Shown here: positions 1 to 64,000 of the stretch, in pieces | How the letters are laid out: every line of letters starts with the position of its first letter | Numbering within the stretch: the first letter of the stretch is position 1 | Assembly (NCBI RefSeq): GCF_900090305.1 | Contig: NZ_LT607751.1 | Location: 806,001-870,000, forward strand | Direction: 5' to 3' | Source of the DNA: Micromonospora siamensis | GTDB lineage: Bacteria; Actinomycetota; Actinomycetes; Mycobacteriales; Micromonosporaceae | Length of the DNA stretch: 64,000 nt | Made by a program: the position numbers and the translations under genes | Notes under the pieces: generated by a model | The model's database searches: none | What the model was told of the DNA's origin: nothing | Seen by the model: only the letters and a program-made list of their open reading frames with translations

Positions 1-868
1 GCCGGGGGAACCCGAACAGCCGGGCGCCGAGCCGGGAGGTGTGGATCGGGTTGTGGTCGCCGGAGACCCGGGCGTAGTCGGTGCCCACCCGCGGGGTGAG
101 CGGCCACCGCGCGCTGTCGGCCGGCGCGGCGGGCCGGTCGCCCCGGTCGCGCCGCCCACCGCCGTCGGGCCGCTTCTCCCGGCTGAGGTACGTCGAGACG
201 CCGCGCCACACCTCCTCCCCGGCCACCGACGCGACCAGCACCACGTCGAGCTGCCGGCCCCGGTCGTGCGGGCGCAGGTTCTCGGCGTACGTGACGAAGT
301 CCAGCGTCTCGCCCGCCTCGACCGGCCGGCGCACCGTGATCCGGTTGGCCACGTGCACGATCCCGGTCAGCGGCACCGGGAAGTCCCGCGCCGTCATCAG
401 CCGCAGCGACAGCGGAAAACCCAGCACGTGCGGGTACGTCCCGGGCAGCCGGTCGGCCAGCCGGAAGCCGCACACCCGGTCGTAGTCCGCCAGGTGGGCC
501 CGGTCGACGGCCACCCCGTGCACGGTCAGCTCGCGAGCGGGGATCCGGTCGCCGCGCCGGCCGCCGAGGCCGGGCAGCGCGCCGAGCAGCGCCCGCCGGT
601 ACAGCGCGCCGGGGGCGGGCAGCTGGAGCAGCGCGACCCGTTCCGGTCCGGCCGGCTCGGTCGCCTCGGGGTGCGCCGACAGGTCCTGGGTGGCGTAGAC
701 CGAGAGGTCGTGGGTGGCCTCCAGGCTCACGTCGTGCCCGTCCGGCTCGCGGGCCGGGGGCCGGGGCAGGTCGGGACCGGAGATCACCTGGGTGGGGCCG
801 TCGATCAGGTCGTGGACCGACAGCTCCTCGGCGGGACCGTCCTCGGATCGACGCTTCCGGATCGCCAT
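1..868 (-). CDS. htdX: MaoC-family acyl dehydratase, HtdX-like (partial, 3' end outside window)
   Basis: The gene encodes a hydratase/dehydratase of the hotdog-fold MaoC family, expected to act on 3-hydroxyacyl thioesters in fatty-acid metabolism. About 289 codons are visible before the window edge. Near the edge lies the hydratase-2 signature YARVSGDHNPIH, whose Asp and His are the catalytic pair in this family. The N-terminal half matches the non-catalytic hotdog domain usual in two-domain members. The start ATG overlaps the stop of the upstream reductase gene by one base (TGATG), so the two are translationally coupled. In Mycobacterium the same trio is htdX (Rv0241c), fabG4 (Rv0242c) and fadA2 (Rv0243), with the thiolase divergent exactly as here. 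Substrate chain length cannot be read from sequence. Confidence 0.85.
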   Translation of the reverse strand, partial: MAIRKRRSEDGPAEELSVHDLIDGPTQVISGPDLPRPPAREPDGHDVSLEATHDLSVYATQDLSAHPEATEPAGPERVALLQLPAPGALYRRALLGALPGLGGRRGDRIPARELTVHGVAVDRAHLADYDRVCGFRLADRLPGTYPHVLGFPLSLRLMTARDFPVPLTGIVHVANRITVRRPVEAGETLDFVTYAENLRPHDRGRQLDVVLVASVAGEEVWRGVSTYLSREKRPDGGGRRDRGDRPAAPADSARWPLTPRVGTDYARVSGDHNPIHTSRLGARLFGFPR

Positions 869-2238
869 CACGCCCCCAACAGGCTCTGGCCGCAGACCCG
901 TACGACGTTACCGGTGACCGCGCCGGAGGCCGGCCAGGCCAGCCAGCCGATCGCCTCGGCCACGTCGACCGGCAGGCCGCCCTGAGCCATGCTGTTCATC
1001 CGGCGACCCGCCTCGCGCAGCGCCAGCGGGATCCGGGCGGTCAGCCGGGTCTCGATGAAGCCGGGGGCGACGGCGTTGACGCTGACCTGCCGCTCGCGCA
1101 GGACCGGGGCCAGCGAGTCGACCAGCCCGATCACGCCGGCCTTGCTGGTGGCGTAGTTGGTCTGGCCCCGGTTGCCGGCGATCCCGGCGATCGACGAGAC
1201 CGCGACGATCCGCCCGCCGGCCGGGATCAGGCCGCGCTCCAGCAGCACGTCGTTGATCCGTTCCTGGCTGGACAGGTTCACGTCGATGACCTGGTCCCAC
1301 CGGTCGGCGTCCATCCGGCCGAGGGTCTTGTCCCGGGTGATGCCGGCGTTGTGCACCACCACGTCGACCCGGCCCTGCCGGGCGGCCAGGTGCTCGGCGA
1401 GCCGGGTGGGGGCGTCCGGGGTGGTCAGGTCGAGCTGCACGGCGGTGCCGCCGATCTCGTTGGCGACCGCGGCGAGTGCGTCCCCGGCCGCCGGGACGTC
1501 CAGCGCCACCACCTGCGCGCCGTCGCGGGCGAGCACCTTGGCCAGCGCCGCTCCGATGCCCCGGGCGGCGCCGGTGACCAGGACGACCTGGCCGTCGAGC
1601 GGGCGGTTCCAGTCGGCCGGGGCGGTCGCCGTGCCGGCGCCGACCTTGACCACCTGCCCCGAGACGTACGCGGACCGGCCCGAGAGCAGGAAGCGGAGAG
1701 TGGACTCCAGGCTGGTCAGGGTGCCGGCGTCGCCGTTCTTCGTCACGTAGACCAGCTGGGCGGTGACGCCCCGGCCGAACTCCTTGCCGATGCTGCGGGT
1801 CAGCCCCTCCAGGGCGCGCTGGGCGGTGGCCTCGCGGGGCGTGGCGCACTCGGCCGGCGGGGTGCCCAGCACGATCACCCGGCCGCTGGGCAGCACCGAG
1901 CGCGCGTGCGGGTGGAAGAAGTCGTAGAGCTGGCGCAGGCCGGTGGAGTCGGTGATCCCGGTGGCGTCGTAGACCAGCGCGCCGTACCTCTGCGGGGTGC
2001 CGTCGGCGGCGGTGGTGCCGGCGACCGGGTCCCGTGGCTCGACCCCGGCGAAGGTCAGGATCTTGGTGACCGGTTCGGCGAGCCGGCCGCCGTCGGCCGC
2101 CCCGACCAGGGCGGGACCGGGCAGCAGCGGATCGCCGGGGGTGAACCGGCGCAGCCGAGGTGGATCGGGCAGGCCGAGGCGCTTCACCAGCGCACGGCCG
2201 GCCCCCGATTGGACGAAGCTCGCGTACCTGTCGGTCAT
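868..2238 (-). CDS. fabG4: 3-oxoacyl-thioester reductase, FabG4 type
   Basis: A 456-residue two-domain short-chain dehydrogenase that would reduce 3-ketoacyl thioesters with NAD(P)H. The C-terminal half carries the complete SDR machinery: the cofactor loop TGAARGIG at residues 222-229, NAG at 297-299, the catalytic Ser around 348-349 and YATSK with Tyr362 and Lys366. The N-terminal 200 residues are a degenerate Rossmann-like domain that lacks the glycine motif. This long architecture, about twice the length of ordinary FabG, is what defines FabG4 (high-molecular-weight FabG). It is followed at one-base overlap by the MaoC dehydratase, and the divergent thiolase starts 54 bp away, so a shared control region at 2239-2292 is likely. 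Confidence 0.9.
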   Translation of the reverse strand: MTDRYASFVQSGAGRALVKRLGLPDPPRLRRFTPGDPLLPGPALVGAADGGRLAEPVTKILTFAGVEPRDPVAGTTAADGTPQRYGALVYDATGITDSTGLRQLYDFFHPHARSVLPSGRVIVLGTPPAECATPREATAQRALEGLTRSIGKEFGRGVTAQLVYVTKNGDAGTLTSLESTLRFLLSGRSAYVSGQVVKVGAGTATAPADWNRPLDGQVVLVTGAARGIGAALAKVLARDGAQVVALDVPAAGDALAAVANEIGGTAVQLDLTTPDAPTRLAEHLAARQGRVDVVVHNAGITRDKTLGRMDADRWDQVIDVNLSSQERINDVLLERGLIPAGGRIVAVSSIAGIAGNRGQTNYATSKAGVIGLVDSLAPVLRERQVSVNAVAPGFIETRLTARIPLALREAGRRMNSMAQGGLPVDVAEAIGWLAWPASGAVTGNVVRVCGQSLLGA

Positions 2239-2292
2239 AGGCGTAGCCTACTGGCGAGTAGGTTCAGGGCAAACCTTTCAGGAGGCGGGATC

Positions 2293-3585
2293 GTGCAGAA
2301 CATCCGGCGGGTCGCGGTCATCGGCGGCAACCGCATCCCCTTCGCCCGCTCCAACTCCCGGTACGCCGGCGCGTCCAACGCCGACATGCTCAGCGCCGCC
2401 CTCGACGGGCTGGTCGCCCGGTTCGGGCTGGCCGGCCAGCGGGTCGGCGAGCTGGTCGCCGGCGCCGTCCTCAAGCACTCCAAGGACTTCAACCTCGCCC
2501 GCGAGGTGGTGCTCGGCTCGAAGCTCGACCCGCACACACCCGCGTACGACATCCAGCAGGCCTGCGGCACCGGGCTGGAGGCCGCCATCCTGGTCGCCAA
2601 CAAGATCGCCCTCGGGCAGATCGACGTCGGCATCGCGGGCGGCGTCGACACCACCTCCGACGCCCCGCTCGCGGTCAACGAGGACATGCGCCGCACCCTG
2701 CTCAAGCTCAACAGCGCCCGTACGGTCGGCGAGCGGCTGAAGATCGCCGCCAAGCTCCGCCCGCACCAGCCGTTCAAGCCGGAGATCCCGCGCAACGCGG
2801 AGCCACGTACCGGGCTGTCGATGGGGGAGCACGCCGCCCGCACCGCGCTGCGCTGGGAGATCGACCGGCAGTCCCAGGACGAGCTGGCGCTCCGCTCGCA
2901 CCAGCGCCTCGCCGCCGCGTACGACAAGGGGTTCTTCGACGACCTGGTCACCCCCTACCTGGGGCTGACCCGCGACCAGAACCTGCGACCGGACACCACC
3001 CTGGAGAAGCTCGGCTCGCTCAAGCCCGTCTTCGGCAACCGGGGCGCGGACGCCGGCCGGGCCACCATGACCGCCGGCAACTCCTCCCCGCTCACCGACG
3101 GCGCGTCGACCGTGCTGCTGGCCTCCGAGGAGTGGGCGCGCGAGCACCAGCTCCCGGTGCTGGCCTGGTTCTCCTGGTCGGAGAACGCCGCCGTCGACTT
3201 CGTGCACGGCGACGAGGGACTGCTGATGGCCCCCGCGTACGCGGCGCCCCGGATGCTGGCCCGCGCCGGGCTGACGCTGCAGGACTTCGACTACTACGAG
3301 ATCCACGAGGCGTTCGCCTCGCAGGTGCTGGCCACCCTGGCCGCCTGGGAGTCCCCGGAGTTCTGCAAGGACCGGCTCGGCCTGGACGCCCCGCTCGGCG
3401 CGATCGACCGGAACAAGCTCAACGTCAACGGCTCCTCGCTGGCGGCCGGGCACCCGTTCGCGGCGACCGGTGGGCGGATCGTGGCGACGCTGGCGAAGCT
3501 GCTCGCCGAGAAGGGCAGCGGGCGGGGGCTGATCTCCATCTGCGCGGCAGGTGGGCAGGGCGTGACGGCGATTCTGGAGCGCTGA
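2293..3585 (+). CDS. fadA2: Acetyl-CoA acetyltransferase / thiolase, FadA2 type
   Basis: A 430-residue thiolase that would cleave or condense 3-ketoacyl-CoA. The acylated nucleophile is Cys91 in QQACGTG. The GHPFAATGGR loop places the second catalytic His at about residue 387, the C-terminal CAAGG gives the base Cys at about 417, and the NEAF motif appears as HEAFA. The GTG start is chosen because a strong AGGAGGCGGG ribosome site lies directly before it at 2280-2289 and the family N-terminus (AVIGGNRIPFARS) begins here; longer in-frame extensions run antisense through fabG4. The gene is divergent from fabG4-htdX and ends in a perfect hairpin facing the secreted-protein array. Confidence 0.9.
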   Translation: MQNIRRVAVIGGNRIPFARSNSRYAGASNADMLSAALDGLVARFGLAGQRVGELVAGAVLKHSKDFNLAREVVLGSKLDPHTPAYDIQQACGTGLEAAILVANKIALGQIDVGIAGGVDTTSDAPLAVNEDMRRTLLKLNSARTVGERLKIAAKLRPHQPFKPEIPRNAEPRTGLSMGEHAARTALRWEIDRQSQDELALRSHQRLAAAYDKGFFDDLVTPYLGLTRDQNLRPDTTLEKLGSLKPVFGNRGADAGRATMTAGNSSPLTDGASTVLLASEEWAREHQLPVLAWFSWSENAAVDFVHGDEGLLMAPAYAAPRMLARAGLTLQDFDYYEIHEAFASQVLATLAAWESPEFCKDRLGLDAPLGAIDRNKLNVNGSSLAAGHPFAATGGRIVATLAKLLAEKGSGRGLISICAAGGQGVTAILER

Positions 3586-3595
3586 CCCGGACGCG

Positions 3596-3633
3596 CCGAC
3601 GCCCGCCCCGCCGGGATGCGGGGCGGGCGTCGG
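3596..3633. terminator. Bidirectional hairpin between fadA2 and the secreted-protein array
   Basis: Perfect 15-bp stem: CCGACGCCCGCCCCG at 3596-3610 pairs with 3619-3633 across an 8-nt loop. It lies between convergent stops at 3585 and 3650 and would serve both strands. No U-tract follows, which is common for high-GC actinomycete terminators. Confidence 0.75.
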
Positions 3634-3649
3634 TTGGGGTGTACGTGGG

Positions 3650-5929
3650 TCAGCCGAGGGTGTACTGGTCCCACGAGGTGATCGCGGTGTGCTTGGTGAT
3701 CAGCGGGCTGGCGCCGGCGTTGTCGGCGGTGACGTAGCGGCTGTTGCCGACCGAGCGGAGGCTGAGTGAGCCGTCGCTGTTGGTGATCCGGGTGAACTTC
3801 TCCCAGGTGCCGGGCACGACGTTGGTGTTGATCAACGGCAGGGTGCCGGCGTTGGTGGCGGTGACGAAGCGGTTGTTGGCGCGGGCGAAGATGGCCCACT
3901 GGCTGTTGCCGAGGTCGACCAGGTCGTACTTCTGGGCGACGCCGATCCCGGTGGCGTTGGCGATCAGCGGGCTCGCGGCGGTGTTGGAGGCGGTGACGTA
4001 GCGGGCGTTGGCGCGGGCCTTGAGGGTGCGGTTGGAGTCTGTGACGTTGACCAGGTGGAACTGCTCGAACCGGCTGATCGTCGTGCCCTTGGCCTGGAGG
4101 ATGCCGCCGTAACCGGAGGTGCTGAGGTACGTGTCGGTGCCGGCGCGCAGGCTGATCGAGCCGTCACCGTTGCGGATCGAGGTCAGCTGGCTCTCGGCGG
4201 ACAGGGACGGGTCCCCCGCATAGACGTCTCCGGACTTCTGGACGTTGACGTACCCCTGGGCGGAGCGGGAGTAGAGCGCGATCTTCCCACCGCCGGCGTC
4301 GGCCACGTCGAACTTGTCGACCGAGTCGACGCCGTAGTGGTCGGCGCGCAGTCCGAGGGTCTGGTCGAGCACGGGAGCGACGTACTTCAGGTTGCTGCGG
4401 GCCAGCAGGCCGACGGTGCTGATCCGGCGGAGCACGGTGACCCGAAGACCGATTTCGCGGGCGCGGTCGTCGGCGCCGCTGACGCGTACCGTGACCTGGT
4501 AGGTGCCCGGGTTGCCGTAGCTGTGGGTGGCCACCGGGGTGGACTGGGTCACCACGGTGCCGTCGCCGAAGTCGAACCGGTAGCTGGTGAGCGGGTACCA
4601 GCCGGGCTTCGATCCGGAGGCGTCCGCGGTGACCACGCCCGCACCCAGATCCAGCGACGCGTCCAACTCGGCGACCGGGTAGCCGATGATCTCCCAGTTG
4701 CCCCGGTCGGCGTAGGTGACGGGGCCGGCGCCGGCATCCGCCACGTTCGGGTTGTCGGCGCGGGCGGTACCGCTCCGGTCGGTGCTCGGGTAACCCGGGG
4801 CAGCCGAGTTGGCCGAGTCCTGCCGGTCCAGGTCGTCCCAGGTGTTGCGGTCGTGGGCGGCCTGGCCGGAGGCGGTACGGAAGGCGGCCAGATCCATCCG
4901 CGCGCCGTCCCACGAGTAGGCGCTCGCGTAGGCGTACGTGTTGTTGTAGTCCACGATCGTGTCCTGTCGGGCGTCACCGTAGATCCCGATGGCCACCCCG
5001 GCCGGCTCGTCGCAGTCGAGCGCGTCGGGGTCGTACGACTTGTTCACGACGTTGTTCTGGACCGAGACGTCGCTGGAGGCGCCCTCGACCCGGATGCCGT
5101 CACCGCACCATGTCTTGACGTCGTTGTTGGTGATCGCGGTGCCGGTGGCGGATCGGTTGACGACGCCGCGGCCCTGGCTGGTCTCGATCTCGTTGTTCAC
5201 CACGGTCGTGCCCACCGCGCCCGGCCCGATCTCGACGGCGGCGCCGTTGTACTGGCTGATGTCGTTGTCGACGACCTTGGTGCCGGAGCCCGCGATCTTG
5301 ATGCCCGGGATCGAGGTGGTCTCCCAGCCCGAGAACCTGCTGGAGGTGACGGTCAATCCGGTGGTGGCGGCATCCGCCGTCACGGCCGGACCGATGGTGG
5401 ACAGGGTGGAGCCGGTGACCTTCGCGTCGGTGGCGCCGCTGAACCGGATGCCGACGCCCGTGGACTTGTAGACCGAGACGCTGTCGAGCAGCACCGCCGA
5501 GGAGTTGCGGATGTCGAAGGCTGCCCCGGCTGCGGTCTCCTCGACCCCGACCTTGCGGATGACGACGTCGTGCTGCCCGTCCACGACGAAGCCGGCGGTC
5601 GGGCCCCCGAGGTCCGGCAGGTCCGGCGCCGTGGCGCCGATGCCCTCGAAGGTGATCGGACTGTCCTTGGTGCCGGACTGCGTGACGGTCACCTGTTCCG
5701 GGTACGTACCCGACGCGATCTTCACCACCGTGCCGGCCGTCGTCGCCTTCGCGGCGGCGCCGATGGTGCAGAACGGTTGTGTCTGGCTACCGGAGCCGGT
5801 GTCCGAGCAGGACGATGATGCCCGGTCCACGTACAGCACCGTGGGGTCGGCGGCCTGGGCCGGGGACGCGATCAGTGCGGTGCCGACGACCGCGAGAGCG
5901 GTGAGGCCGGTGACGGGTGAGCCGCGCAT
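3650..5929 (-). CDS. Secreted beta-helix / PKD / double beta-trefoil protein, array member 1
   Basis: A 759-residue exported protein. Residues 1-26 form a signal peptide ending in AQA. Residues about 30-330 look like a right-handed parallel beta-helix with repeated short V/I/N strands (for example VVNNEIE, ITNNDVK) and two conserved Cys pairs (41/54 and 275/306) that may form disulfides. Residues about 420-500 are a PKD domain (FDFGDGT at 452-458, then HSYGNPGTY). Residues about 503-759 hold six fascin-like trefoil leaves (ARANARYVTAS, ARANNRFVTAT, SVGNSRYVTAD), which make two beta-trefoils. The ATG at 5929 has GAGGAG upstream; a longer in-frame start would have no signal peptide. No catalytic residues are evident. 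Carbohydrate binding or matrix/adhesive roles are plausible, but the substrate is unknown. Confidence 0.85.
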   Translation of the reverse strand: MRGSPVTGLTALAVVGTALIASPAQAADPTVLYVDRASSSCSDTGSGSQTQPFCTIGAAAKATTAGTVVKIASGTYPEQVTVTQSGTKDSPITFEGIGATAPDLPDLGGPTAGFVVDGQHDVVIRKVGVEETAAGAAFDIRNSSAVLLDSVSVYKSTGVGIRFSGATDAKVTGSTLSTIGPAVTADAATTGLTVTSSRFSGWETTSIPGIKIAGSGTKVVDNDISQYNGAAVEIGPGAVGTTVVNNEIETSQGRGVVNRSATGTAITNNDVKTWCGDGIRVEGASSDVSVQNNVVNKSYDPDALDCDEPAGVAIGIYGDARQDTIVDYNNTYAYASAYSWDGARMDLAAFRTASGQAAHDRNTWDDLDRQDSANSAAPGYPSTDRSGTARADNPNVADAGAGPVTYADRGNWEIIGYPVAELDASLDLGAGVVTADASGSKPGWYPLTSYRFDFGDGTVVTQSTPVATHSYGNPGTYQVTVRVSGADDRAREIGLRVTVLRRISTVGLLARSNLKYVAPVLDQTLGLRADHYGVDSVDKFDVADAGGGKIALYSRSAQGYVNVQKSGDVYAGDPSLSAESQLTSIRNGDGSISLRAGTDTYLSTSGYGGILQAKGTTISRFEQFHLVNVTDSNRTLKARANARYVTASNTAASPLIANATGIGVAQKYDLVDLGNSQWAIFARANNRFVTATNAGTLPLINTNVVPGTWEKFTRITNSDGSLSLRSVGNSRYVTADNAGASPLITKHTAITSWDQYTLG

Positions 5930-6086
5930 GGAACTCCTCAGCGAGGGGACAAAGACCGTTCGGTCCGAAGGCCGAGCGGAATTCAAGTCTCCGTCGGGGC
6001 GGGGTCGGGTCGTTGACCGGAAACCTGTCGACCATCGGACAGCCGGCCGTTGGACCACGCCGATCCGCCCCTTCGGCCCGGACGCG

Positions 6087-6123
6087 CCGACGCCCGCCCC
6101 AAGGGGTGCGGGGCGGGCGTCGG
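6087..6123. terminator. Hairpin downstream of array member 2
   Basis: Perfect 14-bp stem (CCGACGCCCGCCCC, 6087-6100, with 6110-6123) just beyond the stop of member 2. Stem sequence and the adjoining 20 bp are the same as at 3596-3633; only the loop differs. Confidence 0.7.
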
Positions 6124-6139
6124 TTGGGGTGTACGTGGG

Positions 6140-8443
6140 TCAGCCGAGGGTGTACTGGTCCCACGAGGTGATCGCGGTGTGCTTGGTGATCAGCGGGCTG
6201 GCGCCGGCGTTGTCGGCGGTGACGTAGCGGCTGTTGCCGACCGAGCGGAGGCTGAGTGAGCCGTCGCTGTTGGTGATCCGGGCGAACTTCTCCCAGGTGC
6301 CGGGCACGACGTTGGTGTTGATCAACGGCAGGGTGCCGGCGTTGGTGGCGGTGACGAAGCGGTTGTTGGCGCGGGCGAAGATGGCCCACTGGCTGTTGCC
6401 GAGGTCGACCAGGTCGTACTTCTGGGCGACGCCGATCCCGGTGGCGTTGGCGATCAGCGGGCTCGCGGCGGTGTTGGAGGCGGTGACGTAGCGGGCGTTG
6501 GCGCGGGCCTTGAGGGTGCGGTTCGCGTCGGCAACGTTCACGAGGTGGAACTGCTCGAACCTGCTGATCGTGAACTGGTTCGCGTAGACGGTGCCGCCGC
6601 TGCCCGAGGTGGACAGGTAGCGGTTGCTGCTCGCCGACCGCAGGCTCACGCTGCCGTCGCTGTTGCGCACCAGAGCGAAGTAGCCGCCATTGTCGGCGTT
6701 GGTGTAGGTCAGGTCGACCGGGGTGGTGGCGTCGCTGGTGCTGACGTACCGGTTGGCCGAGCGGGAGTAGAGGGCCACCTGCCCGGAGCCGGAATCCGCG
6801 AGGTCGAACCTGTCGACGGAGTCCACGCCGTAGTGGTCGGCGACCAGCCCGTGCGCGGAGGCCGGCGGGGAGACGTACTTGAGGTTGCTGCGGGCCAGCA
6901 GGGCGACGGTGCTGATCCGGCGCAGCACGCTCACCGTGCGGAAGGTCGTGCCGGTCCGGGCGTCCGCGCCGCTGACCCACACGCTGATCGAGTAGCGGCC
7001 CGGGTTCGCGTAGCGGTGGGTGGCGACCGGGGTCGACTGGGTGACGACCGTTCCGTCGCCGAAGTCGAACCGGTACGTCGTGATCGGATCGAAGCCCGGC
7101 ACAGATGCGCTGGCGTCCATGGTCGCCGACAGGGTGCCCAGGTCCAGGGTCACATCGGCCTTCGCGACCGGGTTGAGGTACGCCTCGCCCGAACCCCGGT
7201 CTGCGTAGGCGACGGGGCCCACGCCGGTGTTCGGCACGTCCGGGTTGTCGACCCGGGCGCCGCCGGTCCGGTCGGTGGTCTGGTAGCCGGGCGCGGCCGA
7301 GTTCGCCGAGTCCTGGTTGTTCAGGTTGTAGTCGGTCTCGCGGTCGTGCGCGCCCTGGCCGGCGGTGGCGCGGAAGGCGGCCAGGGTGAGCGGGGTGCCG
7401 TCCCAGGAGTACGGGGACAGCGGGTATCCGCCGTGCCAGACGTTGTTGTAGTCGACGATGGTGTCCTGCCGGGCGTCGCCGTACACGCCGATCTCGTAGC
7501 CGTCCCGCTGGACGCAGTAGTCCTGAGCCCAGCTGCCGTTGTTGAAGAGCACGTTGTTCTGCACGGAGACGCCCGTCGAGGCGCCCTCGACCCGTACACC
7601 GTCGCGGCAGCGGTACTGGACGCTGTTGTTGGTGATCGCCGTGCCGGTGGCGGCCTGGTTGCGGATCCCGTACCCCGGTCCGCCGGTGATCTGGTTGTTC
7701 GCCACCACCGTGCCGGTGGCGACCGACTCGACGGCGATCGCGCTGGCGGCGAAGCCACCGACCGTGTTGTTGAGGACCGCGTTGCCGGTGCCGGCGACCT
7801 GGACGCCGGTGCCGGAGGTGGCGACCGACGGCGACGAGATGGTCGAGGAGGTCAGCGTCACGCCGCTGGTGGCGGCGTCCAGCGTCACGCCGGTCACCGG
7901 GGTGACCACGTGGGCCCGCCGCAGCGAGGAGCGGGTGACCGCCGTGAGTTGCACCGCAGCTCCCGTCGCCGTGCCGGCCCGCACGACGTCGAGCTGGTCG
8001 ACGGTGACCGTCGACGAGTCGCGGAGGTCGAGGGCGGGTGCCCCGAGGGAGCCGGTGATCCGCAGGCCGCGGAGCACGACGTCGTGCCGCCCCGCCACGA
8101 CGACACCGGCCGTCGCGCCGGTGAGGGTGGCCCGGCTGGTGCCGTCCCAGCCCGTCTCGAAGACGATCGGGGCGTCCGTCGCGCCGGACCGGGGCAGGGC
8201 GACCCGCTCCGGGTAGTCGCCGGAGGCGATCCGGACCGTCTGCCCGGCCTGCGCCGCGGTGGCGGACGCGCCGATCGTGCAGAACGGCTGGGTCGAGCTG
8301 CCGAGGCCGGTGTCCGAGCAGGAGGTGGCGGAGCCGTTGACGTAGAGATAGGTGGTTCCGGCGGCCTGCGCCGGAGAGGTGGCGAGCAGGCTGCCGCCGG
8401 CCATCGCCAGGACGGTGAGGCCAGCGAGCGGTGAGCTGTGCAT
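6140..8443 (-). CDS. Secreted beta-helix / PKD / double beta-trefoil protein, array member 2
   Basis: A 767-residue paralogue with the same order of parts: signal peptide (MHSSPLAGL start, SPAQA end), beta-helix with the SCSDTG and PFCTIGA Cys pair, the RCRDGVRVEGAS turn, PKD domain (FDFGDGT, HRYANPGRY) and six trefoil leaves. The ATG at 8443 is preceded by GAGGA; an in-frame extension far upstream is only a readthrough of non-coding frame across member 3. Its last about 400 bp, including the terminator, match member 1 with almost no differences, whereas the upstream parts are well diverged. This suggests recent gene conversion or unequal crossover restricted to the C-terminal trefoil. Confidence 0.85.
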   Translation of the reverse strand: MHSSPLAGLTVLAMAGGSLLATSPAQAAGTTYLYVNGSATSCSDTGLGSSTQPFCTIGASATAAQAGQTVRIASGDYPERVALPRSGATDAPIVFETGWDGTSRATLTGATAGVVVAGRHDVVLRGLRITGSLGAPALDLRDSSTVTVDQLDVVRAGTATGAAVQLTAVTRSSLRRAHVVTPVTGVTLDAATSGVTLTSSTISSPSVATSGTGVQVAGTGNAVLNNTVGGFAASAIAVESVATGTVVANNQITGGPGYGIRNQAATGTAITNNSVQYRCRDGVRVEGASTGVSVQNNVLFNNGSWAQDYCVQRDGYEIGVYGDARQDTIVDYNNVWHGGYPLSPYSWDGTPLTLAAFRATAGQGAHDRETDYNLNNQDSANSAAPGYQTTDRTGGARVDNPDVPNTGVGPVAYADRGSGEAYLNPVAKADVTLDLGTLSATMDASASVPGFDPITTYRFDFGDGTVVTQSTPVATHRYANPGRYSISVWVSGADARTGTTFRTVSVLRRISTVALLARSNLKYVSPPASAHGLVADHYGVDSVDRFDLADSGSGQVALYSRSANRYVSTSDATTPVDLTYTNADNGGYFALVRNSDGSVSLRSASSNRYLSTSGSGGTVYANQFTISRFEQFHLVNVADANRTLKARANARYVTASNTAASPLIANATGIGVAQKYDLVDLGNSQWAIFARANNRFVTATNAGTLPLINTNVVPGTWEKFARITNSDGSLSLRSVGNSRYVTADNAGASPLITKHTAITSWDQYTLG

Positions 8444-8575
8444 AGGCGTCCTCGATTGAGGCATGAGGATCCGGCTCATGCCGAACGGGAGAGGAGTCCA
8501 TCCTCCGGGACAGCTGGCTGGCGCGGGTGTCCCGGCGCGCATACCGGACATGTCCCCTGGTCCGGCCCCCGGATG

Positions 8576-8616
8576 CACCGACGCCCGCCCCGCTGGGAGC
8601 GGAGCGGGCGTCGGTG
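8576..8616. terminator. Hairpin downstream of array member 3
   Basis: A 13-bp perfect stem (CACCGACGCCCGC at 8576-8588 with 8604-8616) plus an inner CCGCT/AGCGG pairing. It is placed 10 bp past the stop of member 3. Confidence 0.7.
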
Positions 8617-8625
8617 GGTGGGGGT

Positions 8626-10926
8626 TCAGCCGAGGGTGTACTGCTGCCGGGGGCCGATGGTGCCGGCGTTGGCGATCAGTGGTTTGGTGCTGTCGGCGGT
8701 GACGTAGCGGCTGTTGCCGGCCGAGCGGAGGCTGACCGAGCCGTCGCTGTTGTGGACGATGACGAACCGCTCCCAGGTGCCCGGGATCGTCTTCGTGTTG
8801 ATCAGCGGCTGGGTGCCGAGGGAGGCGGTGACGAAGCGGTTGTTGGCGCGGGCGAACAGGGCCCACTGGTAGTTGCCCAGGTTGACCAGGTCGTACTTCT
8901 GGGCCACGCCGACACCGGTCGCCGTGGCGGCCAGCGGTGTGGCGGCGGTGTTCGAAGCGGTGACGTAACGGGCGTTGGACCGCGCCTTGAAGGTGCGGTT
9001 GGCGTCCGACACCTTCACGTCGTGGAACTGCTCGAACTTGCCGACGGTGGTCTTGCCGGCGACCAGCGTGCCGCCGCTGCCGGAGGTCGAGACGTACCCG
9101 GAGTTGGCCGAGATGGTCAGCGAGCCGTCGCTGTTGCGGATGAGGCGCAACCAGCTGAACCCGGAGACGTGCGCGTCGACCAGGGTCAGCTGGTTGGCCT
9201 GGTCGGCGGCGAGGTATCGCCGGGCCGACCGGGAGTAGAGGGCGACGCGCCCGTTGCCGGCGTCGACGACATCGAACGTGCTTCCGGCGTCCAGGCCGGC
9301 CCGGTCGGCGCGCGCGCCGCCGGAGGTCGACGGACCGACGTAGCGCAGGTTGCTCCGAGCCAGCAGGCCGATCGTGCCGATCCGGGGCAGCAAGGTGACG
9401 TCGTCGTACACGGTGCCGGTCCGCTTGTCGCCACCGGTCACGGTGACCGAGACCCGGTAGGTGTCGAGGGTCGCGTACCGGTGCGAGGCGACCGGCGAGG
9501 CCTGAGTGACCACCGTGCCGTCGCCGAAGTCGAACCGGTAGGAGGCGATCGGCGTGAGGCCGGCCGTGGAGGTGCTGGCGTCCAGGGTCACCGTGCTCGT
9601 CCCGAGGTCGATCGCCGGGTCGAGCCGGGCCACCGGGCTCTGGACGCTCTCGAACGCGCCCCGGTCGGCGTACGTGATCGGGCCGGCGCCGGTGTCGGGG
9701 ACGTTCGGGTCGTCGGCCCGGGCCAGCCCGCTGTAGTCGATGGTCGGGTAGCCGGGCGCCGCCGAGTTGGCCGAGTCGATGCGGGTGGCCTGGATGCGGC
9801 TCTCGCGGTCGTGGGCGGCCTGGCCGGTGGCGGTGCGGAACGCCGCCAACCCGAGCGGGGTGCCCCACGAGTAGAGCTGGGGGGACGACGCGTTGGTGTG
9901 GAACACGTCGTTGTAGTCGACCCGGGTGTCGCGGGCGGTGGTCCCGTAGACACCGATCTCCACCCCGCCCGGACCGGTCCGGCCGCAGTTCTGGAGCCCC
10001 AGGTAGCCGTTGTCGACCAGCACATTGTTGTGCACGGCGACGCCGGTCGAGGCACCCTCGATCCGGACGCCGTCGCGGCACCGCTGGTGGACGGTGTTGT
10101 TGGTGACCGCGGTCCCGGTCGCGCTGTCGTTGCGGATGCCGTCGCCGCCGCCCGCCTGGATGTAGTTGTCGCTCACCACGGTCCCCGAGGCGCCCGGCGC
10201 GACCAGGATGCCCGCGGCGGAGAAGCCTTCGATCCGGCTCCGGGTGACCGTGTTGCCGGTGCCGGCGACCCGCACGGCGACACTGCCCATGGGCAGGTCG
10301 TACCGGGGGATGGTCGAGAAGGAGCTGGCGGTGAGGGTGACGCCGGTGGTGGCGGCGTCCAGATCGACGGCGGTGACGAGTGTCGCACTGCTGGAGGAGA
10401 TGCCGCTCAGGGTCGCTCCGGTGACCTTGGAGAGTCGCACGGCGGGCGTGGTGCTCACGGTCTCCGGATAAGCCCCGAAGCTCTCCACGGTGATCGCCGA
10501 GGAATTGCGGAGGTCGAGGCCGGGCAGACCCTCCGCCGGGGTGGCCGAGAAGCGGCGGATGACGATGTCGTGCTGGCCGTCGACCACGAAGCCGGAACCG
10601 GGGCCCACCAGACCGACTCGAGCGGTGCCGCTGTCGCTGGTGAAGGTGATCGGCTGGTCGGGCGTGCCGGAACGGGGCACGGTGACCCGCTCACGGTAGG
10701 CGCCGGCACCGACGCGGACCGTCTGACCGGCCTGCACCACCTGCGCGGCGGCGCCGATCGTGCAGAACGGCTGATCCTGGGTGCCGGGGCCGGTGTCCGA
10801 GCAGGTGTCGGAGTAGCCGTGCACCCAGAGCGTGGTGGCGTCGGCCGCCCGCGCCGGGAGGATGGAGAGCAGGGTGCTGCCAGCGACCGCGAGGGCGGTC
10901 AGGCCGGCCAGGGAGGTTTTCCGCAT
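8626..10926 (-). CDS. Secreted beta-helix / PKD / double beta-trefoil protein, array member 3
   Basis: A 766-residue paralogue starting MRKTSLAGL, with a signal peptide ending near residue 27 (PARA). The beta-helix, the conserved block HDRES..DSANSAAPGYPT, the PKD domain (FDFGDGT) and the six trefoil leaves are all present. The fourth leaf begins ARSNARYVTAS rather than ARANARYVTAS as in members 1 and 2, and the protein ends TIGPRQQYTLG. That ending is shared with member 4, so members 3 and 4 form a second closely related pair at the C-terminus. AGGGA lies about seven bases before the ATG. Function is not known. Confidence 0.85.
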   Translation of the reverse strand: MRKTSLAGLTALAVAGSTLLSILPARAADATTLWVHGYSDTCSDTGPGTQDQPFCTIGAAAQVVQAGQTVRVGAGAYRERVTVPRSGTPDQPITFTSDSGTARVGLVGPGSGFVVDGQHDIVIRRFSATPAEGLPGLDLRNSSAITVESFGAYPETVSTTPAVRLSKVTGATLSGISSSSATLVTAVDLDAATTGVTLTASSFSTIPRYDLPMGSVAVRVAGTGNTVTRSRIEGFSAAGILVAPGASGTVVSDNYIQAGGGDGIRNDSATGTAVTNNTVHQRCRDGVRIEGASTGVAVHNNVLVDNGYLGLQNCGRTGPGGVEIGVYGTTARDTRVDYNDVFHTNASSPQLYSWGTPLGLAAFRTATGQAAHDRESRIQATRIDSANSAAPGYPTIDYSGLARADDPNVPDTGAGPITYADRGAFESVQSPVARLDPAIDLGTSTVTLDASTSTAGLTPIASYRFDFGDGTVVTQASPVASHRYATLDTYRVSVTVTGGDKRTGTVYDDVTLLPRIGTIGLLARSNLRYVGPSTSGGARADRAGLDAGSTFDVVDAGNGRVALYSRSARRYLAADQANQLTLVDAHVSGFSWLRLIRNSDGSLTISANSGYVSTSGSGGTLVAGKTTVGKFEQFHDVKVSDANRTFKARSNARYVTASNTAATPLAATATGVGVAQKYDLVNLGNYQWALFARANNRFVTASLGTQPLINTKTIPGTWERFVIVHNSDGSVSLRSAGNSRYVTADSTKPLIANAGTIGPRQQYTLG

Positions 10927-11056
10927 GCGTGTCCCTGTGGACGAAGAGGAGCCGGCTCTCGCCGGAAGTCAGTGCGGGCATCATCGTGGATCCGCCGGTT
11001 CGCCCGCAGTCCCGCGTGGCATTTCGGACAACCGAGCCCACCAGGGTCCGGACGCG

Positions 11057-11095
11057 CCGACGCCCGCCGGGCCTGGGTGGCCGGGCGGGCGTCGG
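11057..11095. terminator. Hairpin downstream of array member 4
   Basis: A 12-bp perfect stem (CCGACGCCCGCC at 11057-11068 with 11084-11095), 15 bp past the stop of member 4. It is closely related to the other array terminators. Confidence 0.7.
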
Positions 11096-11110
11096 TCGGG
11101 GGTACGGGGA

Positions 11111-13423
11111 TCAGCCGAGGGTGTACTGCTGCCGGGGGCCGATGGTGCCGGCGTTGGCGATCAGTGGCTTGGTGCTGTCGGCGGTGACGTAGCGGTTGTT
11201 GCCGGTCGAGCGGAGGCTGACCGAGCCGTCGCTGTTGTGGACGATGACGAACCGCTCCCAGGTGCCCGGGATCGTCTTCGTGTTGATCAGCGGCTGGGTG
11301 CCGAGGGAGGCGGTGACGAAGCGGTTGTTGGCGCGGGCGAACAGGGCCCACTGGTAGTTGCCCAGGTTGACGAGGTCGTACTTCTGGGCCACGCCGACAC
11401 CGGTCGCCGTGGCGGCCAGCGGTGTGGCGGCGGTGTTCGAAGCGGTGACGTAACGGGCGTTGGACCGCGCCTTGAAGGTGCGGTTGGCGTTGGTCACGTC
11501 GACCCGGTGGAACTGCTCGAAGGTGCCGATGCTGCTGTTGTTGGCGCAGACCGCGCCGGATTTGCAGGAGGTGGAGAGGTAGAGGTTCGTGCTGCGCGAG
11601 AAGAGGCTGATGGTGCCGTTGGTGTTCGGCACCACGGAGAACCGCCCACCTGACTCGATGTGCGGGTAGACGAGGGTCACCAGCGCACCGGCGCCGGTGG
11701 TGCTGACGTAGCGGTTGGCCGAGCGGGAGTAGAGCGCGACCCCGCCGCTGCCGACGTCGGCCAGGTCGAACTTGTCGACCGAGTCGACCCCGTAGTGGTC
11801 GGCGCGCAGCGCCTCCCCGGCGGGGGTGGGGGCCACGTACTTGAGGTTGCTGCGGGCCAGCAGGCTGATCGTGCCGATCCGCCGCAGCACGCTCACCATC
11901 TGGTTGGTCGCGTTCGTCCGGCCGTCCGAGTCGGTGACGTCGACCATCACGGTGTAGGTGCCCGGGTTCGCGTACTTGTGGGTGGCGACCGGGGTCGACT
12001 GGGTGACGACCGTGCCGTCTCCGAAGTCGAACCGGTACGAGGTGATGGCCGAGGTGCCGGGCACCGAGGCGGAGGCGTCGGCGGTGGCCGACACCGTGCC
12101 CAGGTCCAGGGTGGCCGAGACGACCGCGGTGGGGTAGCGGAAGTTCTCCACCGCGCCGCGGTCGGCGTACGTCACGGGGCCGACCCCGGTGTTCGGCACT
12201 CCCATGTCGTCGGTGCGGGCCACGCCCCCGATGTCGATGGACGGATAGCCCTTCGCCGCCGAGTTCGCGGAGTCGGTGTGGGAGACCACCGTGCTGGACT
12301 CGTGGTCGTGCGCGCCCTGACCGGAGGCGGTACGGAAGGAGGTCAGCCCCAGCCGGGCGCCACCGAAGGAGTAGAGCTTCGACGAGCCCAGGGCGGTGTG
12401 GAAGACGTCGTTGTAGTCGACCGTGGTGTCCCGGGCGGTGTCGCCGTAGACGCCGATCTCCACCCCGTCCTGCTTGCCGTTGCAGTTGTTCAGGCCCAGC
12501 CAGCCGTTGTCGGTCAGGACGTTGTTCCAGACGTCGACGCCGGTGGAGGCGCCCTCGACCCGGATGCCGTCGTTGCACCGCTGCTTCACGGTGTTGTTGG
12601 TGATCGTCGTGCCGGTGGCGGAGTCGTTGCGGATGCCGTACCCGCCGCCCGTGGTGAGGAGGTTGTTCACCAGCGTGGTCCCGCTGGCACCCGGTTCGAC
12701 GGAGATCGCGCCACCAGCGAAGCCGTCCACCCGGGTGCGGGCGACGGTGTTGCCGGTCCCGGCGACCCGCACGGCGACGCTGGTCGCCGCCGTTCCCTCG
12801 TAGTAGGGATTGGTCTGGAAGGTGGAGCGCTGGACGGTCACCCCGGAGGTGGTGGCGTCCATGGTCAGGCCGTTCGTCAGCGCCTGCCCGCTGACGACGA
12901 GCCGCTGCAGGGTGGACCCGGTGACGCCGGAGAGCCGTACGGCCGGGGCGGTGGCCTTGGAGCCCATGCCGACGATGAAGTTGTCGACCGTGACGGCCGA
13001 GGCGTTGCGGAGTTCCAGGGCGGGGACGTCGACCGATCCGCCCACACTGAAGCCCTGGATGACGATGTCGTGCTGGCCGTCGACGACGAACCCGGCCGTC
13101 CCCCCGCCCATGGGGATCCGGGTGCCCAGGTTGGACCTGATGGTGATCGGCTGGTCTGGCGTGCCGGAGCGGGGAACGGTGACGCGTTCCCGGTAGACCC
13201 CACTGCCGACCGCGACGGTCTGACCGGCCTGCACCACGGCCGCGGCCGCCCCGATGGTGCAGAAGGGCACCAGCGTGTTACCGGGGCCGCTGTCCGAGCA
13301 GGAGATGGAGGTCTGGGCCACGTACAGGGTGGTGACGTCCGCAGCCTGAGCCGCGGTGGTGGAGAGGAGGGTGCCGCCGGTGACCGCGAGCGCGGTCAGA
13401 CCGGCCAGAGTAGGTCTGCGCAT
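11111..13423 (-). CDS. Secreted beta-helix / PKD / double beta-trefoil protein, array member 4
   Basis: A 770-residue paralogue (start MRRPTLAGL; signal peptide ending TAAQA). It has the full set of domains. It differs from the others in the third trefoil leaf, where a short CKSGAVC insertion replaces the usual GSGGTL turn and could make an extra small disulfide loop. The last about 380 bp are almost identical to member 3, with a few scattered substitutions, while the helix and PKD regions are diverged. Separation from member 5 is 216 bp and from member 3 is 184 bp, each gap holding a hairpin, which argues for individual transcription units. Confidence 0.85.
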   Translation of the reverse strand: MRRPTLAGLTALAVTGGTLLSTTAAQAADVTTLYVAQTSISCSDSGPGNTLVPFCTIGAAAAVVQAGQTVAVGSGVYRERVTVPRSGTPDQPITIRSNLGTRIPMGGGTAGFVVDGQHDIVIQGFSVGGSVDVPALELRNASAVTVDNFIVGMGSKATAPAVRLSGVTGSTLQRLVVSGQALTNGLTMDATTSGVTVQRSTFQTNPYYEGTAATSVAVRVAGTGNTVARTRVDGFAGGAISVEPGASGTTLVNNLLTTGGGYGIRNDSATGTTITNNTVKQRCNDGIRVEGASTGVDVWNNVLTDNGWLGLNNCNGKQDGVEIGVYGDTARDTTVDYNDVFHTALGSSKLYSFGGARLGLTSFRTASGQGAHDHESSTVVSHTDSANSAAKGYPSIDIGGVARTDDMGVPNTGVGPVTYADRGAVENFRYPTAVVSATLDLGTVSATADASASVPGTSAITSYRFDFGDGTVVTQSTPVATHKYANPGTYTVMVDVTDSDGRTNATNQMVSVLRRIGTISLLARSNLKYVAPTPAGEALRADHYGVDSVDKFDLADVGSGGVALYSRSANRYVSTTGAGALVTLVYPHIESGGRFSVVPNTNGTISLFSRSTNLYLSTSCKSGAVCANNSSIGTFEQFHRVDVTNANRTFKARSNARYVTASNTAATPLAATATGVGVAQKYDLVNLGNYQWALFARANNRFVTASLGTQPLINTKTIPGTWERFVIVHNSDGSVSLRSTGNNRYVTADSTKPLIANAGTIGPRQQYTLG

Positions 13424-13587
13424 CTGTGTCCTCGACTGAGGAGGGGAACCGGCTGCCGCCGGTCTGAGATACGCAGATTATGCGGAGGAGGTTCGCCGTC
13501 TGGAGTCCCTCCGGGCATACCAGGCAAACCTCCACGACGGCACCGGCCGTGCGCGAGGCCCGCGCACCCGGGGCCCGGACGACACCG

Positions 13588-13612
13588 CCCGCCCCACCCG
13601 GGGTCGGGCGGG
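13588..13612. terminator. Hairpin downstream of array member 5
   Basis: Short GC-only stem (CCCGCCC at 13588-13594 with GGGCGGG at 13606-13612), weaker than the other array terminators but in the same position. Confidence 0.5.
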
Positions 13613-13639
13613 ACGGGCGTAGGTGCGGTGGTGTGGGGG

Positions 13640-15934
13640 TCAGCCGAGCGTGTACTGCTGCCAGGAGCCGATCCGGGTGGTGTTGGCGATCAGTGGCTTG
13701 GTGCTCTCGGCGGTGACGTAGCGGCTGTTGCCGGTCGAGCGGAGGCTGACCGAGCCGTCGCTGTTGTGGACGATGACGAACCGCTCCCAGGTCCTGGGCA
13801 CCGTCGCGGTGTTGATCAGCGGCTGGGTGCCGAGGGAGGCGGCCGTGACGAAGCGGTTGTTGGCGCGGGCGAACAGGGCCCACTGGTAGTTGCCCAGGTT
13901 GACCAAGTCGTAGCGCTGAGCCACGCCGACGCCGGTGGCCGTTGCGGCCAGCGGCGAGGCCGCCGTGGTCAAAGCGGTGACGTAGCGGCCGTTGGAGCGG
14001 GCCTTGAAGGTGCGGCTCGCGTTGGTCACGTCGACCCGGTGGAACTGCTCGAACTTGCCGATGGTGGTCGCCGTCGCGACGAGCGTGCCGCCGCTGCCCG
14101 AGGTGGAGACGTACCGGTCGGTGGACTGCGACCGCAGGCTCACCGAGCCGTCACCGTTGCGGACCAGCAGGAACCGCTCCCACTGCTGGACCTGCGTCGA
14201 CTGTGCCCGCATCGGTTGGGTACCGACGAACGCGGCCACGTACCGCCGGTTCGAGCGGGAGTAGAGCGCGACGGTCCCGTCACCGGGGTCGGCGAGGTCG
14301 AACGTGTCGACGGAGTCGACCCCGTAGTGGTCGGCCCGCAGCTGCAGGCCCGTGCTCGCCGGGGCGACGTAGCGGAGGTTGCTGCGCGCCAGCAGGCTGA
14401 TCGTCCCCGTCCTGCGGAGCACACTCACCGTGGAGGAGCTGACGCTGGTGCGGTTGTCCGAGCCGGTGACCCGTACCGAGATCTCGTAGTCGCCCGGAGC
14501 CGCGTAGCGGTGCGTGGCCCGCGGCGACGCCTGGGTGACCACGACGCCGTCGCCGAAGTCGATGCGGTACGACGTGATCGGCACGAACCCGGGCAGCGAG
14601 GTGGAGGCGTCCACGGTCGCCGTGAGGGTGCCCAGGTCCAGTGCGGTGTCGAACCTGGCCATCGGGTTCCGGTAGGTCTCGACCGGGCCTCGGTCGGCGT
14701 ACGTGACCGGGCCGGCCCCGGTGTTCGGTACCGCCGGGTCGTCCGCGCGGGCCGTCCCGGCCCGGTCGGTGCTCTGGTAGCCCGGGGCCGCCGCGTTCGC
14801 CGAGTCGTAGTTGTCCGCCTGGGCCTGGGTGTCCCGGTCGTGCGCGCCCTGCCCGGAGGCGGAGCGGAAGGCGGCCAGGATCATCCGGGTGCCGCCCCAC
14901 GCGTAGTTGATCGAGGGTGAGCTGCGCTGATAGGCGTTGTTGTAGTCGACGACGGTGCCCTTGACGGCGTCGTCGTAGACGCCGATCTCGACGCCGTTCA
15001 CACTGCTGTCGCAGTGGTCCGGGCCGGCGTTGCCGTTCAGCAGGAGGACGTTGTTCTGTACGGAGACCCCGGTGGAAGCCCCCTCGATCCGGATGCCGTC
15101 GCGACAACGGTTGCGGACCAGGTTGTTGGCGATGGCGGCACCGGTCGCGGTTCGGACGCGGACGCCGTGCCCGCCGCCGCCGTAGACGGCGTTGTTGGCC
15201 ACCACCGTCTCCGTGGCGCCGGGCTCGATCGAAACGGCCGCCCCGGAGTAACCCCAAAAGTCGTTGCCCAGCAGGGTCGTGCCGGCACCCGCGGTGCGGA
15301 GACCGACAGTGTCACCGACCTCGTCGTCGTTCGGCGTGCCGAGGTTCGAGGATTTGACGGTCACGGCGGAGGAGGCGGCGTCCACGTCCAAGGTCACTTC
15401 CGGGGCGCTCAGCCCGGCGCCCTCGATCCGTACCCCGGTGACCGCAGCGAGACGGACGGCCGGCACGGTCGCCGCGGGATTCATCCGGACGCTGGTGCGC
15501 TGGATCGAGATCGCCGACGCGTTTCGCACGTCGAGCCCGGGACCGTCGAGCGTGCCGCTGATCCGCAGGCCCCGGAGCACGATGTCGTGCTGCCCGTCGA
15601 CGACGAAACCCGCCCTCGGACCACCCAGCAAGGGCTCGCCGCTGGTCTGGAAGGTGATCGGCAGGTCCAGGGTGCCGGATCGGGGAACGGTCACCCGCTC
15701 CAGATAGGTGCCGGGCCCGATCTCGACCACCTGGCCGGCCCGCACCGTCGCCGCGGCGGCCCCGATGGTGCAGAACGGATTGTTCTGGGTGCCGGTCCCG
15801 GTGTCCGAGCAGAACTCGGAGGTCTGGCTGACGTACAGGTAGGTGTAGTCGCTGGCCTGCGCCGGCGAGGCGGAGAGGAGGGTGCCGCCGGCGACCGCGA
15901 GTGCGGTCAGGCCGGCGAGGTGGTTTCTGCGCAT
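13640..15934 (-). CDS. Secreted beta-helix / PKD / double beta-trefoil protein, array member 5
   Basis: A 764-residue paralogue. The start ATG at 15934 follows GAGGA and gives the array-wide N-terminus MRRNHLAGLTALAVAGG with signal peptide end SPAQA; upstream in-frame codons are ignored because they would mask the signal peptide. The helix contains the FCSDTG/PFCTIG Cys pair and the RCRDGIRIEGAS turn. The PKD domain reads IDFGDGV rather than FDFGDGT. The C-terminus (RIGSWQQYTLG) is intermediate between the member 1/2 and member 3/4 types, so it has not been drawn into either homogenised pair. Confidence 0.85.
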   Translation of the reverse strand: MRRNHLAGLTALAVAGGTLLSASPAQASDYTYLYVSQTSEFCSDTGTGTQNNPFCTIGAAAATVRAGQVVEIGPGTYLERVTVPRSGTLDLPITFQTSGEPLLGGPRAGFVVDGQHDIVLRGLRISGTLDGPGLDVRNASAISIQRTSVRMNPAATVPAVRLAAVTGVRIEGAGLSAPEVTLDVDAASSAVTVKSSNLGTPNDDEVGDTVGLRTAGAGTTLLGNDFWGYSGAAVSIEPGATETVVANNAVYGGGGHGVRVRTATGAAIANNLVRNRCRDGIRIEGASTGVSVQNNVLLLNGNAGPDHCDSSVNGVEIGVYDDAVKGTVVDYNNAYQRSSPSINYAWGGTRMILAAFRSASGQGAHDRDTQAQADNYDSANAAAPGYQSTDRAGTARADDPAVPNTGAGPVTYADRGPVETYRNPMARFDTALDLGTLTATVDASTSLPGFVPITSYRIDFGDGVVVTQASPRATHRYAAPGDYEISVRVTGSDNRTSVSSSTVSVLRRTGTISLLARSNLRYVAPASTGLQLRADHYGVDSVDTFDLADPGDGTVALYSRSNRRYVAAFVGTQPMRAQSTQVQQWERFLLVRNGDGSVSLRSQSTDRYVSTSGSGGTLVATATTIGKFEQFHRVDVTNASRTFKARSNGRYVTALTTAASPLAATATGVGVAQRYDLVNLGNYQWALFARANNRFVTAASLGTQPLINTATVPRTWERFVIVHNSDGSVSLRSTGNSRYVTAESTKPLIANTTRIGSWQQYTLG

Positions 15935-16057
15935 GGGGGTCCTCGATGAAGGAGGAGGATCGGCTGACGCCGGAAGCAACTGCGTCCATGATCCCAGCCC
16001 GGTCGGGCGGCGCGGCGCCCCGCCCGGCATAACGGACGCCGCTCCCCCCGGCCAACG

Positions 16058-16094
16058 CCACCGCCCGCCAGGCGCGCGGCCTGGCGGGCGGTGG
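16058..16094. terminator. Hairpin downstream of array member 6
   Basis: Perfect 15-bp stem (CCACCGCCCGCCAGG at 16058-16072 with 16080-16094) with a 7-nt loop, 23 bp past the stop of member 6. Confidence 0.75.
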
Positions 16095-16117
16095 TCGGTA
16101 CGAGGTCAGCAGCAGCC

Positions 16118-17305
16118 CTAACGGTGGCGCAGGCTGTACTGCTCCCAGGCGCCGATCCGGCCGGCCCGGGCGATCAGCGGCTTCGCGCCGGCGCTTTCGG
16201 CGGTGACGTAGCGGCCGTTGCCGACCGAGCGCAGGCTCACCGAGCCGTCGCTGTTGCGGACCAGCACGAACCGCTCCCAGGTGAGCGGGACGACCTTGGT
16301 GTTGACCAGCGGCTTCGTGCCGGACGCGTCGGCGGTGACGAACCGGTTGTTGGCCCGGGCGAACAGGGCGTACTGGCCGCCGCCGAAGGCGACCAGGTCG
16401 AAGGTCTGACCGACGAGACCCTGCGTGGCGTTGGCGATCAGCGGCGGGGAGGCGGTCTTCGACGCGTTGACGTACCGGCCGTTCGCGCGGGCCACGAACT
16501 GCCGGTTGCCGTCGGCGGCGTCGACCCGCTGGAACTGCTCGAAGCGACTGATCGTGGTCTTGTTCGCGAGCACCAGGCCGCCCGAGCCGGAGGTGCTGAG
16601 GTACCGGCCGCTGCCGGCCCGCACGCTGTACGAGCCGTCCCGGTTCCGGATCATGGCGAACCGGCCGCCGCGCAGGACGTTCGGCGCGCCCGTCCCGACC
16701 TGGCCCGAGCCGTCCACGTCGGCGGTCAGGTAACCGGGCTGGCCGTACCAGTACATCGCGACCTGGCCGTTGCCGGCGTCGGCGAAGTCGACCTTGGCGA
16801 GGAACTCGGCGCCGTAGCGGTAGGCCTGGAGCCCGGAGCCCTCGGTGAGCGGGGAGAGGTATCGCAGGTTGCTGCGGGCCAGCAGATAGCCCCGGCTGAG
16901 CCAGCGCAGCACGCTGACCGTCCGGGTGGCGCTGTCGCTGCGGCCCTCCGCGTCGGTGGCGGTGAGGCTGACCTGGTATTCGCCCGGTTCGGTGTAGTTG
17001 TGGCTGAAGACGGGGGAGTCGGACGTCTCCGCGGTGCCGTCGCCGAACGTGGCCCGGTACGAGGTGATCGGCGCGTCGCCGGGCTGGGAGTGGTAGCCGA
17101 TGAGACTGACCCGGAGCGACTGGAGATCCATGGTGATGTCCAGGTCCACCTGGGGGCCCGCGGCGTCGGCCAGGGCGCCCCGGGCGGCGGAGTCGACGAC
17201 GCCGGCCCGGTCCACGGGAGCGGCGGCATGTGCCGGTGTGGCGGCGAGGAGGCTGAGGCCGGCGACCGCGAGCGCGGTGCGGCGGGCAAGGGACGATCTG
17301 CGCAT
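16118..17305 (-). CDS. Short array member 6: PKD plus double beta-trefoil, no beta-helix
   Basis: A 395-residue exported protein that keeps the signal peptide (MRRSSLARRTALAVAGL, end PAHA), a PKD domain (ATFGDGT, HNYTEPGEY) and six trefoil leaves, but lacks the roughly 300-residue beta-helix found in the other six. The junction is clean: PKD sequence begins about 30 residues after the signal peptide. It ends SLRHR instead of the usual QYTLG. Only 37 bp separate its start from the stop of member 7, with no hairpin between, so it is probably cotranscribed with member 7. It may be an internal-deletion derivative or a free trefoil/PKD version of the family. Confidence 0.8.
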   Translation of the reverse strand: MRRSSLARRTALAVAGLSLLAATPAHAAAPVDRAGVVDSAARGALADAAGPQVDLDITMDLQSLRVSLIGYHSQPGDAPITSYRATFGDGTAETSDSPVFSHNYTEPGEYQVSLTATDAEGRSDSATRTVSVLRWLSRGYLLARSNLRYLSPLTEGSGLQAYRYGAEFLAKVDFADAGNGQVAMYWYGQPGYLTADVDGSGQVGTGAPNVLRGGRFAMIRNRDGSYSVRAGSGRYLSTSGSGGLVLANKTTISRFEQFQRVDAADGNRQFVARANGRYVNASKTASPPLIANATQGLVGQTFDLVAFGGGQYALFARANNRFVTADASGTKPLVNTKVVPLTWERFVLVRNSDGSVSLRSVGNGRYVTAESAGAKPLIARAGRIGAWEQYSLRHR

Positions 17306-17342
17306 GTGGGTCCTCGATCTGATTCGGAGGTGTGGGGGGAGG

Positions 17343-19637
17343 TCAGCCGAGGGTGTACTGCTCCCAGGAGGTGATGTTGACGGCCCTGGCGATCAGGGGA
17401 CCGGCGCCGGCGTCGTCGGCCGTGACGAAGCGGCCGTTGACGGCGCTCTGGATGCTGGTCGAGCCGTCGCGGTTGCGGACGAAGTTGAACCGCTCCTCCC
17501 AGCGACCGGGTACGACGACCGTGTTGACCAGCGGCTTGGTGCCGAGCGAGGCGGCGGTGACGAAGCGGTTGTTGGCCCGGGCGAACACGCCGTAGTTGCC
17601 GTTGCTCAGCTCGACGAGGTCGAAGCGCTGGGCCACCCCGACGCCTGTGGCGCTGGCGATCAGCGGGGTGGCGGCGGTGCTGGAGGCGGTGACGTAGCGG
17701 CCGTTGGCGCGGGCCTTCAGGGTGCGGTTGGCGTTGGCCACGTCGACCAGGTGGAACTGCTCGAACCGGCTGATCGTCGTGCCGGCGGCCTGGAGGGTGC
17801 CGCCACTGCCGGAGGTGCTGAGGTATCTGCCGCTGCTGGTCCGGACGCTGGTCGAGCCGTCCCGATTACGGATCAGGGTGAGCCGGCGGGCGCCGGTCGC
17901 GGCCAGGTCGTCGGCGAGGACCCGGCCGTTGCCGTTGTCGTCGGCCGAGACGTACCGCTGCCGGGACCGGGAGAAGAGGGCGACGGCGCCGTTGCCGGTG
18001 TCGGCCACGTCGAACTTGTCGACCGAGTCGACGCCGTAGTGGTCGGCGCGCAGCCCGAGGGACTGATCGAGCAGCGGGGCGACGTACCGCAGGTTGCTGC
18101 GGGCCAGCAGGCCGACGGTGCCGACCCGGCGCAGCACGCTCACCGATCGGGCCGTCTCGGCGGTGCTGCCGTCGGTGCCCGCGACGCGCACGGCGACCCG
18201 GTAGGTGCCCGGGTCGGCGTAGCGGTGGGTCGCCTTCGGGCTGGACTGGGTGACCACGGTGCCGTCGCCGAAGTCGAAGCGGTAACTGGCGAGGGGGAAC
18301 CAGCCCGGGGTGGACGCGGCGGCGTCGGCGGTCACCGCGAGGGTGCCGAGGTCCAGCGCGAGGCCCAGTTCCGCCTGGGGACGCACGATCGTCTCGACCG
18401 GCCCGCGGTCGGCGTAGGTGACCGGGCCGGTGCCGCTGTTCGGCACGTTCGGGTTGTCCGCCCGGGCCTGCCCGATCTGGTCGGTGGCCGGGTAGCCGGG
18501 GGCGGCCGAGTTGGCCGAGTCCTGCCGGTCCACCGGCCGCTGGGTGTGGCGGTCGTGGGCGGCCTGGCCGGAGACGCCCCGGAAGGTGGCCAGGTCCATC
18601 GTGGTGTGGTCCCACGAGTAGGTGGGGCCGTTGGCGTACGTGTTGTTGTAGTCGACGGTCGTGACCGGTCGGGCGGCCCCCAGGACGGTGATGGCGACGC
18701 CCGGCCCGTCGCAGGCGATGCCCTGCTGGGCGTAGGCCCGCCTGACGACGTTGTTCTGCACGGAGGCGCCGGTGGAGGTGCCCTCGATCCGGATCCCGTC
18801 TGCGCAGTAGGTCACGACGTCGTTGTTGCTGATCATCGTGCCGGTGGCGCGGTCGACGACGCCCCGGCCGGACCAGCCCTCGATGGCGTTGTTGACCACG
18901 ACCGCCCGGGCCGCACCCGACCCGGTCGCCACGGCGGCCTCGCTCCAGTTGTGGAACTCGTTGCCGGCGACGGTGACACCGGAGCCAGCGACCTCGACGC
19001 CCGTGCCGGTCCCCGTGTCGGTGTTCTGACCCCAGAACCGGGAGGAGGCGACGGTCACCCCCCTGGTCGCGGCGTCCATGGTCACGGCCGCCAGGTGGGT
19101 GGCGAGGTAGGACTGCCGAACGGTCACCCCCGAGGCGCCGGCGAGCCGGATGCCCTGGGCGGCGGACCGGTACGGCACCTCCACCCGTACGCCGTCGAGG
19201 AGCACCGTCGAGGCGTTCCGGACGTCGAGGACGGCGCCTGTCGTCGCCTCCCTGACCTGCACGTTGCGGAGGACGATGTCGTGCTGGCCGTCGACGACGA
19301 AGCCGGCGGTCGCACCGGCCAGCCAGGGTCGGTCGGCGCCGGCGCCGGTGGCCTCGAAAGTGATCGGCAGGTCCGGGGTGCCGGACCTCGGGACGGTTAC
19401 CCGTTCCCGGTAGGTGCCGGAGCCGATCCTGACCACCGTCCCGGCCGTCGCCGCGGCCGCGGCGGCCCCGATGGTGCAGTAGGGCTGCTCCTGCGTGCCG
19501 GGGCCGGTGTCCGAGCACGACGCGGAGTTCTGCGCGACGTAGCGGTAGGAGGCGGCGGCGTACGCCGGGGGGCCGGTGAGCAGGGTGCCACCGGCGACCG
19601 CGAAGGCGGTCAGGCCGGCGAGGGGCGAGCGCCGCAT
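17343..19637 (-). CDS. Secreted beta-helix / PKD / double beta-trefoil protein, array member 7
   Basis: A 764-residue paralogue at the upstream end of the array. The ATG at 19637 follows GAGGAG and opens the signal peptide MRRSPLAGLTAFAVAGG, ending near PAYA. The beta-helix has the SCSDTG/PYCTIGA Cys pair and a YCADGIRIEGTS turn. The PKD domain is FDFGDGT...HRYADPGTY. The first trefoil leaf (VAPLLDQSLGLRADHYGVD) is most like member 1, so members 1 and 7 share their first trefoil although they lie at opposite ends. A longer open frame through antisense purB is not coding. The 186 bp to purB would hold divergent promoters. Confidence 0.85.
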   Translation of the reverse strand: MRRSPLAGLTAFAVAGGTLLTGPPAYAAASYRYVAQNSASCSDTGPGTQEQPYCTIGAAAAAATAGTVVRIGSGTYRERVTVPRSGTPDLPITFEATGAGADRPWLAGATAGFVVDGQHDIVLRNVQVREATTGAVLDVRNASTVLLDGVRVEVPYRSAAQGIRLAGASGVTVRQSYLATHLAAVTMDAATRGVTVASSRFWGQNTDTGTGTGVEVAGSGVTVAGNEFHNWSEAAVATGSGAARAVVVNNAIEGWSGRGVVDRATGTMISNNDVVTYCADGIRIEGTSTGASVQNNVVRRAYAQQGIACDGPGVAITVLGAARPVTTVDYNNTYANGPTYSWDHTTMDLATFRGVSGQAAHDRHTQRPVDRQDSANSAAPGYPATDQIGQARADNPNVPNSGTGPVTYADRGPVETIVRPQAELGLALDLGTLAVTADAAASTPGWFPLASYRFDFGDGTVVTQSSPKATHRYADPGTYRVAVRVAGTDGSTAETARSVSVLRRVGTVGLLARSNLRYVAPLLDQSLGLRADHYGVDSVDKFDVADTGNGAVALFSRSRQRYVSADDNGNGRVLADDLAATGARRLTLIRNRDGSTSVRTSSGRYLSTSGSGGTLQAAGTTISRFEQFHLVDVANANRTLKARANGRYVTASSTAATPLIASATGVGVAQRFDLVELSNGNYGVFARANNRFVTAASLGTKPLVNTVVVPGRWEERFNFVRNRDGSTSIQSAVNGRFVTADDAGAGPLIARAVNITSWEQYTLG

Positions 19638-19823
19638 GCGTCTCCTCGACGAGAGCAACGAATCGGACGGTCCGGAATCGGTGCTTCCGATCGTCCCGTC
19701 CGAACCGTCGGGTTGCTGTCCCACCGCATGTCGCATACCGGACAGCTGGCGAGGGCGGGGTCGCCCCGTCGCCGCGGTCGCCCGGTCCGGGGCCGCCGCG
19801 GCCGGTGCGGGAGAATGCGGTAC

Positions 19824-21248
19824 GTGACGACGATCCCGAACGTGCTCGCCAACCGGTACGCCTCCCCCGAGCTGGCCGCCCTCTGGTCGCCGGAGCAGAA
19901 GATCCGCCTGGAACGGCAGCTCTGGCTCGCCGTGCTCAAGGCCCAGCGAGACCTGGGCGTGCCGGTGCCGGACGGGGTGGTCGAGGCGTACGAGCGGGTG
20001 GTCGACCAGGTCGACCTGGCGTCGATCGCCGAGCGGGAGCGGGTCACCCGGCACGACGTGAAGGCCCGGATCGAGGAGTTCAGCGCGCTCGCCGGTCACG
20101 AGCACGTGCACAAGGGGATGACCTCCCGGGACCTCACCGAGAACGTCGAGCAGCTCCAGGTGCGCCGCTCGCTGGAGCTGATCCGGGACCGGGTGGTGGC
20201 CGCTCTCGCCCGGTTGGCCCGGCACGCGACCGAGTACTCCGGCCTGGTGATGGCCGGCCGGTCGCACAACGTCGCCGCGCAGGCCACCACGTTGGGCAAG
20301 CGCTTCGCGTCGGCCGCCGAGGAGCTGCTGATCGCGTACGAGCGGCTGGACGACCTGATCGAGCGCTACCCGTTGCGCGGCGTGAAGGGGCCGGTGGGCA
20401 CCGCCGCCGACCAGCTCGACCTCTTCGACGGCGACGCCGACAAGGTGGCCGAGCTGGAGCGCCGGGTCGCCGGGCACCTGGGCTTCGCGCGGGTGCTGGA
20501 CAGCGTCGGCCAGGTCTACCCGCGCTCGCTGGACTTCGACGTGCTCTCCGCGCTGGCCCAGGTGGCCGCCGCGCCGTCGTCGCTGGCCACCACGATCCGG
20601 CTGATGGTCGGCCAGGAGCTGGCCACCGAGGGCTTCAAGCCCGGCCAGGTGGGCTCCAGCGCCATGCCGCACAAGATGAACACGCGTTCCTCGGAGCGGG
20701 TGAACGGCTTCGCGGTGATCATCCGGGGCTACCTGTCGATGGTCGGCGAGCTGGCCGGCGACCAGTGGAACGAGGGTGACGTCTCCTGCTCGGTGGTCCG
20801 CCGGGTGGCCCTGCCGGACGCGTTCTTCGCCGCCGACGGGCTCTTCCAGACCTTCCTCACCGTGCTCGACGAGTTCGGGGCGTACCCGGCGGTGATCAAC
20901 CGGGAGTTGGAGCGCTTCCTGCCGTTCCTGGCCACCACCAAGATCCTGGTCGGTGCGGTGCGCCGGGGCGTCGGCCGGGAGGTCGCCCACGAGGTGATCA
21001 AGGAGCACGCGGTCGCCGTGGCGCTGGCCATGCGCGAGAAGGGCGCCCCGGAGAACGACCTCTTCGACCGCCTCGCGGCCGACACCCGGCTGGGCCTGAC
21101 CCGCGCCGAGATCGACGCCCTGGTCACCGATCGCGCCGCCTTCACCGGCACCGCCGAGGCCCAGGTCGCCCGGGTGACCGCCCGCATCGCGAAGATCGTG
21201 GAAACCCACCCCCAGGCCGCCGCCTACACCCCACCCCCCATCCTCTGA
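19824..21248 (+). CDS. purB: Adenylosuccinate lyase
   Basis: A 474-residue cytosolic enzyme of the fumarase/aspartase superfamily that removes fumarate from SAICAR and from adenylosuccinate in purine synthesis. The superfamily signature appears as SSAMPHKMN followed by TRSSERVNGF. TSRDLTENVEQ and the AGRSHNVAAQATTLGK block supply further active-site residues. The GTG at 19824 is preferred because it gives the family N-terminus VTTIPNVLANRYAS with GGGAG about 11 bases upstream; an in-frame ATG at 19815 sits almost on that ribosome site. It is the first of the purine genes in the window and is separated from purSQL by the insertion sequence and a YbjQ gene. Confidence 0.95.
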   Translation: MTTIPNVLANRYASPELAALWSPEQKIRLERQLWLAVLKAQRDLGVPVPDGVVEAYERVVDQVDLASIAERERVTRHDVKARIEEFSALAGHEHVHKGMTSRDLTENVEQLQVRRSLELIRDRVVAALARLARHATEYSGLVMAGRSHNVAAQATTLGKRFASAAEELLIAYERLDDLIERYPLRGVKGPVGTAADQLDLFDGDADKVAELERRVAGHLGFARVLDSVGQVYPRSLDFDVLSALAQVAAAPSSLATTIRLMVGQELATEGFKPGQVGSSAMPHKMNTRSSERVNGFAVIIRGYLSMVGELAGDQWNEGDVSCSVVRRVALPDAFFAADGLFQTFLTVLDEFGAYPAVINRELERFLPFLATTKILVGAVRRGVGREVAHEVIKEHAVAVALAMREKGAPENDLFDRLAADTRLGLTRAEIDALVTDRAAFTGTAEAQVARVTARIAKIVETHPQAAAYTPPPIL

Positions 21249-21272
21249 CCCCCTCTCCGGCCGCCCCGGCCC

Positions 21273-22485
21273 GTTGATCATGAAGTTGGCGGCGATGTCG
21301 ATCTGGCGGGGTCAAGGGGTGAGTGCAATCGTTAGGCGGTGATGAGGTGAGCCAGACGCTGGGCTGGGGTGTTCCAGTCCAGCGTCTGTCGGGGGCGGGT
21401 GTTGAGTTCGTGGGCGACCTCGTCCAAGCCGTTCTGGTCGATGGTGCGGAAGTCGTAGCTGCTCTTGGGGAAGTACTGGCGTAGCAGCCCGTTGGTGTTT
21501 TCGTTGGTGCCGCGTTGCCAGGGGCTGTGGGGGTCGCAGAAGTAGACCGGGCAGCCGGTGGCGACGGTGAACACGGGGTGGGTGGCCATTTCCACGCCTT
21601 GGTCCCAGGTCAGCGACCGGCGCAGGTGCGTGGGCATGCGGGTGGCCAGGTTGGTGAGCACACCGATGACGGCTTCGCTGTCGCGGCCGTGGGGTAGGGC
21701 GCCGAGCATCACGTAACGGGTGGCTCGTTCCACCAGGGTCACGATCGCTGAGGCGCCGGCCTTGCCGATGACCAGGTCACCTTCCCAGTGCCCGGGCACC
21801 GCCCGGTCGGTGACCTCCGCGGGCCGGGTGCTGATGTGCAGGTCTGCGATCCAGGGCCGCCGACGGCGAGCGGCGCCCGCGGCACGTGACTGCGGACGCC
21901 GCTGGGTGCGTCCCGACCGTAGCGCTACCTGCCGGGTCAACTCGGCCCTCAGATTGCCTCGCGACTGCACGTAGATCGCCTGGTAGATCGTCTCGTGGGA
22001 CACCTGCAACTCCGGCCGGTCGGCGAACGTGGTCCGCAACCACGCGGCGATCTGCTTCGGAGACCACCTACGGGCCAGTTTCCCCGCCACCACCTGCCGC
22101 AGCCGCGTACCGACCGCCAGCTTCGCCCTCGCCGGCCGCCGCCTGGCCGCGTCAGCCCGCCGCTGCGCCCACTGCGCCTGATAACCCCACCGATACGGGC
22201 GGCGCCCCCGCCCATGCGGCAGTGACCGCCCCAGCGGGTTCTTCGTCCCGTGCCGCGCACTGTTGTTCCGCGCCACCTCCCGCGACACCGTGCACACCGG
22301 CACCCCGAGAACCCCCGCGATCTGCGAGATCGTCCGACCAACCCCCCACAGATGCTCCAACACCTGCCGATGCCCGAACGTCAACACACCCGGCCTCGCC
22401 ACCAGCACCTCCAGCCCAACCAAGATCAGTTGCACTGAAGCCTAGAAACCGCCTCTCCAGAACCGCCGCTAACTTCATGATCAAC
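21273..22485 (-). mobile_element. IS30-family insertion sequence
   Basis: About 1.21 kb carrying one transposase gene. The ends are near-perfect inverted repeats: GTTGATCATGAAGTTGGCGG at 21273-21292 and the reverse complement of 22466-22485, differing at one position, with agreement running about two bases further inward. The pairing may also extend outward by a CC/GG pair (21271-22487), so the boundary is uncertain by 2 bp. No clear target duplication is visible. It sits between the convergent purB and ybjQ-like genes and interrupts neither. Confidence 0.8.
21332..22435 (-). CDS. IS30-family DDE transposase
   Basis: A 367-residue transposase. The N-terminus has a helix-turn-helix (ISQIAGVLGVPVCTVSREV) typical of IS30 DNA binding. 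The catalytic core shows the DDE triad: an Asp in the GDLVIGK segment, an Asp in LTWDQGVEM, and a Glu in the block PWQRGTNENTNGLLRQYFP. GTG is the likely start. The reading frame is intact from end to end, so the copy could still be active; inverted repeats flank it on both sides. Confidence 0.92.
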   Translation of the reverse strand: MQLILVGLEVLVARPGVLTFGHRQVLEHLWGVGRTISQIAGVLGVPVCTVSREVARNNSARHGTKNPLGRSLPHGRGRRPYRWGYQAQWAQRRADAARRRPARAKLAVGTRLRQVVAGKLARRWSPKQIAAWLRTTFADRPELQVSHETIYQAIYVQSRGNLRAELTRQVALRSGRTQRRPQSRAAGAARRRRPWIADLHISTRPAEVTDRAVPGHWEGDLVIGKAGASAIVTLVERATRYVMLGALPHGRDSEAVIGVLTNLATRMPTHLRRSLTWDQGVEMATHPVFTVATGCPVYFCDPHSPWQRGTNENTNGLLRQYFPKSSYDFRTIDQNGLDEVAHELNTRPRQTLDWNTPAQRLAHLITA

Positions 22486-22506
22486 GGCGGTGGGCCCCCG
22501 GGTGGG

Positions 22507-22968
22507 TCAGGAACCGCGGGTGGGGGTGTCGGGGGCGGAGGTGAGGTTCGGGGCGCTCGCCGGCTCGGCGATGCCGCCGGGGGCCTCGGTGAAGCCGGGT
22601 TCGTGGGCGGTCTCGGCCGCGATGGCCGGCTGGTCCGGCGGCATGACGTCCGGTGTCTTGGGTACGACGATGACCGCCGTGCCGTACGCGCAGATCTCCA
22701 TCCACATCTCGCCGCAGTCCCGGCTGTCGAACCGCATGCCGATCACGGCGTTCGCGCCGAGTCGCAGGGCCTCCTCGCCGAGGCGGGCCACCGAGTCGGT
22801 CCGCCACCGGGTCAGGTTGTCCGGCGCCAGTGGGTCGTAGGCGCCGCCGCGCAGGTTCTTGACCCCCTCGCGGTAGGGGTTCCGCGTCCTCGCCATCGAC
22901 GACACCACTTCGCCGAGGATCTGGCGGATCTCGTAGCCGGGCAGTTGATCAGTCGTCACCACCAGCAC
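22507..22968 (-). CDS. YbjQ / UPF0145 family protein
   Basis: A 153-residue protein. Residues 1-105 match the YbjQ (UPF0145, formerly DUF74) fold: MLVVTTDQLPGYEIRQILGEV at the start, then ALRLGANAVIGMRFDS and a C-terminal strand YGTAVIVVP. Members form ring-like oligomers, and some are described as heavy-metal-binding, but their role is not established. The last about 45 residues are a disordered Pro/Ala/Glu tail that is not part of the family. The gene converges on purB across the insertion sequence and is divergent from purS. Confidence 0.85.
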   Translation of the reverse strand: MLVVTTDQLPGYEIRQILGEVVSSMARTRNPYREGVKNLRGGAYDPLAPDNLTRWRTDSVARLGEEALRLGANAVIGMRFDSRDCGEMWMEICAYGTAVIVVPKTPDVMPPDQPAIAAETAHEPGFTEAPGGIAEPASAPNLTSAPDTPTRGS

Positions 22969-23491
22969 GCCTCCGATGCTGTCAGGGCCCGCAGGGGCCG
23001 TTCCGGCGTGCCTGGCCGGCCCGTCGGATGCTGCGAAACGAGGCGCGCCGGACGCCGGGCACCTGTCGGGCCGTGTCGGCGCAGGGGTGCCGAACGGGCC
23101 GGTCGGGGCGGAGCGTCACCGAACGGGTCGCCGGCGGGCCGGACGTGCCGAGAAGCCGCAGTTGCGGGCGCGTGGGGCGGACCGGGGCGAATCCCCGGCT
23201 TCCCGGACGCTTGCGGCACTGACCGCCGTCTATCGTATGGCGGGCGCCACCGCTCCCGATCGAGTCGGGCCGATGTAACGATTTGGCTACCTCGTACGCT
23301 ACGAAAGCCCTGGTCCGGGCACGTTCCGCGCCGGACGGGGCACCCCACGCAGCCGAGTGTGGCCGGTTACGCCGATCACTGCCCGAACCGCGCCCGGCCG
23401 GTGCGTCCGGGGCGGTATCTGCCAGGTAGGCTGGCTCCGCTCGCCCGTTGTCGGGCCGGCACCCAACTGCGTACACAGTCAGGAGTGCCCA
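22969..23491. other. Intergenic control region between the ybjQ-like gene and purS
   Basis: A 523-bp gap between divergent genes. No convincing gene is seen: the short open frames on both strands have no ribosome site and composition unlike their neighbours. A TAGGCT hexamer at 23427-23432, about 60 bp before purS, is a possible -10 element without a clear -35. AGGAG at 23481-23485 is the purS ribosome site. Confidence 0.4.
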
Positions 23492-23755
23492 GTGCCTCGC
23501 GTCGTCGTCGACGTCATGCTCAAGCCCGAGATCCTCGATCCTCAGGGCCAGGCCGTCGCAAACGCGCTGCCCCGGCTCGGCGTCGATGACGTCGCCTCGG
23601 TTCGGATCGGCAGGCGGATCGAGATCGAGTTCACCGGAGAGCCGGACCTGGACCGGGCCCGGGAGATCGCCGACAAACTGCTCGCCAACCCGGTCATCGA
23701 GGACTTCACCGTCCAGCTGGTCGAGGCCGACGAGACCGCGGGCGCGCACCCGTGA
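23492..23755 (+). CDS. purS: Phosphoribosylformylglycinamidine synthase subunit PurS
   Basis: An 87-residue subunit that bridges PurL and PurQ in the three-part FGAM synthase found in Gram-positive bacteria and archaea. The sequence [20 protein letters not shown] and the C-terminal [10 protein letters not shown] block are characteristic. The GTG start follows AGGAG by seven bases. Its stop overlaps the purQ start (GTGA), so subunit synthesis is coupled. Confidence 0.95.
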
Positions 23756-24435
23756 CCGCCCGGGTCGGTGTGGTCACGTTCCCCGGCTCGCTCGACGACG
23801 GGGACGCCGCCCGGGCCGTCCGGATCGTCGGCGCGGAGCCGGTCCGACTCTGGCACGGCGACCCGGACCTGCACGGGGTGGACGCCGTCGTCCTGCCCGG
23901 CGGGTTCTCCTACGGCGACTATCTGCGCTGTGGCGCCATCGCCCGGTTCGCCCCGGTGATGGAGACGGTCGTCGACGCCGCCCGCGGTGGCCTGCCGGTG
24001 CTCGGCATCTGCAACGGCTTCCAGATCCTCTGCGAGGCGCACCTGCTGCCCGGGGCGCTCACCCGCAACCAGCACCTGCACTTCCGCAACCGTGACCAGG
24101 TCCTGCGGATCGAGTCCGCCGGCACCGCCTGGACCAACGCGTTCCAGCCCGGCCAGGAGGTCCTGATCCCGGTGAAGAACGGCGAGGGCTGCTACGTCGC
24201 CGACCCGGCCACGCTGGACCAGTTGGAGGCCGAGGGGCGGGTCGTCGCCCGCTACGTCGGCGGCAACCCCAACGGTTCGCAGCGCGACATCGCGGCGATC
24301 ACCAACCCCGCCGGCAACGTCGTCGGCATCATGCCCCACCCCGAGCACGCCGTGGAGGCGCTCACCGGCCCCTCCCTGGACGGTCTCGGCTTCTTCACCT
24401 CGGTGCTCAAGCACCTGGTGGGGGCCCCGGCGTGA
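23752..24435 (+). CDS. purQ: FGAM synthase glutaminase subunit PurQ
   Basis: A 227-residue class I glutamine amidotransferase that supplies ammonia to PurL for conversion of FGAR to FGAM. The nucleophile Cys lies in GICNGFQIL, and the His-Glu of the triad in MPHPEHAVE near the C-terminus. [13 protein letters not shown] forms the oxyanion region. The GTG start overlaps purS, and purL begins 22 bp after its stop, so purSQL is one operon. Confidence 0.95.
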
Positions 24436-24457
24436 GCGAGCGCAGCGAGGAGAGGTC

Positions 24458-27343
24458 ATGACCACCCATCCGGAACAGGCCGTGCGGGAGACCCCGGACG
24501 CCGTCCCGGCGGAGCCGCAGGCGACCGCAGTGGTGCCGCAGGCCGGCCCGGTCGACGCCGGGCGGCGCACCGAAGCGGCCCCGGCCGACGACTGGGCCGC
24601 GGGCGTGGACACCGTGGGGCGCGCCGACGCCACGCCGGAAGAGCTCCAGCCCTACGCCGAGCTGGGCCTCCGCGACGACGAGTACGACCGGATCCGGCAC
24701 ATCCTCGGCCGTCGTCCCACCCAGGCCGAGCTGGCCATGTACTCGATCATGTGGAGCGAGCACTGCTCCTACAAGTCGAGCAAGGTGCACCTGCGCCAGT
24801 TCGGTGAGAAGGCCCCGCCGAGCGACCGGCTGCTCGCCGGCATCGGCGAGAACGCCGGCGTCGTCCAGATCTCCGACGAGCTGGCGGTCACCTTCAAGGT
24901 CGAGTCGCACAACCACCCGAGCTTCGTCGAGCCGTACCAGGGCGCGGCGACCGGTGTCGGCGGCATCGTCCGCGACATCCTCGCCATGGGCGCCCGCCCG
25001 GTGGCGGTCATGGACCCGCTGCGCTTCGGCGCGGCCGACCACCCGGACACCGCCCGGGTGCTGCCCGGGGTGATCGCCGGTGTCGGCGGCTACGGCAACT
25101 GCCTGGGCCTGCCCAACATCGGCGGCGAGGTCGTCTTCGACCCCTGCTACCAGGGCAACCCGCTGGTCAACGCGCTCTGCCTGGGCGTGCTGCCGGTCGA
25201 CCGGCTGCAGAAGAAGGACGCCACCGGCCCCGGCAACGTCGTGGTGCTGATGGGCGCCCGCACCGGCCGGGACGGCATCGGCGGCGTGTCCGTGCTGGCC
25301 AGCGCCACCTTCGACGAGGGCAGCGAGCAGCGCCGCCCGTCGGTGCAGGTGGGCGACCCGTTCATGGAGAAGCTCCTGATCGAGGCATGCCTGGAGCTGT
25401 ACGACGCCGAGCTGGTCGTCGGCATCCAGGACCTCGGCGGCGCCGGGCTGACCTGCGCGCTGACCGAGACCGCCGCGTCGGCGGGCACCGGCATGCGGGT
25501 CTGGCTGGAGCGGGTCCCGCTGCGCGAGGCCTCGATGGAGCCGCACGAGATCCTGGCCAGCGAGTCCCAGGAGCGGATGCTGCTGGTGGTCACCCCGGAG
25601 AAGCTGGAGGCGGTGCTCAAGACCGCCGAGAAGTGGGGCGTCTGGGCCACCGCGATCGGTGAGGTCACCGCGCCGTCCGAGGACGGCCAGCCGGGGCGCC
25701 TCGTGGTCACCTGGCGCGACCAGCTGGTGGTGGACGTGCCGCCGGGCTCCCTGGTCGACGACGGTCCGGTCTACGCGCGCCCGATGCGCGAGCCGGCCGA
25801 CCTGATCCTGCTCCAGGCCGACCGGGCGGAGACGCTGCCCCGGCCGGCCAACCCGGACGCGCTGCGGGAGACCCTGCTGCGCATGATCGCGTCGCCGAAC
25901 CTGGCCGACAAGACCTGGGTCACCGAGCAGTACGACCGGTACGTGCTGGGCAACACCGTGCTGGCGCAGCCGGAGGACTCCGGCGTGATCCGGATCGACG
26001 AGCGGACCGGCCTGGGCGTGGCCCTCTCGGTCGACGGCAACGGCCGGTACGCCCGCCTCGACCCGTACCACGGCACCAAGCTGGCGCTGGCCGAGGCGTA
26101 CCGGAACGTCGCCGTGACCGGCGCGAAGCCGATCGCCGTCACCAACTGCCTGAACTTCGGCTCCCCGGAGGACCCGGGCGTGATGTGGCAGTTCGCCGAG
26201 GCCGTGCGCGGTCTCGCGGACGGCTGCCTGGAGCTGGGCATCCCGGTGACCGGTGGCAACGTCAGCTTCTACAACCAGACCGGTGCGGCGGCGATCCACC
26301 CCACTCCGGTGGTGGGTGTGCTCGGCGTGCTGGACAACGTGGCCGAGCGGGTGCCGATGGGCTTCGTCCCGCGGGCCGCGGGGGACCACGACCAGATCTT
26401 CCTGCTGGGTGAGACGCACGTGGAGCTCTCCGGCTCCGAGTGGGCCTGGGTGACCCACGAGCACCTCGGTGGCGTACCCCCGATGGTGGATCTGGCCCGC
26501 GAGCGGCAGCTGGCCGACCTGCTGGCCGAGGCGGCCCGGGTGGGGCACCTCAGCTCGGCGCACGACCTCTCCGACGGTGGCCTGGCGCAGAGCCTGGTGG
26601 AGTCGTGCCTGCGGCGGGGCGTCGGCGCGCGGGTGGTGGTGCCGGAGCGGTTCGCCGGCGGCACGATGCCGTTCGTCTACCTGTTCAGCGAGTCCTCGTC
26701 CCGGGTGCTGGTCTCGGTGCCGCGTGGCCACGAGAAGGCCTTCACGGCGCTCTGCGCCGAGCGGAACGTGCCGTGGGAGCACATCGGCGTGACCGACCCG
26801 GCCGGCGGCGCCCTCGAGGTGTACGGCCAGTTCCGGGTCGGTCTGGACGAGCTGCACACGGCGCACACCTCGACGCTGCCGCAGCTGTTCGGCGGTGCCG
26901 AGGCGACCCCGCCGGCCGCGGTCGCGCAGCCGGCCGCCGCCGTCGCGGCGCCGGTGGCCTCCGCGGTCGCGGCCGGTACGGCGCCGGAGACGGTCGACGC
27001 GCCGGGAGCGGTGGACGGAGCGGCCACGGTCGACGAGGCCCGCGAATCGGCCGCCCCGGCTGAGGCGGCCGCGCCGGTGACGGTCGACGAACCGGTCGGA
27101 CCGGTCGGGGGCGACGAGCCCGCCGGGTCGCCCGTGGTCGACGGGCCGGTCGCCGCCGGCGAGCAGCCGGAGTCGCCGGCCGTCGAGCCCGTGGCCGAGG
27201 CCGCGGCGGACGGGCCGGACACCGACGAGGCCCCGGCCGGTGAGCCGGGGACGGACGGCACGGTTCCGCCGGCCGAGCGGGACGGCCTGCCGCACGCCAA
27301 CTCCGGCGACGGCACGGAAGCCGGTGCGCCTCAACAGCGCTGA
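24458..27343 (+). CDS. purL: FGAM synthase large subunit PurL, with long C-terminal extension
   Basis: A 961-residue ATP-dependent synthetase of the small PurL type. SHNHPSF marks the ATP/FGAR site, and the two AIRS-like halves with the repeated glycine-rich loops are complete. Normal members are about 740-790 residues. Here the catalytic part ends at about residue 815, and a further about 145 residues rich in Ala, Pro, Val, Asp and Glu follow, with no visible motif. An N-terminal about 50-residue Ala/Pro/Thr extension precedes [20 protein letters not shown] lies just before the ATG. The last 20 bp overlap the next gene, which starts inside the tail coding sequence. Confidence 0.93.
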
Positions 27344-28103
27344 CGCGGTGGCCGCCGCCGTCTACGGCCAGCCCGGCTCCGGCGCCCGGTTCGACTGGGG
27401 GCTGGCCGGGGCGGCGGAACTCGGCCGCGTCTGCGCGGTGCTGGTGGTGGTGGACGTGCTGTCGTTCACCACCGCCGTCGAGGTGGCGGTCGCTCGCGGC
27501 ATGCGGGTGCACCCCTTCCCCTGGGGGGAACAGGCGGCCGAGTACGCCCGCCGGGTAGGCGCGGTGGCGGCGGTCGGCCGGCGCCGGACCACCCCCGAGC
27601 AGCCGTGGTCCCTCTCGCCCGCGGCGCTGAGCCGCGCCCCGGTCGTCTCCGACCTGGTGCTGCCCTCCCCGAACGGTTCGGCGATCAGCGCGGCGGCCAG
27701 CGCCACCGGCCTTCCGGTGGTCGCCGCCTGCCTGCGCAACGCCCGCGCGGTCGGCCGCTGGCTCCGCCAGCAGGGGTACGGCGCCACCGACACCCCGATC
27801 GGGGTGGTCGCCTCCGGCGAGCGTTGGCCCGACGGGTCACTGCGTCCGGCGGTGGAGGACCAGCTCGGTGCGGCCTGCGTCCTGGACGCCGTCTCCGGGG
27901 TGCCCGGTGGGCTCTCGGTGGAGGCGGCGATGGCGCTCGCCGCGCTGGCCAGCACCCCGGACGTGCCCGCCGCCGTGCGGGGCTGTGTCTCCGGGCGGGA
28001 GCTCGTCGAGGGCGGCTTCGCGCAGGACGTCGAGGTGGCGGTCCAGGTGGGCGTCTCCACCGTGGTGCCGGTGCTGCGTCAGGGCGTCTTCACCGCCGCC
28101 TGA
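27324..28103 (+). CDS. ComB-like 2-phosphosulfolactate phosphatase family protein
   Basis: A 259-residue protein of the ComB family, Mg-dependent acid phosphatases first described in coenzyme M synthesis; in actinomycetes the true substrate is unknown. Visible family features are [19 protein letters not shown] near residue 40, [10 protein letters not shown] (SPNG loop) and ACLRNARAV. The GTG at 27324 lies within the last codons of purL in another frame and gives the shortest complete domain. Location behind purL suggests cotranscription rather than a purine role. It ends at a strong shared hairpin. Confidence 0.75.
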
Positions 28104-28122
28104 CCGCTCCACCGCGGGACCA

Positions 28123-28162
28123 GACAGCGGTGGCCGCCCCGGTCGGGACGGCCACCGCTGTC
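28123..28162. terminator. Bidirectional hairpin between comB-like gene and membrane protein gene
   Basis: Perfect 14-bp stem (GACAGCGGTGGCCG at 28123-28136 with 28149-28162), 12-nt loop, between convergent stops at 28103 and 28197. Confidence 0.8.
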
Positions 28163-28196
28163 GTACGTGTCGGCGGGGCTTCGGCCCCGCGTCGGG

Positions 28197-30287
28197 TCAG
28201 TCGTCCAGCCAGTCCAGCCGGCGACCGCCCCGCTCCTGCTGCGGCGGCGGCCCGTCGGCCCGGCCGCGACCGGGCTGCCCCTGCTCGTTGTAGTAGCCGC
28301 CGCCCTGCTGCTGGTCGTACGCGGCACCGTCGTAGCCACCGCCGCGCTGCTGCGGGGCCTCGCCGTAGCCACCGGACTGGCCGCCGTAGCCGCCGCGCTG
28401 GTCGTAGCCGCCGCGCTGCTGGTCGTACCCGCCGCCCTGACCGGGGTAGGCGTCGCCGCGCTGGTCGTAGCCGCCGCCGTAGCCGGATCCGGACTGCTGG
28501 CCGCCGTCGTAGCCGCCGTACCCGCCGCCCTGGCCGCCGCTCTGGCCGGCGCCGTAGCCGCCACCCTGCTCACCCGTCCGGCCGTACGACGCCGGCTCCT
28601 GGCCGTAGCCGTGCCCGGGGTCGCCGGTGGGCTGGTAGGTGCTGGTCGGGTACGGGTCCGCCGGCGGCGTGTAGGACTGGGTGCCCTCCCCGGTGTACCG
28701 GCCGGTGGGCTCGTCGAAGCGCTCACCGTAGCCGCCGGCGCCCTGGCCGCCGCCGTAGCCGCCGGCCGGCGCGCCGTACCCGCCACCCGAGGCGGGGGCG
28801 TTGCCGTAGCCTGCCCCGGAGGCGGGAGCGTTGCCGTAACCGGCACCCGAGGCGGGGGCGTTGCCGTAGCCGGCGCCCGAGGCGGGGGCGTTGCCGTAGC
28901 CGCCCTGGGCGCCGTAGCCGCCGCCGGAGGCCGGCGCGTTGCCGTACCCGCCGTCGGGGGCGGCGTTGCCGTAACCGCCGTAGCCGCCCTGGCCGGGTGC
29001 CTCCTCGCCGTACCCGTTGCCGGCCCAGCCGCCGGGCTGACCGGCGGCGCCGCCGGCGCCGAAGGCGGGGGGCGGGGGAGCGCCGTACGGGTCCGGCGGT
29101 ACGTCGTCGACGACGGGACGCTGGAGCATGGTGGGCGCGTCGCTCATCGCGGCGCCGCCGACCATGGTCGGGTCCGGCCCGGCGCCGACCCGGTTCACCA
29201 CCCGGGTCTGGTCGTCGGCCCCCCGGTACGCCCCACGGGCCGCGGGCACCGCGCCGGCCGCCGCCGCGCCGGCGGGACCGTCGACGTCGCCGTCGTCGTC
29301 GGCGTTCTCCTTGCGCTTCATGTAGAGCAGCACGATGGTGCCGACGCCGACCGCCACGAAGAGGCCGCCGAGCAGGATGAGCAGCCAGGACGCCCCGCCG
29401 CTGTCCGCCTCGGCCGAGGCGGCCTCGGGCTGCTGGGTCGGGGCGGCCGCCTCGGCCGGAGCCTCGGTGGCGGTGTCCTCGGTGGGTTCCTCGGTCGGGA
29501 CCGGAGCAGCCGTCGCCGACGCGGAGGCCGAGGCGGAGACGCTGGGCTTGACCTCCACCGGGATCGCCAGGCTGATCCGCTGGCCGGTCAGGCTCTGGCC
29601 GGCGCTCGCGTTGATCGACCGGGTGCCGAGGACGGTTTCCTTGCTCGCCCCCAGCTGGATCTGGCCCGGGACGATCGGCTGCGAGGAGGAGCCGACGAAG
29701 CGGAAGTTGCCGCTGCCGTCGCTGGTGGTCTGGTAGCGGTGCTGGGCGGAGTCGAGCAGCATCACCGTGGCGTTCGGCACGGCGTCGCCGTTGGCGGTGA
29801 CGACCACCTTGCCGGAGATCGACTTGACCGTCTTGACCTGCGTCGGCGTGGGCGACGGCTTGGGCTTGCCGACCAGGGTGACCTGGGTCGACGCCTCCTT
29901 GGTCTGCTTGTCCGGCCCGTTGGAGTCGGTGGCCTTGATGGTGATCGTGGCAGTGCCGTCGGCGGCGTCGTCGGCCAGCTTGAAGGTGGCCTGGAACGTG
30001 CCGTTCTGGTCGACCCGGCCGCGGCTGCAGCCGTCGACGCAGTTGAGCTTGCCCTCGCTGGACGAGACCTGGACGTCGGCGGGGCCGATCGGCTCGGCGA
30101 ACGACAGCGAGTAGCTGACCTTGACGGTGCCGCCCGCCTCGACGGTGCCGGGCGAGGCCGACACGTTGTTGACGTCGGGGGCGGCCAGGGCGGCTGTGGC
30201 GGGGACGGTGAGCAGCGCGCCGGCCACCAGCGCCACGACCACACCGGCCCTAAGCTTCCAGGCACGTCGGTGTGTTGACACGTCCAC
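28197..30287 (-). CDS. Single-pass membrane protein with Ig-like/carboxypeptidase-regulatory ectodomain and Gly/Tyr-rich cytoplasmic tail
   Basis: A 696-residue protein. A signal peptide (about residues 1-36) is followed by an Ig-like domain containing a Cys pair (LNCVDGC), a carboxypeptidase-regulatory-like segment around residues 145-205 ([22 protein letters not shown]), a Ser/Thr/Ala/Pro linker and one membrane helix near residue 310 ([22 protein letters not shown]) ending in KRKE. The cytoplasmic half holds possible phospho-threonine sites ([16 protein letters not shown]) of a kind bound by FHA domains, then about 270 residues of Gly, Tyr, Gln and Pro. Part of this tail is an in-register 10-residue repeat. 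Start is GTG. Substrate or partner is unknown; a cell-envelope sensor or scaffold is one reading. Confidence 0.75.
28787..28902 (-). repeat. 30-bp tandem repeats encoding [10 protein letters not shown] units
   Basis: Four in-register 30-bp units, recognisable by GGCGGGRGCGTTGCCGTA recurring at 28791, 28821, 28851 and 28881, with a degenerate fifth near 28930. They encode the 10-residue unit [11 protein letters not shown] in the cytoplasmic tail of the membrane protein and have only a few base differences. Confidence 0.85.
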
Positions 30288-30441
30288 CGCCTTCCGGTCT
30301 GACTTCCCTGGGCCGGCCAGGTGCCGGGCCGCGGATCATCACGGTACGAATACGCCGTCGGCAACTATGCCTTGTCTGACCGGATCGGCGCGACCCAGGG
30401 CCGAGGTGCCCCAGGGGCTGCTCAGGTCGTATCGTCCCGTC

Positions 30442-30804
30442 GTGTCCTCTCCGCACATTAAGTCCGCCGCGGTCGCGGCGGCCCTGGCGGCGCTCGACGA
30501 GGGGCGTACGCCCGAACGGCCGGTCCTCCGGGACGCGGTCCGTGCGCTGTTGACCGCCCTGGTGGAGCGCGCCCCCGGCCGATCGGTGGAGGTGCGTGTC
30601 CCACCTTACGGTGCAGTTCAGTGCATTCCCGGTCCCCGACACACCCGCGGCACCCCGCCGAACGTGGTGGAGACGGATCCGCAGACCTGGCTGGCGGTGG
30701 CGACCGGGCGGCTCGCCTGGGCGGAAGCGGTCAGCGACGGTCGGGTACGGGTGAGCGGCATCCGCGCCGACCTGTCCGATTACCTCCCGGTCCGGACGGA
30801 CTGA
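30442..30804 (+). CDS. SCP-domain (sterol carrier-like) protein
   Basis: A 120-residue small soluble protein of the bacterial sterol-carrier-protein-like family: a helical N-terminus ([13 protein letters not shown]), the block [22 protein letters not shown], then [20 protein letters not shown] and a final [17 protein letters not shown]. The WLAVATG motif is the family core. Homologues commonly sit directly upstream of purF in actinomycetes, as here. Ligand is unknown. The GTG start was chosen because the conserved domain begins immediately; the ribosome site is weak. Confidence 0.75.
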
Positions 30805-30870
30805 CGCGACGCCGCTCGGTGACACCGCGGAGCGGTATCGTGACTTTCTGTATCGACGGGGGTTCGCGTA

Positions 30871-30891
30871 CACTGTCAGTCGACGACAGTG
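30871..30891. promoter_or_regulatory. Inverted repeat upstream of purF
   Basis: CACTGTC at 30871-30877 and GACAGTG at 30885-30891 flank the self-complementary centre AGTCGAC. It overlaps a TACACT hexamer (30869-30874) that could be a -10 element, about 90 bp before purF. It could be an operator or a leader hairpin; no regulator is identified. Confidence 0.35.
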
Positions 30892-30963
30892 GTCCCGGCC
30901 GACCGTGTGGTGCGCCCCCGGCACTCCCGCCAGGCCAGTCCAGACCAGCATGAGGGAGCGGCA

Positions 30964-32505
30964 GTGCCCCGAGGCGATGGCCGGCTGAGCCACGACCTTG
31001 ATCCCGAGCGACCCGGCCCCCAGGACGCGTGTGGCGTCTTCGGCGTCTGGGCCCCGGGTGAGGAGGTCGCCAACCTCACCTACTTCGGGCTCTACGCCCT
31101 CCAGCACCGTGGCCAGGAGGCGGCCGGCATCGCGGTGAGCGACGGATCGGGCGTGGTGGTCTACAAGGACCTCGGCCTGGTCGCCCAGGTATTCGACGAG
31201 CCCACCCTGGCCAGCCTGCGCGGCCACGTCGCGATCGGGCACGCGCGCTACTCCACCACCGGCGGCTCCACCTGGGAGAACGCCCAGCCGACCATCCGTT
31301 CGACCAGCTCCGGCACCACGATCGCGCTGGCGCACAACGGCAACCTGGTCAACACCGCCGAGCTGCAGAAGGAGGTCGCCGAGCGGGGCCTGGTCGCCGA
31401 CATGGCGACCAACGACACCTCGCTGGTGACCATGCTGCTGGCCGGCCGGCCCGACCTCTCCGTCGAGGCCGCCGCGCTGGAGGTGCTGCCGACGCTGCGC
31501 GGGGCGTTCAGCTTCGTCTTCATGGACGAGTCGACCCTCTACGCGGCCCGCGACCCGCACGGCGTGCGTCCGCTGGTGCTCGGCCGGCTGGAGCGCGGCT
31601 GGGTGGTGGCGAGCGAGACCGCCGCGCTGGACATCGTCGGCGCCAGCGTGGTCCGCGAGGTCGAGCCGGGCGAGCTGATCGCGATCGACGCCGACGGACT
31701 CCGGTCCGCCCGGTTCGCCGCGCCGGAGCCCAAGGGCTGCCTCTTCGAGTACGTCTACATCGCCCGCCCGGACGCGACCATCGCCGGGCGCAACGTGCAC
31801 GCGGCGCGGGTGCAGATCGGCCGGCAGCTGGCCAAGGAGCACCCGGTCGAGGCCGACCTGGTGATCCCGGTGCCCGAGTCGGGCACGCCGGCCGCGATCG
31901 GTTACGCGGAGGCGTCCGGCATCACCTACGGCGCCGGCCTGATGAAGAACCCGTACGTCGGCCGTACCTTCATCCAGCCCTCGCAGACCCTGCGCCAGCT
32001 CGGCATCCGGCTCAAGCTGAACCCGCTGCGGGAGAACGTCCGGGGCAAGCGGCTGGTGGTGGTCGACGACTCGATCGTGCGCGGCAACACCCAGCGGGCG
32101 ATCGTGCGGATGCTGCGCGAGGCCGGCGCGCTGGAGGTGCACGTCCGCATCTCCTCCCCGCCGGTCAACTGGCCGTGCTTCTACGGCATCGACTTCGCCA
32201 CCCGGGCCGAGCTGCTGGCCAACGGGCTGGACAACGAAGGCATCCGGCGCTCCATCGGCGCCGACACGCTGGGCTACGTATCGCTTCCCGGTCTCATCGC
32301 GGCGACCGAGCAGCCGAAGACCCGGCTCTGCCGGGCGTGCTTCGATGGGGAGTACCCCATCGAGCTGCCCGCGGGGAACCTGATCGGCAAGCACGTCCTC
32401 GAAGGTGTGGGACGCCGGGTCACCAGCCCGGTGCCGGAGGCTCCGGAGCACACCGACCCCGCGCTCGTCGCCACTCCGGGCGGCGCGACCGTACACCGCC
32501 CGTAG
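30964..32505 (+). CDS. purF: Amidophosphoribosyltransferase
   Basis: A 513-residue enzyme that makes phosphoribosylamine from PRPP and glutamine, the committed step of purine synthesis. The mature N-terminal nucleophile is Cys23 in DACGVFGVW, so a 22-residue propeptide must be removed, as in other Gram-positive PurF proteins. The PRPP loop is VVVDDSIVRGNT. Cysteines later in the protein (for example CRACFDG near the C-terminus) fit the iron-sulfur cluster of this class. The GTG start follows GAGGGAG; a longer frame would lengthen the propeptide without a ribosome site. purM follows after 60 bp. Confidence 0.95.
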   Translation: MPRGDGRLSHDLDPERPGPQDACGVFGVWAPGEEVANLTYFGLYALQHRGQEAAGIAVSDGSGVVVYKDLGLVAQVFDEPTLASLRGHVAIGHARYSTTGGSTWENAQPTIRSTSSGTTIALAHNGNLVNTAELQKEVAERGLVADMATNDTSLVTMLLAGRPDLSVEAAALEVLPTLRGAFSFVFMDESTLYAARDPHGVRPLVLGRLERGWVVASETAALDIVGASVVREVEPGELIAIDADGLRSARFAAPEPKGCLFEYVYIARPDATIAGRNVHAARVQIGRQLAKEHPVEADLVIPVPESGTPAAIGYAEASGITYGAGLMKNPYVGRTFIQPSQTLRQLGIRLKLNPLRENVRGKRLVVVDDSIVRGNTQRAIVRMLREAGALEVHVRISSPPVNWPCFYGIDFATRAELLANGLDNEGIRRSIGADTLGYVSLPGLIAATEQPKTRLCRACFDGEYPIELPAGNLIGKHVLEGVGRRVTSPVPEAPEHTDPALVATPGGATVHRP

Positions 32506-32565
32506 CACCACCGGCGTCGCCCGGGCACCGCCGGTGCGGCACCGAGAACCACAAAGGGGAGAACC

Positions 32566-33720
32566 GTGACGCACGTGTCCGAGCGCAGCGGCGCAGGAAG
32601 CAGCCCGACCGGAGCCGGTGGCGACCGCCAGCCGTGGACGGCCGGCAGCGGCCGCGCCGGGCGCAAACGCTCGGTCTCGTACGCCGACGCCGGGGTGTCG
32701 ATCGACGCGGGCGACCGCGCCGTCGAGCTGCTGAAGTCCAAGGTCAAGTCGACCCGGCGGCCCGAGGTCATGGGCGACCTGGGCGGCTTCGCCGGCCTGT
32801 TCCGGCTGGACACCCAGAAATACAAGAACCCGATCCTGGCCTCCTCGACCGACGGCGTGGGCACCAAGCTGGTGATCGCCCAGCAGATGGACATCCACGA
32901 CACGGTCGGCATCGACCTGGTCGCGATGGTCGTCGACGACCTGGTGGCCTGCGGCGCCGAGCCGCTGTTCCTGCTCGACTACATCGCCACCGGCGAGGTC
33001 GTGCCAGACAAGGTCGCCGAGATCGGCGCCGGCATCGCCGACGGCTGCCGGTACGCCGGCTGCGCGCTGCTGGGCGGCGAGACCGCCGAGCACCCCGGCG
33101 TGCTCCGCCCGGACGAGTACGACATCTCCGCCACCGGTGTCGGTGTGGTCGAGGAGAGCGAGATCCTCAGCTCGGAGCGGGTCGAGGTGGGTGACGTGGT
33201 GATCGCCATGCGCTCCTCGGGCCTGCACTCCAACGGCTACTCCCTGGTCCGGCACGTGCTGCTCGGCGCCGGCCGGATGCGGCTGGACGTGGTGATCGAC
33301 GACTTCGGCCGGCAGCGCACGCTCGGCGAGGAGCTGCTCACCCCGACCAAGATCTACGCCCAGGACTGCCTCAAGCTGATCGCCGAGGCGGAGGTGCGCG
33401 CCCTGGCCCACGTCACCGGTGGCGGCATCCCGGGCAACCTGGTCCGGATCCTGCCGGAGCACGTCGACGCGGTGGTCAACCGCTCCACCTGGAAGCCCCA
33501 GCCGGTCTTCGACCTGGTCCAGTCCAAGGGCCGGATCGAGGACCCGGAGATGGAGGCGACCTTCAACATGGGTGTCGGCATGTTCGCCATCGTCTCGGCG
33601 GAGGACGCCGACCGGGCGCTGGCGACCCTGACCGGCCGTGGCGTGGACGCCTGGCAGGCCGGCGAGATCATCGAGGGTTCCGGCAACGTGCAGATGGTCG
33701 GCCAGCACACCCGGGGCTGA
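32566..33720 (+). CDS. purM: Phosphoribosylaminoimidazole (AIR) synthetase
   Basis: A 384-residue ATP-dependent cyclase that converts FGAM to AIR. Key blocks are SYADAGVSIDAGDRAV, ASSTDGVGTKLVIA, VDDLVACGAEPLFLLDY and GGETAEHPG. The first about 35 residues (Ser/Gly/Arg-rich) precede the family start. GTG start with an AAAGGGGAG ribosome site eight bases upstream. It completes a purF-purM operon. Confidence 0.95.
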   Translation: MTHVSERSGAGSSPTGAGGDRQPWTAGSGRAGRKRSVSYADAGVSIDAGDRAVELLKSKVKSTRRPEVMGDLGGFAGLFRLDTQKYKNPILASSTDGVGTKLVIAQQMDIHDTVGIDLVAMVVDDLVACGAEPLFLLDYIATGEVVPDKVAEIGAGIADGCRYAGCALLGGETAEHPGVLRPDEYDISATGVGVVEESEILSSERVEVGDVVIAMRSSGLHSNGYSLVRHVLLGAGRMRLDVVIDDFGRQRTLGEELLTPTKIYAQDCLKLIAEAEVRALAHVTGGGIPGNLVRILPEHVDAVVNRSTWKPQPVFDLVQSKGRIEDPEMEATFNMGVGMFAIVSAEDADRALATLTGRGVDAWQAGEIIEGSGNVQMVGQHTRG

Positions 33721-33742
33721 TGATCACTCTCGGGTGATCATC
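33719..33742 (+). terminator. Hairpin at the end of purM
   Basis: GATGATCAC at 33719-33727 pairs perfectly with GTGATCATC at 33734-33742 around TCTCGG, starting at the purM stop. A second possible stem (AGCCTGA with TCAGGCT) lies at 33786-33809 just before amcB, so the 103-bp gap may act as terminator and leader. Confidence 0.45.
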
Positions 33743-33823
33743 CGAGCACCTGATCAGGTCTTCACCCGAGTGGCCATCGCCGCCTAGCCTGAAGGTTCGC
33801 TCTCAGGCTGGGAAGGAGGGTCG

Positions 33824-34930
33824 ATGGCTGCTCGGGCGGGCATGCGCGGCATTGCCGCCGTGCCGTCGTACGTGGTGATGCAGCCGACGACCCTCTGCAA
33901 CCTGGACTGCGCCTACTGCTACCTGCCGCTGCGCGGCGAGGACCGGCGGATGCCGGTGGCCGTGGCCGAGGCGGTGGCCCGCGCGGTGAACCCGTGGGCG
34001 ACCGCCGGCCGGTTCTCGGTGGTCTGGCACGGCGGGGAGCCGCTGGCCGCCGGCCGGGACCACCTCGCCGCGCTGATGGCGCCGTTCGGCCCCGACGTCG
34101 AGCATCACGTGCAGACCAACGCCACGCTGCTCGACGACGCGTGGTGCGGGTTCCTCGCCGAGCACCGGGTGCGGGTGAGCGTGAGCGTGGACGGGCCCCG
34201 GGAGCGCAACGGCGACCGGGTCACCCGGGGCGGCCGGCCCGCGTACGACCGGATCGTGCGCGGCGTCGAGGCGTTGCGCCGGCACGGGCTGCCCTTCTCC
34301 GCGCTGGCCGTGGTGAGCCACCCCGGTCCGGGCCTCGCCGCGGAGCTGTACGACTACTTCCTCGACCTGGGCTGCGACGTCCTCGGCATCAACATCGAGG
34401 AGACCGAGGGGGTCAACACCCGGGGGAACGCGCACGACGCGGCGGCGGTGACGGCGTTCTGGGCGGAACTGGTGGCGGCCTGGCGGCGGGACCCGCGGAT
34501 CCACCTGCGGGAGGTGGAGTGGTCCCTGCGGTACGCGGCGGCGATCCTGGACGGCGCGGCCGACGACCTGCTGCCCCGCCGGCTGGACCCGATCCCGACG
34601 GTGGGTCAGGACGGCTCGGTCACCGTGCTCTCTCCGGAGCTGGCCGGCTTCACCGACCCCCGGTACGGCGACTTCAGCAGCGGCAACGTGCTGGTGACGC
34701 CGCTGGGGGAGATCCTGGCCGGTGCGGAGGGCACGCCCTGGGTGGGTGAGTTCCTCACCGGGGTGGAGGCGTGCCGGGCGTCCTGCCCGTACTTCGGCTT
34801 CTGTGGCGGCGGCCACGCGGCCAACCGTTACTTCGAGCTGGGGCGTTTCGACGGTACGGAGACCGCACACTGCCGCAACAGCAAGATCCACCTATTGGAG
34901 GGAGTGTTGCAGCATGCCCGAGACCACTAG
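33824..34930 (+). CDS. amcB: Radical SAM/SPASM cyclophane-forming peptide maturase, AmcB type
   Basis: A 368-residue radical SAM enzyme predicted to install cyclophane crosslinks in the precursor encoded next to it. The SAM cluster motif CNLDCAYC supplies Cys25, Cys29 and Cys32. WHGGEPL is the glycine-rich SAM-binding segment. Cys317, Cys321, Cys327 and Cys350 in the C-terminal part fit a SPASM domain with auxiliary clusters. The assignment rests on the enzyme type together with the overlapping precursor, whose last 20 residues are full of aromatic and Asn residues as in AmcA peptides. The ATG has GGGAAGGAGGG upstream. The last 17 bp overlap the precursor gene. No exporter or protease gene is adjacent. 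Confidence 0.8.
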   Translation: MAARAGMRGIAAVPSYVVMQPTTLCNLDCAYCYLPLRGEDRRMPVAVAEAVARAVNPWATAGRFSVVWHGGEPLAAGRDHLAALMAPFGPDVEHHVQTNATLLDDAWCGFLAEHRVRVSVSVDGPRERNGDRVTRGGRPAYDRIVRGVEALRRHGLPFSALAVVSHPGPGLAAELYDYFLDLGCDVLGINIEETEGVNTRGNAHDAAAVTAFWAELVAAWRRDPRIHLREVEWSLRYAAAILDGAADDLLPRRLDPIPTVGQDGSVTVLSPELAGFTDPRYGDFSSGNVLVTPLGEILAGAEGTPWVGEFLTGVEACRASCPYFGFCGGGHAANRYFELGRFDGTETAHCRNSKIHLLEGVLQHARDH

Positions 34931-35150
34931 TCACCGGCAGCCTGAGCGGGTCGGGGAGGTCGACGGGGATCCGGTCGCCGACCGGGTCCGTGCGGCCGCC
35001 AGCGGCCTGACCGCACTCCTGCACGAGGCTGAGGCGGCCCGCCGGTCGCGGGCGGAGGTGGCGGGCGGCGACGGGGCCAGCGCGGTCTGCGCCTGGAACC
35101 ACTTCGAGAACATCCCGACGTTCTACAACTGGAACAACCGGCCCCGCTGA
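34914..35150 (+). CDS. amcA: Cyclophane RiPP precursor peptide, AmcA type
   Basis: A 78-residue precursor peptide. Residues 1 to about 57 form a charged leader with a helical stretch (VADRVRAAASGLTALLHEAE). The C-terminal core region, residues 59-78, reads CAWNHFENIPTFYNWNNRPR: Trp61-Asn-His, Phe64-Glu-Asn, Phe70-Tyr-Asn and Trp73-Asn-Asn fit the aromatic-X-X pattern joined by radical SAM maturases into three-residue cyclophanes. The ATG overlaps the end of amcB and has GGAGGGAG about 10 bases upstream. The single Cys59 is next to the probable core. Which residues are actually crosslinked and where the leader is cut are inference. Confidence 0.78.
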   Translation: MPETTSHRQPERVGEVDGDPVADRVRAAASGLTALLHEAEAARRSRAEVAGGDGASAVCAWNHFENIPTFYNWNNRPR

Positions 35151-35264
35151 ACGCGGCACACCCTGCGGATCAAGGGACCTGACGGGGGTCGCCGGGCAGC
35201 ACCGCCCGCTCCGACAGGCCCTTGATCGCCGGTTGGTACGCCGACCTTCCAGTGGACACATGGG

Positions 35265-35292
35265 TGAGCACGCGGGAGTTACCGCGTGCTCA
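35265..35292. terminator. Hairpin between amcA and DUF3073 gene
   Basis: Perfect 11-bp stem (TGAGCACGCGG at 35265-35275 with CCGCGTGCTCA at 35282-35292) around GAGTTA, between convergent stops at 35150 and 35307. Confidence 0.75.
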
Positions 35293-35306
35293 GCTGTGTC
35301 CTTGGA

Positions 35307-35525
35307 TCAGCGGGTCGGACGGGCCCAGGGATCCGGGTCGTCGTCCGCGTCGTGGTCCTCGTCATCGTCGTCGACATACTCTTTGTAGTCGTCGTCGAAG
35401 TCGTGGTCCGACTTACCAGCACCCGCCAGTTCGCGCTGCAAGGCGGTGAGGTCGGTGTTCGGGGAGTGGTACTTCAACTCCCGGGCCACCTTCGTCTGCT
35501 TGGCCTTAGCACGGCCGCGCCCCAT
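35307..35525 (-). CDS. DUF3073 family protein
   Basis: A 72-residue actinobacterial protein: a basic N-terminus MGRGRAKAKQTKVARELKY, then SPNTDLTALQREL, and a very acidic Asp-rich tail (DDDYKEYVDDDDEDHD). This basic-head, acidic-tail layout and its position between purM and vdh match the DUF3073 gene of Streptomyces. The ATG at 35525 gives the conserved start; an upstream in-frame start adds residues not found in the family. Function is unknown. Confidence 0.9.
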   Translation of the reverse strand: MGRGRAKAKQTKVARELKYHSPNTDLTALQRELAGAGKSDHDFDDDYKEYVDDDDEDHDADDDPDPWARPTR

Positions 35526-35784
35526 GGCTCGACCCCCTCGCACAGAATTCGGGGCAGCCCGAAGGCGGGCCCCGATGACGTCAGGCATCTCTCGTGGCTC
35601 TTACGGTACATGGGGATGCCACCGTTCGGCACCTCGGGTTACCGCTGGCCGGCTCCGCGCGTCGCAGTCACCCGACCGTGACCCAGTGTACCGGGTAAGG
35701 AGCGCGTGCTGAGCTGCCCGTGACACCGGTCAGAAGGCCACGAATCATCCCCAAGGCACCTTAGCTTCCAGCCGTCCCGGGGCT
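35526..35784. other. Intergenic region upstream of the DUF3073 gene
   Basis: With the adjoining terminator this gap is 305 bp. It should contain the leftward DUF3073 promoter, for which a TACACT hexamer on the minus strand (35685-35690) is a weak candidate. No gene is seen. Confidence 0.3.
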
Positions 35785-35824
35785 CCACCCGGGGACGCCG
35801 ACTCGCGCCGGGATCCCCGGGTGG
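35785..35824 (-). terminator. Hairpin downstream of vdh
   Basis: CCACCCGGGGA at 35785-35795 pairs perfectly with TCCCCGGGTGG at 35814-35824 (18-nt loop), six bases past the vdh stop. Confidence 0.65.
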
Positions 35825-35830
35825 CGACGG

Positions 35831-36913
35831 TCACGACAGGCGGATCGTCCGCAGCCGGCCGATGTCGGCCATCCGCCGCTCGGCGAGCCGGTCCGCGGCC
35901 GCCGCCGGCGGGACGCCCTCGGTGTCGGCGAGGCGCAGGATCTCCCGCGTGGTGTCGAAGATCTTCGTGGCGCGCAGCTTGGCCCGGTCGAAGTTGAAGC
36001 CCTCGATCTCGTCGGCCACCTGGATCACCCCGCCCGCGTTCACCACGTAGTCGGGCGCGTACAGGATGCCCCGGTCGGCGAGGACCTTCTCGATACCGGC
36101 GTGGGCGAGCTGGTTGTTCGCGGCGCCGGCGACCACCTTGGCCCGCAGCGCCGGCACGGTGTCGTCGTTCAGGGCGCCGCCCAGCGCGCACGGGGCGTAC
36201 ACGTCGATGTCGGCGGCGACCAGGGCCGAGGCGTCGTCGACCAGGGTGACCTGCGGGTAGGTCTGCCTGGCCCACTCCAACGCCCGGGGGCTGACGTCGG
36301 TGGCCACCACCTCGGCGCCGTCCTCGACGAGGTGCGTGGTGAGGTACTTGCCGACCTTGCCCAGGCCGGCGACGCCGACCCGCCTGCCGGCGAGGGAGGG
36401 CGCGCCCCAGACGTGCTCCGCGGCGGCCCGCATGCCCTGGAAGACGCCCCAGGCGGTGAGGATCGAGGAGTCGCCGGCCCCGCCGTGCTCCACGCTGCGG
36501 CCGGTGACGTAGCGCGTCTCGCGCGCGATCACGTCCATGTCGGCGACGTAGGTGCCGACGTCGCAGGCGGTGTAGTAACGGCCGCCGAGGGACTCCACGA
36601 AGCGGCCGTACGCGCGCAGCAGCGCCTCGCTCTTGAGCTGGTCCGGGTCACCCCAGATGACCGCCTTGCCGCCACCGAGGTCCAGGCCGGCCAGGGCGTT
36701 CTTGTACGCCATGCCGCGGGAGAGGTCCAGCACGTCGGCCAGGGCGGCCTCCTCGCTGGCGTACGGGTAGAACCGGGTGCCGCCGAGCGCGGGGCCCAGC
36801 GCGGTCGAGTAGATCCCGATGATCGCCTTGAGGCCGGACTGCTTGTCCTGGCAGAACACGACCTGTTCGTGACCGGTCGATCCCGGGTCGTCGGTGCTGG
36901 CGAATACGCCCAT
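35831..36913 (-). CDS. vdh: Valine/leucine (branched-chain amino acid) dehydrogenase
   Basis: A 360-residue Glu/Leu/Phe/Val dehydrogenase that oxidatively deaminates branched-chain amino acids with NAD, feeding precursors for branched fatty acids and polyketides. Visible elements are GGTRFYPY, the catalytic Lys in [23 protein letters not shown], and the Rossmann loop [20 protein letters not shown] and [15 protein letters not shown] follow as usual. ATG at 36913 with AGGAG; a longer frame adds a non-conserved leader. Divergent from the next hypothetical gene; conserved neighbour of bldC. Confidence 0.9.
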
Positions 36914-37090
36914 GGCTGACTCCTGTGACGGCGGGCGCCCTTGTGGGTGCGCGAACCTGATGGACACCGGCGGGGATGCTGCCGGTGGTGCAGAGCCTAA
37001 TATCGGCCGACGCCGTACTGTCGTCCGCGTCACGCGCGATCCCGACGTGCGGACGGGGGGTGGCTCCAGGATTCGTGGGAGGATCGCGCC

Positions 37091-37930
37091 GTGCCGTCGC
37101 TGTTCGCTTCATACCTGCGGGTGTACGAGCCGCTGTCCGCGTTCGACCGGGAGCGCCAGTCGTACTGGCAGCGGTACGTCGCCGACGGCCGCCCGGTCAC
37201 CCCGGCGGAGGGCCCCGGCCGGCAGCGGACCGCGGTGATCGAGGCGCTCGGCGCCGGCTGGACCCGGCTGCCGGACCTGCCCGACGAGGCGTACGTGCTG
37301 GAGGCCGACGAGGCGCTGCTGGTCTGCCCGTGGAACCTGCGGATCCGGGTGGCCGAGGCGGCGCTCAGCGCCCGCGAGGGCGTGCCGTCGGTGCTCGCGG
37401 ACGCCTTCGTCCCACCGATCCTCGCCGGTCAGGCCAAGGCGGTGGTGGACGACTGGCGCAGCGGCGCGCGGGTGCTGGAGCACGGGGTGCCGCGGCTGCA
37501 CGAGCAGATCGCCACCTGGGGTGTCCCGCTGCGCTGGTTCGTGCTCGTCGACGCGACGGAGCGGGAGCTGGTCACCGGGCCGGGACGGCGGTCGCTGCGC
37601 TACCGCACGGAGATCTCCAACGCCCGGCGCCGGTCGTCGCGGGCGCTGTCGGTGCTGCGCAAGTCGGTCGGCGAGGCGCCGATCACCGAGGCGGTCGAGG
37701 AGGCCGCCCGCTGGCTGGAGGAGTTCCACCCGCGGTCGATGGTGGAGCTGGACTACGGCGGCCTGGTGGACCTGCTGCCGGACGAGACGCTGACCGCCGA
37801 CGACTCGCCGGAGCTGGTCGCGGCGGGGTTGGCGGCGCTATCGCGCAGCGAGGCCGAGGAGGCCTCGGAGGCGTACGACAAGCTGGTGGCCCGGTGGCGG
37901 GCCGTTCAGCTGCTCGAGCGGTGCAACTGA
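37091..37930 (+). CDS. Conserved actinobacterial protein of unknown function between vdh and bldC
   Basis: A 279-residue soluble protein without recognised motif. It begins [23 protein letters not shown], contains [15 protein letters not shown] and [20 protein letters not shown], and ends in a long helical region ([16 protein letters not shown]). Homologues occur at the same place in Streptomyces, between vdh and bldC. GTG start. No signal peptide or membrane helix. A 251-bp gap to bldC follows, containing an imperfect palindrome around TGCTTCACGAAGCG (37980-37995) but no gene. Confidence 0.7.
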
Positions 37931-38181
37931 CCGCAAAGGCCGCAATCAGGCACGTCAATCCGAGATGATCTCGTAGTTGATGCTTCACGAAGCGTGATCA
38001 TCAGTCCGAATAAGGCGGTTTCTGCGGTGTAAAAGTCGTAAAAATCGGGCATGGTTCATCCGTCCGTCTAGGGACCTTCATCCGTTCGGCCCATGTCGGA
38101 CATCGGGGACTAGCCGGACCATGGGAGACGCGTCGGCCGGCGGGACCCCGGCCGATGTCTATACATGTGGAGGAGTGACCG

Positions 38182-38391
38182 ATGGCATCGCGAACGCACG
38201 AACCAGAGCCGCTACTCACGCCGGCCGAGGTGGCGTCGATGTTCCGTGTCGACCCGAAGACGGTGACCCGGTGGGCCAAGGCTGGCAAGCTCAGCGCCAT
38301 CCGGACGTTGGGTGGTCACCGCCGCTACCGCGAGTCCGAGGTTCGGGCCCTGCTGCAGGGGCAGATCCCGCAGCAGCGGCAGGGCGACTGA
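38182..38391 (+). CDS. bldC: Developmental regulator BldC (MerR-like DNA-binding protein)
   Basis: A 69-residue protein with only the winged helix of the MerR family and no effector domain, as in BldC, which binds DNA cooperatively as head-to-tail oligomers and holds back sporulation genes in Streptomyces. LLTPAEVASMFRVDPKTVTR forms the helix-turn-helix, and GGHRRYRESEVRALL the wing and second helix. AGGAG is eight bases before the ATG. Confidence 0.97.
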   Translation: MASRTHEPEPLLTPAEVASMFRVDPKTVTRWAKAGKLSAIRTLGGHRRYRESEVRALLQGQIPQQRQGD

Positions 38392-38417
38392 CCGGCCGGT
38401 AGCAGACAGAGCGTTCC

Positions 38418-38456
38418 GATCAGGGGCGGTGGGCGACGAGCCCGCCGCCCCTGATC
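38418..38456. terminator. Bidirectional hairpin between bldC and the PPOX gene
   Basis: 17-bp stem (38418-38434 with 38440-38456) with one G-U pair and a 5-nt loop, between convergent stops. Confidence 0.8.
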
Positions 38457-38467
38457 CGTCTCCGCGA

Positions 38468-38848
38468 CTACTCGTCCAGCACCACCCGCAGCCCCACCGT
38501 GCCCGCCTCGCCCCGGCGCAGCCGGCTGCCGAGCAGACTCAGCCGGCCGAGCAGCCGGTACTTCTGCTTCATCAGCTCGCGTACCCGCCGGGTGCCGGCC
38601 CGGTCGCAGATGCTGGCCTGCGCCGGCACGGCCGCCCCCCGCGGATTGCCCCGCACGTCGCACGGCGCCACCGTGACCCGGCCGTCGCGCCGGATCCGCT
38701 TCACCTTGCCGGAGTCCGAAACCGTCCACACCGCCAACGCGTCACCGTCGCGGACCGCCCACACCGGGGTGGGCACCGCCCTGCCGTCCTTGCGGAAGGT
38801 GGTGAGCAGGACGTACTTCTCCGCCGCCAGGCGGTCCAGGTCGGTCAC
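38468..38848 (-). CDS. PPOX-class (split beta-barrel) F420-dependent oxidoreductase family protein
   Basis: A 126-residue protein with the split beta-barrel of the F420/FMN-binding family: YVLLTTFRKDGRAVPTPVWA at the start, GDALAVWTVSDSGKVKRIRRD, then VTVAPCDVRGNPRG. The TPVW and KVKRIRRD segments are those that contact the cofactor in F420H2-dependent members. GTG start at 38848, chosen because the domain begins there; upstream frame is non-conserved. It diverges from a methyltransferase gene with a 44-bp gap. Confidence 0.85.
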   Translation of the reverse strand: MTDLDRLAAEKYVLLTTFRKDGRAVPTPVWAVRDGDALAVWTVSDSGKVKRIRRDGRVTVAPCDVRGNPRGAAVPAQASICDRAGTRRVRELMKQKYRLLGRLSLLGSRLRRGEAGTVGLRVVLDE

Positions 38849-38892
38849 GCCGCCAGGATACGGCCGCGACAGCCGGCGGGCGCCCGGATAGC

Positions 38893-39681
38893 GTGACCGA
38901 CATGGTCGGGGAACCCACGGTAGGCGACGTGTTCGGCGAGATGATCCGGGACGCGTACGCCGTCGCCACCGGAATCGGCCCACGTCCGCTGGTCGGCGGG
39001 CGGCTGCCCCGACCGGTCATCGAGATCATCGAGCGGGACGACGGCCTGGTCAACGGCGCCCCCACCGAGCACTACCTGGCCGGTCCCGCCGACTGGCAGC
39101 CGTACGACCACCGGGCGGTGGACCGGGTCCGTGGGCGCACCCTCGACATCGGGGTGGGTGGCGGCCGGATCGCCCTGCACCTCCAGGAGCGCGGGGTCCA
39201 GGTGACCGGGCTGGACACCTCGCTCGGCGCGCTGCGGGTCTGCCGGCACCGCGGCCTGCGCGACCTGGTCCACGGCACCGTCGACCAGCACGTCGCCGAC
39301 GGTCACCGCTACGACACCTTCCTGCTGCTCGGCAACAACCTCGGCCTGATCGAGGGGCGGGACCGGGCGCCGGCCCTCCTCGCCGCGCTGGCGGCGCTGG
39401 CCCGGCCCGGCGCGCAGGTCATCGCGCACGGCACCGACCCGTACGGCACCACCGACCCGGTGCACACCGGCTACCACGAACTCAACCGCCAACGGGGCCG
39501 GCTCGGTGGGCAGCTGCGGCTGCGGTTGCGTTACCGGCAGCTCGGCACCGAGTGGTTCGACTACCTGGTCTGCTCGGTCGAGGAGCTGGCCGAGCTGGTG
39601 CACGGCACGCCGTGGCGACTCACCGACGTGGACACCGCCGACGCGCCCTACTACCTGGCCACCCTGACGCTGGCCCGCTGA
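38893..39681 (+). CDS. Class I SAM-dependent methyltransferase
   Basis: A 262-residue methyltransferase. The SAM motif is TLDIGVGGGRIALHLQ followed by the acidic VTGLDTS end of strand two; YDTFLLLGNNLGLIEG is motif IV-like with Asn in place of the usual Asp-Pro-Pro-Tyr. The N-terminal 50 residues (DVFGEMIRDAYAVATG) and a C-terminal beta-rich part are accessory. GTG start at 38893, with an ATG nine bases on as alternative. The substrate cannot be inferred. Confidence 0.8.
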   Translation: MTDMVGEPTVGDVFGEMIRDAYAVATGIGPRPLVGGRLPRPVIEIIERDDGLVNGAPTEHYLAGPADWQPYDHRAVDRVRGRTLDIGVGGGRIALHLQERGVQVTGLDTSLGALRVCRHRGLRDLVHGTVDQHVADGHRYDTFLLLGNNLGLIEGRDRAPALLAALAALARPGAQVIAHGTDPYGTTDPVHTGYHELNRQRGRLGGQLRLRLRYRQLGTEWFDYLVCSVEELAELVHGTPWRLTDVDTADAPYYLATLTLAR

Positions 39682-39684
39682 GCC

Positions 39685-39719
39685 CGGAAGGCCCCTGTCG
39701 CCGCGACAGGGGCCTTCCG
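39685..39719. terminator. Hairpin between methyltransferase and Asp-loop protein genes
   Basis: Perfect 16-bp stem (CGGAAGGCCCCTGTCG at 39685-39700 with 39704-39719) and a 3-nt loop, between convergent genes. Confidence 0.85.
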
Positions 39720-39724
39720 CTCGC

Positions 39725-40030
39725 TCAGACCTGGACGGTCGGGGGGAGCTGCTCGGGCGGCAGGCCGCCGTCGCCGTCGACCACCTCGTCCGGGGTGCCG
39801 TCCTCGTCGATGTCGACCATGGTGATGTCCACCTTGCCGTCACCGTCGGTGTCGAACTGGAACAGGTCGGCCTTGCCGTCGCCGTCCGTGTCCACCACCC
39901 AGACGTCGGTCTTGCCGTCGTTGTTGGTGTCGGCGCGCAGCAGGTCCACGCGCTCGTCGCCACGGGTCTCCACCGTCGCGGTGGCCTCCGCCGTGGCGGT
40001 GGTGTCGACGCTCTCCGGTGCCTGGCTCAT
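39725..40030 (-). CDS. Small protein with four Ca-binding-like DxDxDG loops
   Basis: A 101-residue acidic protein. After a Thr/Ala-rich 25 residues it has four successive 13-residue units, each starting with an EF-hand/dockerin-like loop: DTNNDGKTDVW, DTDGDGKADLF, DTDGDGKVDIT and DIDEDGTPDEV. The spacing and lack of flanking helices resemble VCBS/thrombospondin type-3 calcium loops rather than true EF-hands. There is no signal peptide, so it would be cytosolic unless exported by another route. ATG at 40030 with GGAA(C) upstream. Role unknown; calcium binding is a prediction from the loops. Confidence 0.7.
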   Translation of the reverse strand: MSQAPESVDTTATAEATATVETRGDERVDLLRADTNNDGKTDVWVVDTDGDGKADLFQFDTDGDGKVDITMVDIDEDGTPDEVVDGDGGLPPEQLPPTVQV

Positions 40031-40188
40031 GTCCACTGTTCCTTCCCTCGGTTGACGGCCGTCAGTACCCGATCCGGCCGGCCCCCACGCATGCCGCCCG
40101 GCGGGCTGCTGCATAGGGTCGCACCCATGAGCGAGCGGCCCCGCGCGACGGAGACCCCGTGCGCCGCCGTCCGCAGCGGAGGAGCGTC

Positions 40189-41046
40189 ATGAGTGGTCGA
40201 TTTGTCGTCGTCGGGGCCGGCACCATGGGGCTCGGCATCGCGTACGTGGCGGCCGGCGCGGGCTACCGCGTCGAGCTGGTCGAGGTGGACCCGGCGCGCG
40301 GCGCCGCCGCCGTGGCGCGCCTCGGCGAGCTGTGGGAACGGGGGGTCGCGCGGGGCAAGCTGACCGCCGTCGAGGCGGCGGCCAACCGGGAACGGCTCAC
40401 CCTGCGGGGCGGTCTCGCCGAGGTCGCCGACCGGCCCGACGTGATCGTCGAGGCGGTGCCGGAACGGCTGGACCTCAAGCGGGCGGTGCTCCGCGAGGCC
40501 GAGGGCCGGCAGCCGGTGCTGCTGGGCAGCAACACCTCCAGCATCCCGATCGCCGAGCTGGCCGAGGGGCTGGACCGGCCCGCCGCCTTCCTCGGGCTGC
40601 ACTTCTTCAACCCGGTCTGGGCGATGGCGCTGCTGGAGGTCGTGGTGGGCCCGGCCACCGCCCGGGAGACCACCGACGCGGCCGTCGCGCTCGCCGGCCG
40701 GCTGGGCAAGGACCCCGTCGTCGTACGCGACATGCCCGGCTTCGCCACCTCCCGCCTCGGGGTCACCCTCGGGCTGGAGGCGATCCGGATGGTCGCCGAC
40801 GGGGTGGCCGCCCCGGCCGACATCGACAAGGCGATGGTGCTCGGTTACCGGCACCCCGTCGGCCCGCTGGAGCTCACCGACCTGGTCGGGCTGGACGTGC
40901 GGCTGGACATCGCCCGCACCCTCCAGGCCGCGTACGGGGACCGGTTCGCCCCGCCGCCGCTGCTGGTGGAGATGGTGGCGGCCGGGAAGCTGGGCAAGAA
41001 GTCCGGCCAGGGCTTCTACACCTGGAAGGACGGTGCCCGCTCATGA
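40189..41046 (+). CDS. 3-hydroxyacyl-CoA dehydrogenase
   Basis: A 285-residue NAD-dependent dehydrogenase of fatty-acid beta-oxidation or butanoate metabolism. The Rossmann loop is VVGAGTMGLGIA, the catalytic His lies in GLHFFNPVWAM with the preceding SNTSSIPIAELA, and PGFATSRLG begins the helical domain. YRHPVGPLELTDLVGLDVRL and GKKSGQGFYTW are standard. ATG at 40189 follows GGAGGAG. Its stop overlaps the start of the enoyl-CoA hydratase (ATGA), so the two enzymes of successive steps are coupled. Confidence 0.9.
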   Translation: MSGRFVVVGAGTMGLGIAYVAAGAGYRVELVEVDPARGAAAVARLGELWERGVARGKLTAVEAAANRERLTLRGGLAEVADRPDVIVEAVPERLDLKRAVLREAEGRQPVLLGSNTSSIPIAELAEGLDRPAAFLGLHFFNPVWAMALLEVVVGPATARETTDAAVALAGRLGKDPVVVRDMPGFATSRLGVTLGLEAIRMVADGVAAPADIDKAMVLGYRHPVGPLELTDLVGLDVRLDIARTLQAAYGDRFAPPPLLVEMVAAGKLGKKSGQGFYTWKDGARS

Positions 41047-41786
41047 CCGGGCTGCGGATCGAGGAGCGGCCGGACCGGCTGGTGGTCACCCTGGACCGGC
41101 CGGAGAAGCGCAACGCCATCGACGCGGACCTGATCGGCGAGCTGCACGCGGTCTGCGCCGAGCTGGAGACGAACCCCCGCCTCCTGCTGCTCACCGGCGG
41201 GGCGGAGGGCATCTTCGCCGGCGGGGCGGACATCGCCCAGCTGCGGGACCGCGGCCGGCTGGACGCGCTCGCCGCCATCAACCAGGCCGCCTTCGCCCGG
41301 ATCCGGGCGCTGCCGATGCCGACCGTGGCCGCCGTGGACGGCCCGGCGCTGGGCGGCGGCGCCGAGCTGGCGTACGCGTGCGATCTGCGGGTCTGCACGG
41401 GCCGGGCCGTGTTCGGGCAGCCCGAGGTGCGGCTCGGCATCCTGGCCGGCGCGGGCGCGACCTACCGTCTGCCGGCGCTGATCGGTGAGGCCCGGGCCAA
41501 GGAGCTGCTCTTCACCGGCCGGCGGGTCGACGCCGAGGAGGCGCTGCGGATCGGCCTGGTCAACCGGGTGGTGGCCGAGCCGTCGGAGCTGCTGCCGACC
41601 GCGCACGCCCTGCTCGACGAGATCGCCAAGGGTTCCGCGCTGGCGCTGCGGCTGACCAAGCTGGCGGTGGACTCGCCACCGGCCGCCCACCCGCAGCTGG
41701 ACCTGCTCAGCCAGGCGGTGCTCTTCGAGGACGAGGAGAAGCACCGCCGGATGACCGAGTTCCTGGACCGTCGTCGCTCCCGCTGA
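41043..41786 (+). CDS. Enoyl-CoA hydratase/isomerase family protein
   Basis: A 247-residue crotonase-fold enzyme expected to hydrate enoyl-CoA. The oxyanion-hole segments are FAGGADIAQLRD and DGPALGGGAELAYACDLRV. The two catalytic positions are Glu in the GGGAELA helix region and Glu in FGQPEVRLGILAGAG. Start overlaps the preceding dehydrogenase, and a strong hairpin closes the operon. Confidence 0.9.
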   Translation: MTGLRIEERPDRLVVTLDRPEKRNAIDADLIGELHAVCAELETNPRLLLLTGGAEGIFAGGADIAQLRDRGRLDALAAINQAAFARIRALPMPTVAAVDGPALGGGAELAYACDLRVCTGRAVFGQPEVRLGILAGAGATYRLPALIGEARAKELLFTGRRVDAEEALRIGLVNRVVAEPSELLPTAHALLDEIAKGSALALRLTKLAVDSPPAAHPQLDLLSQAVLFEDEEKHRRMTEFLDRRRSR

Positions 41787-41796
41787 CCCGGACATG

Positions 41797-41833
41797 ACGA
41801 GGGCCGCACCGGGCGTACCGGTGCGGCCCTCGT
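41797..41833. terminator. Bidirectional hairpin after the beta-oxidation pair
   Basis: Perfect 16-bp stem (ACGAGGGCCGCACCGG at 41797-41812 with 41818-41833), 5-nt loop, between convergent stops at 41786 and 41845. Confidence 0.85.
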
Positions 41834-41844
41834 CGTCGGTCCGT

Positions 41845-43176
41845 TCAGTGCCGGATCGGCACTCCGGCGTCGGCCAGCGCGCCGATCACCCCGGCCGACT
41901 CGGCGAAGCCGATCAGCAGCACGGCGTCCGCCCGGAAGCTCTTGATCTCGGCGGCGCCGGCGGTGAAGTCGACCGTCTTTCCCTTGGCCGGCGGCTCGTA
42001 GGTCATCAGCTTCACCTGGTCGGCGCCGATACCGGCCCGCTCCAGCTCGGCGCGGACGCTCTCCTGGAGGCCCTCACCGTAGGAGTCCTTCCGGGCCACC
42101 AGGACGATCTTGTGCGGACCGTCGCGCAGGATCACGTCGGCCAGGGCGCGGCCCTGGAGGCTGTCCGGCGGGGCGGTACGGAAGTAGAGGCCCTTGTCGT
42201 CCACCGTGGTCAGGCCGGCGTCGGTGTTGGACGGTGAGAAGAGCACCCGACCGGCGGCCACCACCTGCGGCAGCACCGCCCGGGAGACGCCGGACGCGCC
42301 GGCGCCGATGATGACCTGTACGCCCGCCGCGACGTGCTTGCGGACGGTGGCCCCGGCGACGTCCGGGTTGGTGCCGTCGTCGCCCGGGATCCAGGTCACC
42401 GGCTTGCCGAGCACCCCGCCGGCGGCGTTGACGTCCCGCAGCGCGAGGGCGGCGCCGGCGGCCAGCGGAGGATTGGCCAGCGCCAGGTCACCGGTCTGCG
42501 GCAGCAGCCCGCCCAGGATCAGCGGGCCGCCCTTGCCGGCGCTCGGCTTCTTCGGCTTCGGCGGCGCCTTCGTGCTGGCAGCGGACTCGTCGCCCGCGCC
42601 AACGAACTCGGTCTTGCCGTCGTTGATCTTCTGGCCGTCGAAGTGCAGGGTGGCGTAGCTGGCCGTGGCCGGCTCCCCGGCGTCGGTGAACCCGGCCCGG
42701 GTCAGCGACACGCTCCGGTACTCGATGTCCCGGCCCTCCCGGGCCAACCGCAGGCAGAGCGCCACCGTCTCGCAGCGCTGCCCGTTGTTGGTGACCCCGA
42801 CGATCTGCCGGGCGATCGCCCGAGGGTCGGTGCTCCCGGCGAGCTGGGCGGCGAGCGAGCTGATCGCCACCGCGTCGTACGCCTCGGCCGAGTAGAGGAA
42901 GTCGGTCAGGTCCGGGTCGACGGACAGTAGCCGCTTCTTGAAGTCGTCGGGCAACGGCGTGAGCGGGGTGGTGCCCTTCATGCCGTCGACCAGATCGGCC
43001 CGCTCCTTCAACTCCGCGGGGAAGGAGTTGAGCATGTTGCCGTCGGTGCCGTAGAGGCGCACCTGGGTGGCCCCGGGCGCCTCTTCGGGCTTGTCGTTCC
43101 CGCACGCGCTGGTGGCAAGCAGGAGCGTCGCGCAGGCCACCAGGGCCTTGGCGCGCGAACCGCGTGAAACGAGCAT
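41845..43176 (-). CDS. Substrate-binding lipoprotein (type I periplasmic-binding fold) with halves in permuted order
   Basis: A 443-residue lipoprotein; the lipobox ATSAC places the lipidated Cys at residue 25. It belongs to the branched-chain amino-acid/amide binding family, but its halves are reversed. Residues about 38-195 (VRLYGTDGN, KGTTPL, FKKRLLSVDPDLTDF, AYDAVAISSLAA, VTNNGQRC, LAREGRDIEYRSVS) correspond to the usual C-terminal half. A Lys/Pro/Ser linker (about 196-215) follows. Residues about 217-443 (LLPQTGDLA, AAGGVLGKPV, GVSRAV, LYFRTAPPDSLQGRALADVIL) correspond to the usual N-terminal half, stopping exactly where the LYxxDGN strand would continue. No permease or ATPase gene is adjacent, so it may be an orphan binding protein or sensor. 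Confidence 0.8.
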   Translation of the reverse strand: MLVSRGSRAKALVACATLLLATSACGNDKPEEAPGATQVRLYGTDGNMLNSFPAELKERADLVDGMKGTTPLTPLPDDFKKRLLSVDPDLTDFLYSAEAYDAVAISSLAAQLAGSTDPRAIARQIVGVTNNGQRCETVALCLRLAREGRDIEYRSVSLTRAGFTDAGEPATASYATLHFDGQKINDGKTEFVGAGDESAASTKAPPKPKKPSAGKGGPLILGGLLPQTGDLALANPPLAAGAALALRDVNAAGGVLGKPVTWIPGDDGTNPDVAGATVRKHVAAGVQVIIGAGASGVSRAVLPQVVAAGRVLFSPSNTDAGLTTVDDKGLYFRTAPPDSLQGRALADVILRDGPHKIVLVARKDSYGEGLQESVRAELERAGIGADQVKLMTYEPPAKGKTVDFTAGAAEIKSFRADAVLLIGFAESAGVIGALADAGVPIRH

Positions 43177-43342
43177 GGTCGTCCTTCCTCCGGCGAAGGT
43201 CCGCTGCGCACATTAGCGTGCCGCCGCGGTCCGGAGAATCGTGGAGGCCGGTCAGTCGGTTGCTCGACAGGGTGCCGTGACGCGGTGTGACCGGCAGCTT
43301 CGCCAGGGTCACCGCTTGACCGGCCGTCCTACTGTTCGGCAG

Positions 43343-43735
43343 GTGACCGACCTGCCAGAGCAGACCCTCGACGACGCCGCGGCCGTGCTCCGTTCCGCGC
43401 TGGACGGCGACGGCGACGGCGTCGTCGGCACCTTCGACGCGGTGGTCGACCGGTCCGGTCTCGCCGGGGCGTACGGCGTGGCCTGGTGCCTGGCCGCGAC
43501 CATGGTCGGGGACGCGCCGGCCACCACCGGGGCGGCCCTCGACTTCCCCGGCATCGACCAGGCCGGCTACGACACCCGCTGGGTGGCCCGGTTCGTCAGC
43601 GCGTACGCCAACCACGACGCGGACACCGGGGAGGCGCTCTTCGGCGCGGCCGTCGCCGACGGCCTGCTGCCGGACTGCCTGCTCACCCTCGCCGGCTCGA
43701 CGGTGGCGACACTGCGCAGCCGCGACACCCCATGA
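43343..43735 (+). CDS. Hypothetical protein
   Basis: A 130-residue acidic protein (VTDLPEQTLDDAAAVLRSAL...) with no motif I recognise. It has an aspartate-rich DGDGDGVVG stretch early on and helical segments (GAYGVAWCLAATMVG, RWVARFVSAYANHDAD). GTG at 43343 is used because it begins the well-composed region; the upstream extension lies in a non-coding leader. It converges on a secreted-protein gene across a strong hairpin. Confidence 0.6.
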   Translation: MTDLPEQTLDDAAAVLRSALDGDGDGVVGTFDAVVDRSGLAGAYGVAWCLAATMVGDAPATTGAALDFPGIDQAGYDTRWVARFVSAYANHDADTGEALFGAAVADGLLPDCLLTLAGSTVATLRSRDTP

Positions 43736-43736
43736 C

Positions 43737-43773
43737 GTCGCGGCGCCCGGTCCTGGGGAGCGGGCGCCGCGAC
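43737..43773. terminator. Hairpin between hypothetical and secreted-protein genes
   Basis: Perfect 13-bp stem (GTCGCGGCGCCCG at 43737-43749 with 43761-43773), between convergent stops. Confidence 0.8.
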
Positions 43774-43781
43774 CCCGACGA

Positions 43782-44198
43782 TCAGAACGCGTGGTACGCG
43801 ACCAGCGGCTCGTACTGGTAGCTCTGGTTGGAGAAGCGGACCCGGAAGTTCACCCCGTCCCGCACGTCGGTGGCCACCGCCTTCCAGTCGGACTTCGCCG
43901 GCAGCCAGGTCCAGCGGTTGCAGCCGTCGGTCTTGTCGACGAAGACCACGCAGGCGTACGTGCCGAAGGCGCTGGCGTTGCGGACGTTGATGTCCCGGCA
44001 GCGGCTGGTGGTGCGGTAGGTGCCCGCGTCACCGCCCCAGCTGCCCGTCTCGAAGTACGAGCGGACGGCGCCGCCGTAACAGGTCGTGGCGATGCCGACC
44101 GGGCCGTCGTCCGGCTCGGCGGCCGACGCGGGTGACCCGACGGCGAGCAGGGGGAACGCCGCGGTGACGGCGAACAGGCGGGCGACCGGATGTGCCAT
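43782..44198 (-). CDS. Small secreted protein of unknown function
   Basis: A 138-residue protein with a signal peptide ending PASA (about residue 26). The mature part of about 112 residues has four Cys (TTCYGG, SRCRDI, YACVVF, DGCNRW), probably two disulfides, and is rich in Trp, Tyr and Asn, with the block SRCRDINVRNASAFGTYACVVF. This resembles small secreted actinomycete proteins of unknown function. ATG at 44198 preceded by GGAGGC. Confidence 0.7.
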   Translation of the reverse strand: MAHPVARLFAVTAAFPLLAVGSPASAAEPDDGPVGIATTCYGGAVRSYFETGSWGGDAGTYRTTSRCRDINVRNASAFGTYACVVFVDKTDGCNRWTWLPAKSDWKAVATDVRDGVNFRVRFSNQSYQYEPLVAYHAF

Positions 44199-44308
44199 GG
44201 GTGCCTCCAGGGGGTGGGACGGACCCTGTGTTGCGGACAGGGAGCTGAGCGTGGTGATGGTACCCGTCGATGTCTGCCACCGGCTGCGGCTGTGGTAGCT
44301 CTGATGTC

Positions 44309-45013
44309 ATGTCCGAGGCCATGCTCAGCAAGGTGCGCAAGCTGCTCGCCCAGGCCGAGGACCCGGCCTGCACGCCGCAGGAGTCCGCCGCCTTCACCGC
44401 CAAGGCCACCGAGTTGATCGCCCGCTACGGCGTCGACCGGGCGCTGCTCGCCGCCCGCGACCCGGCCACCGACCCGGTCGGCGACCGGCAGGTCGAGGTC
44501 CTCGCCCCGTACGCCCGCGACAAGGCCGGCCTGCTCGCCGCGGTCGCCGACCCGCTGCGCTGCCGCTGCGTACGCCGCCAGCAGGGCAGCGGCTTCGTGC
44601 TGCACCTCTTCGGCTTCGCCAGCGACCTGGAACGGGTCGACCTGCTCTTCACCTCACTGCTGGTGCAGGCGGCGCACGGGCTGGCCGGCACGCCCGTACC
44701 CGCCGGGGAACACCCGGGCGCCTTCCGCCGGTCCTGGCTGGCCGGCTTCGCCCAGGTGATCGGGGAACGGCTGCGGGAGTCGGAGGCGGACGCCGTCGCC
44801 GGCTCGGGTACCCCGTCCGTCGCCCTGGTGCTGGCCGACCGGTCCGGTCGGGTCGAGCGCCGGCTCGCCGAGGCGTACCCCCAGCTGCGCACCGCGGCGC
44901 CCCGCCGGCTGGCCGGTGGCGGATTCGGCTCGGGTGCGGCGGCCGGTCGACGCGCCGACCTGGGGGACCGGGGGGTCGCCCCGTCCGCCCGCCCCCGCCC
45001 ACTGCCCCACTGA
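44309..45013 (+). CDS. DUF2786 domain protein
   Basis: A 234-residue protein. Residues 1-45 (AMLSKVRKLLAQAEDPACTPQESAAFTAKATELIARYGVD overall) match the DUF2786 helical domain, which occurs in phage, plasmid and actinobacterial proteins. The remainder (VEVLAPYARDKAGLLAAVADPLRCRCV, LHLFGFASDLERVDLLFTSLL) is the associated conserved region. The last about 30 residues are low-complexity Gly/Arg/Pro. The ATG at 44309 gives the conserved start. Function unknown. Confidence 0.8.
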   Translation: MSEAMLSKVRKLLAQAEDPACTPQESAAFTAKATELIARYGVDRALLAARDPATDPVGDRQVEVLAPYARDKAGLLAAVADPLRCRCVRRQQGSGFVLHLFGFASDLERVDLLFTSLLVQAAHGLAGTPVPAGEHPGAFRRSWLAGFAQVIGERLRESEADAVAGSGTPSVALVLADRSGRVERRLAEAYPQLRTAAPRRLAGGGFGSGAAAGRRADLGDRGVAPSARPRPLPH

Positions 45014-45037
45014 CCACCACCCCTGGGGCGGTGGTGG
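45014..45037. terminator. Hairpin after the DUF2786 gene
   Basis: CCACCACC at 45014-45021 pairs with GGTGGTGG at 45030-45037, directly after the stop and 3 bp before the convergent SRPBCC stop at 45041. Confidence 0.6.
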
Positions 45038-45040
45038 GGC

Positions 45041-45553
45041 TCAGCCGGTGCGGGTCACCGAGGCGAGATAGCGGGACAGCAGCTCGTGCCAGCCGGCGGT
45101 GAGCGCCTGGCGGTAGCCCTCGGCGGCGGCGCCGTGCCGGTCGAAGTGCCGGTGCTCCACCGCGACCCGGGTGCGCCCGTCGCCCTCGGGTTCGAAGCGG
45201 ACCTCGACCTCGCTGGCCAGCGCGGGATCGGGCAGCGGTGCGCGGTCCGGGCCGATCTGCCAGGTGAAGACGAGTCGTCGGGGCGGATCCCAGGTGAGCA
45301 CCCGCCCCCAGTCGCTGCGGAACCCGTACGGGCCGATCTCGTAGAGCATGCCGCCGGCGCGCGGCTCCATCCCCAGCTCGGCCAGCGCCCGCGGCCCGGA
45401 CCAGGTGTACTCGTGGACCCACCAGTCCCGCATCGCGCCGGTGAACACGGCGAACGCCCGCTCGGCGGGCGCTGGGGCCAGGAGGGTGGTCCGCAGCCAG
45501 AACCGATCGCAGTCCTGTCGGAGGTCGCCCGGCTCGGCCATCTCCTGTCCCAT
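45041..45553 (-). CDS. SRPBCC (START/AHSA1-like) domain protein
   Basis: A 170-residue single-domain protein with the START-like hydrophobic-cavity fold: PAERAFAVFTGAMRDWWVHEY, GGMLYEIGPYGFRSDWGRVLTWDPPRRLVFTWQI in sequence, then VEVRFEPEGDGRTRVAVEHRHFDRHG and a C-terminal helix GWHELLSRYL. This is the AHSA1/polyketide-cyclase-like subgroup; ligand unknown. Two ATG starts five residues apart are possible, at 45553 and 45541; GGACAGGAG lies between them. Confidence 0.8.
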   Translation of the reverse strand: MGQEMAEPGDLRQDCDRFWLRTTLLAPAPAERAFAVFTGAMRDWWVHEYTWSGPRALAELGMEPRAGGMLYEIGPYGFRSDWGRVLTWDPPRRLVFTWQIGPDRAPLPDPALASEVEVRFEPEGDGRTRVAVEHRHFDRHGAAAEGYRQALTAGWHELLSRYLASVTRTG

Positions 45554-45776
45554 AGGCCCGGACCATACCGGCTCGTGCCCGCCTACGCAGCTTCGCGGCG
45601 CGACCGCTTCCGGACCGTGATCCGGCCACCTTTCCGACAGCCGTACGTCCGTCCGGCTGGACCGGGGGGTCGTGCCTGGTGAGCGCCTCGCGGTCGGTGG
45701 ATGGTGAAGCGGAAAGCGGGTAACCGCCGCAGGGGTCCGTGGCGGACCCGGGATCGGCGGGGGTGAGCGGGGAGCG

Positions 45777-46691
45777 ATGGGCGAGAGCGGAGCCGGACAG
45801 CGGGAGCCGGAGCGGACCGGACAACGGGCCGTCGGCCGGGACGTCGAACCGGACGTCCTGCTCGACATACCGGAGGTGTCGGTCGAGTCCATCCGGCTGG
45901 CGGTGGACCGCCTCGACGCCGACGTGTCGCTGCGGACCCGGCTGGCGAACCTGCTGCAACTCGACGCCGGGGTACGGGTGCACATCGAGGGCGTCGAGCT
46001 GGACATCACCGGGGTGCACGCGGAGGCGCTGCTCAAGGTGCGCCTGGAGAAGCTGGTGGACATCCTCGACCGGGCGCTGACCACGATCGACCGCAACCCG
46101 GAGATCATCCTGGCGTTGGCCCGCACCGCCGAGCTGGGCGTCACGGAGACCACCGGGGCGGCGACCCGGATCGCCGACGAGGCCGCCGCCGTGGTCGGCG
46201 AGCCGCTGGGAACTATCGAGGGGGCGGCCGACCAGGCCGGACGACAGCTCGGGTCGATCAACCGGGTGACCGACGAGGCGTTGCGTACCCAGGCCGACGT
46301 GGACGCCGGGCCGCGTTCGCCCGAGCCCCCGGGCGGCGTCCCGGCGACCGGACCGGCCGCGGGCCCCGAAGCGCCGGCCGGCCCCCGCTCGGTGCCACCG
46401 GCCGAGGGGCCAGCGGCATCAGCAGCGGAGCGGACCCGTCCCGCCGTGGGGAAGACCGGTGCCGAGCGGGCCGAGCCGGCGTTCCGGGAGTCGTCCGGTA
46501 CCGGCGGACGGACTGAGCGCGGTCGGGCCGGGCGTCCGGGGGCTAGGACGGGCGGCCCCAGCGGGGTCACCGGAGGTCAGCTCACCTCCCAGGCCGGGGA
46601 GAGCCTGCGCCAGGCCGGGCGGAGCGTCTGGGAGGCGATCCAGGGCGGTATCGCCCAACGCCGCCAGGGCCAGCAGCGCCCCGACCGGTAG
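45777..46691 (+). CDS. Conserved actinobacterial hypothetical protein with disordered C-terminus
   Basis: A 304-residue protein. Residues about 25-115 form a conserved segment (VLLDIPEVSVESIRLAVDRLDADVSLRTRLANLLQLDAG as a whole, then HIEGVELDITGVHAEALL), predicted alternating strands and helices. The second half is Pro/Ala/Gly-rich and disordered, ending with a short amphipathic helix SLRQAGRSVWEAIQGGIAQRRQ. No signal peptide or catalytic motif. ATG with GGGGAG seven bases upstream. Confidence 0.65.
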   Translation: MGESGAGQREPERTGQRAVGRDVEPDVLLDIPEVSVESIRLAVDRLDADVSLRTRLANLLQLDAGVRVHIEGVELDITGVHAEALLKVRLEKLVDILDRALTTIDRNPEIILALARTAELGVTETTGAATRIADEAAAVVGEPLGTIEGAADQAGRQLGSINRVTDEALRTQADVDAGPRSPEPPGGVPATGPAAGPEAPAGPRSVPPAEGPAASAAERTRPAVGKTGAERAEPAFRESSGTGGRTERGRAGRPGARTGGPSGVTGGQLTSQAGESLRQAGRSVWEAIQGGIAQRRQGQQRPDR

Positions 46692-46705
46692 CGGCCTCCC
46701 GACGG

Positions 46706-46891
46706 TCAGGGGTGGCCCTGCCAGCCCAGGGGCTTAGCCAGCACGATGATCAGGGTGCCGACCGGCCCCCACAGGCTGGGCGCGAAGTACGGCCGATGGT
46801 CCAGGCCCTTACGGTCGACGAGCCACTGGTTCAGCCGGTAGAAGGCGAACAGCACCGCCAGGCAGACGAGGGGGACGAGGAACCTCTCCAC
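46706..46891 (-). CDS. Small two-helix membrane protein
   Basis: A 61-residue protein with two hydrophobic segments, FLVPLVCLAVLFAFYRL (about 4-20) and LWGPVGTLIIVLAKPL (about 40-55), joined by a polar YFAPS-containing loop. GTG start; GAGGAG overlaps the stop of the upstream DUF3224 gene 10 bp away, so the two are translationally coupled. Function unknown. Confidence 0.6.
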   Translation of the reverse strand: MERFLVPLVCLAVLFAFYRLNQWLVDRKGLDHRPYFAPSLWGPVGTLIIVLAKPLGWQGHP

Positions 46892-46901
46892 CGGGTTCTC
46901 C

Positions 46902-47309
46902 TCAGCCGACCTCGTAGTCGAACCAGATGCGGTGGCTGCCGTCGGCGTCCACGGCCAGCCCGCCGGTGCCGGCGATGCCGGCGAGTTCGCCGGTGCCGCT
47001 CGACGGCACGATCGCGAAGAACTCGCCGCTGCGGTCGCTGCCGGACGTGGCCGCCGAGTGGACGAAGTTGAACGCCCCGCGCCGCCCGTTCAGCGAGCCC
47101 TCGAACGACTCCATGGCCACGTACGTGCCGACGCCCGCCACCTGGTCGTACGCGGCGGTGAACAGCGTCGCCGAACGACCCTCCACCCCTCCGGCGAAGT
47201 GCTTCTCCAGCTTGGAGACACCCACCGGCAGTCCGGTCGTCACGGCCGGCTCCGGGACCAGCTCGGTGGGGACGAACGCCGCGACGGTGAACGTGCCGTC
47301 TGCTCTCAT
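46902..47309 (-). CDS. DUF3224 domain protein
   Basis: A 135-residue single-domain beta-barrel protein. The pattern FTVAAFVPTELV, VSKLEKHFAGGVEGRS, YVAMESFEGSLNGRRGAFNFVHS and the C-terminal SHRIWFDYEVG match DUF3224 (allene-oxide-cyclase-like barrel) proteins found widely in actinobacteria. No signal peptide. Function is not established. It leads a two-gene operon with the small membrane protein. Confidence 0.8.
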   Translation of the reverse strand: MRADGTFTVAAFVPTELVPEPAVTTGLPVGVSKLEKHFAGGVEGRSATLFTAAYDQVAGVGTYVAMESFEGSLNGRRGAFNFVHSAATSGSDRSGEFFAIVPSSGTGELAGIAGTGGLAVDADGSHRIWFDYEVG

Positions 47310-47367
47310 GAGCGGGAGCGTACGGCAGGACGGCAAGAGCGGTGGGCCGGGAATTGACAGCGCTTGA

Positions 47368-47706
47368 ATGATGGGTCGCATGAGTGTTGATGACCCCGAT
47401 CCGGTGGCCCTCGCCCTGCGCCTCGTCGTCGTGGCCCTCGGTCTCGGCCTGGTCGTGCTCGGCGGGCGGGTGGCGGTGACGCGACGGTTTCCGGTGGCCT
47501 GGGCGCGGGTCGCCCACCTGACGGAGACCCAGCGGTCCGAACCGCTCCGCCGCGGCGGGTCGCTCGCCCTGATCGGGGCGAGCGTGCTCGTCCAGCAGTT
47601 GCCGTTCCTCGTGTCGGTGCCGCACGCGGTCGGACGCGCTCTGTTAGCGGTGGCGCTGCTGCTCGTGCTGGGCGCGGCGGCATGCTGGGCCCTGGTCCGG
47701 CGTTGA
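47368..47706 (+). CDS. Small membrane protein
   Basis: A 112-residue protein with three likely membrane helices: VALALRLVVVALGLGLVVLGG (about 13-33), LALIGASVLVQQLPFLV and ALLAVALLLVLGAAACWALV. A cytosolic basic loop (RRFPVAW...RRGG) lies between the first two. Start may be 47368 or the ATG at 47380. It is the last chromosomal gene before the integrative element. Confidence 0.6.
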   Translation: MMGRMSVDDPDPVALALRLVVVALGLGLVVLGGRVAVTRRFPVAWARVAHLTETQRSEPLRRGGSLALIGASVLVQQLPFLVSVPHAVGRALLAVALLLVLGAAACWALVRR

Positions 47707-47752
47707 GGGGCGGGGCCGCGGAAAGACCGGCGGGGCCCCGGCAAAAGCAAGA

Positions 47753-47780
47753 TCCCCACCTGCGTTTCCGCTGGTGGGGA
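47753..47780 (-). terminator. Terminator of the displaced tRNA-Phe end (left side of element)
   Basis: TCCCCACC (47753-47760) pairs with GGTGGGGA (47773-47780) around a TGCGTTTCCGCT loop. The equivalent hairpin beside the intact tRNA (61332-61365) has the loop sequence largely in common but a different stem, so it is probably the pre-integration terminator of the tRNA operon. Confidence 0.65.
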
Positions 47781-47783
47781 CCT

Positions 47784-47848
47784 CTGTAGCCCGGCGAAAG
47801 GCTATGTGGCCAGGGGCGGGGTCGAACCGCCGACCTTCCGATTTTCAG
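47784..47848. repeat. Left attachment site (attL), 65-bp direct repeat
   Basis: Identical over all 65 bases to 61366-61430. It contains the last 42 nt of tRNA-Phe (47807-47848, antisense orientation) and 23 bp of downstream sequence. The tRNA fragment stops at the anticodon loop, so it is not a functional tRNA. Confidence 0.95.
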
Positions 47849-47907
47849 GCACGTGCATTTCCGCAGTTCAGAGCGCCGCACGGTGCCGCCGTGCGATCGT
47901 CGTGCGA

Positions 47908-49041
47908 CTAGCTCCGCATCGTGATGTGCCGGGGCAACCGTGCGACATCCCCATGCGCGGCGAGTTCCGACAGCGCCTTTGCGATCTCGCGGTCACGCCC
48001 GTCAACGGCGTGCAGGTACCGGCGAGCGGCAGCCATAGACGAGTGCCCGAGTCGCTTCATCAGGTCAGCCAGGGTCGCACCAGTCTGCGCGGCGAGGGTC
48101 TGCCCGGTGTGCCGTAGGTCGTGGAAGGTCAGGCCATCAAGGCCCACTTGCTTCCGCGCCCGGACGAACGCCTGGTACAACGTGTTGCCGCGCAGCGGTG
48201 ATCCGTCACGGCTCACGAACAGCCGGTCAGAGCCGGCGTACTCGTCCAAGTGCAGCCGGACCAGCGGCACGACGTGAGGCGGGATGGCGATGGTCCGCTT
48301 ACCCGCATCCGACTTGGGATCCTTGTCGAACGCTCGGCCAGGAGCGTGCAGGGGTTCAACCCGAGCTTTCCGAACGGTGATCGTGTGCTCGGTCAGATCT
48401 ACGTCGGAGACGCGCAGGCCGGCGATTTCACCGCGCCGGAGGCCGCACCAGGCGGCGATGAGAACAGCGGTGCGGTAGCGAGGGTTGATGGCATCGACCA
48501 GGGCGACGACCTGAGCGGGGGTGGCGACTGGCCGTTCACTGGCGCGGACAGTGCCGGCGCCGGGGATCTGGCACGGGCTACGGGCGATGATGCCCTCACG
48601 CACGGCGGTGTTCATGACCATGCGCAGGAAGCGGTACGACTGAGAGATAGAGGTGCGGCCACCGTTGCCACGCAGGGCGGCAGCATGCCACTCCCGAACC
48701 CGACTCGCCGTGAGGTCACGAAGCGGCACGTCGACCAGCGGCACCAAGTGCAGACGCAGGTTCCGTTCGCACGTCTCCCGCCACCGAATGCCGATCTTCG
48801 GGCTGTCCCGCAGGATGGCCCGCGCGTAGTTGCCAAACGTTTCCGATGCCGCACGGTCGTCCAACCAACTACCACGCGAGATGTCTGCCTCCACCAGCGT
48901 CAACCAGCGGTTGGCATCAGTCTTCGTCTTGAAGGTCTGCGGCGCGTTCTGCCGAGCACCACCATTAGGCGGCACGAACGAGGCATGGAAGCGACCCGAG
49001 GGGAGCTTACGGACGTACCCGAACTGACGACGCTTGCCCAT
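47908..49041 (-). CDS. int: Tyrosine recombinase (AICE integrase)
   Basis: A 377-residue phage-type integrase that would recombine attP with the tRNA-Phe attB. It has an N-terminal arm-binding region (GYVRKLPSGRFHASFVPP), a SAM-like core-binding domain, and the catalytic residues Arg in GLRRGEIAG, His-x-x-Arg in HDLRHTGQ, His in LGHSSM and Tyr in RRYLHAVD. The ATG overlaps the xis stop by one base (TGATG). It lies 59 bp from attL, the normal position for an AICE integrase. Confidence 0.95.
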   Translation of the reverse strand: MGKRRQFGYVRKLPSGRFHASFVPPNGGARQNAPQTFKTKTDANRWLTLVEADISRGSWLDDRAASETFGNYARAILRDSPKIGIRWRETCERNLRLHLVPLVDVPLRDLTASRVREWHAAALRGNGGRTSISQSYRFLRMVMNTAVREGIIARSPCQIPGAGTVRASERPVATPAQVVALVDAINPRYRTAVLIAAWCGLRRGEIAGLRVSDVDLTEHTITVRKARVEPLHAPGRAFDKDPKSDAGKRTIAIPPHVVPLVRLHLDEYAGSDRLFVSRDGSPLRGNTLYQAFVRARKQVGLDGLTFHDLRHTGQTLAAQTGATLADLMKRLGHSSMAAARRYLHAVDGRDREIAKALSELAAHGDVARLPRHITMRS

Positions 49042-49253
49042 CAGGCCACCGCCCTTCCATCCGACCATGCAACGGTGACCGGCTCCACCGTGCCGGCGGC
49101 GATGAACTCAGAGAGGGCAACCTCCGGGATGCGGACGTGGTGGCCGCCGAGCTTGACGTAGCGGATGCGCCGCTCAGCGATGAGCCGGCGGGGGAATCGC
49201 TCGGTGGTGCCAAGGCGAGCCGCGGCTTCCTTAACCGTCAGCAGCTTTTCCAC
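49041..49253 (-). CDS. xis: Excisionase (MerR-like helix-turn-helix)
   Basis: A 70-residue DNA-binding protein: LLTVKEAAARLGTTERFPRR forms a winged helix start typical of AICE/phage Xis, followed by YVKLGGHHVRIPEVALSEFI. It is expected to bend DNA at the attachment sites to favour excision. GTG start at 49253 lies within the end of the rep gene (16-bp overlap), and its stop overlaps the int start, matching the rep-xis-int operon of pSAM2. Confidence 0.88.
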   Translation of the reverse strand: MEKLLTVKEAAARLGTTERFPRRLIAERRIRYVKLGGHHVRIPEVALSEFIAAGTVEPVTVAWSDGRAVA

Positions 49254-50983
49254 TCGGTTGCCTCCTTCCCGGTCGGGTCCGTGGTGATGGTTGCCGAAAC
49301 GTCGGGCGGGTCGGCGGCAGCACGTCTCGCGGCGTCGAGCTGGACGCGCCATTGGATGCGTTCGGAGATGGCCCGCAGCACTCGGTGCCCGAGCGGGGCG
49401 ACGTCGGGGTCGGTGGGCTTGGCGAGTTCCCAGGCGTGCCGCTGTTCGCCGCCGGCCGGCGCGGTGACGGCGTCGGTGGTGACCCCAAGGAGGGCTTTGA
49501 CCCAGTCGCGGCGGTCGGCCCGGTGGTCGGTGAGGGTCTTGCCGGACCACTGGCGGGAGATGAGGACGCGCCGCCCGCCGATGCCGAGGGTGTCCCGCTT
49601 GTGGACCTTGTTCTTGCAGTTGCCCGGCCGCAGCCCAGGCCGCGCCTTCTTTGGCTGGACGCCGTAGAGCAGCCAGTTGGCGCACCGCTCGGAGCACGGC
49701 GTGTGCCGCAGCTCTTGCCAGAGCCGTTCCAGGTGCGCCCGTTGCCGGCCGGAGGTCGCGTCGTGGCAGTCGGCGGCCTGCTTGGTGAGGTACTTGGTGA
49801 TGTACCCGACGCACCGGTCAGCGTCCTTGCTCCCGGCGAGCACACCCTTGGCGTCGACCTGGACCCCGAAGCGGACCACGTGCACCGGGGTGGCGTCGGG
49901 GTCGGCGTCGACCAGGTCCAAGGCGTCATCCCACGACGGCAGCGACCGCCCGGTCTCCGGATCGGTGTAGCCGGCGGCGTCGGCGTCCCACGGCGGGCCC
50001 TGGCCCGGTTCGTAAACCCGCACGTCGACAGGCGGCCACCACACTTGGTGGTAGGTGGCTGCGGCGACCTGGCGGACGAGGGCGCGGGGGATGGTGCCCC
50101 GGATGGCGAAGTGCGCGTGCGGGGCCAGCCGGCGCTGTGGCTCGACGGCTCCGGCGTACTGGACGTTCCAGCCGACCGCGCGGCGCAGGTTCTGCCAGAA
50201 CCGATCCAGCAGCCGAGGGAAGTGCACCGCGTCCCACGCCGCTCGGCGGTAGTCGTAGGCGTCGGGGTCGACGGGTGTGCCGTCGGAGTGGACACGGCCG
50301 TAGGAGCCGAGTGTGAGGGTGAGGAACATCGACGGCCGGAACAGCATGCCGTCACGTCCTTCGAAGGTCCGGCCGATGGTGCGGTTCTCCACCGGCAGAC
50401 GGGGCAGGTCCGGCGCGTCCTGCCGCCGCTTGGTGGAGCGGACCCGCCGCTTGCCGTCGCCCTCCTGGTCGTCGTCGGTGGCGTGCGGCGGGGCGGGACG
50501 GCCGCGCATGCCTTCGGTGGTGATCTGGCCTTCCAGCTCCGCGATCGCGTCGTCTAGGTCCGCGACCTGGTCCCACTGCGAGGCCCGCGCGGCTTCGTCG
50601 CGGGCGAATTCCAGGTGAGCGCGGGCGACGATCAGCCCGCGTTGCGCGTCGGTGGCCGGCTCGGGGCCGGGGTCGGGTTCGTCGTCGCGGTGCCAGCCGT
50701 CCCGGATCTGCTGCTGGCGCAGCCGGCGGGCACGCTTCGCGCAGGCCGGGCACTTGGCTTCCTGGGTGGCACCGCAGGGCATGTCGATGACTTCGGTCTG
50801 CCCGGTGTCGAGGTCGGTGCGGCGCAGGGAGACGGGTCGGGTGCAGACGCCGTAGTCGGTGGCGAGGTCTTTGACGACGTCGACGGAGCGGGGCATGAGC
50901 ATCCGGGCGGCCCGGGAGCCCGGCCTCGGCTCCACCACGGGGGCGGGGGCGGGGGCGAGGCCGGGCAGCGGGGTGACGGTCAT
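49238..50983 (-). CDS. RepSA-family rolling-circle replication initiator
   Basis: A 581-residue initiator for autonomous replication of the excised element. Two HUH-type features are visible: the His pair in APHAHFAIRG near residue 290 and the Tyr motif YITKYLTK near residue 395. N-terminal Cys pairs (VCTRP, MPCGATQEAKCPACAKRARR) could bind zinc, and a second group (HTPCSERCANW) lies in the C-terminal third. This order and length agree with pSAM2 RepSA. Its ATG overlaps the stop of the GGDEF gene by ATGA. Confidence 0.88.
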   Translation of the reverse strand: MTVTPLPGLAPAPAPVVEPRPGSRAARMLMPRSVDVVKDLATDYGVCTRPVSLRRTDLDTGQTEVIDMPCGATQEAKCPACAKRARRLRQQQIRDGWHRDDEPDPGPEPATDAQRGLIVARAHLEFARDEAARASQWDQVADLDDAIAELEGQITTEGMRGRPAPPHATDDDQEGDGKRRVRSTKRRQDAPDLPRLPVENRTIGRTFEGRDGMLFRPSMFLTLTLGSYGRVHSDGTPVDPDAYDYRRAAWDAVHFPRLLDRFWQNLRRAVGWNVQYAGAVEPQRRLAPHAHFAIRGTIPRALVRQVAAATYHQVWWPPVDVRVYEPGQGPPWDADAAGYTDPETGRSLPSWDDALDLVDADPDATPVHVVRFGVQVDAKGVLAGSKDADRCVGYITKYLTKQAADCHDATSGRQRAHLERLWQELRHTPCSERCANWLLYGVQPKKARPGLRPGNCKNKVHKRDTLGIGGRRVLISRQWSGKTLTDHRADRRDWVKALLGVTTDAVTAPAGGEQRHAWELAKPTDPDVAPLGHRVLRAISERIQWRVQLDAARRAAADPPDVSATITTDPTGKEATEWKSC

Positions 50984-51630
50984 CGGCCCACCCCGACAGT
51001 CGGGGTGAGGTCGCGGACCCGCAGGGCGGGGCGGGGGTCGGCGGTGGTGCTGGTGTGGTCGTCGCGCAGCGGGTCGAAGGCGACGACGCCGGCCCGGGTG
51101 GTCTTGGCCCGGTACATGGCGGCGTCGGCGTCGGCCAGGGCGGCGGCGAGACCGGCGGGGCTGGCGGGGGCGAGGCCGATGCTGGCGGTCACCGACACCG
51201 ACACCCCGGACGGCAGAGCGACGGGGGCGGCGATGGCGGCGGCCATCTGGCGGGCAGCGGTGGCCGGGTTCGGGTCGAGGAGCAGGGCGGCGAACTCGTC
51301 CCCGCCGAGCCGGGCGGCCACACCGTGGATGGTGCGGAGCCGGGAGGCGACGGCGGTGAGGACCAGGTCCCCGGCGGCGTGGCCGTGGGTGTCGTTGACG
51401 GGCTTGAAGCCGTCCAGGTCGACCACCAGCACCCACGGCCGCAGCGCGGCGAGCTGCTCCCAGCCGGCGGCGAGGCCGGCACGGTTGGCGAGCCCGGTCA
51501 GCGGGTCGCGCAGGGTGGTCCGTTGCAGGGTGGCGAGTTCGTAGCGGGCGACGTAGAGCCGGTACTGATCCCAGGCGAAGAGGGCGAGGCAGGCGGCGAA
51601 GAGGACGCCGGAGAGCAGGTTTTCGGTCAT
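50980..51630 (-). CDS. Membrane-anchored GGDEF protein (predicted diguanylate cyclase) on the element
   Basis: A 216-residue protein with one N-terminal membrane helix (SGVLFAACLALFAW) and a GGDEF domain from about residue 40 (LRDPLTGLANRAG, VVDLDGFKPVNDTHGHAAGD, ARLGGDEFAALL, then ADAAMYRAK). The catalytic GGDEF sequence is intact, so it could synthesise c-di-GMP; no RxxD inhibitory site is seen five residues before it. Its ends overlap the neighbouring DUF2637 and rep genes by 4 bp, so it is translated within the replication-transfer operon. In actinomycetes c-di-GMP controls BldD and development, so the element could influence host state (inference). Confidence 0.85.
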   Translation of the reverse strand: MTENLLSGVLFAACLALFAWDQYRLYVARYELATLQRTTLRDPLTGLANRAGLAAGWEQLAALRPWVLVVDLDGFKPVNDTHGHAAGDLVLTAVASRLRTIHGVAARLGGDEFAALLLDPNPATAARQMAAAIAAPVALPSGVSVSVTASIGLAPASPAGLAAALADADAAMYRAKTTRAGVVAFDPLRDDHTSTTADPRPALRVRDLTPTVGVGR

Positions 51631-52292
51631 CGGGTCACCTCTCCGATCAGCGGGACACCATTGCGGCGAGTGAAGGCAGCCGGCGACACCGGAGCCAGCG
51701 GAGCGACTGGAGCCGGGGCGACCGGGGCGGGACGGGCAGGCTCGACCGGGACCAGGGCGACCGGTTCCGGCGTAGGAACGGGCAGAGTCGGTTCGACCGC
51801 AGGGACGGGCGGGGTGATCGGGCGGGCGGGCGACGGCGCAGCCGGCGGAGCGGGTGCCGTAGTCGGGGCGGGTTCGTCGGCCGGGGCGGGGGCCGGGGCG
51901 GTGGCGAGGACGAGCTTGGACAGACCCATGAACGCCAACGCCGGGACGGCGGACAGCAGCCACCCGGACAGGCCGGGCTTGGCAACGGCGAGCTGCGCGG
52001 CCAGGGAAAGAGCGACGGCGGCGATGAGCAGGAACATCGGATACCGGATCGAGGCACCAGCGCGGCGACGGCGGCGGATGGTCAGCAAGGCGGCGACCGG
52101 GACGAGTTCGGAGATGACGGCGTTGGCCCAGCCGAACCACTCGCCCGTGCCGGCCGGGCTGTTGTCGAGGGTCCAGTCTTTGACGTGGGTGAAGGAGGCG
52201 GCCCCGGCGAAGCCGGCGACGAGCAGGAGGATGACGACGAGGACCAGGCCCTCGATCCGGTCGGCGCGGGTGGCGGTGGGGTGGGGCTTCAT
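51627..52292 (-). CDS. DUF2637 membrane protein (Spd-like, conjugation associated)
   Basis: A 221-residue protein with membrane helices at about 14-35 (GLVLVVILLLVAGFAGAASF), 53-70, 84-105 and 108-130, followed by a long Pro/Ala/Val-rich C-terminal tail of about 80 residues. DUF2637 proteins lie next to TraB in actinomycete conjugative elements and are thought to help spread within mycelium, as the Spd proteins do. Overlaps traB upstream and the GGDEF gene downstream by ATGA. Confidence 0.75.
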   Translation of the reverse strand: MKPHPTATRADRIEGLVLVVILLLVAGFAGAASFTHVKDWTLDNSPAGTGEWFGWANAVISELVPVAALLTIRRRRRAGASIRYPMFLLIAAVALSLAAQLAVAKPGLSGWLLSAVPALAFMGLSKLVLATAPAPAPADEPAPTTAPAPPAAPSPARPITPPVPAVEPTLPVPTPEPVALVPVEPARPAPVAPAPVAPLAPVSPAAFTRRNGVPLIGEVTR

Positions 52293-53719
52293 GCGGCACC
52301 TTCCAGGATCTCGCCGTCGATGACCCGCAGCCGGCCGTAGGTGTGTGCCATGTCGCGGATCTCGTCATCGGTGAGGTAGGAGAACCGGACCCGCATCGGC
52401 GTCGGGTCACCGTCGATCACGACGAACCCGACACCGGGCAGGCTCTGGGGGATGCGGTCACACAGCGCGCCCCGGTCCCGCATCCCTTCCCCGAGGACCA
52501 GGTCCACCTGAGCGGCTTCGGCCAGCCGGAGGCCGATGCGGGTCGGGAAGAGGTCGCGGAACGGCAGCACCTCTTTGCGTGGGTCCTGGATCGCGGCCAG
52601 GACGTGGACGCCGACCGCGCGGCCCTGGCTGAGCAGGATGGACAGGGCGGCCTTGATGCGGTCTTTGAGCTGCCGGTCGGTGAGGTAGGCGGTGAGGTTG
52701 GCCAGCTCGTCGATGACCAGGACGATCAGCGGCTCGTCCGGTGTCGGGGTGTGCTGGCGGGTACGGCCGTAGAGCTTGGCGGCTCGCCGCTTGGCCTCGG
52801 TGGCGGCTTCCTCGATCAGCTCGCACATCGCCGCGTAGTCCTTGCAGGCGAAGCGGGAGAACATCGGGGCGCCCATGCCGAGTTCCATGCCGCCCTTGGG
52901 ATCGAGGCCCCAGATCTGCACGAGGCCGGAGGTGACGCCGTTGGCGAGGGAGCGGACGACGGACCAGATGACCGAGCCCTTCCCGGCTCCGGTGGCGCCC
53001 ACGACGAGGACCTGTGTGCCGAACAGCCGCAGGTCGTAGCCGTCGCCGTCCTCGCGCTTCCCGACCGGCAGGGCGGTGAACTCCGGCACCGCCGGCACCG
53101 GAACCGGCCGGACCAGCTTGGCGAGAGGGTCGCCGCGGAATAGGTGCAGCAGCACCACATCGGGCCGGGGACCGGGTGCGGCTTTGACCTGCCGGACACC
53201 GAAGGTGTGGGCGAGGCGTTCCGCCACCTTGGCGAAGTCGTCGGGGATCTGCCCAGTCACCATCCGCACCGTCACCACGTCCACGCCCGAGGCGCACCGC
53301 ACCTTCCGCAGCACGGGAAGGACGGTGTGCGAGTCGAAGGAGACGGCCAACTTGGCGGTGACCATGGCGGCGTGCCAGTTGCGGCGGTAGACCATGCGGC
53401 GGTAGCGGGACAGGACCGGCCACCAGCCGAACCGCAGCCACGACCCCCGATGCGCGAACGCCCACACCGTCGACACCAGCGCCACGGCTGTCACCACGGC
53501 GGTGGGGCCGAGCCACCCGAACCGGAGGTAGAGCCAGCCGAAGAAGACGGCCGGGGTGGTGACGTACCAGAAGCGGATGAGCACGAGGACCAGGCGGCCG
53601 AGGGCTTTGGCGGTCCACCAGGACAGGGCCAGCCACATCGGGATGCGGACGAACGGTGTACGGACGTTGATCGGAGCGCCCTCGATCCGGTCGCCTCGGA
53701 TCACGTTGACCAGCGGCAT
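52289..53719 (-). CDS. TraB-type FtsK/SpoIIIE DNA translocase
   Basis: A 476-residue conjugal motor. Two or three membrane helices occupy about residues 25-95 (LALSWWTAKALGRLVLVLIRF, GPTAVVTAVALVSTVWAF). The ATPase has Walker A VVGATGAGKGS near residue 240 and Walker B LIVLVIDELANL near 330, plus LLSQGRAVGVHVLAAIQDPRKE. This matches TraB of pSAM2-like elements, which moves double-stranded DNA between mycelial cells. A recognisable FtsK gamma domain for clt recognition is not obvious at the C-terminus. Confidence 0.9.
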   Translation of the reverse strand: MPLVNVIRGDRIEGAPINVRTPFVRIPMWLALSWWTAKALGRLVLVLIRFWYVTTPAVFFGWLYLRFGWLGPTAVVTAVALVSTVWAFAHRGSWLRFGWWPVLSRYRRMVYRRNWHAAMVTAKLAVSFDSHTVLPVLRKVRCASGVDVVTVRMVTGQIPDDFAKVAERLAHTFGVRQVKAAPGPRPDVVLLHLFRGDPLAKLVRPVPVPAVPEFTALPVGKREDGDGYDLRLFGTQVLVVGATGAGKGSVIWSVVRSLANGVTSGLVQIWGLDPKGGMELGMGAPMFSRFACKDYAAMCELIEEAATEAKRRAAKLYGRTRQHTPTPDEPLIVLVIDELANLTAYLTDRQLKDRIKAALSILLSQGRAVGVHVLAAIQDPRKEVLPFRDLFPTRIGLRLAEAAQVDLVLGEGMRDRGALCDRIPQSLPGVGFVVIDGDPTPMRVRFSYLTDDEIRDMAHTYGRLRVIDGEILEGAA

Positions 53720-53722
53720 GGC

Positions 53723-54184
53723 TCAGCCCTCCCGCATGGTCGCGGCGGTGGTGAACAGGGAGCCCTGCCCCGGGGTGCCGGCACGGCGGATCACCCGGCG
53801 GCGCACCGGTATCCGGGCCGGGGCGAGGGCGGTGAGGTTGACCGGGCCGGACTCCGGGGCGGGGACGTAGCGGGTCATGGTCGGCAGCCACCGGCCCCGG
53901 CCGAGGACCGCCCGCAGGTCGACGCGGTCGGCCACGTGCGGGGCGATCAGATCGGGGTCGAGGTGCCGCAGCTTCACCACCGTCCGAGCCAGAGCAGCGG
54001 CGGCGGCCGAGATCTCGACCAGGGCGGCGACGCGGACCGCGTCGGACGGGACGGTGGTGTAGACCTCGCGGACGGCCCGGATGCCGGGGCCGGCGAGGCG
54101 CATCACGGTGCGGCGGTGGGTGGTGCGGCGTGGGGCGGGGCGCGGGTTCCCGACGATGCGGGCAGCGTCAGCTAGCGTGGGCAT
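53723..54184 (-). CDS. AICE-associated protein of unknown function
   Basis: A 153-residue basic protein directly upstream of traB (3-bp gap). It starts MPTLADAARIVGNPRPAPRRTT and contains a helical centre (VAALVEISAAAAALARTVVKLRHLDP in part) and an Arg-rich C-terminal part (RIPVRRRVIRRAG). Proteins of this size and charge commonly precede traB in these elements, but I recognise no domain. ATG with AAGGAG upstream. Confidence 0.6.
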   Translation of the reverse strand: MPTLADAARIVGNPRPAPRRTTHRRTVMRLAGPGIRAVREVYTTVPSDAVRVAALVEISAAAAALARTVVKLRHLDPDLIAPHVADRVDLRAVLGRGRWLPTMTRYVPAPESGPVNLTALAPARIPVRRRVIRRAGTPGQGSLFTTAATMREG

Positions 54185-54273
54185 CAGCCCAACTCCTTCC
54201 AGGGAGAACGGGTCAGGGCGCGGGGCGGGAATCGTCTTGGCGGAGGAGGCCCGCCCCGCGCGTGCAGTTCTGG

Positions 54274-54705
54274 TCAGGCCGCCTGCTTCGGCGCGGCGAC
54301 GGTGGTGGGCTCGGTCATGGCGCCGGCGCGGATCGACCACGCCTGACGCGCCCGGCACTTCCCCGAGCCCTTGCACCGCTGCGAATCGACGTACGGGGTG
54401 AGGGTCACGTCGGTGAACTCCACCGCCGGCGGGTAACCCGGGATCTTCGACGCCGGCGGCACCGGCTGGACCGGCGCGGCGATCTTCACCTTCACTTCCT
54501 TCGACCCGCCGAACTTCCCGGCCTCCGGGTCCAGGTCCAGGACCTTGACCACCCACAGCCGCTCGCCGGTGTCCTTGTCGCGGGCCTGGTCGTCGCCCTG
54601 GCCGCGCTTGTCAAAGTCCGTCACCGGCTCCACCCCCAGGCACAGCGCACCCGCCGGGAAGACGTAGTCGAACGGAACCGGAACCTTGATCGAGTTGGGG
54701 ACCAT
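54274..54705 (-). CDS. Pra-like activator of element replication, integration and excision
   Basis: A 143-residue protein resembling the pSAM2 activator Pra: IKVPVPFDYVFPAGALCLGVEPVTDFD at the start taken in pieces, then QARDKDTGERLWVVKVLDLDPEA, a Lys-rich strand KEVKVKI, and PPAVEFTDVTLTPYVDS followed by AWSIRAGAM. In pSAM2, Pra switches on the rep-xis-int operon. Here it lies at the head of the leftward gene set, with GGAGGTC ten bases before its ATG, facing the regulatory region at 54706-54974. Confidence 0.72.
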   Translation of the reverse strand: MVPNSIKVPVPFDYVFPAGALCLGVEPVTDFDKRGQGDDQARDKDTGERLWVVKVLDLDPEAGKFGGSKEVKVKIAAPVQPVPPASKIPGYPPAVEFTDVTLTPYVDSQRCKGSGKCRARQAWSIRAGAMTEPTTVAAPKQAA

Positions 54706-54974
54706 GCCCAGACCTCCTGTTGAGTCGGCCGGCCTTCCCGGCCCTTGACCGCTTCGCCGCCGGGCTTCCGGCGTAGTTCGATAATGCTCGCTGTCTGACG
54801 CATCGTCAAGCAATTGCGCGCAATTGCTCTAGACTTGGGTCTGCCAGGTTCCGTCACCCGCACCAACTCGCCCCGGTTGTGCAGTCAGCGACCGGGGCGA
54901 TTGCGTGGAGATGCGCAGCAGTGCAGCATCGAGGTATCTGCGTCGCGGGGCGCAGCGATGGAAGGGGCCTGAGG
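54706..54974. other. Divergent control region of the element
   Basis: A 269-bp gap between the leftward pra/tra/rep genes and the rightward regulatory operon. It contains a perfect 20-bp palindrome (54809-54828) and an adjoining TAGACT hexamer (54830-54835) suited as a rightward -10 box. Locally AT-rich compared with its surroundings. No gene is seen. Confidence 0.5.
54809..54828. promoter_or_regulatory. Perfect 20-bp palindrome, probable operator
   Basis: AGCAATTGCGCGCAATTGCT is its own reverse complement. It sits directly before a possible -10 hexamer and midway between the divergent operons, the expected place for a repressor site such as that of KorSA in pSAM2. Which of the element's regulators binds it is unknown. 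Confidence 0.6.
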
Positions 54975-55178
54975 ATGCAGAACCTGGAGTTCCTGTGGAA
55001 GGACGTCAGCTCCGGCGGCGGCGGCTGCCCGGCGCTCTACAAGACCGAGGGCGGCTACGTCGTCCAGGGCATCAAGCTCGATGACGAGACTCGTGCGCAG
55101 CTCCGCCAGCTGGCGGACAACGAGGACGGCGTCTTCGTGCCGGCGAACGTTCTCGACCGCCTGCGCGAGATGGGCTGA
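54975..55178 (+). CDS. Small acidic protein of a regulator cassette
   Basis: A 67-residue protein (MQNLEFLWKDVSSGGGGCPAL at start). The WKDVSSGGGGCPA core followed by VVQGIKL and a C-terminal FVPANVLDRLREM recalls the layout of DUF397 proteins, small partners of DUF5753 helix-turn-helix regulators, but the match is loose. It heads a three-gene rightward operon (2-bp gap to the next gene) that ends in such a regulator. ATG with GAGG close upstream. Confidence 0.6.
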   Translation: MQNLEFLWKDVSSGGGGCPALYKTEGGYVVQGIKLDDETRAQLRQLADNEDGVFVPANVLDRLREMG

Positions 55179-55180
55179 AC

Positions 55181-55726
55181 ATGGGAGCACCGCTCACCGA
55201 CGACGAGTTCGCCGACCAGCTCCGCACGTTCGATCACACCGCGTTCCGGTTGGAGCTCCAGCCGGCGTACCTGGAGCCCAGCGAGCACGACACGGTGGCG
55301 AGGTTCTTGGCAGGCGACCCGGAGCCCCCGACTGAGGTTCCCGGGCTTGCCGCCTGGTTCGGGCAGATCACCGAGTTGACGCAGCAGGGCAAGCGGATCG
55401 AACGCGTGCGGGTGCACGAGGACCCGCCGACCGACTACCAGCGGTGGGAACGTTGGATCGGCCGGTGGAACGTCGAAGCCGGCGAGGATATCCACTACCT
55501 GACGCGTGCGAGAGCCCATGAGATCGGCTTGCTACCCGCAGCCGGCGACGTCGACTGGTGGTTGCTGGATTCCAGCCGACTGATCATGATGCGGTTCGAC
55601 AAGGTCGGCCACCGAATCGGCAACGAACTGGTGACTGACCCGACGGCCGTGGTGCAGGCGTGTGCGTGGCGGGACCTGGCAGTCCACTACGCCGCTCCGA
55701 CCGACGCGCGGAGCACAGCCGCCTAG
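55181..55726 (+). CDS. DUF6879 family protein
   Basis: A 181-residue protein resembling the DUF6879 family: FDHTAFRLELQPAYLEPSEHDTVARFLAG taken in parts, RVRVHEDPPTDYQRWERWIGRWN, and DWWLLDSSRLIMMRFD. Such proteins are regularly encoded beside DUF5753 helix-turn-helix regulators in actinomycetes and are thought to be part of the same switch. Cytosolic; function not proven. Confidence 0.75.
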   Translation: MGAPLTDDEFADQLRTFDHTAFRLELQPAYLEPSEHDTVARFLAGDPEPPTEVPGLAAWFGQITELTQQGKRIERVRVHEDPPTDYQRWERWIGRWNVEAGEDIHYLTRARAHEIGLLPAAGDVDWWLLDSSRLIMMRFDKVGHRIGNELVTDPTAVVQACAWRDLAVHYAAPTDARSTAA

Positions 55727-55743
55727 CACGAGGAAGTCATGCA

Positions 55744-56592
55744 ATGAATCCGATCGAAGAGTGGCTGACCCAGCCCGAAGGACTGGCCGATCGCCTGCGT
55801 GCCCTGCGCACGCAGGCCGGCCTGTCCGGCAAGCAGCTCGCCGACGCGAACGGCTGGGCACCGTCGAAGGTTTCCCGACTGGAGAACGGCCGGCAGATGC
55901 CGGCGCCCGCCGATCTGTATGCGTGGGCACGCGCCTGCGGTGCCGATGAAACCGCCGCGCAGGGTCTGGTGCGGATGCTCGACGAGGTCCAGGCCGCGCA
56001 CCGCAGCTTCCGCCGCCGGATGCGTCAGGGCCAAGCCGCCGTCCAGGACAGCTACAACCAGCTTGTCGCCGAATCGCGCCTGGTCCGGCACTTCGAGACC
56101 GTGTACGTACCCGGGCTACTCCAGACCGCCGACTACGCCCGCCGCGTGCTCACCGAGATGGTCGAGCTGCACAACCTCGACATCATCGACGTGGACGCCG
56201 CCGTAGCCACCCGCATGCAGCGCCAGCACCTCCTGTACGACACCAGCAAGCGGTTCGAGTTCCTACTAGCCGAGCCCGTGCTGCGGTGGCTGCTGTGCCC
56301 GCCCGACGTCATGCGCGGCCAGCTTGACCGCCTACAAACCGTCGTTGGCCTGCCCAACATCCGCTTCGGCGTACTGCCGTTCGGCGTCCAGCTCGCCACG
56401 ACGCCGCAGAACTCATTCCAGATGTACGACGACGTAGCCATCGTTGAAACCTTCGTCGGCGAGACGACCCATCGAGATGACGAAGCCGCGGCGTACGCCA
56501 AGGCCATCGAACGACTCTGGAACGAGGCTGCCACCGGCGAAGACGCCCGGCGACTCATCGTTCGCGCAGCTCAAGAACTTGCGAACCAATGA
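55744..56592 (+). CDS. XRE-family regulator with DUF5753 domain
   Basis: A 282-residue DNA-binding regulator. Residues about 15-70 are an XRE helix-turn-helix (LRALRTQAGLSGKQLADANGW, SKVSRLENGRQMP). Residues about 100-275 are the DUF5753 domain (VYVPGLLQTADYAR, RMQRQHLL, LLAEPVLRW, NIRFGVLPFG). This is the same architecture as WhiJ-type regulators. With the two preceding small genes it forms a self-contained switch, probably governing element maintenance. ATG at 55744; the downstream gene converges. Confidence 0.88.
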   Translation: MNPIEEWLTQPEGLADRLRALRTQAGLSGKQLADANGWAPSKVSRLENGRQMPAPADLYAWARACGADETAAQGLVRMLDEVQAAHRSFRRRMRQGQAAVQDSYNQLVAESRLVRHFETVYVPGLLQTADYARRVLTEMVELHNLDIIDVDAAVATRMQRQHLLYDTSKRFEFLLAEPVLRWLLCPPDVMRGQLDRLQTVVGLPNIRFGVLPFGVQLATTPQNSFQMYDDVAIVETFVGETTHRDDEAAAYAKAIERLWNEAATGEDARRLIVRAAQELANQ

Positions 56593-56637
56593 CGTCAGAC
56601 CGAGCTGAACCCGATCGTTCAATAGGCCGCGCCTAAC

Positions 56638-57723
56638 CTACCTGCGCCGGCCTCCAACCAGCTGAAGCACAGGCCTTGCGGGGGTGGCTTGTCCACCCCC
56701 TTCTAGCACGACTGGCACCAACCCGAAGACATGCTTGTTCAGTTCTGAGCTGTGAAGGTGCACTTCGTCCGCGAGCGAGGTGCGTCCCTTCTCCTGTCGC
56801 AATGCGGCGAAAACCTTGCTGAGTAGTTGTGAAGTCTCTCGGGAGATCCCGCCGATTTCGTTCTTCCGGTACCCCAGCTGCGATAGCTTCTGGGCCGCTA
56901 CCTTGTATTTCCAATCGCTCAGCAGGCCAAGTTCGTGCAGGCGATAGGCAAAGGCAAAAGCCGAGACCTTCCATCGCCGCTTGGCGACAAGAATTTGATC
57001 GGGTGTTGATGCAATTGACTGAGCCAATAGCCCTGACCGTGGCATAAGTAAGGCGGAAGCAAATCTGTTCGCTTCGTCCTCGGCTTCTGTTCCATAGGCG
57101 GCTCTATCGCCGCCATGAAGTACAAGGTGACCCAACTCGTGAGCCGCATCAAACCGTCCGCGCTCACCAGATTTAGTGGTGTTAAGGAAGGCGAACGGCG
57201 TACCCCGTCGGAAGATCGAGAAGGCGTCCACGCTGATGCAGTCGGAGGCAAGCGAGAAGACGCGCACACCGTTCGCTTCGAGCAAATGAACCATGTTGGG
57301 TATTGGTTGTTCGCCTAGCCCCCACAGCCCTCGCAGCCTGCTCGCAGCTTGCTCGGGGTCGACCCCGGCGAGATTGGGGACCCTCATCTCGGGCAGCCTA
57401 AAGTTGCTCTCGATCCATGCATTGACGGTCATTGAAATCTGACCAGCAGCTATCGCCGACTCTCGGTCGATAGCGGTCATTTTCGACAGAGCCCGGAAGC
57501 TCACCGCCGGTAACGGGATGTCGTCAATCTGGTATTGCGAGAAAAAGCTCGTAGGGAAGTCAAGTGCCCTCGCGAGTGAATCCAGTGTCTCGATACTGGG
57601 CTGCTTATGGCCGTTCTCGAAGGCCGTAATGCTTCGTACCGAGACACCGGACACGGCGGCAAGATTGGCCAGTGTCATGCGACGCCTCCTACGACCAACC
57701 ACAAGTCGTGACGGCGTCAACAC
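56638..57723 (-). CDS. XRE helix-turn-helix / ImmA-IrrE zinc peptidase regulator
   Basis: A 361-residue fused regulator. Residues about 8-62 are an XRE helix-turn-helix (LANLAAVSGVSVRSITAFENG). The ImmA/IrrE peptidase part has the zinc motif HELGHLVLH with RFDAAHELGH before it and EANRFASALLMP supplying the third ligand Glu. ImmA proteases inactivate element repressors on damage signals and so trigger excision of ICEs. GTG start after AAGGGAG. GC content is clearly lower than in the tra/rep genes, and the next gene is 29 bp upstream in the same direction, so they form an operon. Confidence 0.85.
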   Translation of the reverse strand: MLTPSRLVVGRRRRRMTLANLAAVSGVSVRSITAFENGHKQPSIETLDSLARALDFPTSFFSQYQIDDIPLPAVSFRALSKMTAIDRESAIAAGQISMTVNAWIESNFRLPEMRVPNLAGVDPEQAASRLRGLWGLGEQPIPNMVHLLEANGVRVFSLASDCISVDAFSIFRRGTPFAFLNTTKSGERGRFDAAHELGHLVLHGGDRAAYGTEAEDEANRFASALLMPRSGLLAQSIASTPDQILVAKRRWKVSAFAFAYRLHELGLLSDWKYKVAAQKLSQLGYRKNEIGGISRETSQLLSKVFAALRQEKGRTSLADEVHLHSSELNKHVFGLVPVVLEGGGQATPARPVLQLVGGRRR

Positions 57724-57752
57724 TCCTGGCTCCCTTCTACATGGTTGGCTGC

Positions 57753-58448
57753 TCAGCCAGCGATTCTCTCAACATACACGTCCGGACCTTCGCCGTCTGG
57801 GCCGTCAGGGATGTCGAGGTCGACCTCGATCCCGCCGCCGCCCGACGGAGGAATTGGGCCGAAAACGATGTGCTCTTTCCAGCGGTTGACGGTCTTTCCG
57901 GCCATGTCGGTTGGCAACGACAGTTCGGAGACGATCCCGTCGATCGTCCACTTGTAAAGCAGGACCCAGGTGGGGATTAGCCCCGGCTCGGGTCCTTGCC
58001 CGATGTCGTCGAACAGCGGAAGCGGCACCGCGTTGCGGGGCCCGCCGAACACCGACCAGTTGTGCCGAACAAGCTGGGCAATTGCGGCACCTTTTGGGTT
58101 CTTGGTCTTCACTCCACGGCCGTGCGCGAGCCCGACGTCCCCGGTTCCACTCAGGGCGGTTACGGCGAAGGAGCCATCGGGGTGGATGGCGCGCAGCACG
58201 TTGTCTCGGTTGGTCCATGACCAGCCGCGGGGTATGACCTCCTCCCGGAGGTATCGGTTCGAGCGCGTCCAGAAGACGAAGCCCTTGGCTCCGGGCGAAT
58301 CAAGATCGGTGCAGAGCAGCGCATCTGCGCTCGCCAAGTACAGGGCTTGTTCGATGTCTCGGCGCGTAAGTCCAAGGTCGGCAAGGCGGGCGTCCGCCGC
58401 TTCGCCCTCGTACCAGACCTCGCCCTCGTCAAGCTGGTGATCTTCCAT
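57753..58448 (-). CDS. Hypothetical protein cotranscribed with ImmA/XRE regulator
   Basis: A 231-residue protein I do not recognise. It begins with an acidic helical part (DLGLTRRDIEQALYLASADALL), followed by GAKGFVFWTRSNRYLREEVIPRGW in pieces, WSWTNRDNVLRAI and a C-terminal Gly/Asp/Pro-rich acidic tail (GGGGIEVDLDIPDGPDG). No membrane segment or catalytic motif is clear. Its position ahead of the ImmA/XRE gene and behind a striking inverted repeat suggests a regulated two-gene unit, possibly a toxin or target of the peptidase (inference). GAGGGAGGG precedes the ATG. Confidence 0.65.
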   Translation of the reverse strand: MEDHQLDEGEVWYEGEAADARLADLGLTRRDIEQALYLASADALLCTDLDSPGAKGFVFWTRSNRYLREEVIPRGWSWTNRDNVLRAIHPDGSFAVTALSGTGDVGLAHGRGVKTKNPKGAAIAQLVRHNWSVFGGPRNAVPLPLFDDIGQGPEPGLIPTWVLLYKWTIDGIVSELSLPTDMAGKTVNRWKEHIVFGPIPPSGGGGIEVDLDIPDGPDGEGPDVYVERIAG

Positions 58449-58462
58449 GTATCCCTCCCTCA

Positions 58463-58506
58463 GGTTCCAAAAATCCTACCGCCAAGGAGGTCAGATTTTT
58501 GGAACC
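58463..58506 (-). promoter_or_regulatory. Widely spaced inverted repeat around a probable promoter
   Basis: GGTTCCAAAAATC (58463-58475) and its exact reverse complement (58494-58506) are separated by 18 bp, centre to centre about three helical turns. On the minus strand a TAGGAT hexamer lies between the arms, about 20 bp before the ribosome site of the 231-residue gene. This is the pattern of two operators bracketing a -10 region. The XRE/ImmA protein encoded downstream is the obvious candidate binder. Confidence 0.6.
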
Positions 58507-58983
58507 CACGCGGCGGGCGTGTCGGATTGCAAGATCTTAGAACGAGCGTTCGACGGACGCAAGCGGACCTCATGTCTCATCGCGAGGCGAGAGGCGGAGC
58601 GTGAAGACCGGCAGCAGCCTAACCGGCGTTGCCGAATTCCGCTCTATCAGATCAAGGCGGCCCGCAAGCGGGCCGCGCCGGCCGCGCTCGGCCTGCTGGC
58701 GGCGCAAGCGCCGGCATCGGCCGGCGCGCCGGCCGATAGGAGCTGTGCCTCCGGCGGGGGCCAGACGACTCCGAGATGGAGTTGCCGAACGGCTCCGGTG
58801 GGTGGGTGGTTGGGGAGCTGCCATCCCGTCTACCACCGACCCAGGCAAGCCGAGCAGGCCAGGGCCAGGGTGCCAAGGTCGTTCGTCCGGTAGGGCGCTC
58901 CACCTTGTCACCCTGGCCCTGGCCCGCTCCACGGAGTGTGGGTCGGCGGCAGACGAGATGGCACCTAGCAGGCGGGAGAAGGT
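58507..58983. other. Non-coding stretch inside the element
   Basis: 477 bp between the operator upstream of the 231-residue gene and the stop of the repeat protein. Open frames exist on both strands, but none has a ribosome site or protein-like composition. The part at 58660-58760 is a run of short GC-rich inverted motifs (GGCCGGCGCGCCGGCC-like). It may hold a terminator for the Pycsar operon; nothing else is seen. Confidence 0.35.
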
Positions 58984-59889
58984 CTACTTCTTCTTCAGCG
59001 CGTCATACGCTGCGGCTCCGAGCGCCCCTAGGACAATGCTGGACAGCATGGTGTACGGGACTTCTAGCATGTCTGCGACGTCTGGTCGTTCCGTCTTGAG
59101 CGTCACCCAGGCGTAGGAGACCAGGAACCAAACAAGGCCAACGGTTGACCATGCGACGACCGGCTGCCGTAGCCAAGCGCCGAACTCACGCAACGACTCT
59201 GCCCAGATCGATAGCAGAGCGACATCGGAGTTCATCTGCCGGTCGGTCTGCACGACAGCCTGTTCCAGGTCCTGCAAGGCGGTATCGATGGCCGTGGCAT
59301 AAAGGCTCTGCGGGCTCGTCAGCGCGATCCGGTAGGTAGTGCTGGTGTCCAGGCTGCCCAGCACGGCGCGGAGTTGAGTCTGCTGTGCCTTTAGGAGCGC
59401 GTCAAAGCCTGTTGTGGGGATGCGGAACTGGAGCCGTTGTGCGGCGGCGATGTCCTTGAGCTGGGCGCCGATCCGGGTCTGCTGTGCCTTCAGGAGCGCG
59501 TCAAAGCCTGTTGTGGGGATGCGGAACTGGAGCCGTTGTGCGGCGGCGATGTCCTTGAGCTGGGCGCCGATCCGGGTCTGCTGTGCCTTCAGGAGCGCGT
59601 CAAAGCCTGTTGTGGGGATGCGGAACTGGAGCCGTTGTGCGGCGGCGATGTCCTTGAGCTGGGCGCCGATCCGGGTCTGCTGTGCCTTCAGGAGCGCGTC
59701 AAAGCCTGTTGTGGGGATGCGGAACTGGAGCCGTTGTGCGGCGGCGATGTCCTTGAGCTGGGCGCCGATCCGGGTCTGCTGTGCCTTCAGGAGCGCGTCA
59801 AAGCCTGTTGTAGGGATGCGGAACTGGAGCCGCTGACCGGCGAGGAAGTCCCAGGATGCGCCTTCGGACAAGTGCGCCGCTCCCCCCAT
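58984..59889 (-). CDS. Repeat-containing membrane protein, third gene of the Pycsar-type locus
   Basis: A 301-residue protein of unknown family. Residues 19-171 are four full and one partial copy of a 33-residue unit (QRLQFRIPTTGFDALL, then KAQQTRIGAQLKDIAAA), nearly identical in protein and DNA. Residues about 172-242 are helical (LYATAIDTALQDLEQAV), followed by two hydrophobic segments at about 243-263 (VAWSTVGLVWFLVSYAW) and 281-295 (LSSIVLGALGAAAY), ending KKK. It could therefore be membrane-anchored with a repetitive cytosolic arm. The gene is 102 bp downstream of the effector in the same direction. Whether it is an accessory of the defence system, a second effector or unrelated is unknown. 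Confidence 0.75.
   Translation of the reverse strand: MGGAAHLSEGASWDFLAGQRLQFRIPTTGFDALLKAQQTRIGAQLKDIAAAQRLQFRIPTTGFDALLKAQQTRIGAQLKDIAAAQRLQFRIPTTGFDALLKAQQTRIGAQLKDIAAAQRLQFRIPTTGFDALLKAQQTRIGAQLKDIAAAQRLQFRIPTTGFDALLKAQQTQLRAVLGSLDTSTTYRIALTSPQSLYATAIDTALQDLEQAVVQTDRQMNSDVALLSIWAESLREFGAWLRQPVVAWSTVGLVWFLVSYAWVTLKTERPDVADMLEVPYTMLSSIVLGALGAAAYDALKKK
59377..59835 (-). repeat. 99-bp direct tandem repeats (4 full plus 1 partial)
   Basis: The unit recurs every 99 bp (GTCAAAGCCTGTTGTGGGGA begins at 59401, 59500, 59599 and 59698; a one-base variant begins at 59797). Internal copies are identical; only the end copies carry changes (TTTAGG for TTCAGG in the first, TTGTAGGG in the last). The period is a multiple of three, so copy-number change keeps the frame. 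Such identity points to recent expansion. Confidence 0.97.
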
Positions 59890-59991
59890 CGAGATCTTGC
59901 TAGGCCTCGAACGATGCTACCGCTCCGCGCAGCACCCCAGCCGGCTGTGAGCTGGCCGGAGCAAGAGTCACTTGCTCGGCCGATGCCGAGG

Positions 59992-60489
59992 TCAGGCGAT
60001 CATCCCCGCGATCACTAGCAGGAAGGCACCGACTAGAGCTGCTGCAAATGACTCCTGTACCCGGCGATGCTTGGTGCAGGCAATCTTGCTCATGACGACC
60101 AACTGCCGGCTGAGCATTGGCAGGGGGTCAAGATCCCGCAGCGCCTGCTCCAAGGGCTCTGGCGACCAGTGCTGAAGGTGGCCGAAGTAGATGAAGTTGG
60201 AAGGCCACTCGGTCGGGACGTTCTTGTTCCGAGTTCGTGGCATCACCACGAGCACGGAGAGGACCACTGAGACAGCCAGGAGACCTGCCCCGGCCCAAAA
60301 GATCAGGAGAGGCCATACGCCCGTGAGGTTGCCGAACCTAGAGCCTGAGTTCGACAGACCAACCGCTCCTGCCAGCACGGCCGACTCGATCGTCAGGGCA
60401 AACGAAGCCTTGGCGTCTACCTTGCCTGTCCAGTCAACGAGAGCGGCATGGATCTTCCAAGCAGTCTCGGCCGGATCAGTGGAGGTCAC
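59992..60489 (-). CDS. Pycsar-type membrane effector (PycTM-like)
   Basis: A 165-residue membrane protein fitting the Pycsar effector family: a short cytosolic start, GKVDAKASFAL leading into the first helix (about 28-46), a second helix (about 60-82, LLIFWAGAGLLAVSVVLSVLV), a soluble part with FIYFGHLQHWSP and LSRQLVVMSKIACTKHRRV, and a last helix (about 146-164). On sensing cyclic pyrimidine nucleotide such effectors are proposed to damage the membrane and stop phage growth. GTG start overlaps the cyclase stop (GTGA), which makes the pairing firm. Confidence 0.82.
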   Translation of the reverse strand: MTSTDPAETAWKIHAALVDWTGKVDAKASFALTIESAVLAGAVGLSNSGSRFGNLTGVWPLLIFWAGAGLLAVSVVLSVLVVMPRTRNKNVPTEWPSNFIYFGHLQHWSPEPLEQALRDLDPLPMLSRQLVVMSKIACTKHRRVQESFAAALVGAFLLVIAGMIA

Positions 60490-61214
60490 GGCTTCCACTG
60501 CCAGGACGAGCGGTAGACGGTGACCGACGCGCCGCCAGCATCTTGGCTGTAGGGGCCATCCCACATGATCTCCTGGTTTGGCTTCCCAGGATTCTTGTAC
60601 TTCACCTCGTCCTTAAGGCGGCGGAACACGTCCGAAGTGATGTACGAGGCGTAGGGCCAAGCCCTCACGTCACTCAGCTTGGCTGCCACGTTCGGTGGGC
60701 GGCCGATTGAGACCAGGTCGTTGTCCTCGTTCCGTACCCCGCCACGCACGATCAGCGCGGTGCCGGATGCCACGCCGACGCAGTGTTGGAGCTCGAAGCC
60801 CTTGCTCTTGAGCGAGGTAAGCCTCGCTTCGAGGGCAGGCCTGACGATCTCCTTCACCACGTAGTTGATGTTCAAGGCGCACCGTGCAGCCTCGCTGTTC
60901 TTCGACCCGCCCATGAAGATCGCCATTACACGATCCCCGTCGAAGCTGCGGATCTGACCACCGCGGAACTTGATGACGCGGCATGTCGCGTCCAAGTACG
61001 CACGGATGACCTTTGCCGCTGTCCTCGGGGCAAAGTCTCTTGCAAGGCCTGAGGAGTTGGCCATATCCGCGTAGAGGTAGACCGCATCCACCTCCACGGC
61101 CCCGTTCTTCAGGGTCACCGTGTCTGTGGTCGGCACCACAGTGCCAGTGCGTACGTTCCAGTCAGCGTTGACGACCGCCCCCACAGCGGCGGTGATGTCG
61201 TCTGTCACGCCCAT
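60486..61214 (-). CDS. Pycsar-type nucleotide cyclase (PycC-like)
   Basis: A 242-residue class III nucleotidyl cyclase. The two metal-binding aspartates appear as Asp50 in YLYADMANSSGLA and Asp94 in RSFDGDRVMAIFMG. GVASGTALIVRGG and DLVSIGRPPNVAAKLS (Asn175) are the later active-site blocks. The compact size, lack of regulatory domains and the overlapping membrane effector gene identify a pyrimidine cyclase of the Pycsar anti-phage system rather than an ordinary adenylate cyclase. Whether it makes cCMP or cUMP cannot be read. ATG with GAGGA upstream; first gene of a leftward operon next to attR. Confidence 0.85.
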   Translation of the reverse strand: MGVTDDITAAVGAVVNADWNVRTGTVVPTTDTVTLKNGAVEVDAVYLYADMANSSGLARDFAPRTAAKVIRAYLDATCRVIKFRGGQIRSFDGDRVMAIFMGGSKNSEAARCALNINYVVKEIVRPALEARLTSLKSKGFELQHCVGVASGTALIVRGGVRNEDNDLVSIGRPPNVAAKLSDVRAWPYASYITSDVFRRLKDEVKYKNPGKPNQEIMWDGPYSQDAGGASVTVYRSSWQWKP

Positions 61215-61331
61215 GCTGTCCTCAGTTCATGAAGTTGTGTGCGATCCACGTGCGATAGGGGCCGGCGCACGAGGGATCGCGAGGGGCAATCACGGTCATA
61301 GCCGACAAGATCAAGAGGCCCCCAGACAGCA

Positions 61332-61365
61332 CAACGCCGACCGGCGTTTCCGCTGGTCGGCGTTG
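61332..61365 (-). terminator. Terminator of the tRNA operon, carried by the element
   Basis: CAACGCCGACC (61332-61342) pairs perfectly with GGTCGGCGTTG (61355-61365). It follows tRNA-Phe in the leftward direction and lies immediately inside attR, so the element supplies the tRNA operon with its own terminator after integration. Confidence 0.75.
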
Positions 61366-61430
61366 CTGTAGCCCGGCGAAAGGCTATGTGGCCAGGGGCG
61401 GGGTCGAACCGCCGACCTTCCGATTTTCAG
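61366..61430. repeat. Right attachment site (attR), 65-bp direct repeat
   Basis: Perfect copy of 47784-47848. It covers the 3' part of the intact tRNA-Phe gene up to the anticodon loop plus 23 bp beyond its 3' end. Strand exchange should occur within this segment, probably near the anticodon stem. Confidence 0.95.
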
Positions 61431-61462
61431 TCGGACGCTCGTACCAACTGAGCTACCTGGCC
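61389..61462 (-). tRNA. tRNA-Phe (GAA)
   Basis: 74-nt cloverleaf: acceptor GGCCAGG pairs with CCTGGCC, D-arm GCTCAGTTGGTACGAGC, anticodon loop CTGAAAA with GAA, T-arm GGCGGTTCGAACCGCC, discriminator A. No encoded CCA. Reconstituted by the element's 3' end and serves as its attachment site. Confidence 0.97.
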
Positions 61463-61545
61463 GTACCGCTCGGAACATCGTACCCGCGAGGGTATCTGCT
61501 CCGATACGCAGAACGCCGCGCAAACCTCGCGCGGCGCAGCGCTTG

Positions 61546-61619
61546 CGGTCCTGACGGGACTTGAACCCGCGACCTCCGCCTTGACAGGGCGGCGAGCACT
61601 CCAACTGCTCCACAGGACC
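61546..61619 (-). tRNA. tRNA-Asp (GTC)
   Basis: 74-nt cloverleaf with acceptor GGTCCTG/CAGGACC, anticodon GTC in CTGTCAA, T-loop GGTTCAAGTCC and discriminator G. Second gene of a leftward Glu-Asp-Phe cluster. Confidence 0.97.
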
Positions 61620-61651
61620 TTGCTCTGTTGCCTCCGGCCGAAGCCGGACCG

Positions 61652-61724
61652 TGCCCCCAACGGGATTCGAACCCGTGCTACCGCCTTGAAAGGGCGGCGT
61701 CCTGGGCCGCTAGACGATGAGGGC
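61652..61724 (-). tRNA. tRNA-Glu (TTC)
   Basis: 73-nt cloverleaf with acceptor GCCCTCA/TGGGGGC, anticodon TTC in CTTTCAA, T-loop GGTTCGAATCC and discriminator A. First gene of the cluster; the operon promoter should lie in 61725-61878. Confidence 0.97.
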
Positions 61725-61878
61725 GGCCCCGCCATCATTGCACACTCGCAACTTCAAGCGGACTTGCTCCCATCCGGCCCCGCCGGAGGCATGGAAAGCA
61801 TACGTGATGATCGGCTGGCCGACCAAATCGGTATGGCGCGGTGCACAGGCGGACGCATAATCGCAGGTCAGTAGGGGT

Positions 61879-62724
61879 TTAGCGGAGCCGGACCACGCCG
61901 TACCGGCGCTTCAGGTCGGGGATCAGGAAGCGGCAGGCGGCCATGGTCGAGGCGCGGTTTCCCCCGCCGTCGTGCATCAGGACGACCGCGCCGGGCCCGA
62001 CCGTGGTGGTCACCCGCTTGGTGATCACCGGCGGTGTGGGCCTCGCCCAGTCCTGCGGGTCGACGCTCCAGTGCAGCGGCTTCATGCCCAACTGCCGGGC
62101 CACCGCGATCTCCTCGCCGGTCCAGCGGCCGCCGGGCTGCCGGAAGAAGGGCACCTTGGCGCCCGGCGCGGCGGCCTGGATGGCCCGGTTGGTGCGGACC
62201 AGGTCGGCCCGGACCTCGGCCAGCGGGCGGCGGCCGAGGTCCATGTCGTGCCGCCAGCTGTGGTTGCACAGCTGGTGACCCTCGCGGACGATCCGGGCCA
62301 CCAGCTGGGGGTGCCGCTTCACCTGGACGCCCACCACGCAGAAGGTCGCGGTGACGTGCGCGGCCCGCAGCTGGTCGAGCAGCTGCGGCGTCCACGCCGG
62401 GCTGGGCCCGTCGTCGAAGGTGAGGGCCACCGCACGCACGCCGGTGCCGCGGCGCAGGCCCGCCGGGAGCTTCTTGGGCAGCGGCCGCAGCTTGGGCGGG
62501 GGCGGCGGGGTGCTCCGGACGGGGCGCGGGGGGCCGCTGGGCGTCGGCTCCGGCTTCGGCCTGGACGTCGGCTCCGGCCCGGCGGGGGCCGGTGTGCCGG
62601 AAGCCGGAGCGGCCGGGGCGGGGCCGCCGGCACCGCTGCCGACGCCGCGGCGGACGGGGTCCCCGCAGCCGCTCAGGGCGAGCAGCAGGCTGAGGCAGAT
62701 CGCCGATACGGCGCGTGAAGTCAT
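61879..62724 (-). CDS. Polysaccharide deacetylase lipoprotein (NodB domain)
   Basis: A 281-residue envelope-anchored esterase. The lipobox LALSGC gives a lipidated Cys near residue 20, followed by a Pro/Ala/Gly-rich spacer (to about 90) that would span the cell wall. The NodB domain has motif 1 TFDDGPS near residue 102, the metal His pair in NHSWRHD, RQPGGRW, SVDPQDW and LMHDGGG. It would remove acetyl groups from peptidoglycan or another extracellular polysaccharide. ATG at 62724 with CGGAG upstream. Confidence 0.9.
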   Translation of the reverse strand: MTSRAVSAICLSLLLALSGCGDPVRRGVGSGAGGPAPAAPASGTPAPAGPEPTSRPKPEPTPSGPPRPVRSTPPPPPKLRPLPKKLPAGLRRGTGVRAVALTFDDGPSPAWTPQLLDQLRAAHVTATFCVVGVQVKRHPQLVARIVREGHQLCNHSWRHDMDLGRRPLAEVRADLVRTNRAIQAAAPGAKVPFFRQPGGRWTGEEIAVARQLGMKPLHWSVDPQDWARPTPPVITKRVTTTVGPGAVVLMHDGGGNRASTMAACRFLIPDLKRRYGVVRLR

Positions 62725-62798
62725 GTTCGCTCCGGAGGGGATCGGTGCGCGGACCGATCCGACGGTAATGGACGGAGCGTGACGTTTGGTAGATCCGT

Positions 62799-63743
62799 TC
62801 AGCCTGTCGTGGTCTGGTCCAGAGAATCCCTTACGGCCACGGCGAGCGACACCGCCTCGGCCAGGTCCACCGGCCGAACCACCCCGGCGGGCAGCATGTC
62901 GGCCCGCCAGCCGGGCCCGGCGGCCAGCACCAGCAGGGGCCGGCGCGGGGCGGCGAGCAGGGCGGCGAGCTGCCCCGGGTCGGCGGTGGCCCGGGTGTGC
63001 GACCAGACCACGACGGCCGCGGGACCGGTCCGGTCGACCGCGTCGACCAGAGCGGGAGTCGGCACCCGTGCGCCGAGCATCCGGTACGCGACGCCCACCT
63101 CGGCCAGCGCCGCGCCGAGCGCCTCCAGCGGCAGGGTGTGCTGTTCCTCGTCGGCGCAGGAGAGCAGGATCCGGGCCGGCCCGACGGCCGGGATCGACCG
63201 GGCTACCGTGGCGAACGCCTCGGAGACGCACCGGGACATCAGGTGCTCGACCTCGATCAGCCCGGCGGTGGCGGCGTGCCGCTCACCGATGCCGGTCAGC
63301 ACCGGGCGGAGCAGCCCCTCCCAGGTGGCCACCACCCCGTCGGTGGCCAGCGCGTGCGCGATGGCCTCCCCGATGGCGGCCGAGTCGAGCCGCATGGCGG
63401 CCCGGGCCAGCCCGCGCGCGGCAGGCCCGGCCCGGCCCACCGGAATGGTCAGCCCACCGCCGTGCCGGGCCGGGCGCAGCCGACCGGACCCGGCCAGGTC
63501 GGCCGGGTCCACCGCGGGCGCCTGGCGGGCCCACCGGGCCGCCTCGGCCGGGGTCACCCCCTCCGCGGTGAGCTTGCGCATGATCTCCAGCCGAGCCAGG
63601 TCGGCGGGCGTGTAGCGCCGGTGGTGGCCGGGGACGTGCTGGCTGGGGCCGAGACCGTACCGCTGGTGCCAGGTGCGCAGCGTGGTGACCGCCACGCCCA
63701 GCCGCCGCGCGACGGCCCCCGCGCTCAGCGCGTCATCGGCCAC
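62799..63743 (-). CDS. MerR-family regulator with B12-binding-type C-terminal domain
   Basis: A 314-residue regulator. Residues about 8-75 form the MerR winged helix (AGAVARRLGVAVTTLRTWHQRY, HHRRYTPADLARLEIMRKL in pieces). The C-terminal part resembles the CarH/LitR class, with the four-helix module (TWEGLLRPVLTGIGERH, then EVEHLMSRCVSEAF) before an alpha/beta domain (ILLSCADEEQHTLPLEALGAAL). The DxHxxG cobalamin-ligand motif is not seen, so B12 binding or light response is doubtful. It lies next to a probable IPP isomerase gene, which fits carotenoid/isoprenoid control. Confidence 0.8.
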   Translation of the reverse strand: MADDALSAGAVARRLGVAVTTLRTWHQRYGLGPSQHVPGHHRRYTPADLARLEIMRKLTAEGVTPAEAARWARQAPAVDPADLAGSGRLRPARHGGGLTIPVGRAGPAARGLARAAMRLDSAAIGEAIAHALATDGVVATWEGLLRPVLTGIGERHAATAGLIEVEHLMSRCVSEAFATVARSIPAVGPARILLSCADEEQHTLPLEALGAALAEVGVAYRMLGARVPTPALVDAVDRTGPAAVVVWSHTRATADPGQLAALLAAPRRPLLVLAAGPGWRADMLPAGVVRPVDLAEAVSLAVAVRDSLDQTTTG

Positions 63744-63753
63744 CCGACCGCTC

Positions 63754-64000
63754 CTACGCCTCGTCGTGCGCGGAGGCGCCGACCGGCTTCGCGGCGCCGG
63801 TGCCGGTGCCGGTGCCGGTGCCGGCGGAGCGCAGCAGCCGGCTCACCACCCCACCCAGCCAGGGGGCGTGCGCGCGGGGGTCGGCGTCGATCTCCGACAT
63901 CAGCCGAGCCGGGTCGACCCAGCGCAGCTCGGCCACCTCGTCGGGGTCGGGCCGTACGGTGACGTCGGCGGGCACGTCGGCGCGGAGCACGTGGTCGTAC
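63754..64000 (-). CDS. idi: Nudix hydrolase, probably isopentenyl-diphosphate isomerase (C-terminal part)
   Basis: The last about 82 codons of a gene that begins outside the window. DPDEVAELRWVDPARLMSEI, followed by PWLGGVVSRLL, matches the end of type 1 IPP isomerase (Idi) and some related Nudix enzymes. The catalytic Nudix box is beyond the edge. The tail carries a (Gly-Thr)4 run from a 6-bp repeat (about 63796-63820). The stop is 10 bp before the MerR start, so both are probably one operon. Confidence 0.6.
   Translation of the reverse strand, partial: YDHVLRADVPADVTVRPDPDEVAELRWVDPARLMSEIDADPRAHAPWLGGVVSRLLRSAGTGTGTGTGAAKPVGASAHDEA

Follow-up and report, generated by a model that had tools for sequence, protein, structure and literature searches.

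The question raised by this locus is whether a radical SAM enzyme and the short peptide encoded beside it in Micromonospora siamensis make a changeable antibiotic or a product with an everyday job in the cell. We analyzed a 64,000-nt stretch of the genome (the window, to which all positions refer), in which a preliminary description had noted the two genes and had proposed a minimal AmcA/AmcB-type cassette for a multiply cyclophane-crosslinked peptide. The pair and the parts of the peptide are as follows.

33824-34930, + strand: amcB, encoding a cyclophane-forming radical SAM peptide maturase of 368 aa (NF041718, PF04055, Cys conservation).
34914-35150, + strand: amcA, encoding a precursor peptide of 78 aa, with its ATG start within the 3' end of amcB (NF041722).
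35004-35057, + strand: conserved leader motif of AmcA, G31-E48 (GLTALLHEAEAARRSRAE; 93-locus alignment).
35082-35147, + strand: invariant core of AmcA, A57-R78 (AVCAWNHFENIPTFYNWNNRPR), with predicted rings F64-N66, F70-N72, and W73-N75 and a doubtful one, W61-H63.

On re-reading, the coordinates of both genes and their overlap (17 nt) proved exact, AmcA has the 78 residues claimed for it, and the four aromatic-X-X units ascribed to its end (WNH, FEN, FYN, and WNN) all lie within its last 20 residues, CAWNHFENIPTFYNWNNRPR. The sequence GAGGGAGTG precedes the amcA start in 49 of 53 loci; in two of the four loci without it (L081 and L084), the amcA start was placed elsewhere by our script. The two genes are probably translationally coupled.

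The proposed AmcB/AmcA type was borne out by the HMM search that the preliminary description had suggested, in which both proteins passed curated equivalog cut-offs. AmcB scored 516.4 bits against NF041718 (cut-off, 425; E = 3.6e-155; model positions 1 to 361 of 362), and AmcA scored 120.3 bits against NF041722, the AmcA_3a model (cut-off, 65; E = 3.7e-35), compared with 41 bits, below the cut-off of 65, against AmcA type 3b (NF041723). Given these E values and the 1,048 protein homologues of AmcA found at an E value of ≤1e-3, the match is not due to chance. Family membership is thus clear from the model scores, and NCBI names the AmcA homologues multiple cyclophane-containing RiPP AmcA. The pair resembles the AmcB/AmcA 3a systems of NCBIfam in scores and in gene overlap, with no difference at the family level; the two-gene cassette type has already been described and named by NCBI, and amcBA is a further member of it. 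The founding paper of the family is reportedly that of Phan and Morinaka in 2022. The alternative that the enzyme is a sulfatase maturase failed (98.7 bits against a cut-off of 349.45; TIGR03942). The next-best family was that of the GrrM/OscB triceptide maturases (TIGR04261), where AmcB stayed below the cut-off (230 of 310 bits), and DynA (109 of 450 bits) and FxsB (TIGR04269; 88.5 of 370 bits) were likewise rejected as identities. The single-contig, 6.25-Mb genome of M. siamensis encodes one AmcB over the cut-off. In AmcB sequence, Micromonospora mirobrigensis DSM 44830 is the closest relative with a name (98%), in a comparison from which the window's own record may be missing. Outside the window, an 821-aa open frame of the same genome scores 543 bits for a radical SAM maturase domain of the FxsB type (G000:C1:2385098-2386168).

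The cluster motif of AmcB, CNLDCAYC (C25, C29, and C32), has the CxxxCxxC arrangement of radical SAM enzymes, and these three cysteines, together with C108, C317, C321, C327, and C350, are each conserved in all 93 aligned orthologues. The SPASM pattern consists of seven cysteines. The C-terminal part of AmcB has only four invariant cysteines (C317, C321, C327, and C350), which would fit one auxiliary cluster, and PF04055 was the sole Pfam match, with no match to a SPASM domain. By sequence, the best solved relative is the anaerobic sulfatase-maturating enzyme 4k37 (E = 2.1e-15), over residues 18 to 181 only. The matches listed in the PDB sequence search included two anSME sequences and ChlB; 28 others listed (TAL-effector type), in which no stretch passes alone, look like low-complexity noise. 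A single-sequence structure model of AmcB was set aside (mean pLDDT, 47.9). Within the leader of AmcA, L32, L35, E38, A39, A42, R43, R46, and E48 are at least 97% invariant in the 93-locus alignment; the motif G31-E48 is the presumed recognition helix, and AmcB would bind the leader in helical form.

The surroundings of the pair are as follows.

30889-32505: purF-type amidotransferase gene, upstream neighbour (Pfam).
32566-33720, + strand: purM, conserved upstream neighbour, context and not cassette (PF00586/PF02769, synteny).
33749-33758, no strand: palindrome CCTGATCAGG, directly upstream of the -35-like hexamer.
33761-33790, + strand: promoter-like element, TTCACC (33761-33766), an 18-nt spacer, and TAGCCT (33785-33790).
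35307-35588, - strand: DUF3073 gene, convergent with the pair and conserved downstream of it, context (PF11273, synteny).
35831-37033, - strand: ELFV-type dehydrogenase gene, beyond the DUF3073 gene (Pfam).

The order purM-amcB-amcA, followed by the DUF3073 and ELFV dehydrogenase genes on the opposite strand, was found by tblastn with six window proteins in 53 of 53 core-locus stretches; two of these are the window's own, a few genomes are repeated, and purF lies outside the shorter stretches. Thirty of the 53 had been picked with the AmcA model, ignoring purM. The same order, purF included, held in 80 of 80 named loci, which were chosen as the best AmcB matches and so give no measure of absence. 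AmcB over the cut-off was present in all 160 Micromonospora genomes, as was AmcA_3a; these counts record presence in the genome, and not every copy was placed at purM. By comparison, FxsB passed its cut-off in 64 of 101 Micromonospora genomes. AmcB was over the cut-off in 258 of 300 Micromonosporaceae genomes, accessory copies counted, and in 16 of 150 genomes at the order level, all Micromonosporaceae; AmcA_3a was found in 3 of 394 genomes at the class level, all Micromonospora, and AmcB in 1 of 198 at the phylum level, the window's own. The pair is thus better described as a component fixed in the core genome, in the larger part of the Micromonosporaceae, than as a free-standing cluster. In one Micromonospora genome (G105), amcB/amcA matches occur twice on C1, at ~209 kb and ~359 kb, with equal scores and ~150 kb apart, which may reflect either a duplication or an assembly artifact.

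Among 30 genomes from 25 other genera of the family, chosen for lacking the exact core and searched by purM, AmcB lay beside purM in 13 and was absent from the 1.5 kb after purM in 15, so the wider family manages without a cassette there; the two remaining stretches (L217 and L224) reach only ~0.4 kb past purM and are not informative. Past purM, one cassette-less genome of genus g16 has different genes, which by eye look transketolase-like. A PurF+PurM tree of 53 loci, which we rooted ourselves and which is given without printed support values, places the cassette-less genera at the base and in one inner clade (g16, g17, g19, and g42); one gain and one loss fit this distribution. Across 4,278 pairs, AmcB identity and PurM identity have a correlation of 0.88.

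Several other features of the region were seen. A purL-type synthase gene (AIRS domains, FGAR-AT linker) at 24458-27343 (+) means that purL, purF, and purM are grouped upstream of the cassette. A 696-aa frame at 28197-30287 (-) combines a carboxypeptidase regulatory-like domain with a long, repetitive C-terminal half rich in Gly, Tyr, and Gln. A 69-aa HTH_17/MerR-type protein, which we take to resemble BldC, is encoded at 38182-38391 (+), a few kilobases from the cassette. A nine-base inverted repeat, noticed by eye, lies in the gap that separates amcA from the convergent DUF3073 gene (GATCAAGGG/CCCTTGATC, 35168-35176 and 35219-35227). A transposase-type (rve) gene (21332-22435, -) and a phage-integrase-family gene (47908-49068, -) flank the cassette at 11 to 13 kb, although the cassette itself is immobile in the relatives examined.

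The pair also has a promoter-like element of its own, conserved between loci. Of 114 distinct purM-amcB intergenic sequences, 88 contain the pattern TTCACC-N17-19-TAnnnT (mean of 0.0 in mononucleotide shuffles) and 105 contain CCTAGCCT (shuffle mean, 0.2); since the sequences are related, these counts are not independent. The palindrome, in the form CCTGATC[AG]GG, is present in 59 of 114 (shuffle mean, 0.1), and our guess is that it is possibly an operator. Eleven of the 114 sequences, each from an Actinoplanes-type genus, contain a terminator-like hairpin with a T-run between purM and amcB. An Rfam search of 33500-35400 gave no match. In our reading, amcBA would be a separately transcribed two-gene unit.

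The most striking property of the pair is the constancy of the peptide's end. Of 142 distinct amcA 3' ends, 139 encode the same 22-residue core, in 99 nucleotide versions; the three deviating cores read ENVPT, carry an extra P ahead of the last R, or have an added Q. Entry into this set required FEN and F-aromatic-N, so strongly different cores could not enter and are treated separately below. The 17-residue core CAWNHFENIPTFYNWNN, searched as a degenerate DNA pattern, matched 228 of 300 family genomes in 19 of 44 genera, including all 106 Micromonospora genomes of the sample, and the reversed control pattern matched none. The best 120 of the 1,048 AmcA homologues, the window's included, share the same 22-residue end behind 120 different leaders, a selection biased toward close relatives. 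In the 93 aligned loci, 91 have the exact core, AmcA outside the core shows 0.38 differences per site, the identity of the leader falls to a minimum of 36%, and synonymous sites still vary. Over its 22 residues the core has a mean of 0.043 pairwise differences, versus minima of 0.064 among 333 22-residue windows of PurM and 1.016 among 325 windows of AmcB. PurM itself contains a stretch of 28 columns that hardly vary, so the core is comparable to the best-conserved portion of an essential enzyme and does not go beyond it. We do not posit an extra constraint at the nucleotide level. The codon entropy of the core, summed over its 20 columns other than Trp, is 10.0 bits, versus 8.4 and 12.0 bits expected by amino acid from PurM and AmcB columns, respectively. 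Codons for two Ala and one Pro fall under the averages and the last three codons above them; overall, codon choice varies about as in invariant PurM columns and somewhat less than in AmcB columns. Near-absolute purifying selection on the 22 residues is, in our reading, the best explanation, and selection on the substrate specificity of AmcB itself could contribute to the invariance. Text searches with three core strings gave no literature match, and there was nothing relevant among the papers listed by a literature search on AmcB, AmcA, and cyclophanes. The invariance, the fixed position at purM, and the conserved promoter-like element are observations of this analysis.

A second form of the cassette provides a comparison. 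An accessory AmcB group (>540 bits) is present in at least 31 of 160 Micromonospora genomes, with weaker accessory copies outside this count. In the 30 stretches read (L003 to L032), the accessory AmcB is 39 to 43% identical to that of the window and has no purM beside it. It shares with the window an AmcB-family enzyme over the cut-off and a nearby precursor, found in 29 of 30 loci (L008 gave none) and ending like KFDNRPTWDNKGKFDSRPGWDNWNKKK, with the pattern FDNRP.W.N...FDSRP.WDNWNK. It differs in its variable tails: there are 17 different 28-residue core tails in the 29 precursors, a few of which differ partly by an added or missing end residue. The AmcB enzyme family alone thus does not freeze its substrates. 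A frame ending DPPLLTxVWRRxFEQ lies upstream of many accessory cassettes.

It is in light of this contrast that we consider a secreted antibacterial or interbacterial peptide, of the darobactin or dynobactin kind, whose sequence was conserved by happenstance. AmcB belongs to the same broad enzyme superfamily, and the DarW and DynA models match it at 96 and 109 bits, although both scores are far below the cut-offs. Against this, no transporter or immunity gene was recognised among the Pfam-scanned neighbours, AmcB and AmcA_3a occur in every one of the 160 genomes of the genus, and the core is unchanged in 19 genera, unlike that of the accessory cassette. We consider such a peptide quite unlikely. 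The near-identity of the part predicted to be stapled, across the many related genera examined, suggests instead an everyday cell job rather than that of a changeable antibiotic.

Loci that lack the window's core were read separately. Ten purM loci encode an AmcB that is 65 to 71% identical to the window's and, where readable, a different kind of core: WRPFEDAFPTFYQFTNRPR in genus g21, AWRPFEDAFPTFYQFTNRPPR in g3, PRPFEDAFPTFYQFSNRPQR in g9 (similar in g39), WRAFEDSFPTFYEFTNRPR in g27, WRAFSDAFPTFWEFSNRPR in g38, WRPFEDAFPTFYQFTNKPR in g5, and the odd WTDVFTTQFTEFSNRPR in g23. Four of the five second-type precursors scanned passed the AmcA_3b cut-off, and that of g23 failed it (21.5 of 65). 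AmcA type 3b occupies the same purM locus in deeper genera with the same three-motif layout, and its WRPFEDAFPTFYQFTNRPR-like core is unlike that of the window. Three further cases stand apart. In g30 the window's core has FFN replacing FYN (AmcB, 77%); in g33 (L202; AmcB, 65%) the same locus keeps half the core, with only TYYNWNN (CESTGTYYNWNNRSR), so that two rings would be possible; and the g43 stretch ends before the core. The PurF+PurM tree places g33, whose core looks half like that of the window, among second-type genera.

These loci bear on the idea that the core is invariant only through AmcB accepting nothing else, the product itself being under no selection for a function. In its favor, AmcB and the core have remained paired, and coevolution of enzyme and substrate could slow change. 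However, in sister genera the cores beside AmcB orthologues with 65 to 71% identity are plainly of other kinds, positions that belong to no ring motif (A57, V58, C59, I67, P68, T69, and R76 to R78) are nearly as fixed as those that do, and a useless pair would often be lost, yet none of the 160 genomes of the genus lacks it. This explanation is therefore very unlikely in our estimation.

The second core type also informs the number of rings. In a by-eye alignment, both types have the units F-E/S-N/D, F-Y/W-N/Q/E, and W/F-X-N in common, and the WNH position reads WRP, WRA, or PRP in the second type, with no steady counterpart, so WNH is probably not a ring site. Four rings as the default were rejected for this reason: the four aromatic-X-X units are present as described, and as ring sites only F-E-N, F-Y-N, and W-N-N are supported. 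A report on related maturases (PMC11002830) describes three-residue rings formed by OscB, in which Trp C7 is bonded to the C-beta of Asn or Asp, and Phe C4 to that of Asn; in motifs of this kind, XncB and OscB both link a Trp or Phe with an Asn. Carbon-carbon cyclophane chemistry is very likely in the AmcA core, and we predict that AmcB forms three such three-residue rings, F64-E-N66, F70-Y-N72, and W73-N-N75.

How the product would be released is a separate matter. As the preliminary description had stated, neither a protease nor a transporter was recognised beside the pair: a Pfam scan of 20 window ORFs (~21 to 49 kb) named no protease and assigned no family to six of them, AmcA included, and the sole transport-related match was a periplasmic-binding protein ~7 kb away (41845-43176, -). 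If the leader is released, a protease encoded elsewhere would be responsible. All 16 of the cassette-bearing genomes tested carry TldD/E-type genes, as do 8 of 15 without the cassette; since they occur in the latter too and the distribution is confounded by kinship, this decides nothing on processing, and TldD/E was rejected as the missing protease but remains a lead. A different explanation is that AmcA stays uncleaved and that the entire cross-linked protein of 70 to 93 aa is functional, with helix and ringed tail jointly binding a partner. The lack of a recognised adjacent protease and the eight near-invariant residues kept in the leader helix speak for this, but leaders are commonly removed in RiPPs, and this one varies widely in length and sequence while the core is fixed; we judge an uncleaved protein unlikely. 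A further proposal, that AmcA is the precursor of a small redox cofactor and that the finished molecule retains only a few of the ring residues, draws on PqqA and MftA, whose systems likewise combine radical SAM maturases with conserved residues in the core. Yet no further tailoring enzyme was recognised beside the pair and all 22 residues are fixed, not just a few, so that this is the most improbable of the explanations considered.

We thus favor, with a probability of roughly 60%, the reading that amcBA makes a fixed, family-specific triceptide that works in or on the producer with a conserved partner and is not a diversifying antibiotic. Near-absolute purifying selection on the core is the link in this argument: under it, the product most likely acts in or on the producing cell with one conserved partner. 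The product would be a rigid peptide of ~22 residues or fewer, perhaps structural or signalling in role. At about even odds we would go further and call it a housekeeping triceptide, that is, a multi-ring ribosomal peptide kept near letter for letter across at least 19 genera of one family and serving the physiology of the producer like a hormone, a cofactor, or a permanent protein partner; the purM-linked pair would have arisen once and given two main core types early, the window's type being frozen since.

According to a 2025 paper (PMC12257519), the bioactivities of triceptides are not yet elucidated. As the cassette type has already been named by NCBI, the interest of the locus lies in its evolutionary pattern. 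Because one enzyme family occurs in both forms within one genus, genome mining should separate fixed from accessory RiPPs. Present in every sampled genome of an antibiotic-producing genus, in one place and with a frozen core, the cassette offers a clean genetic handle.
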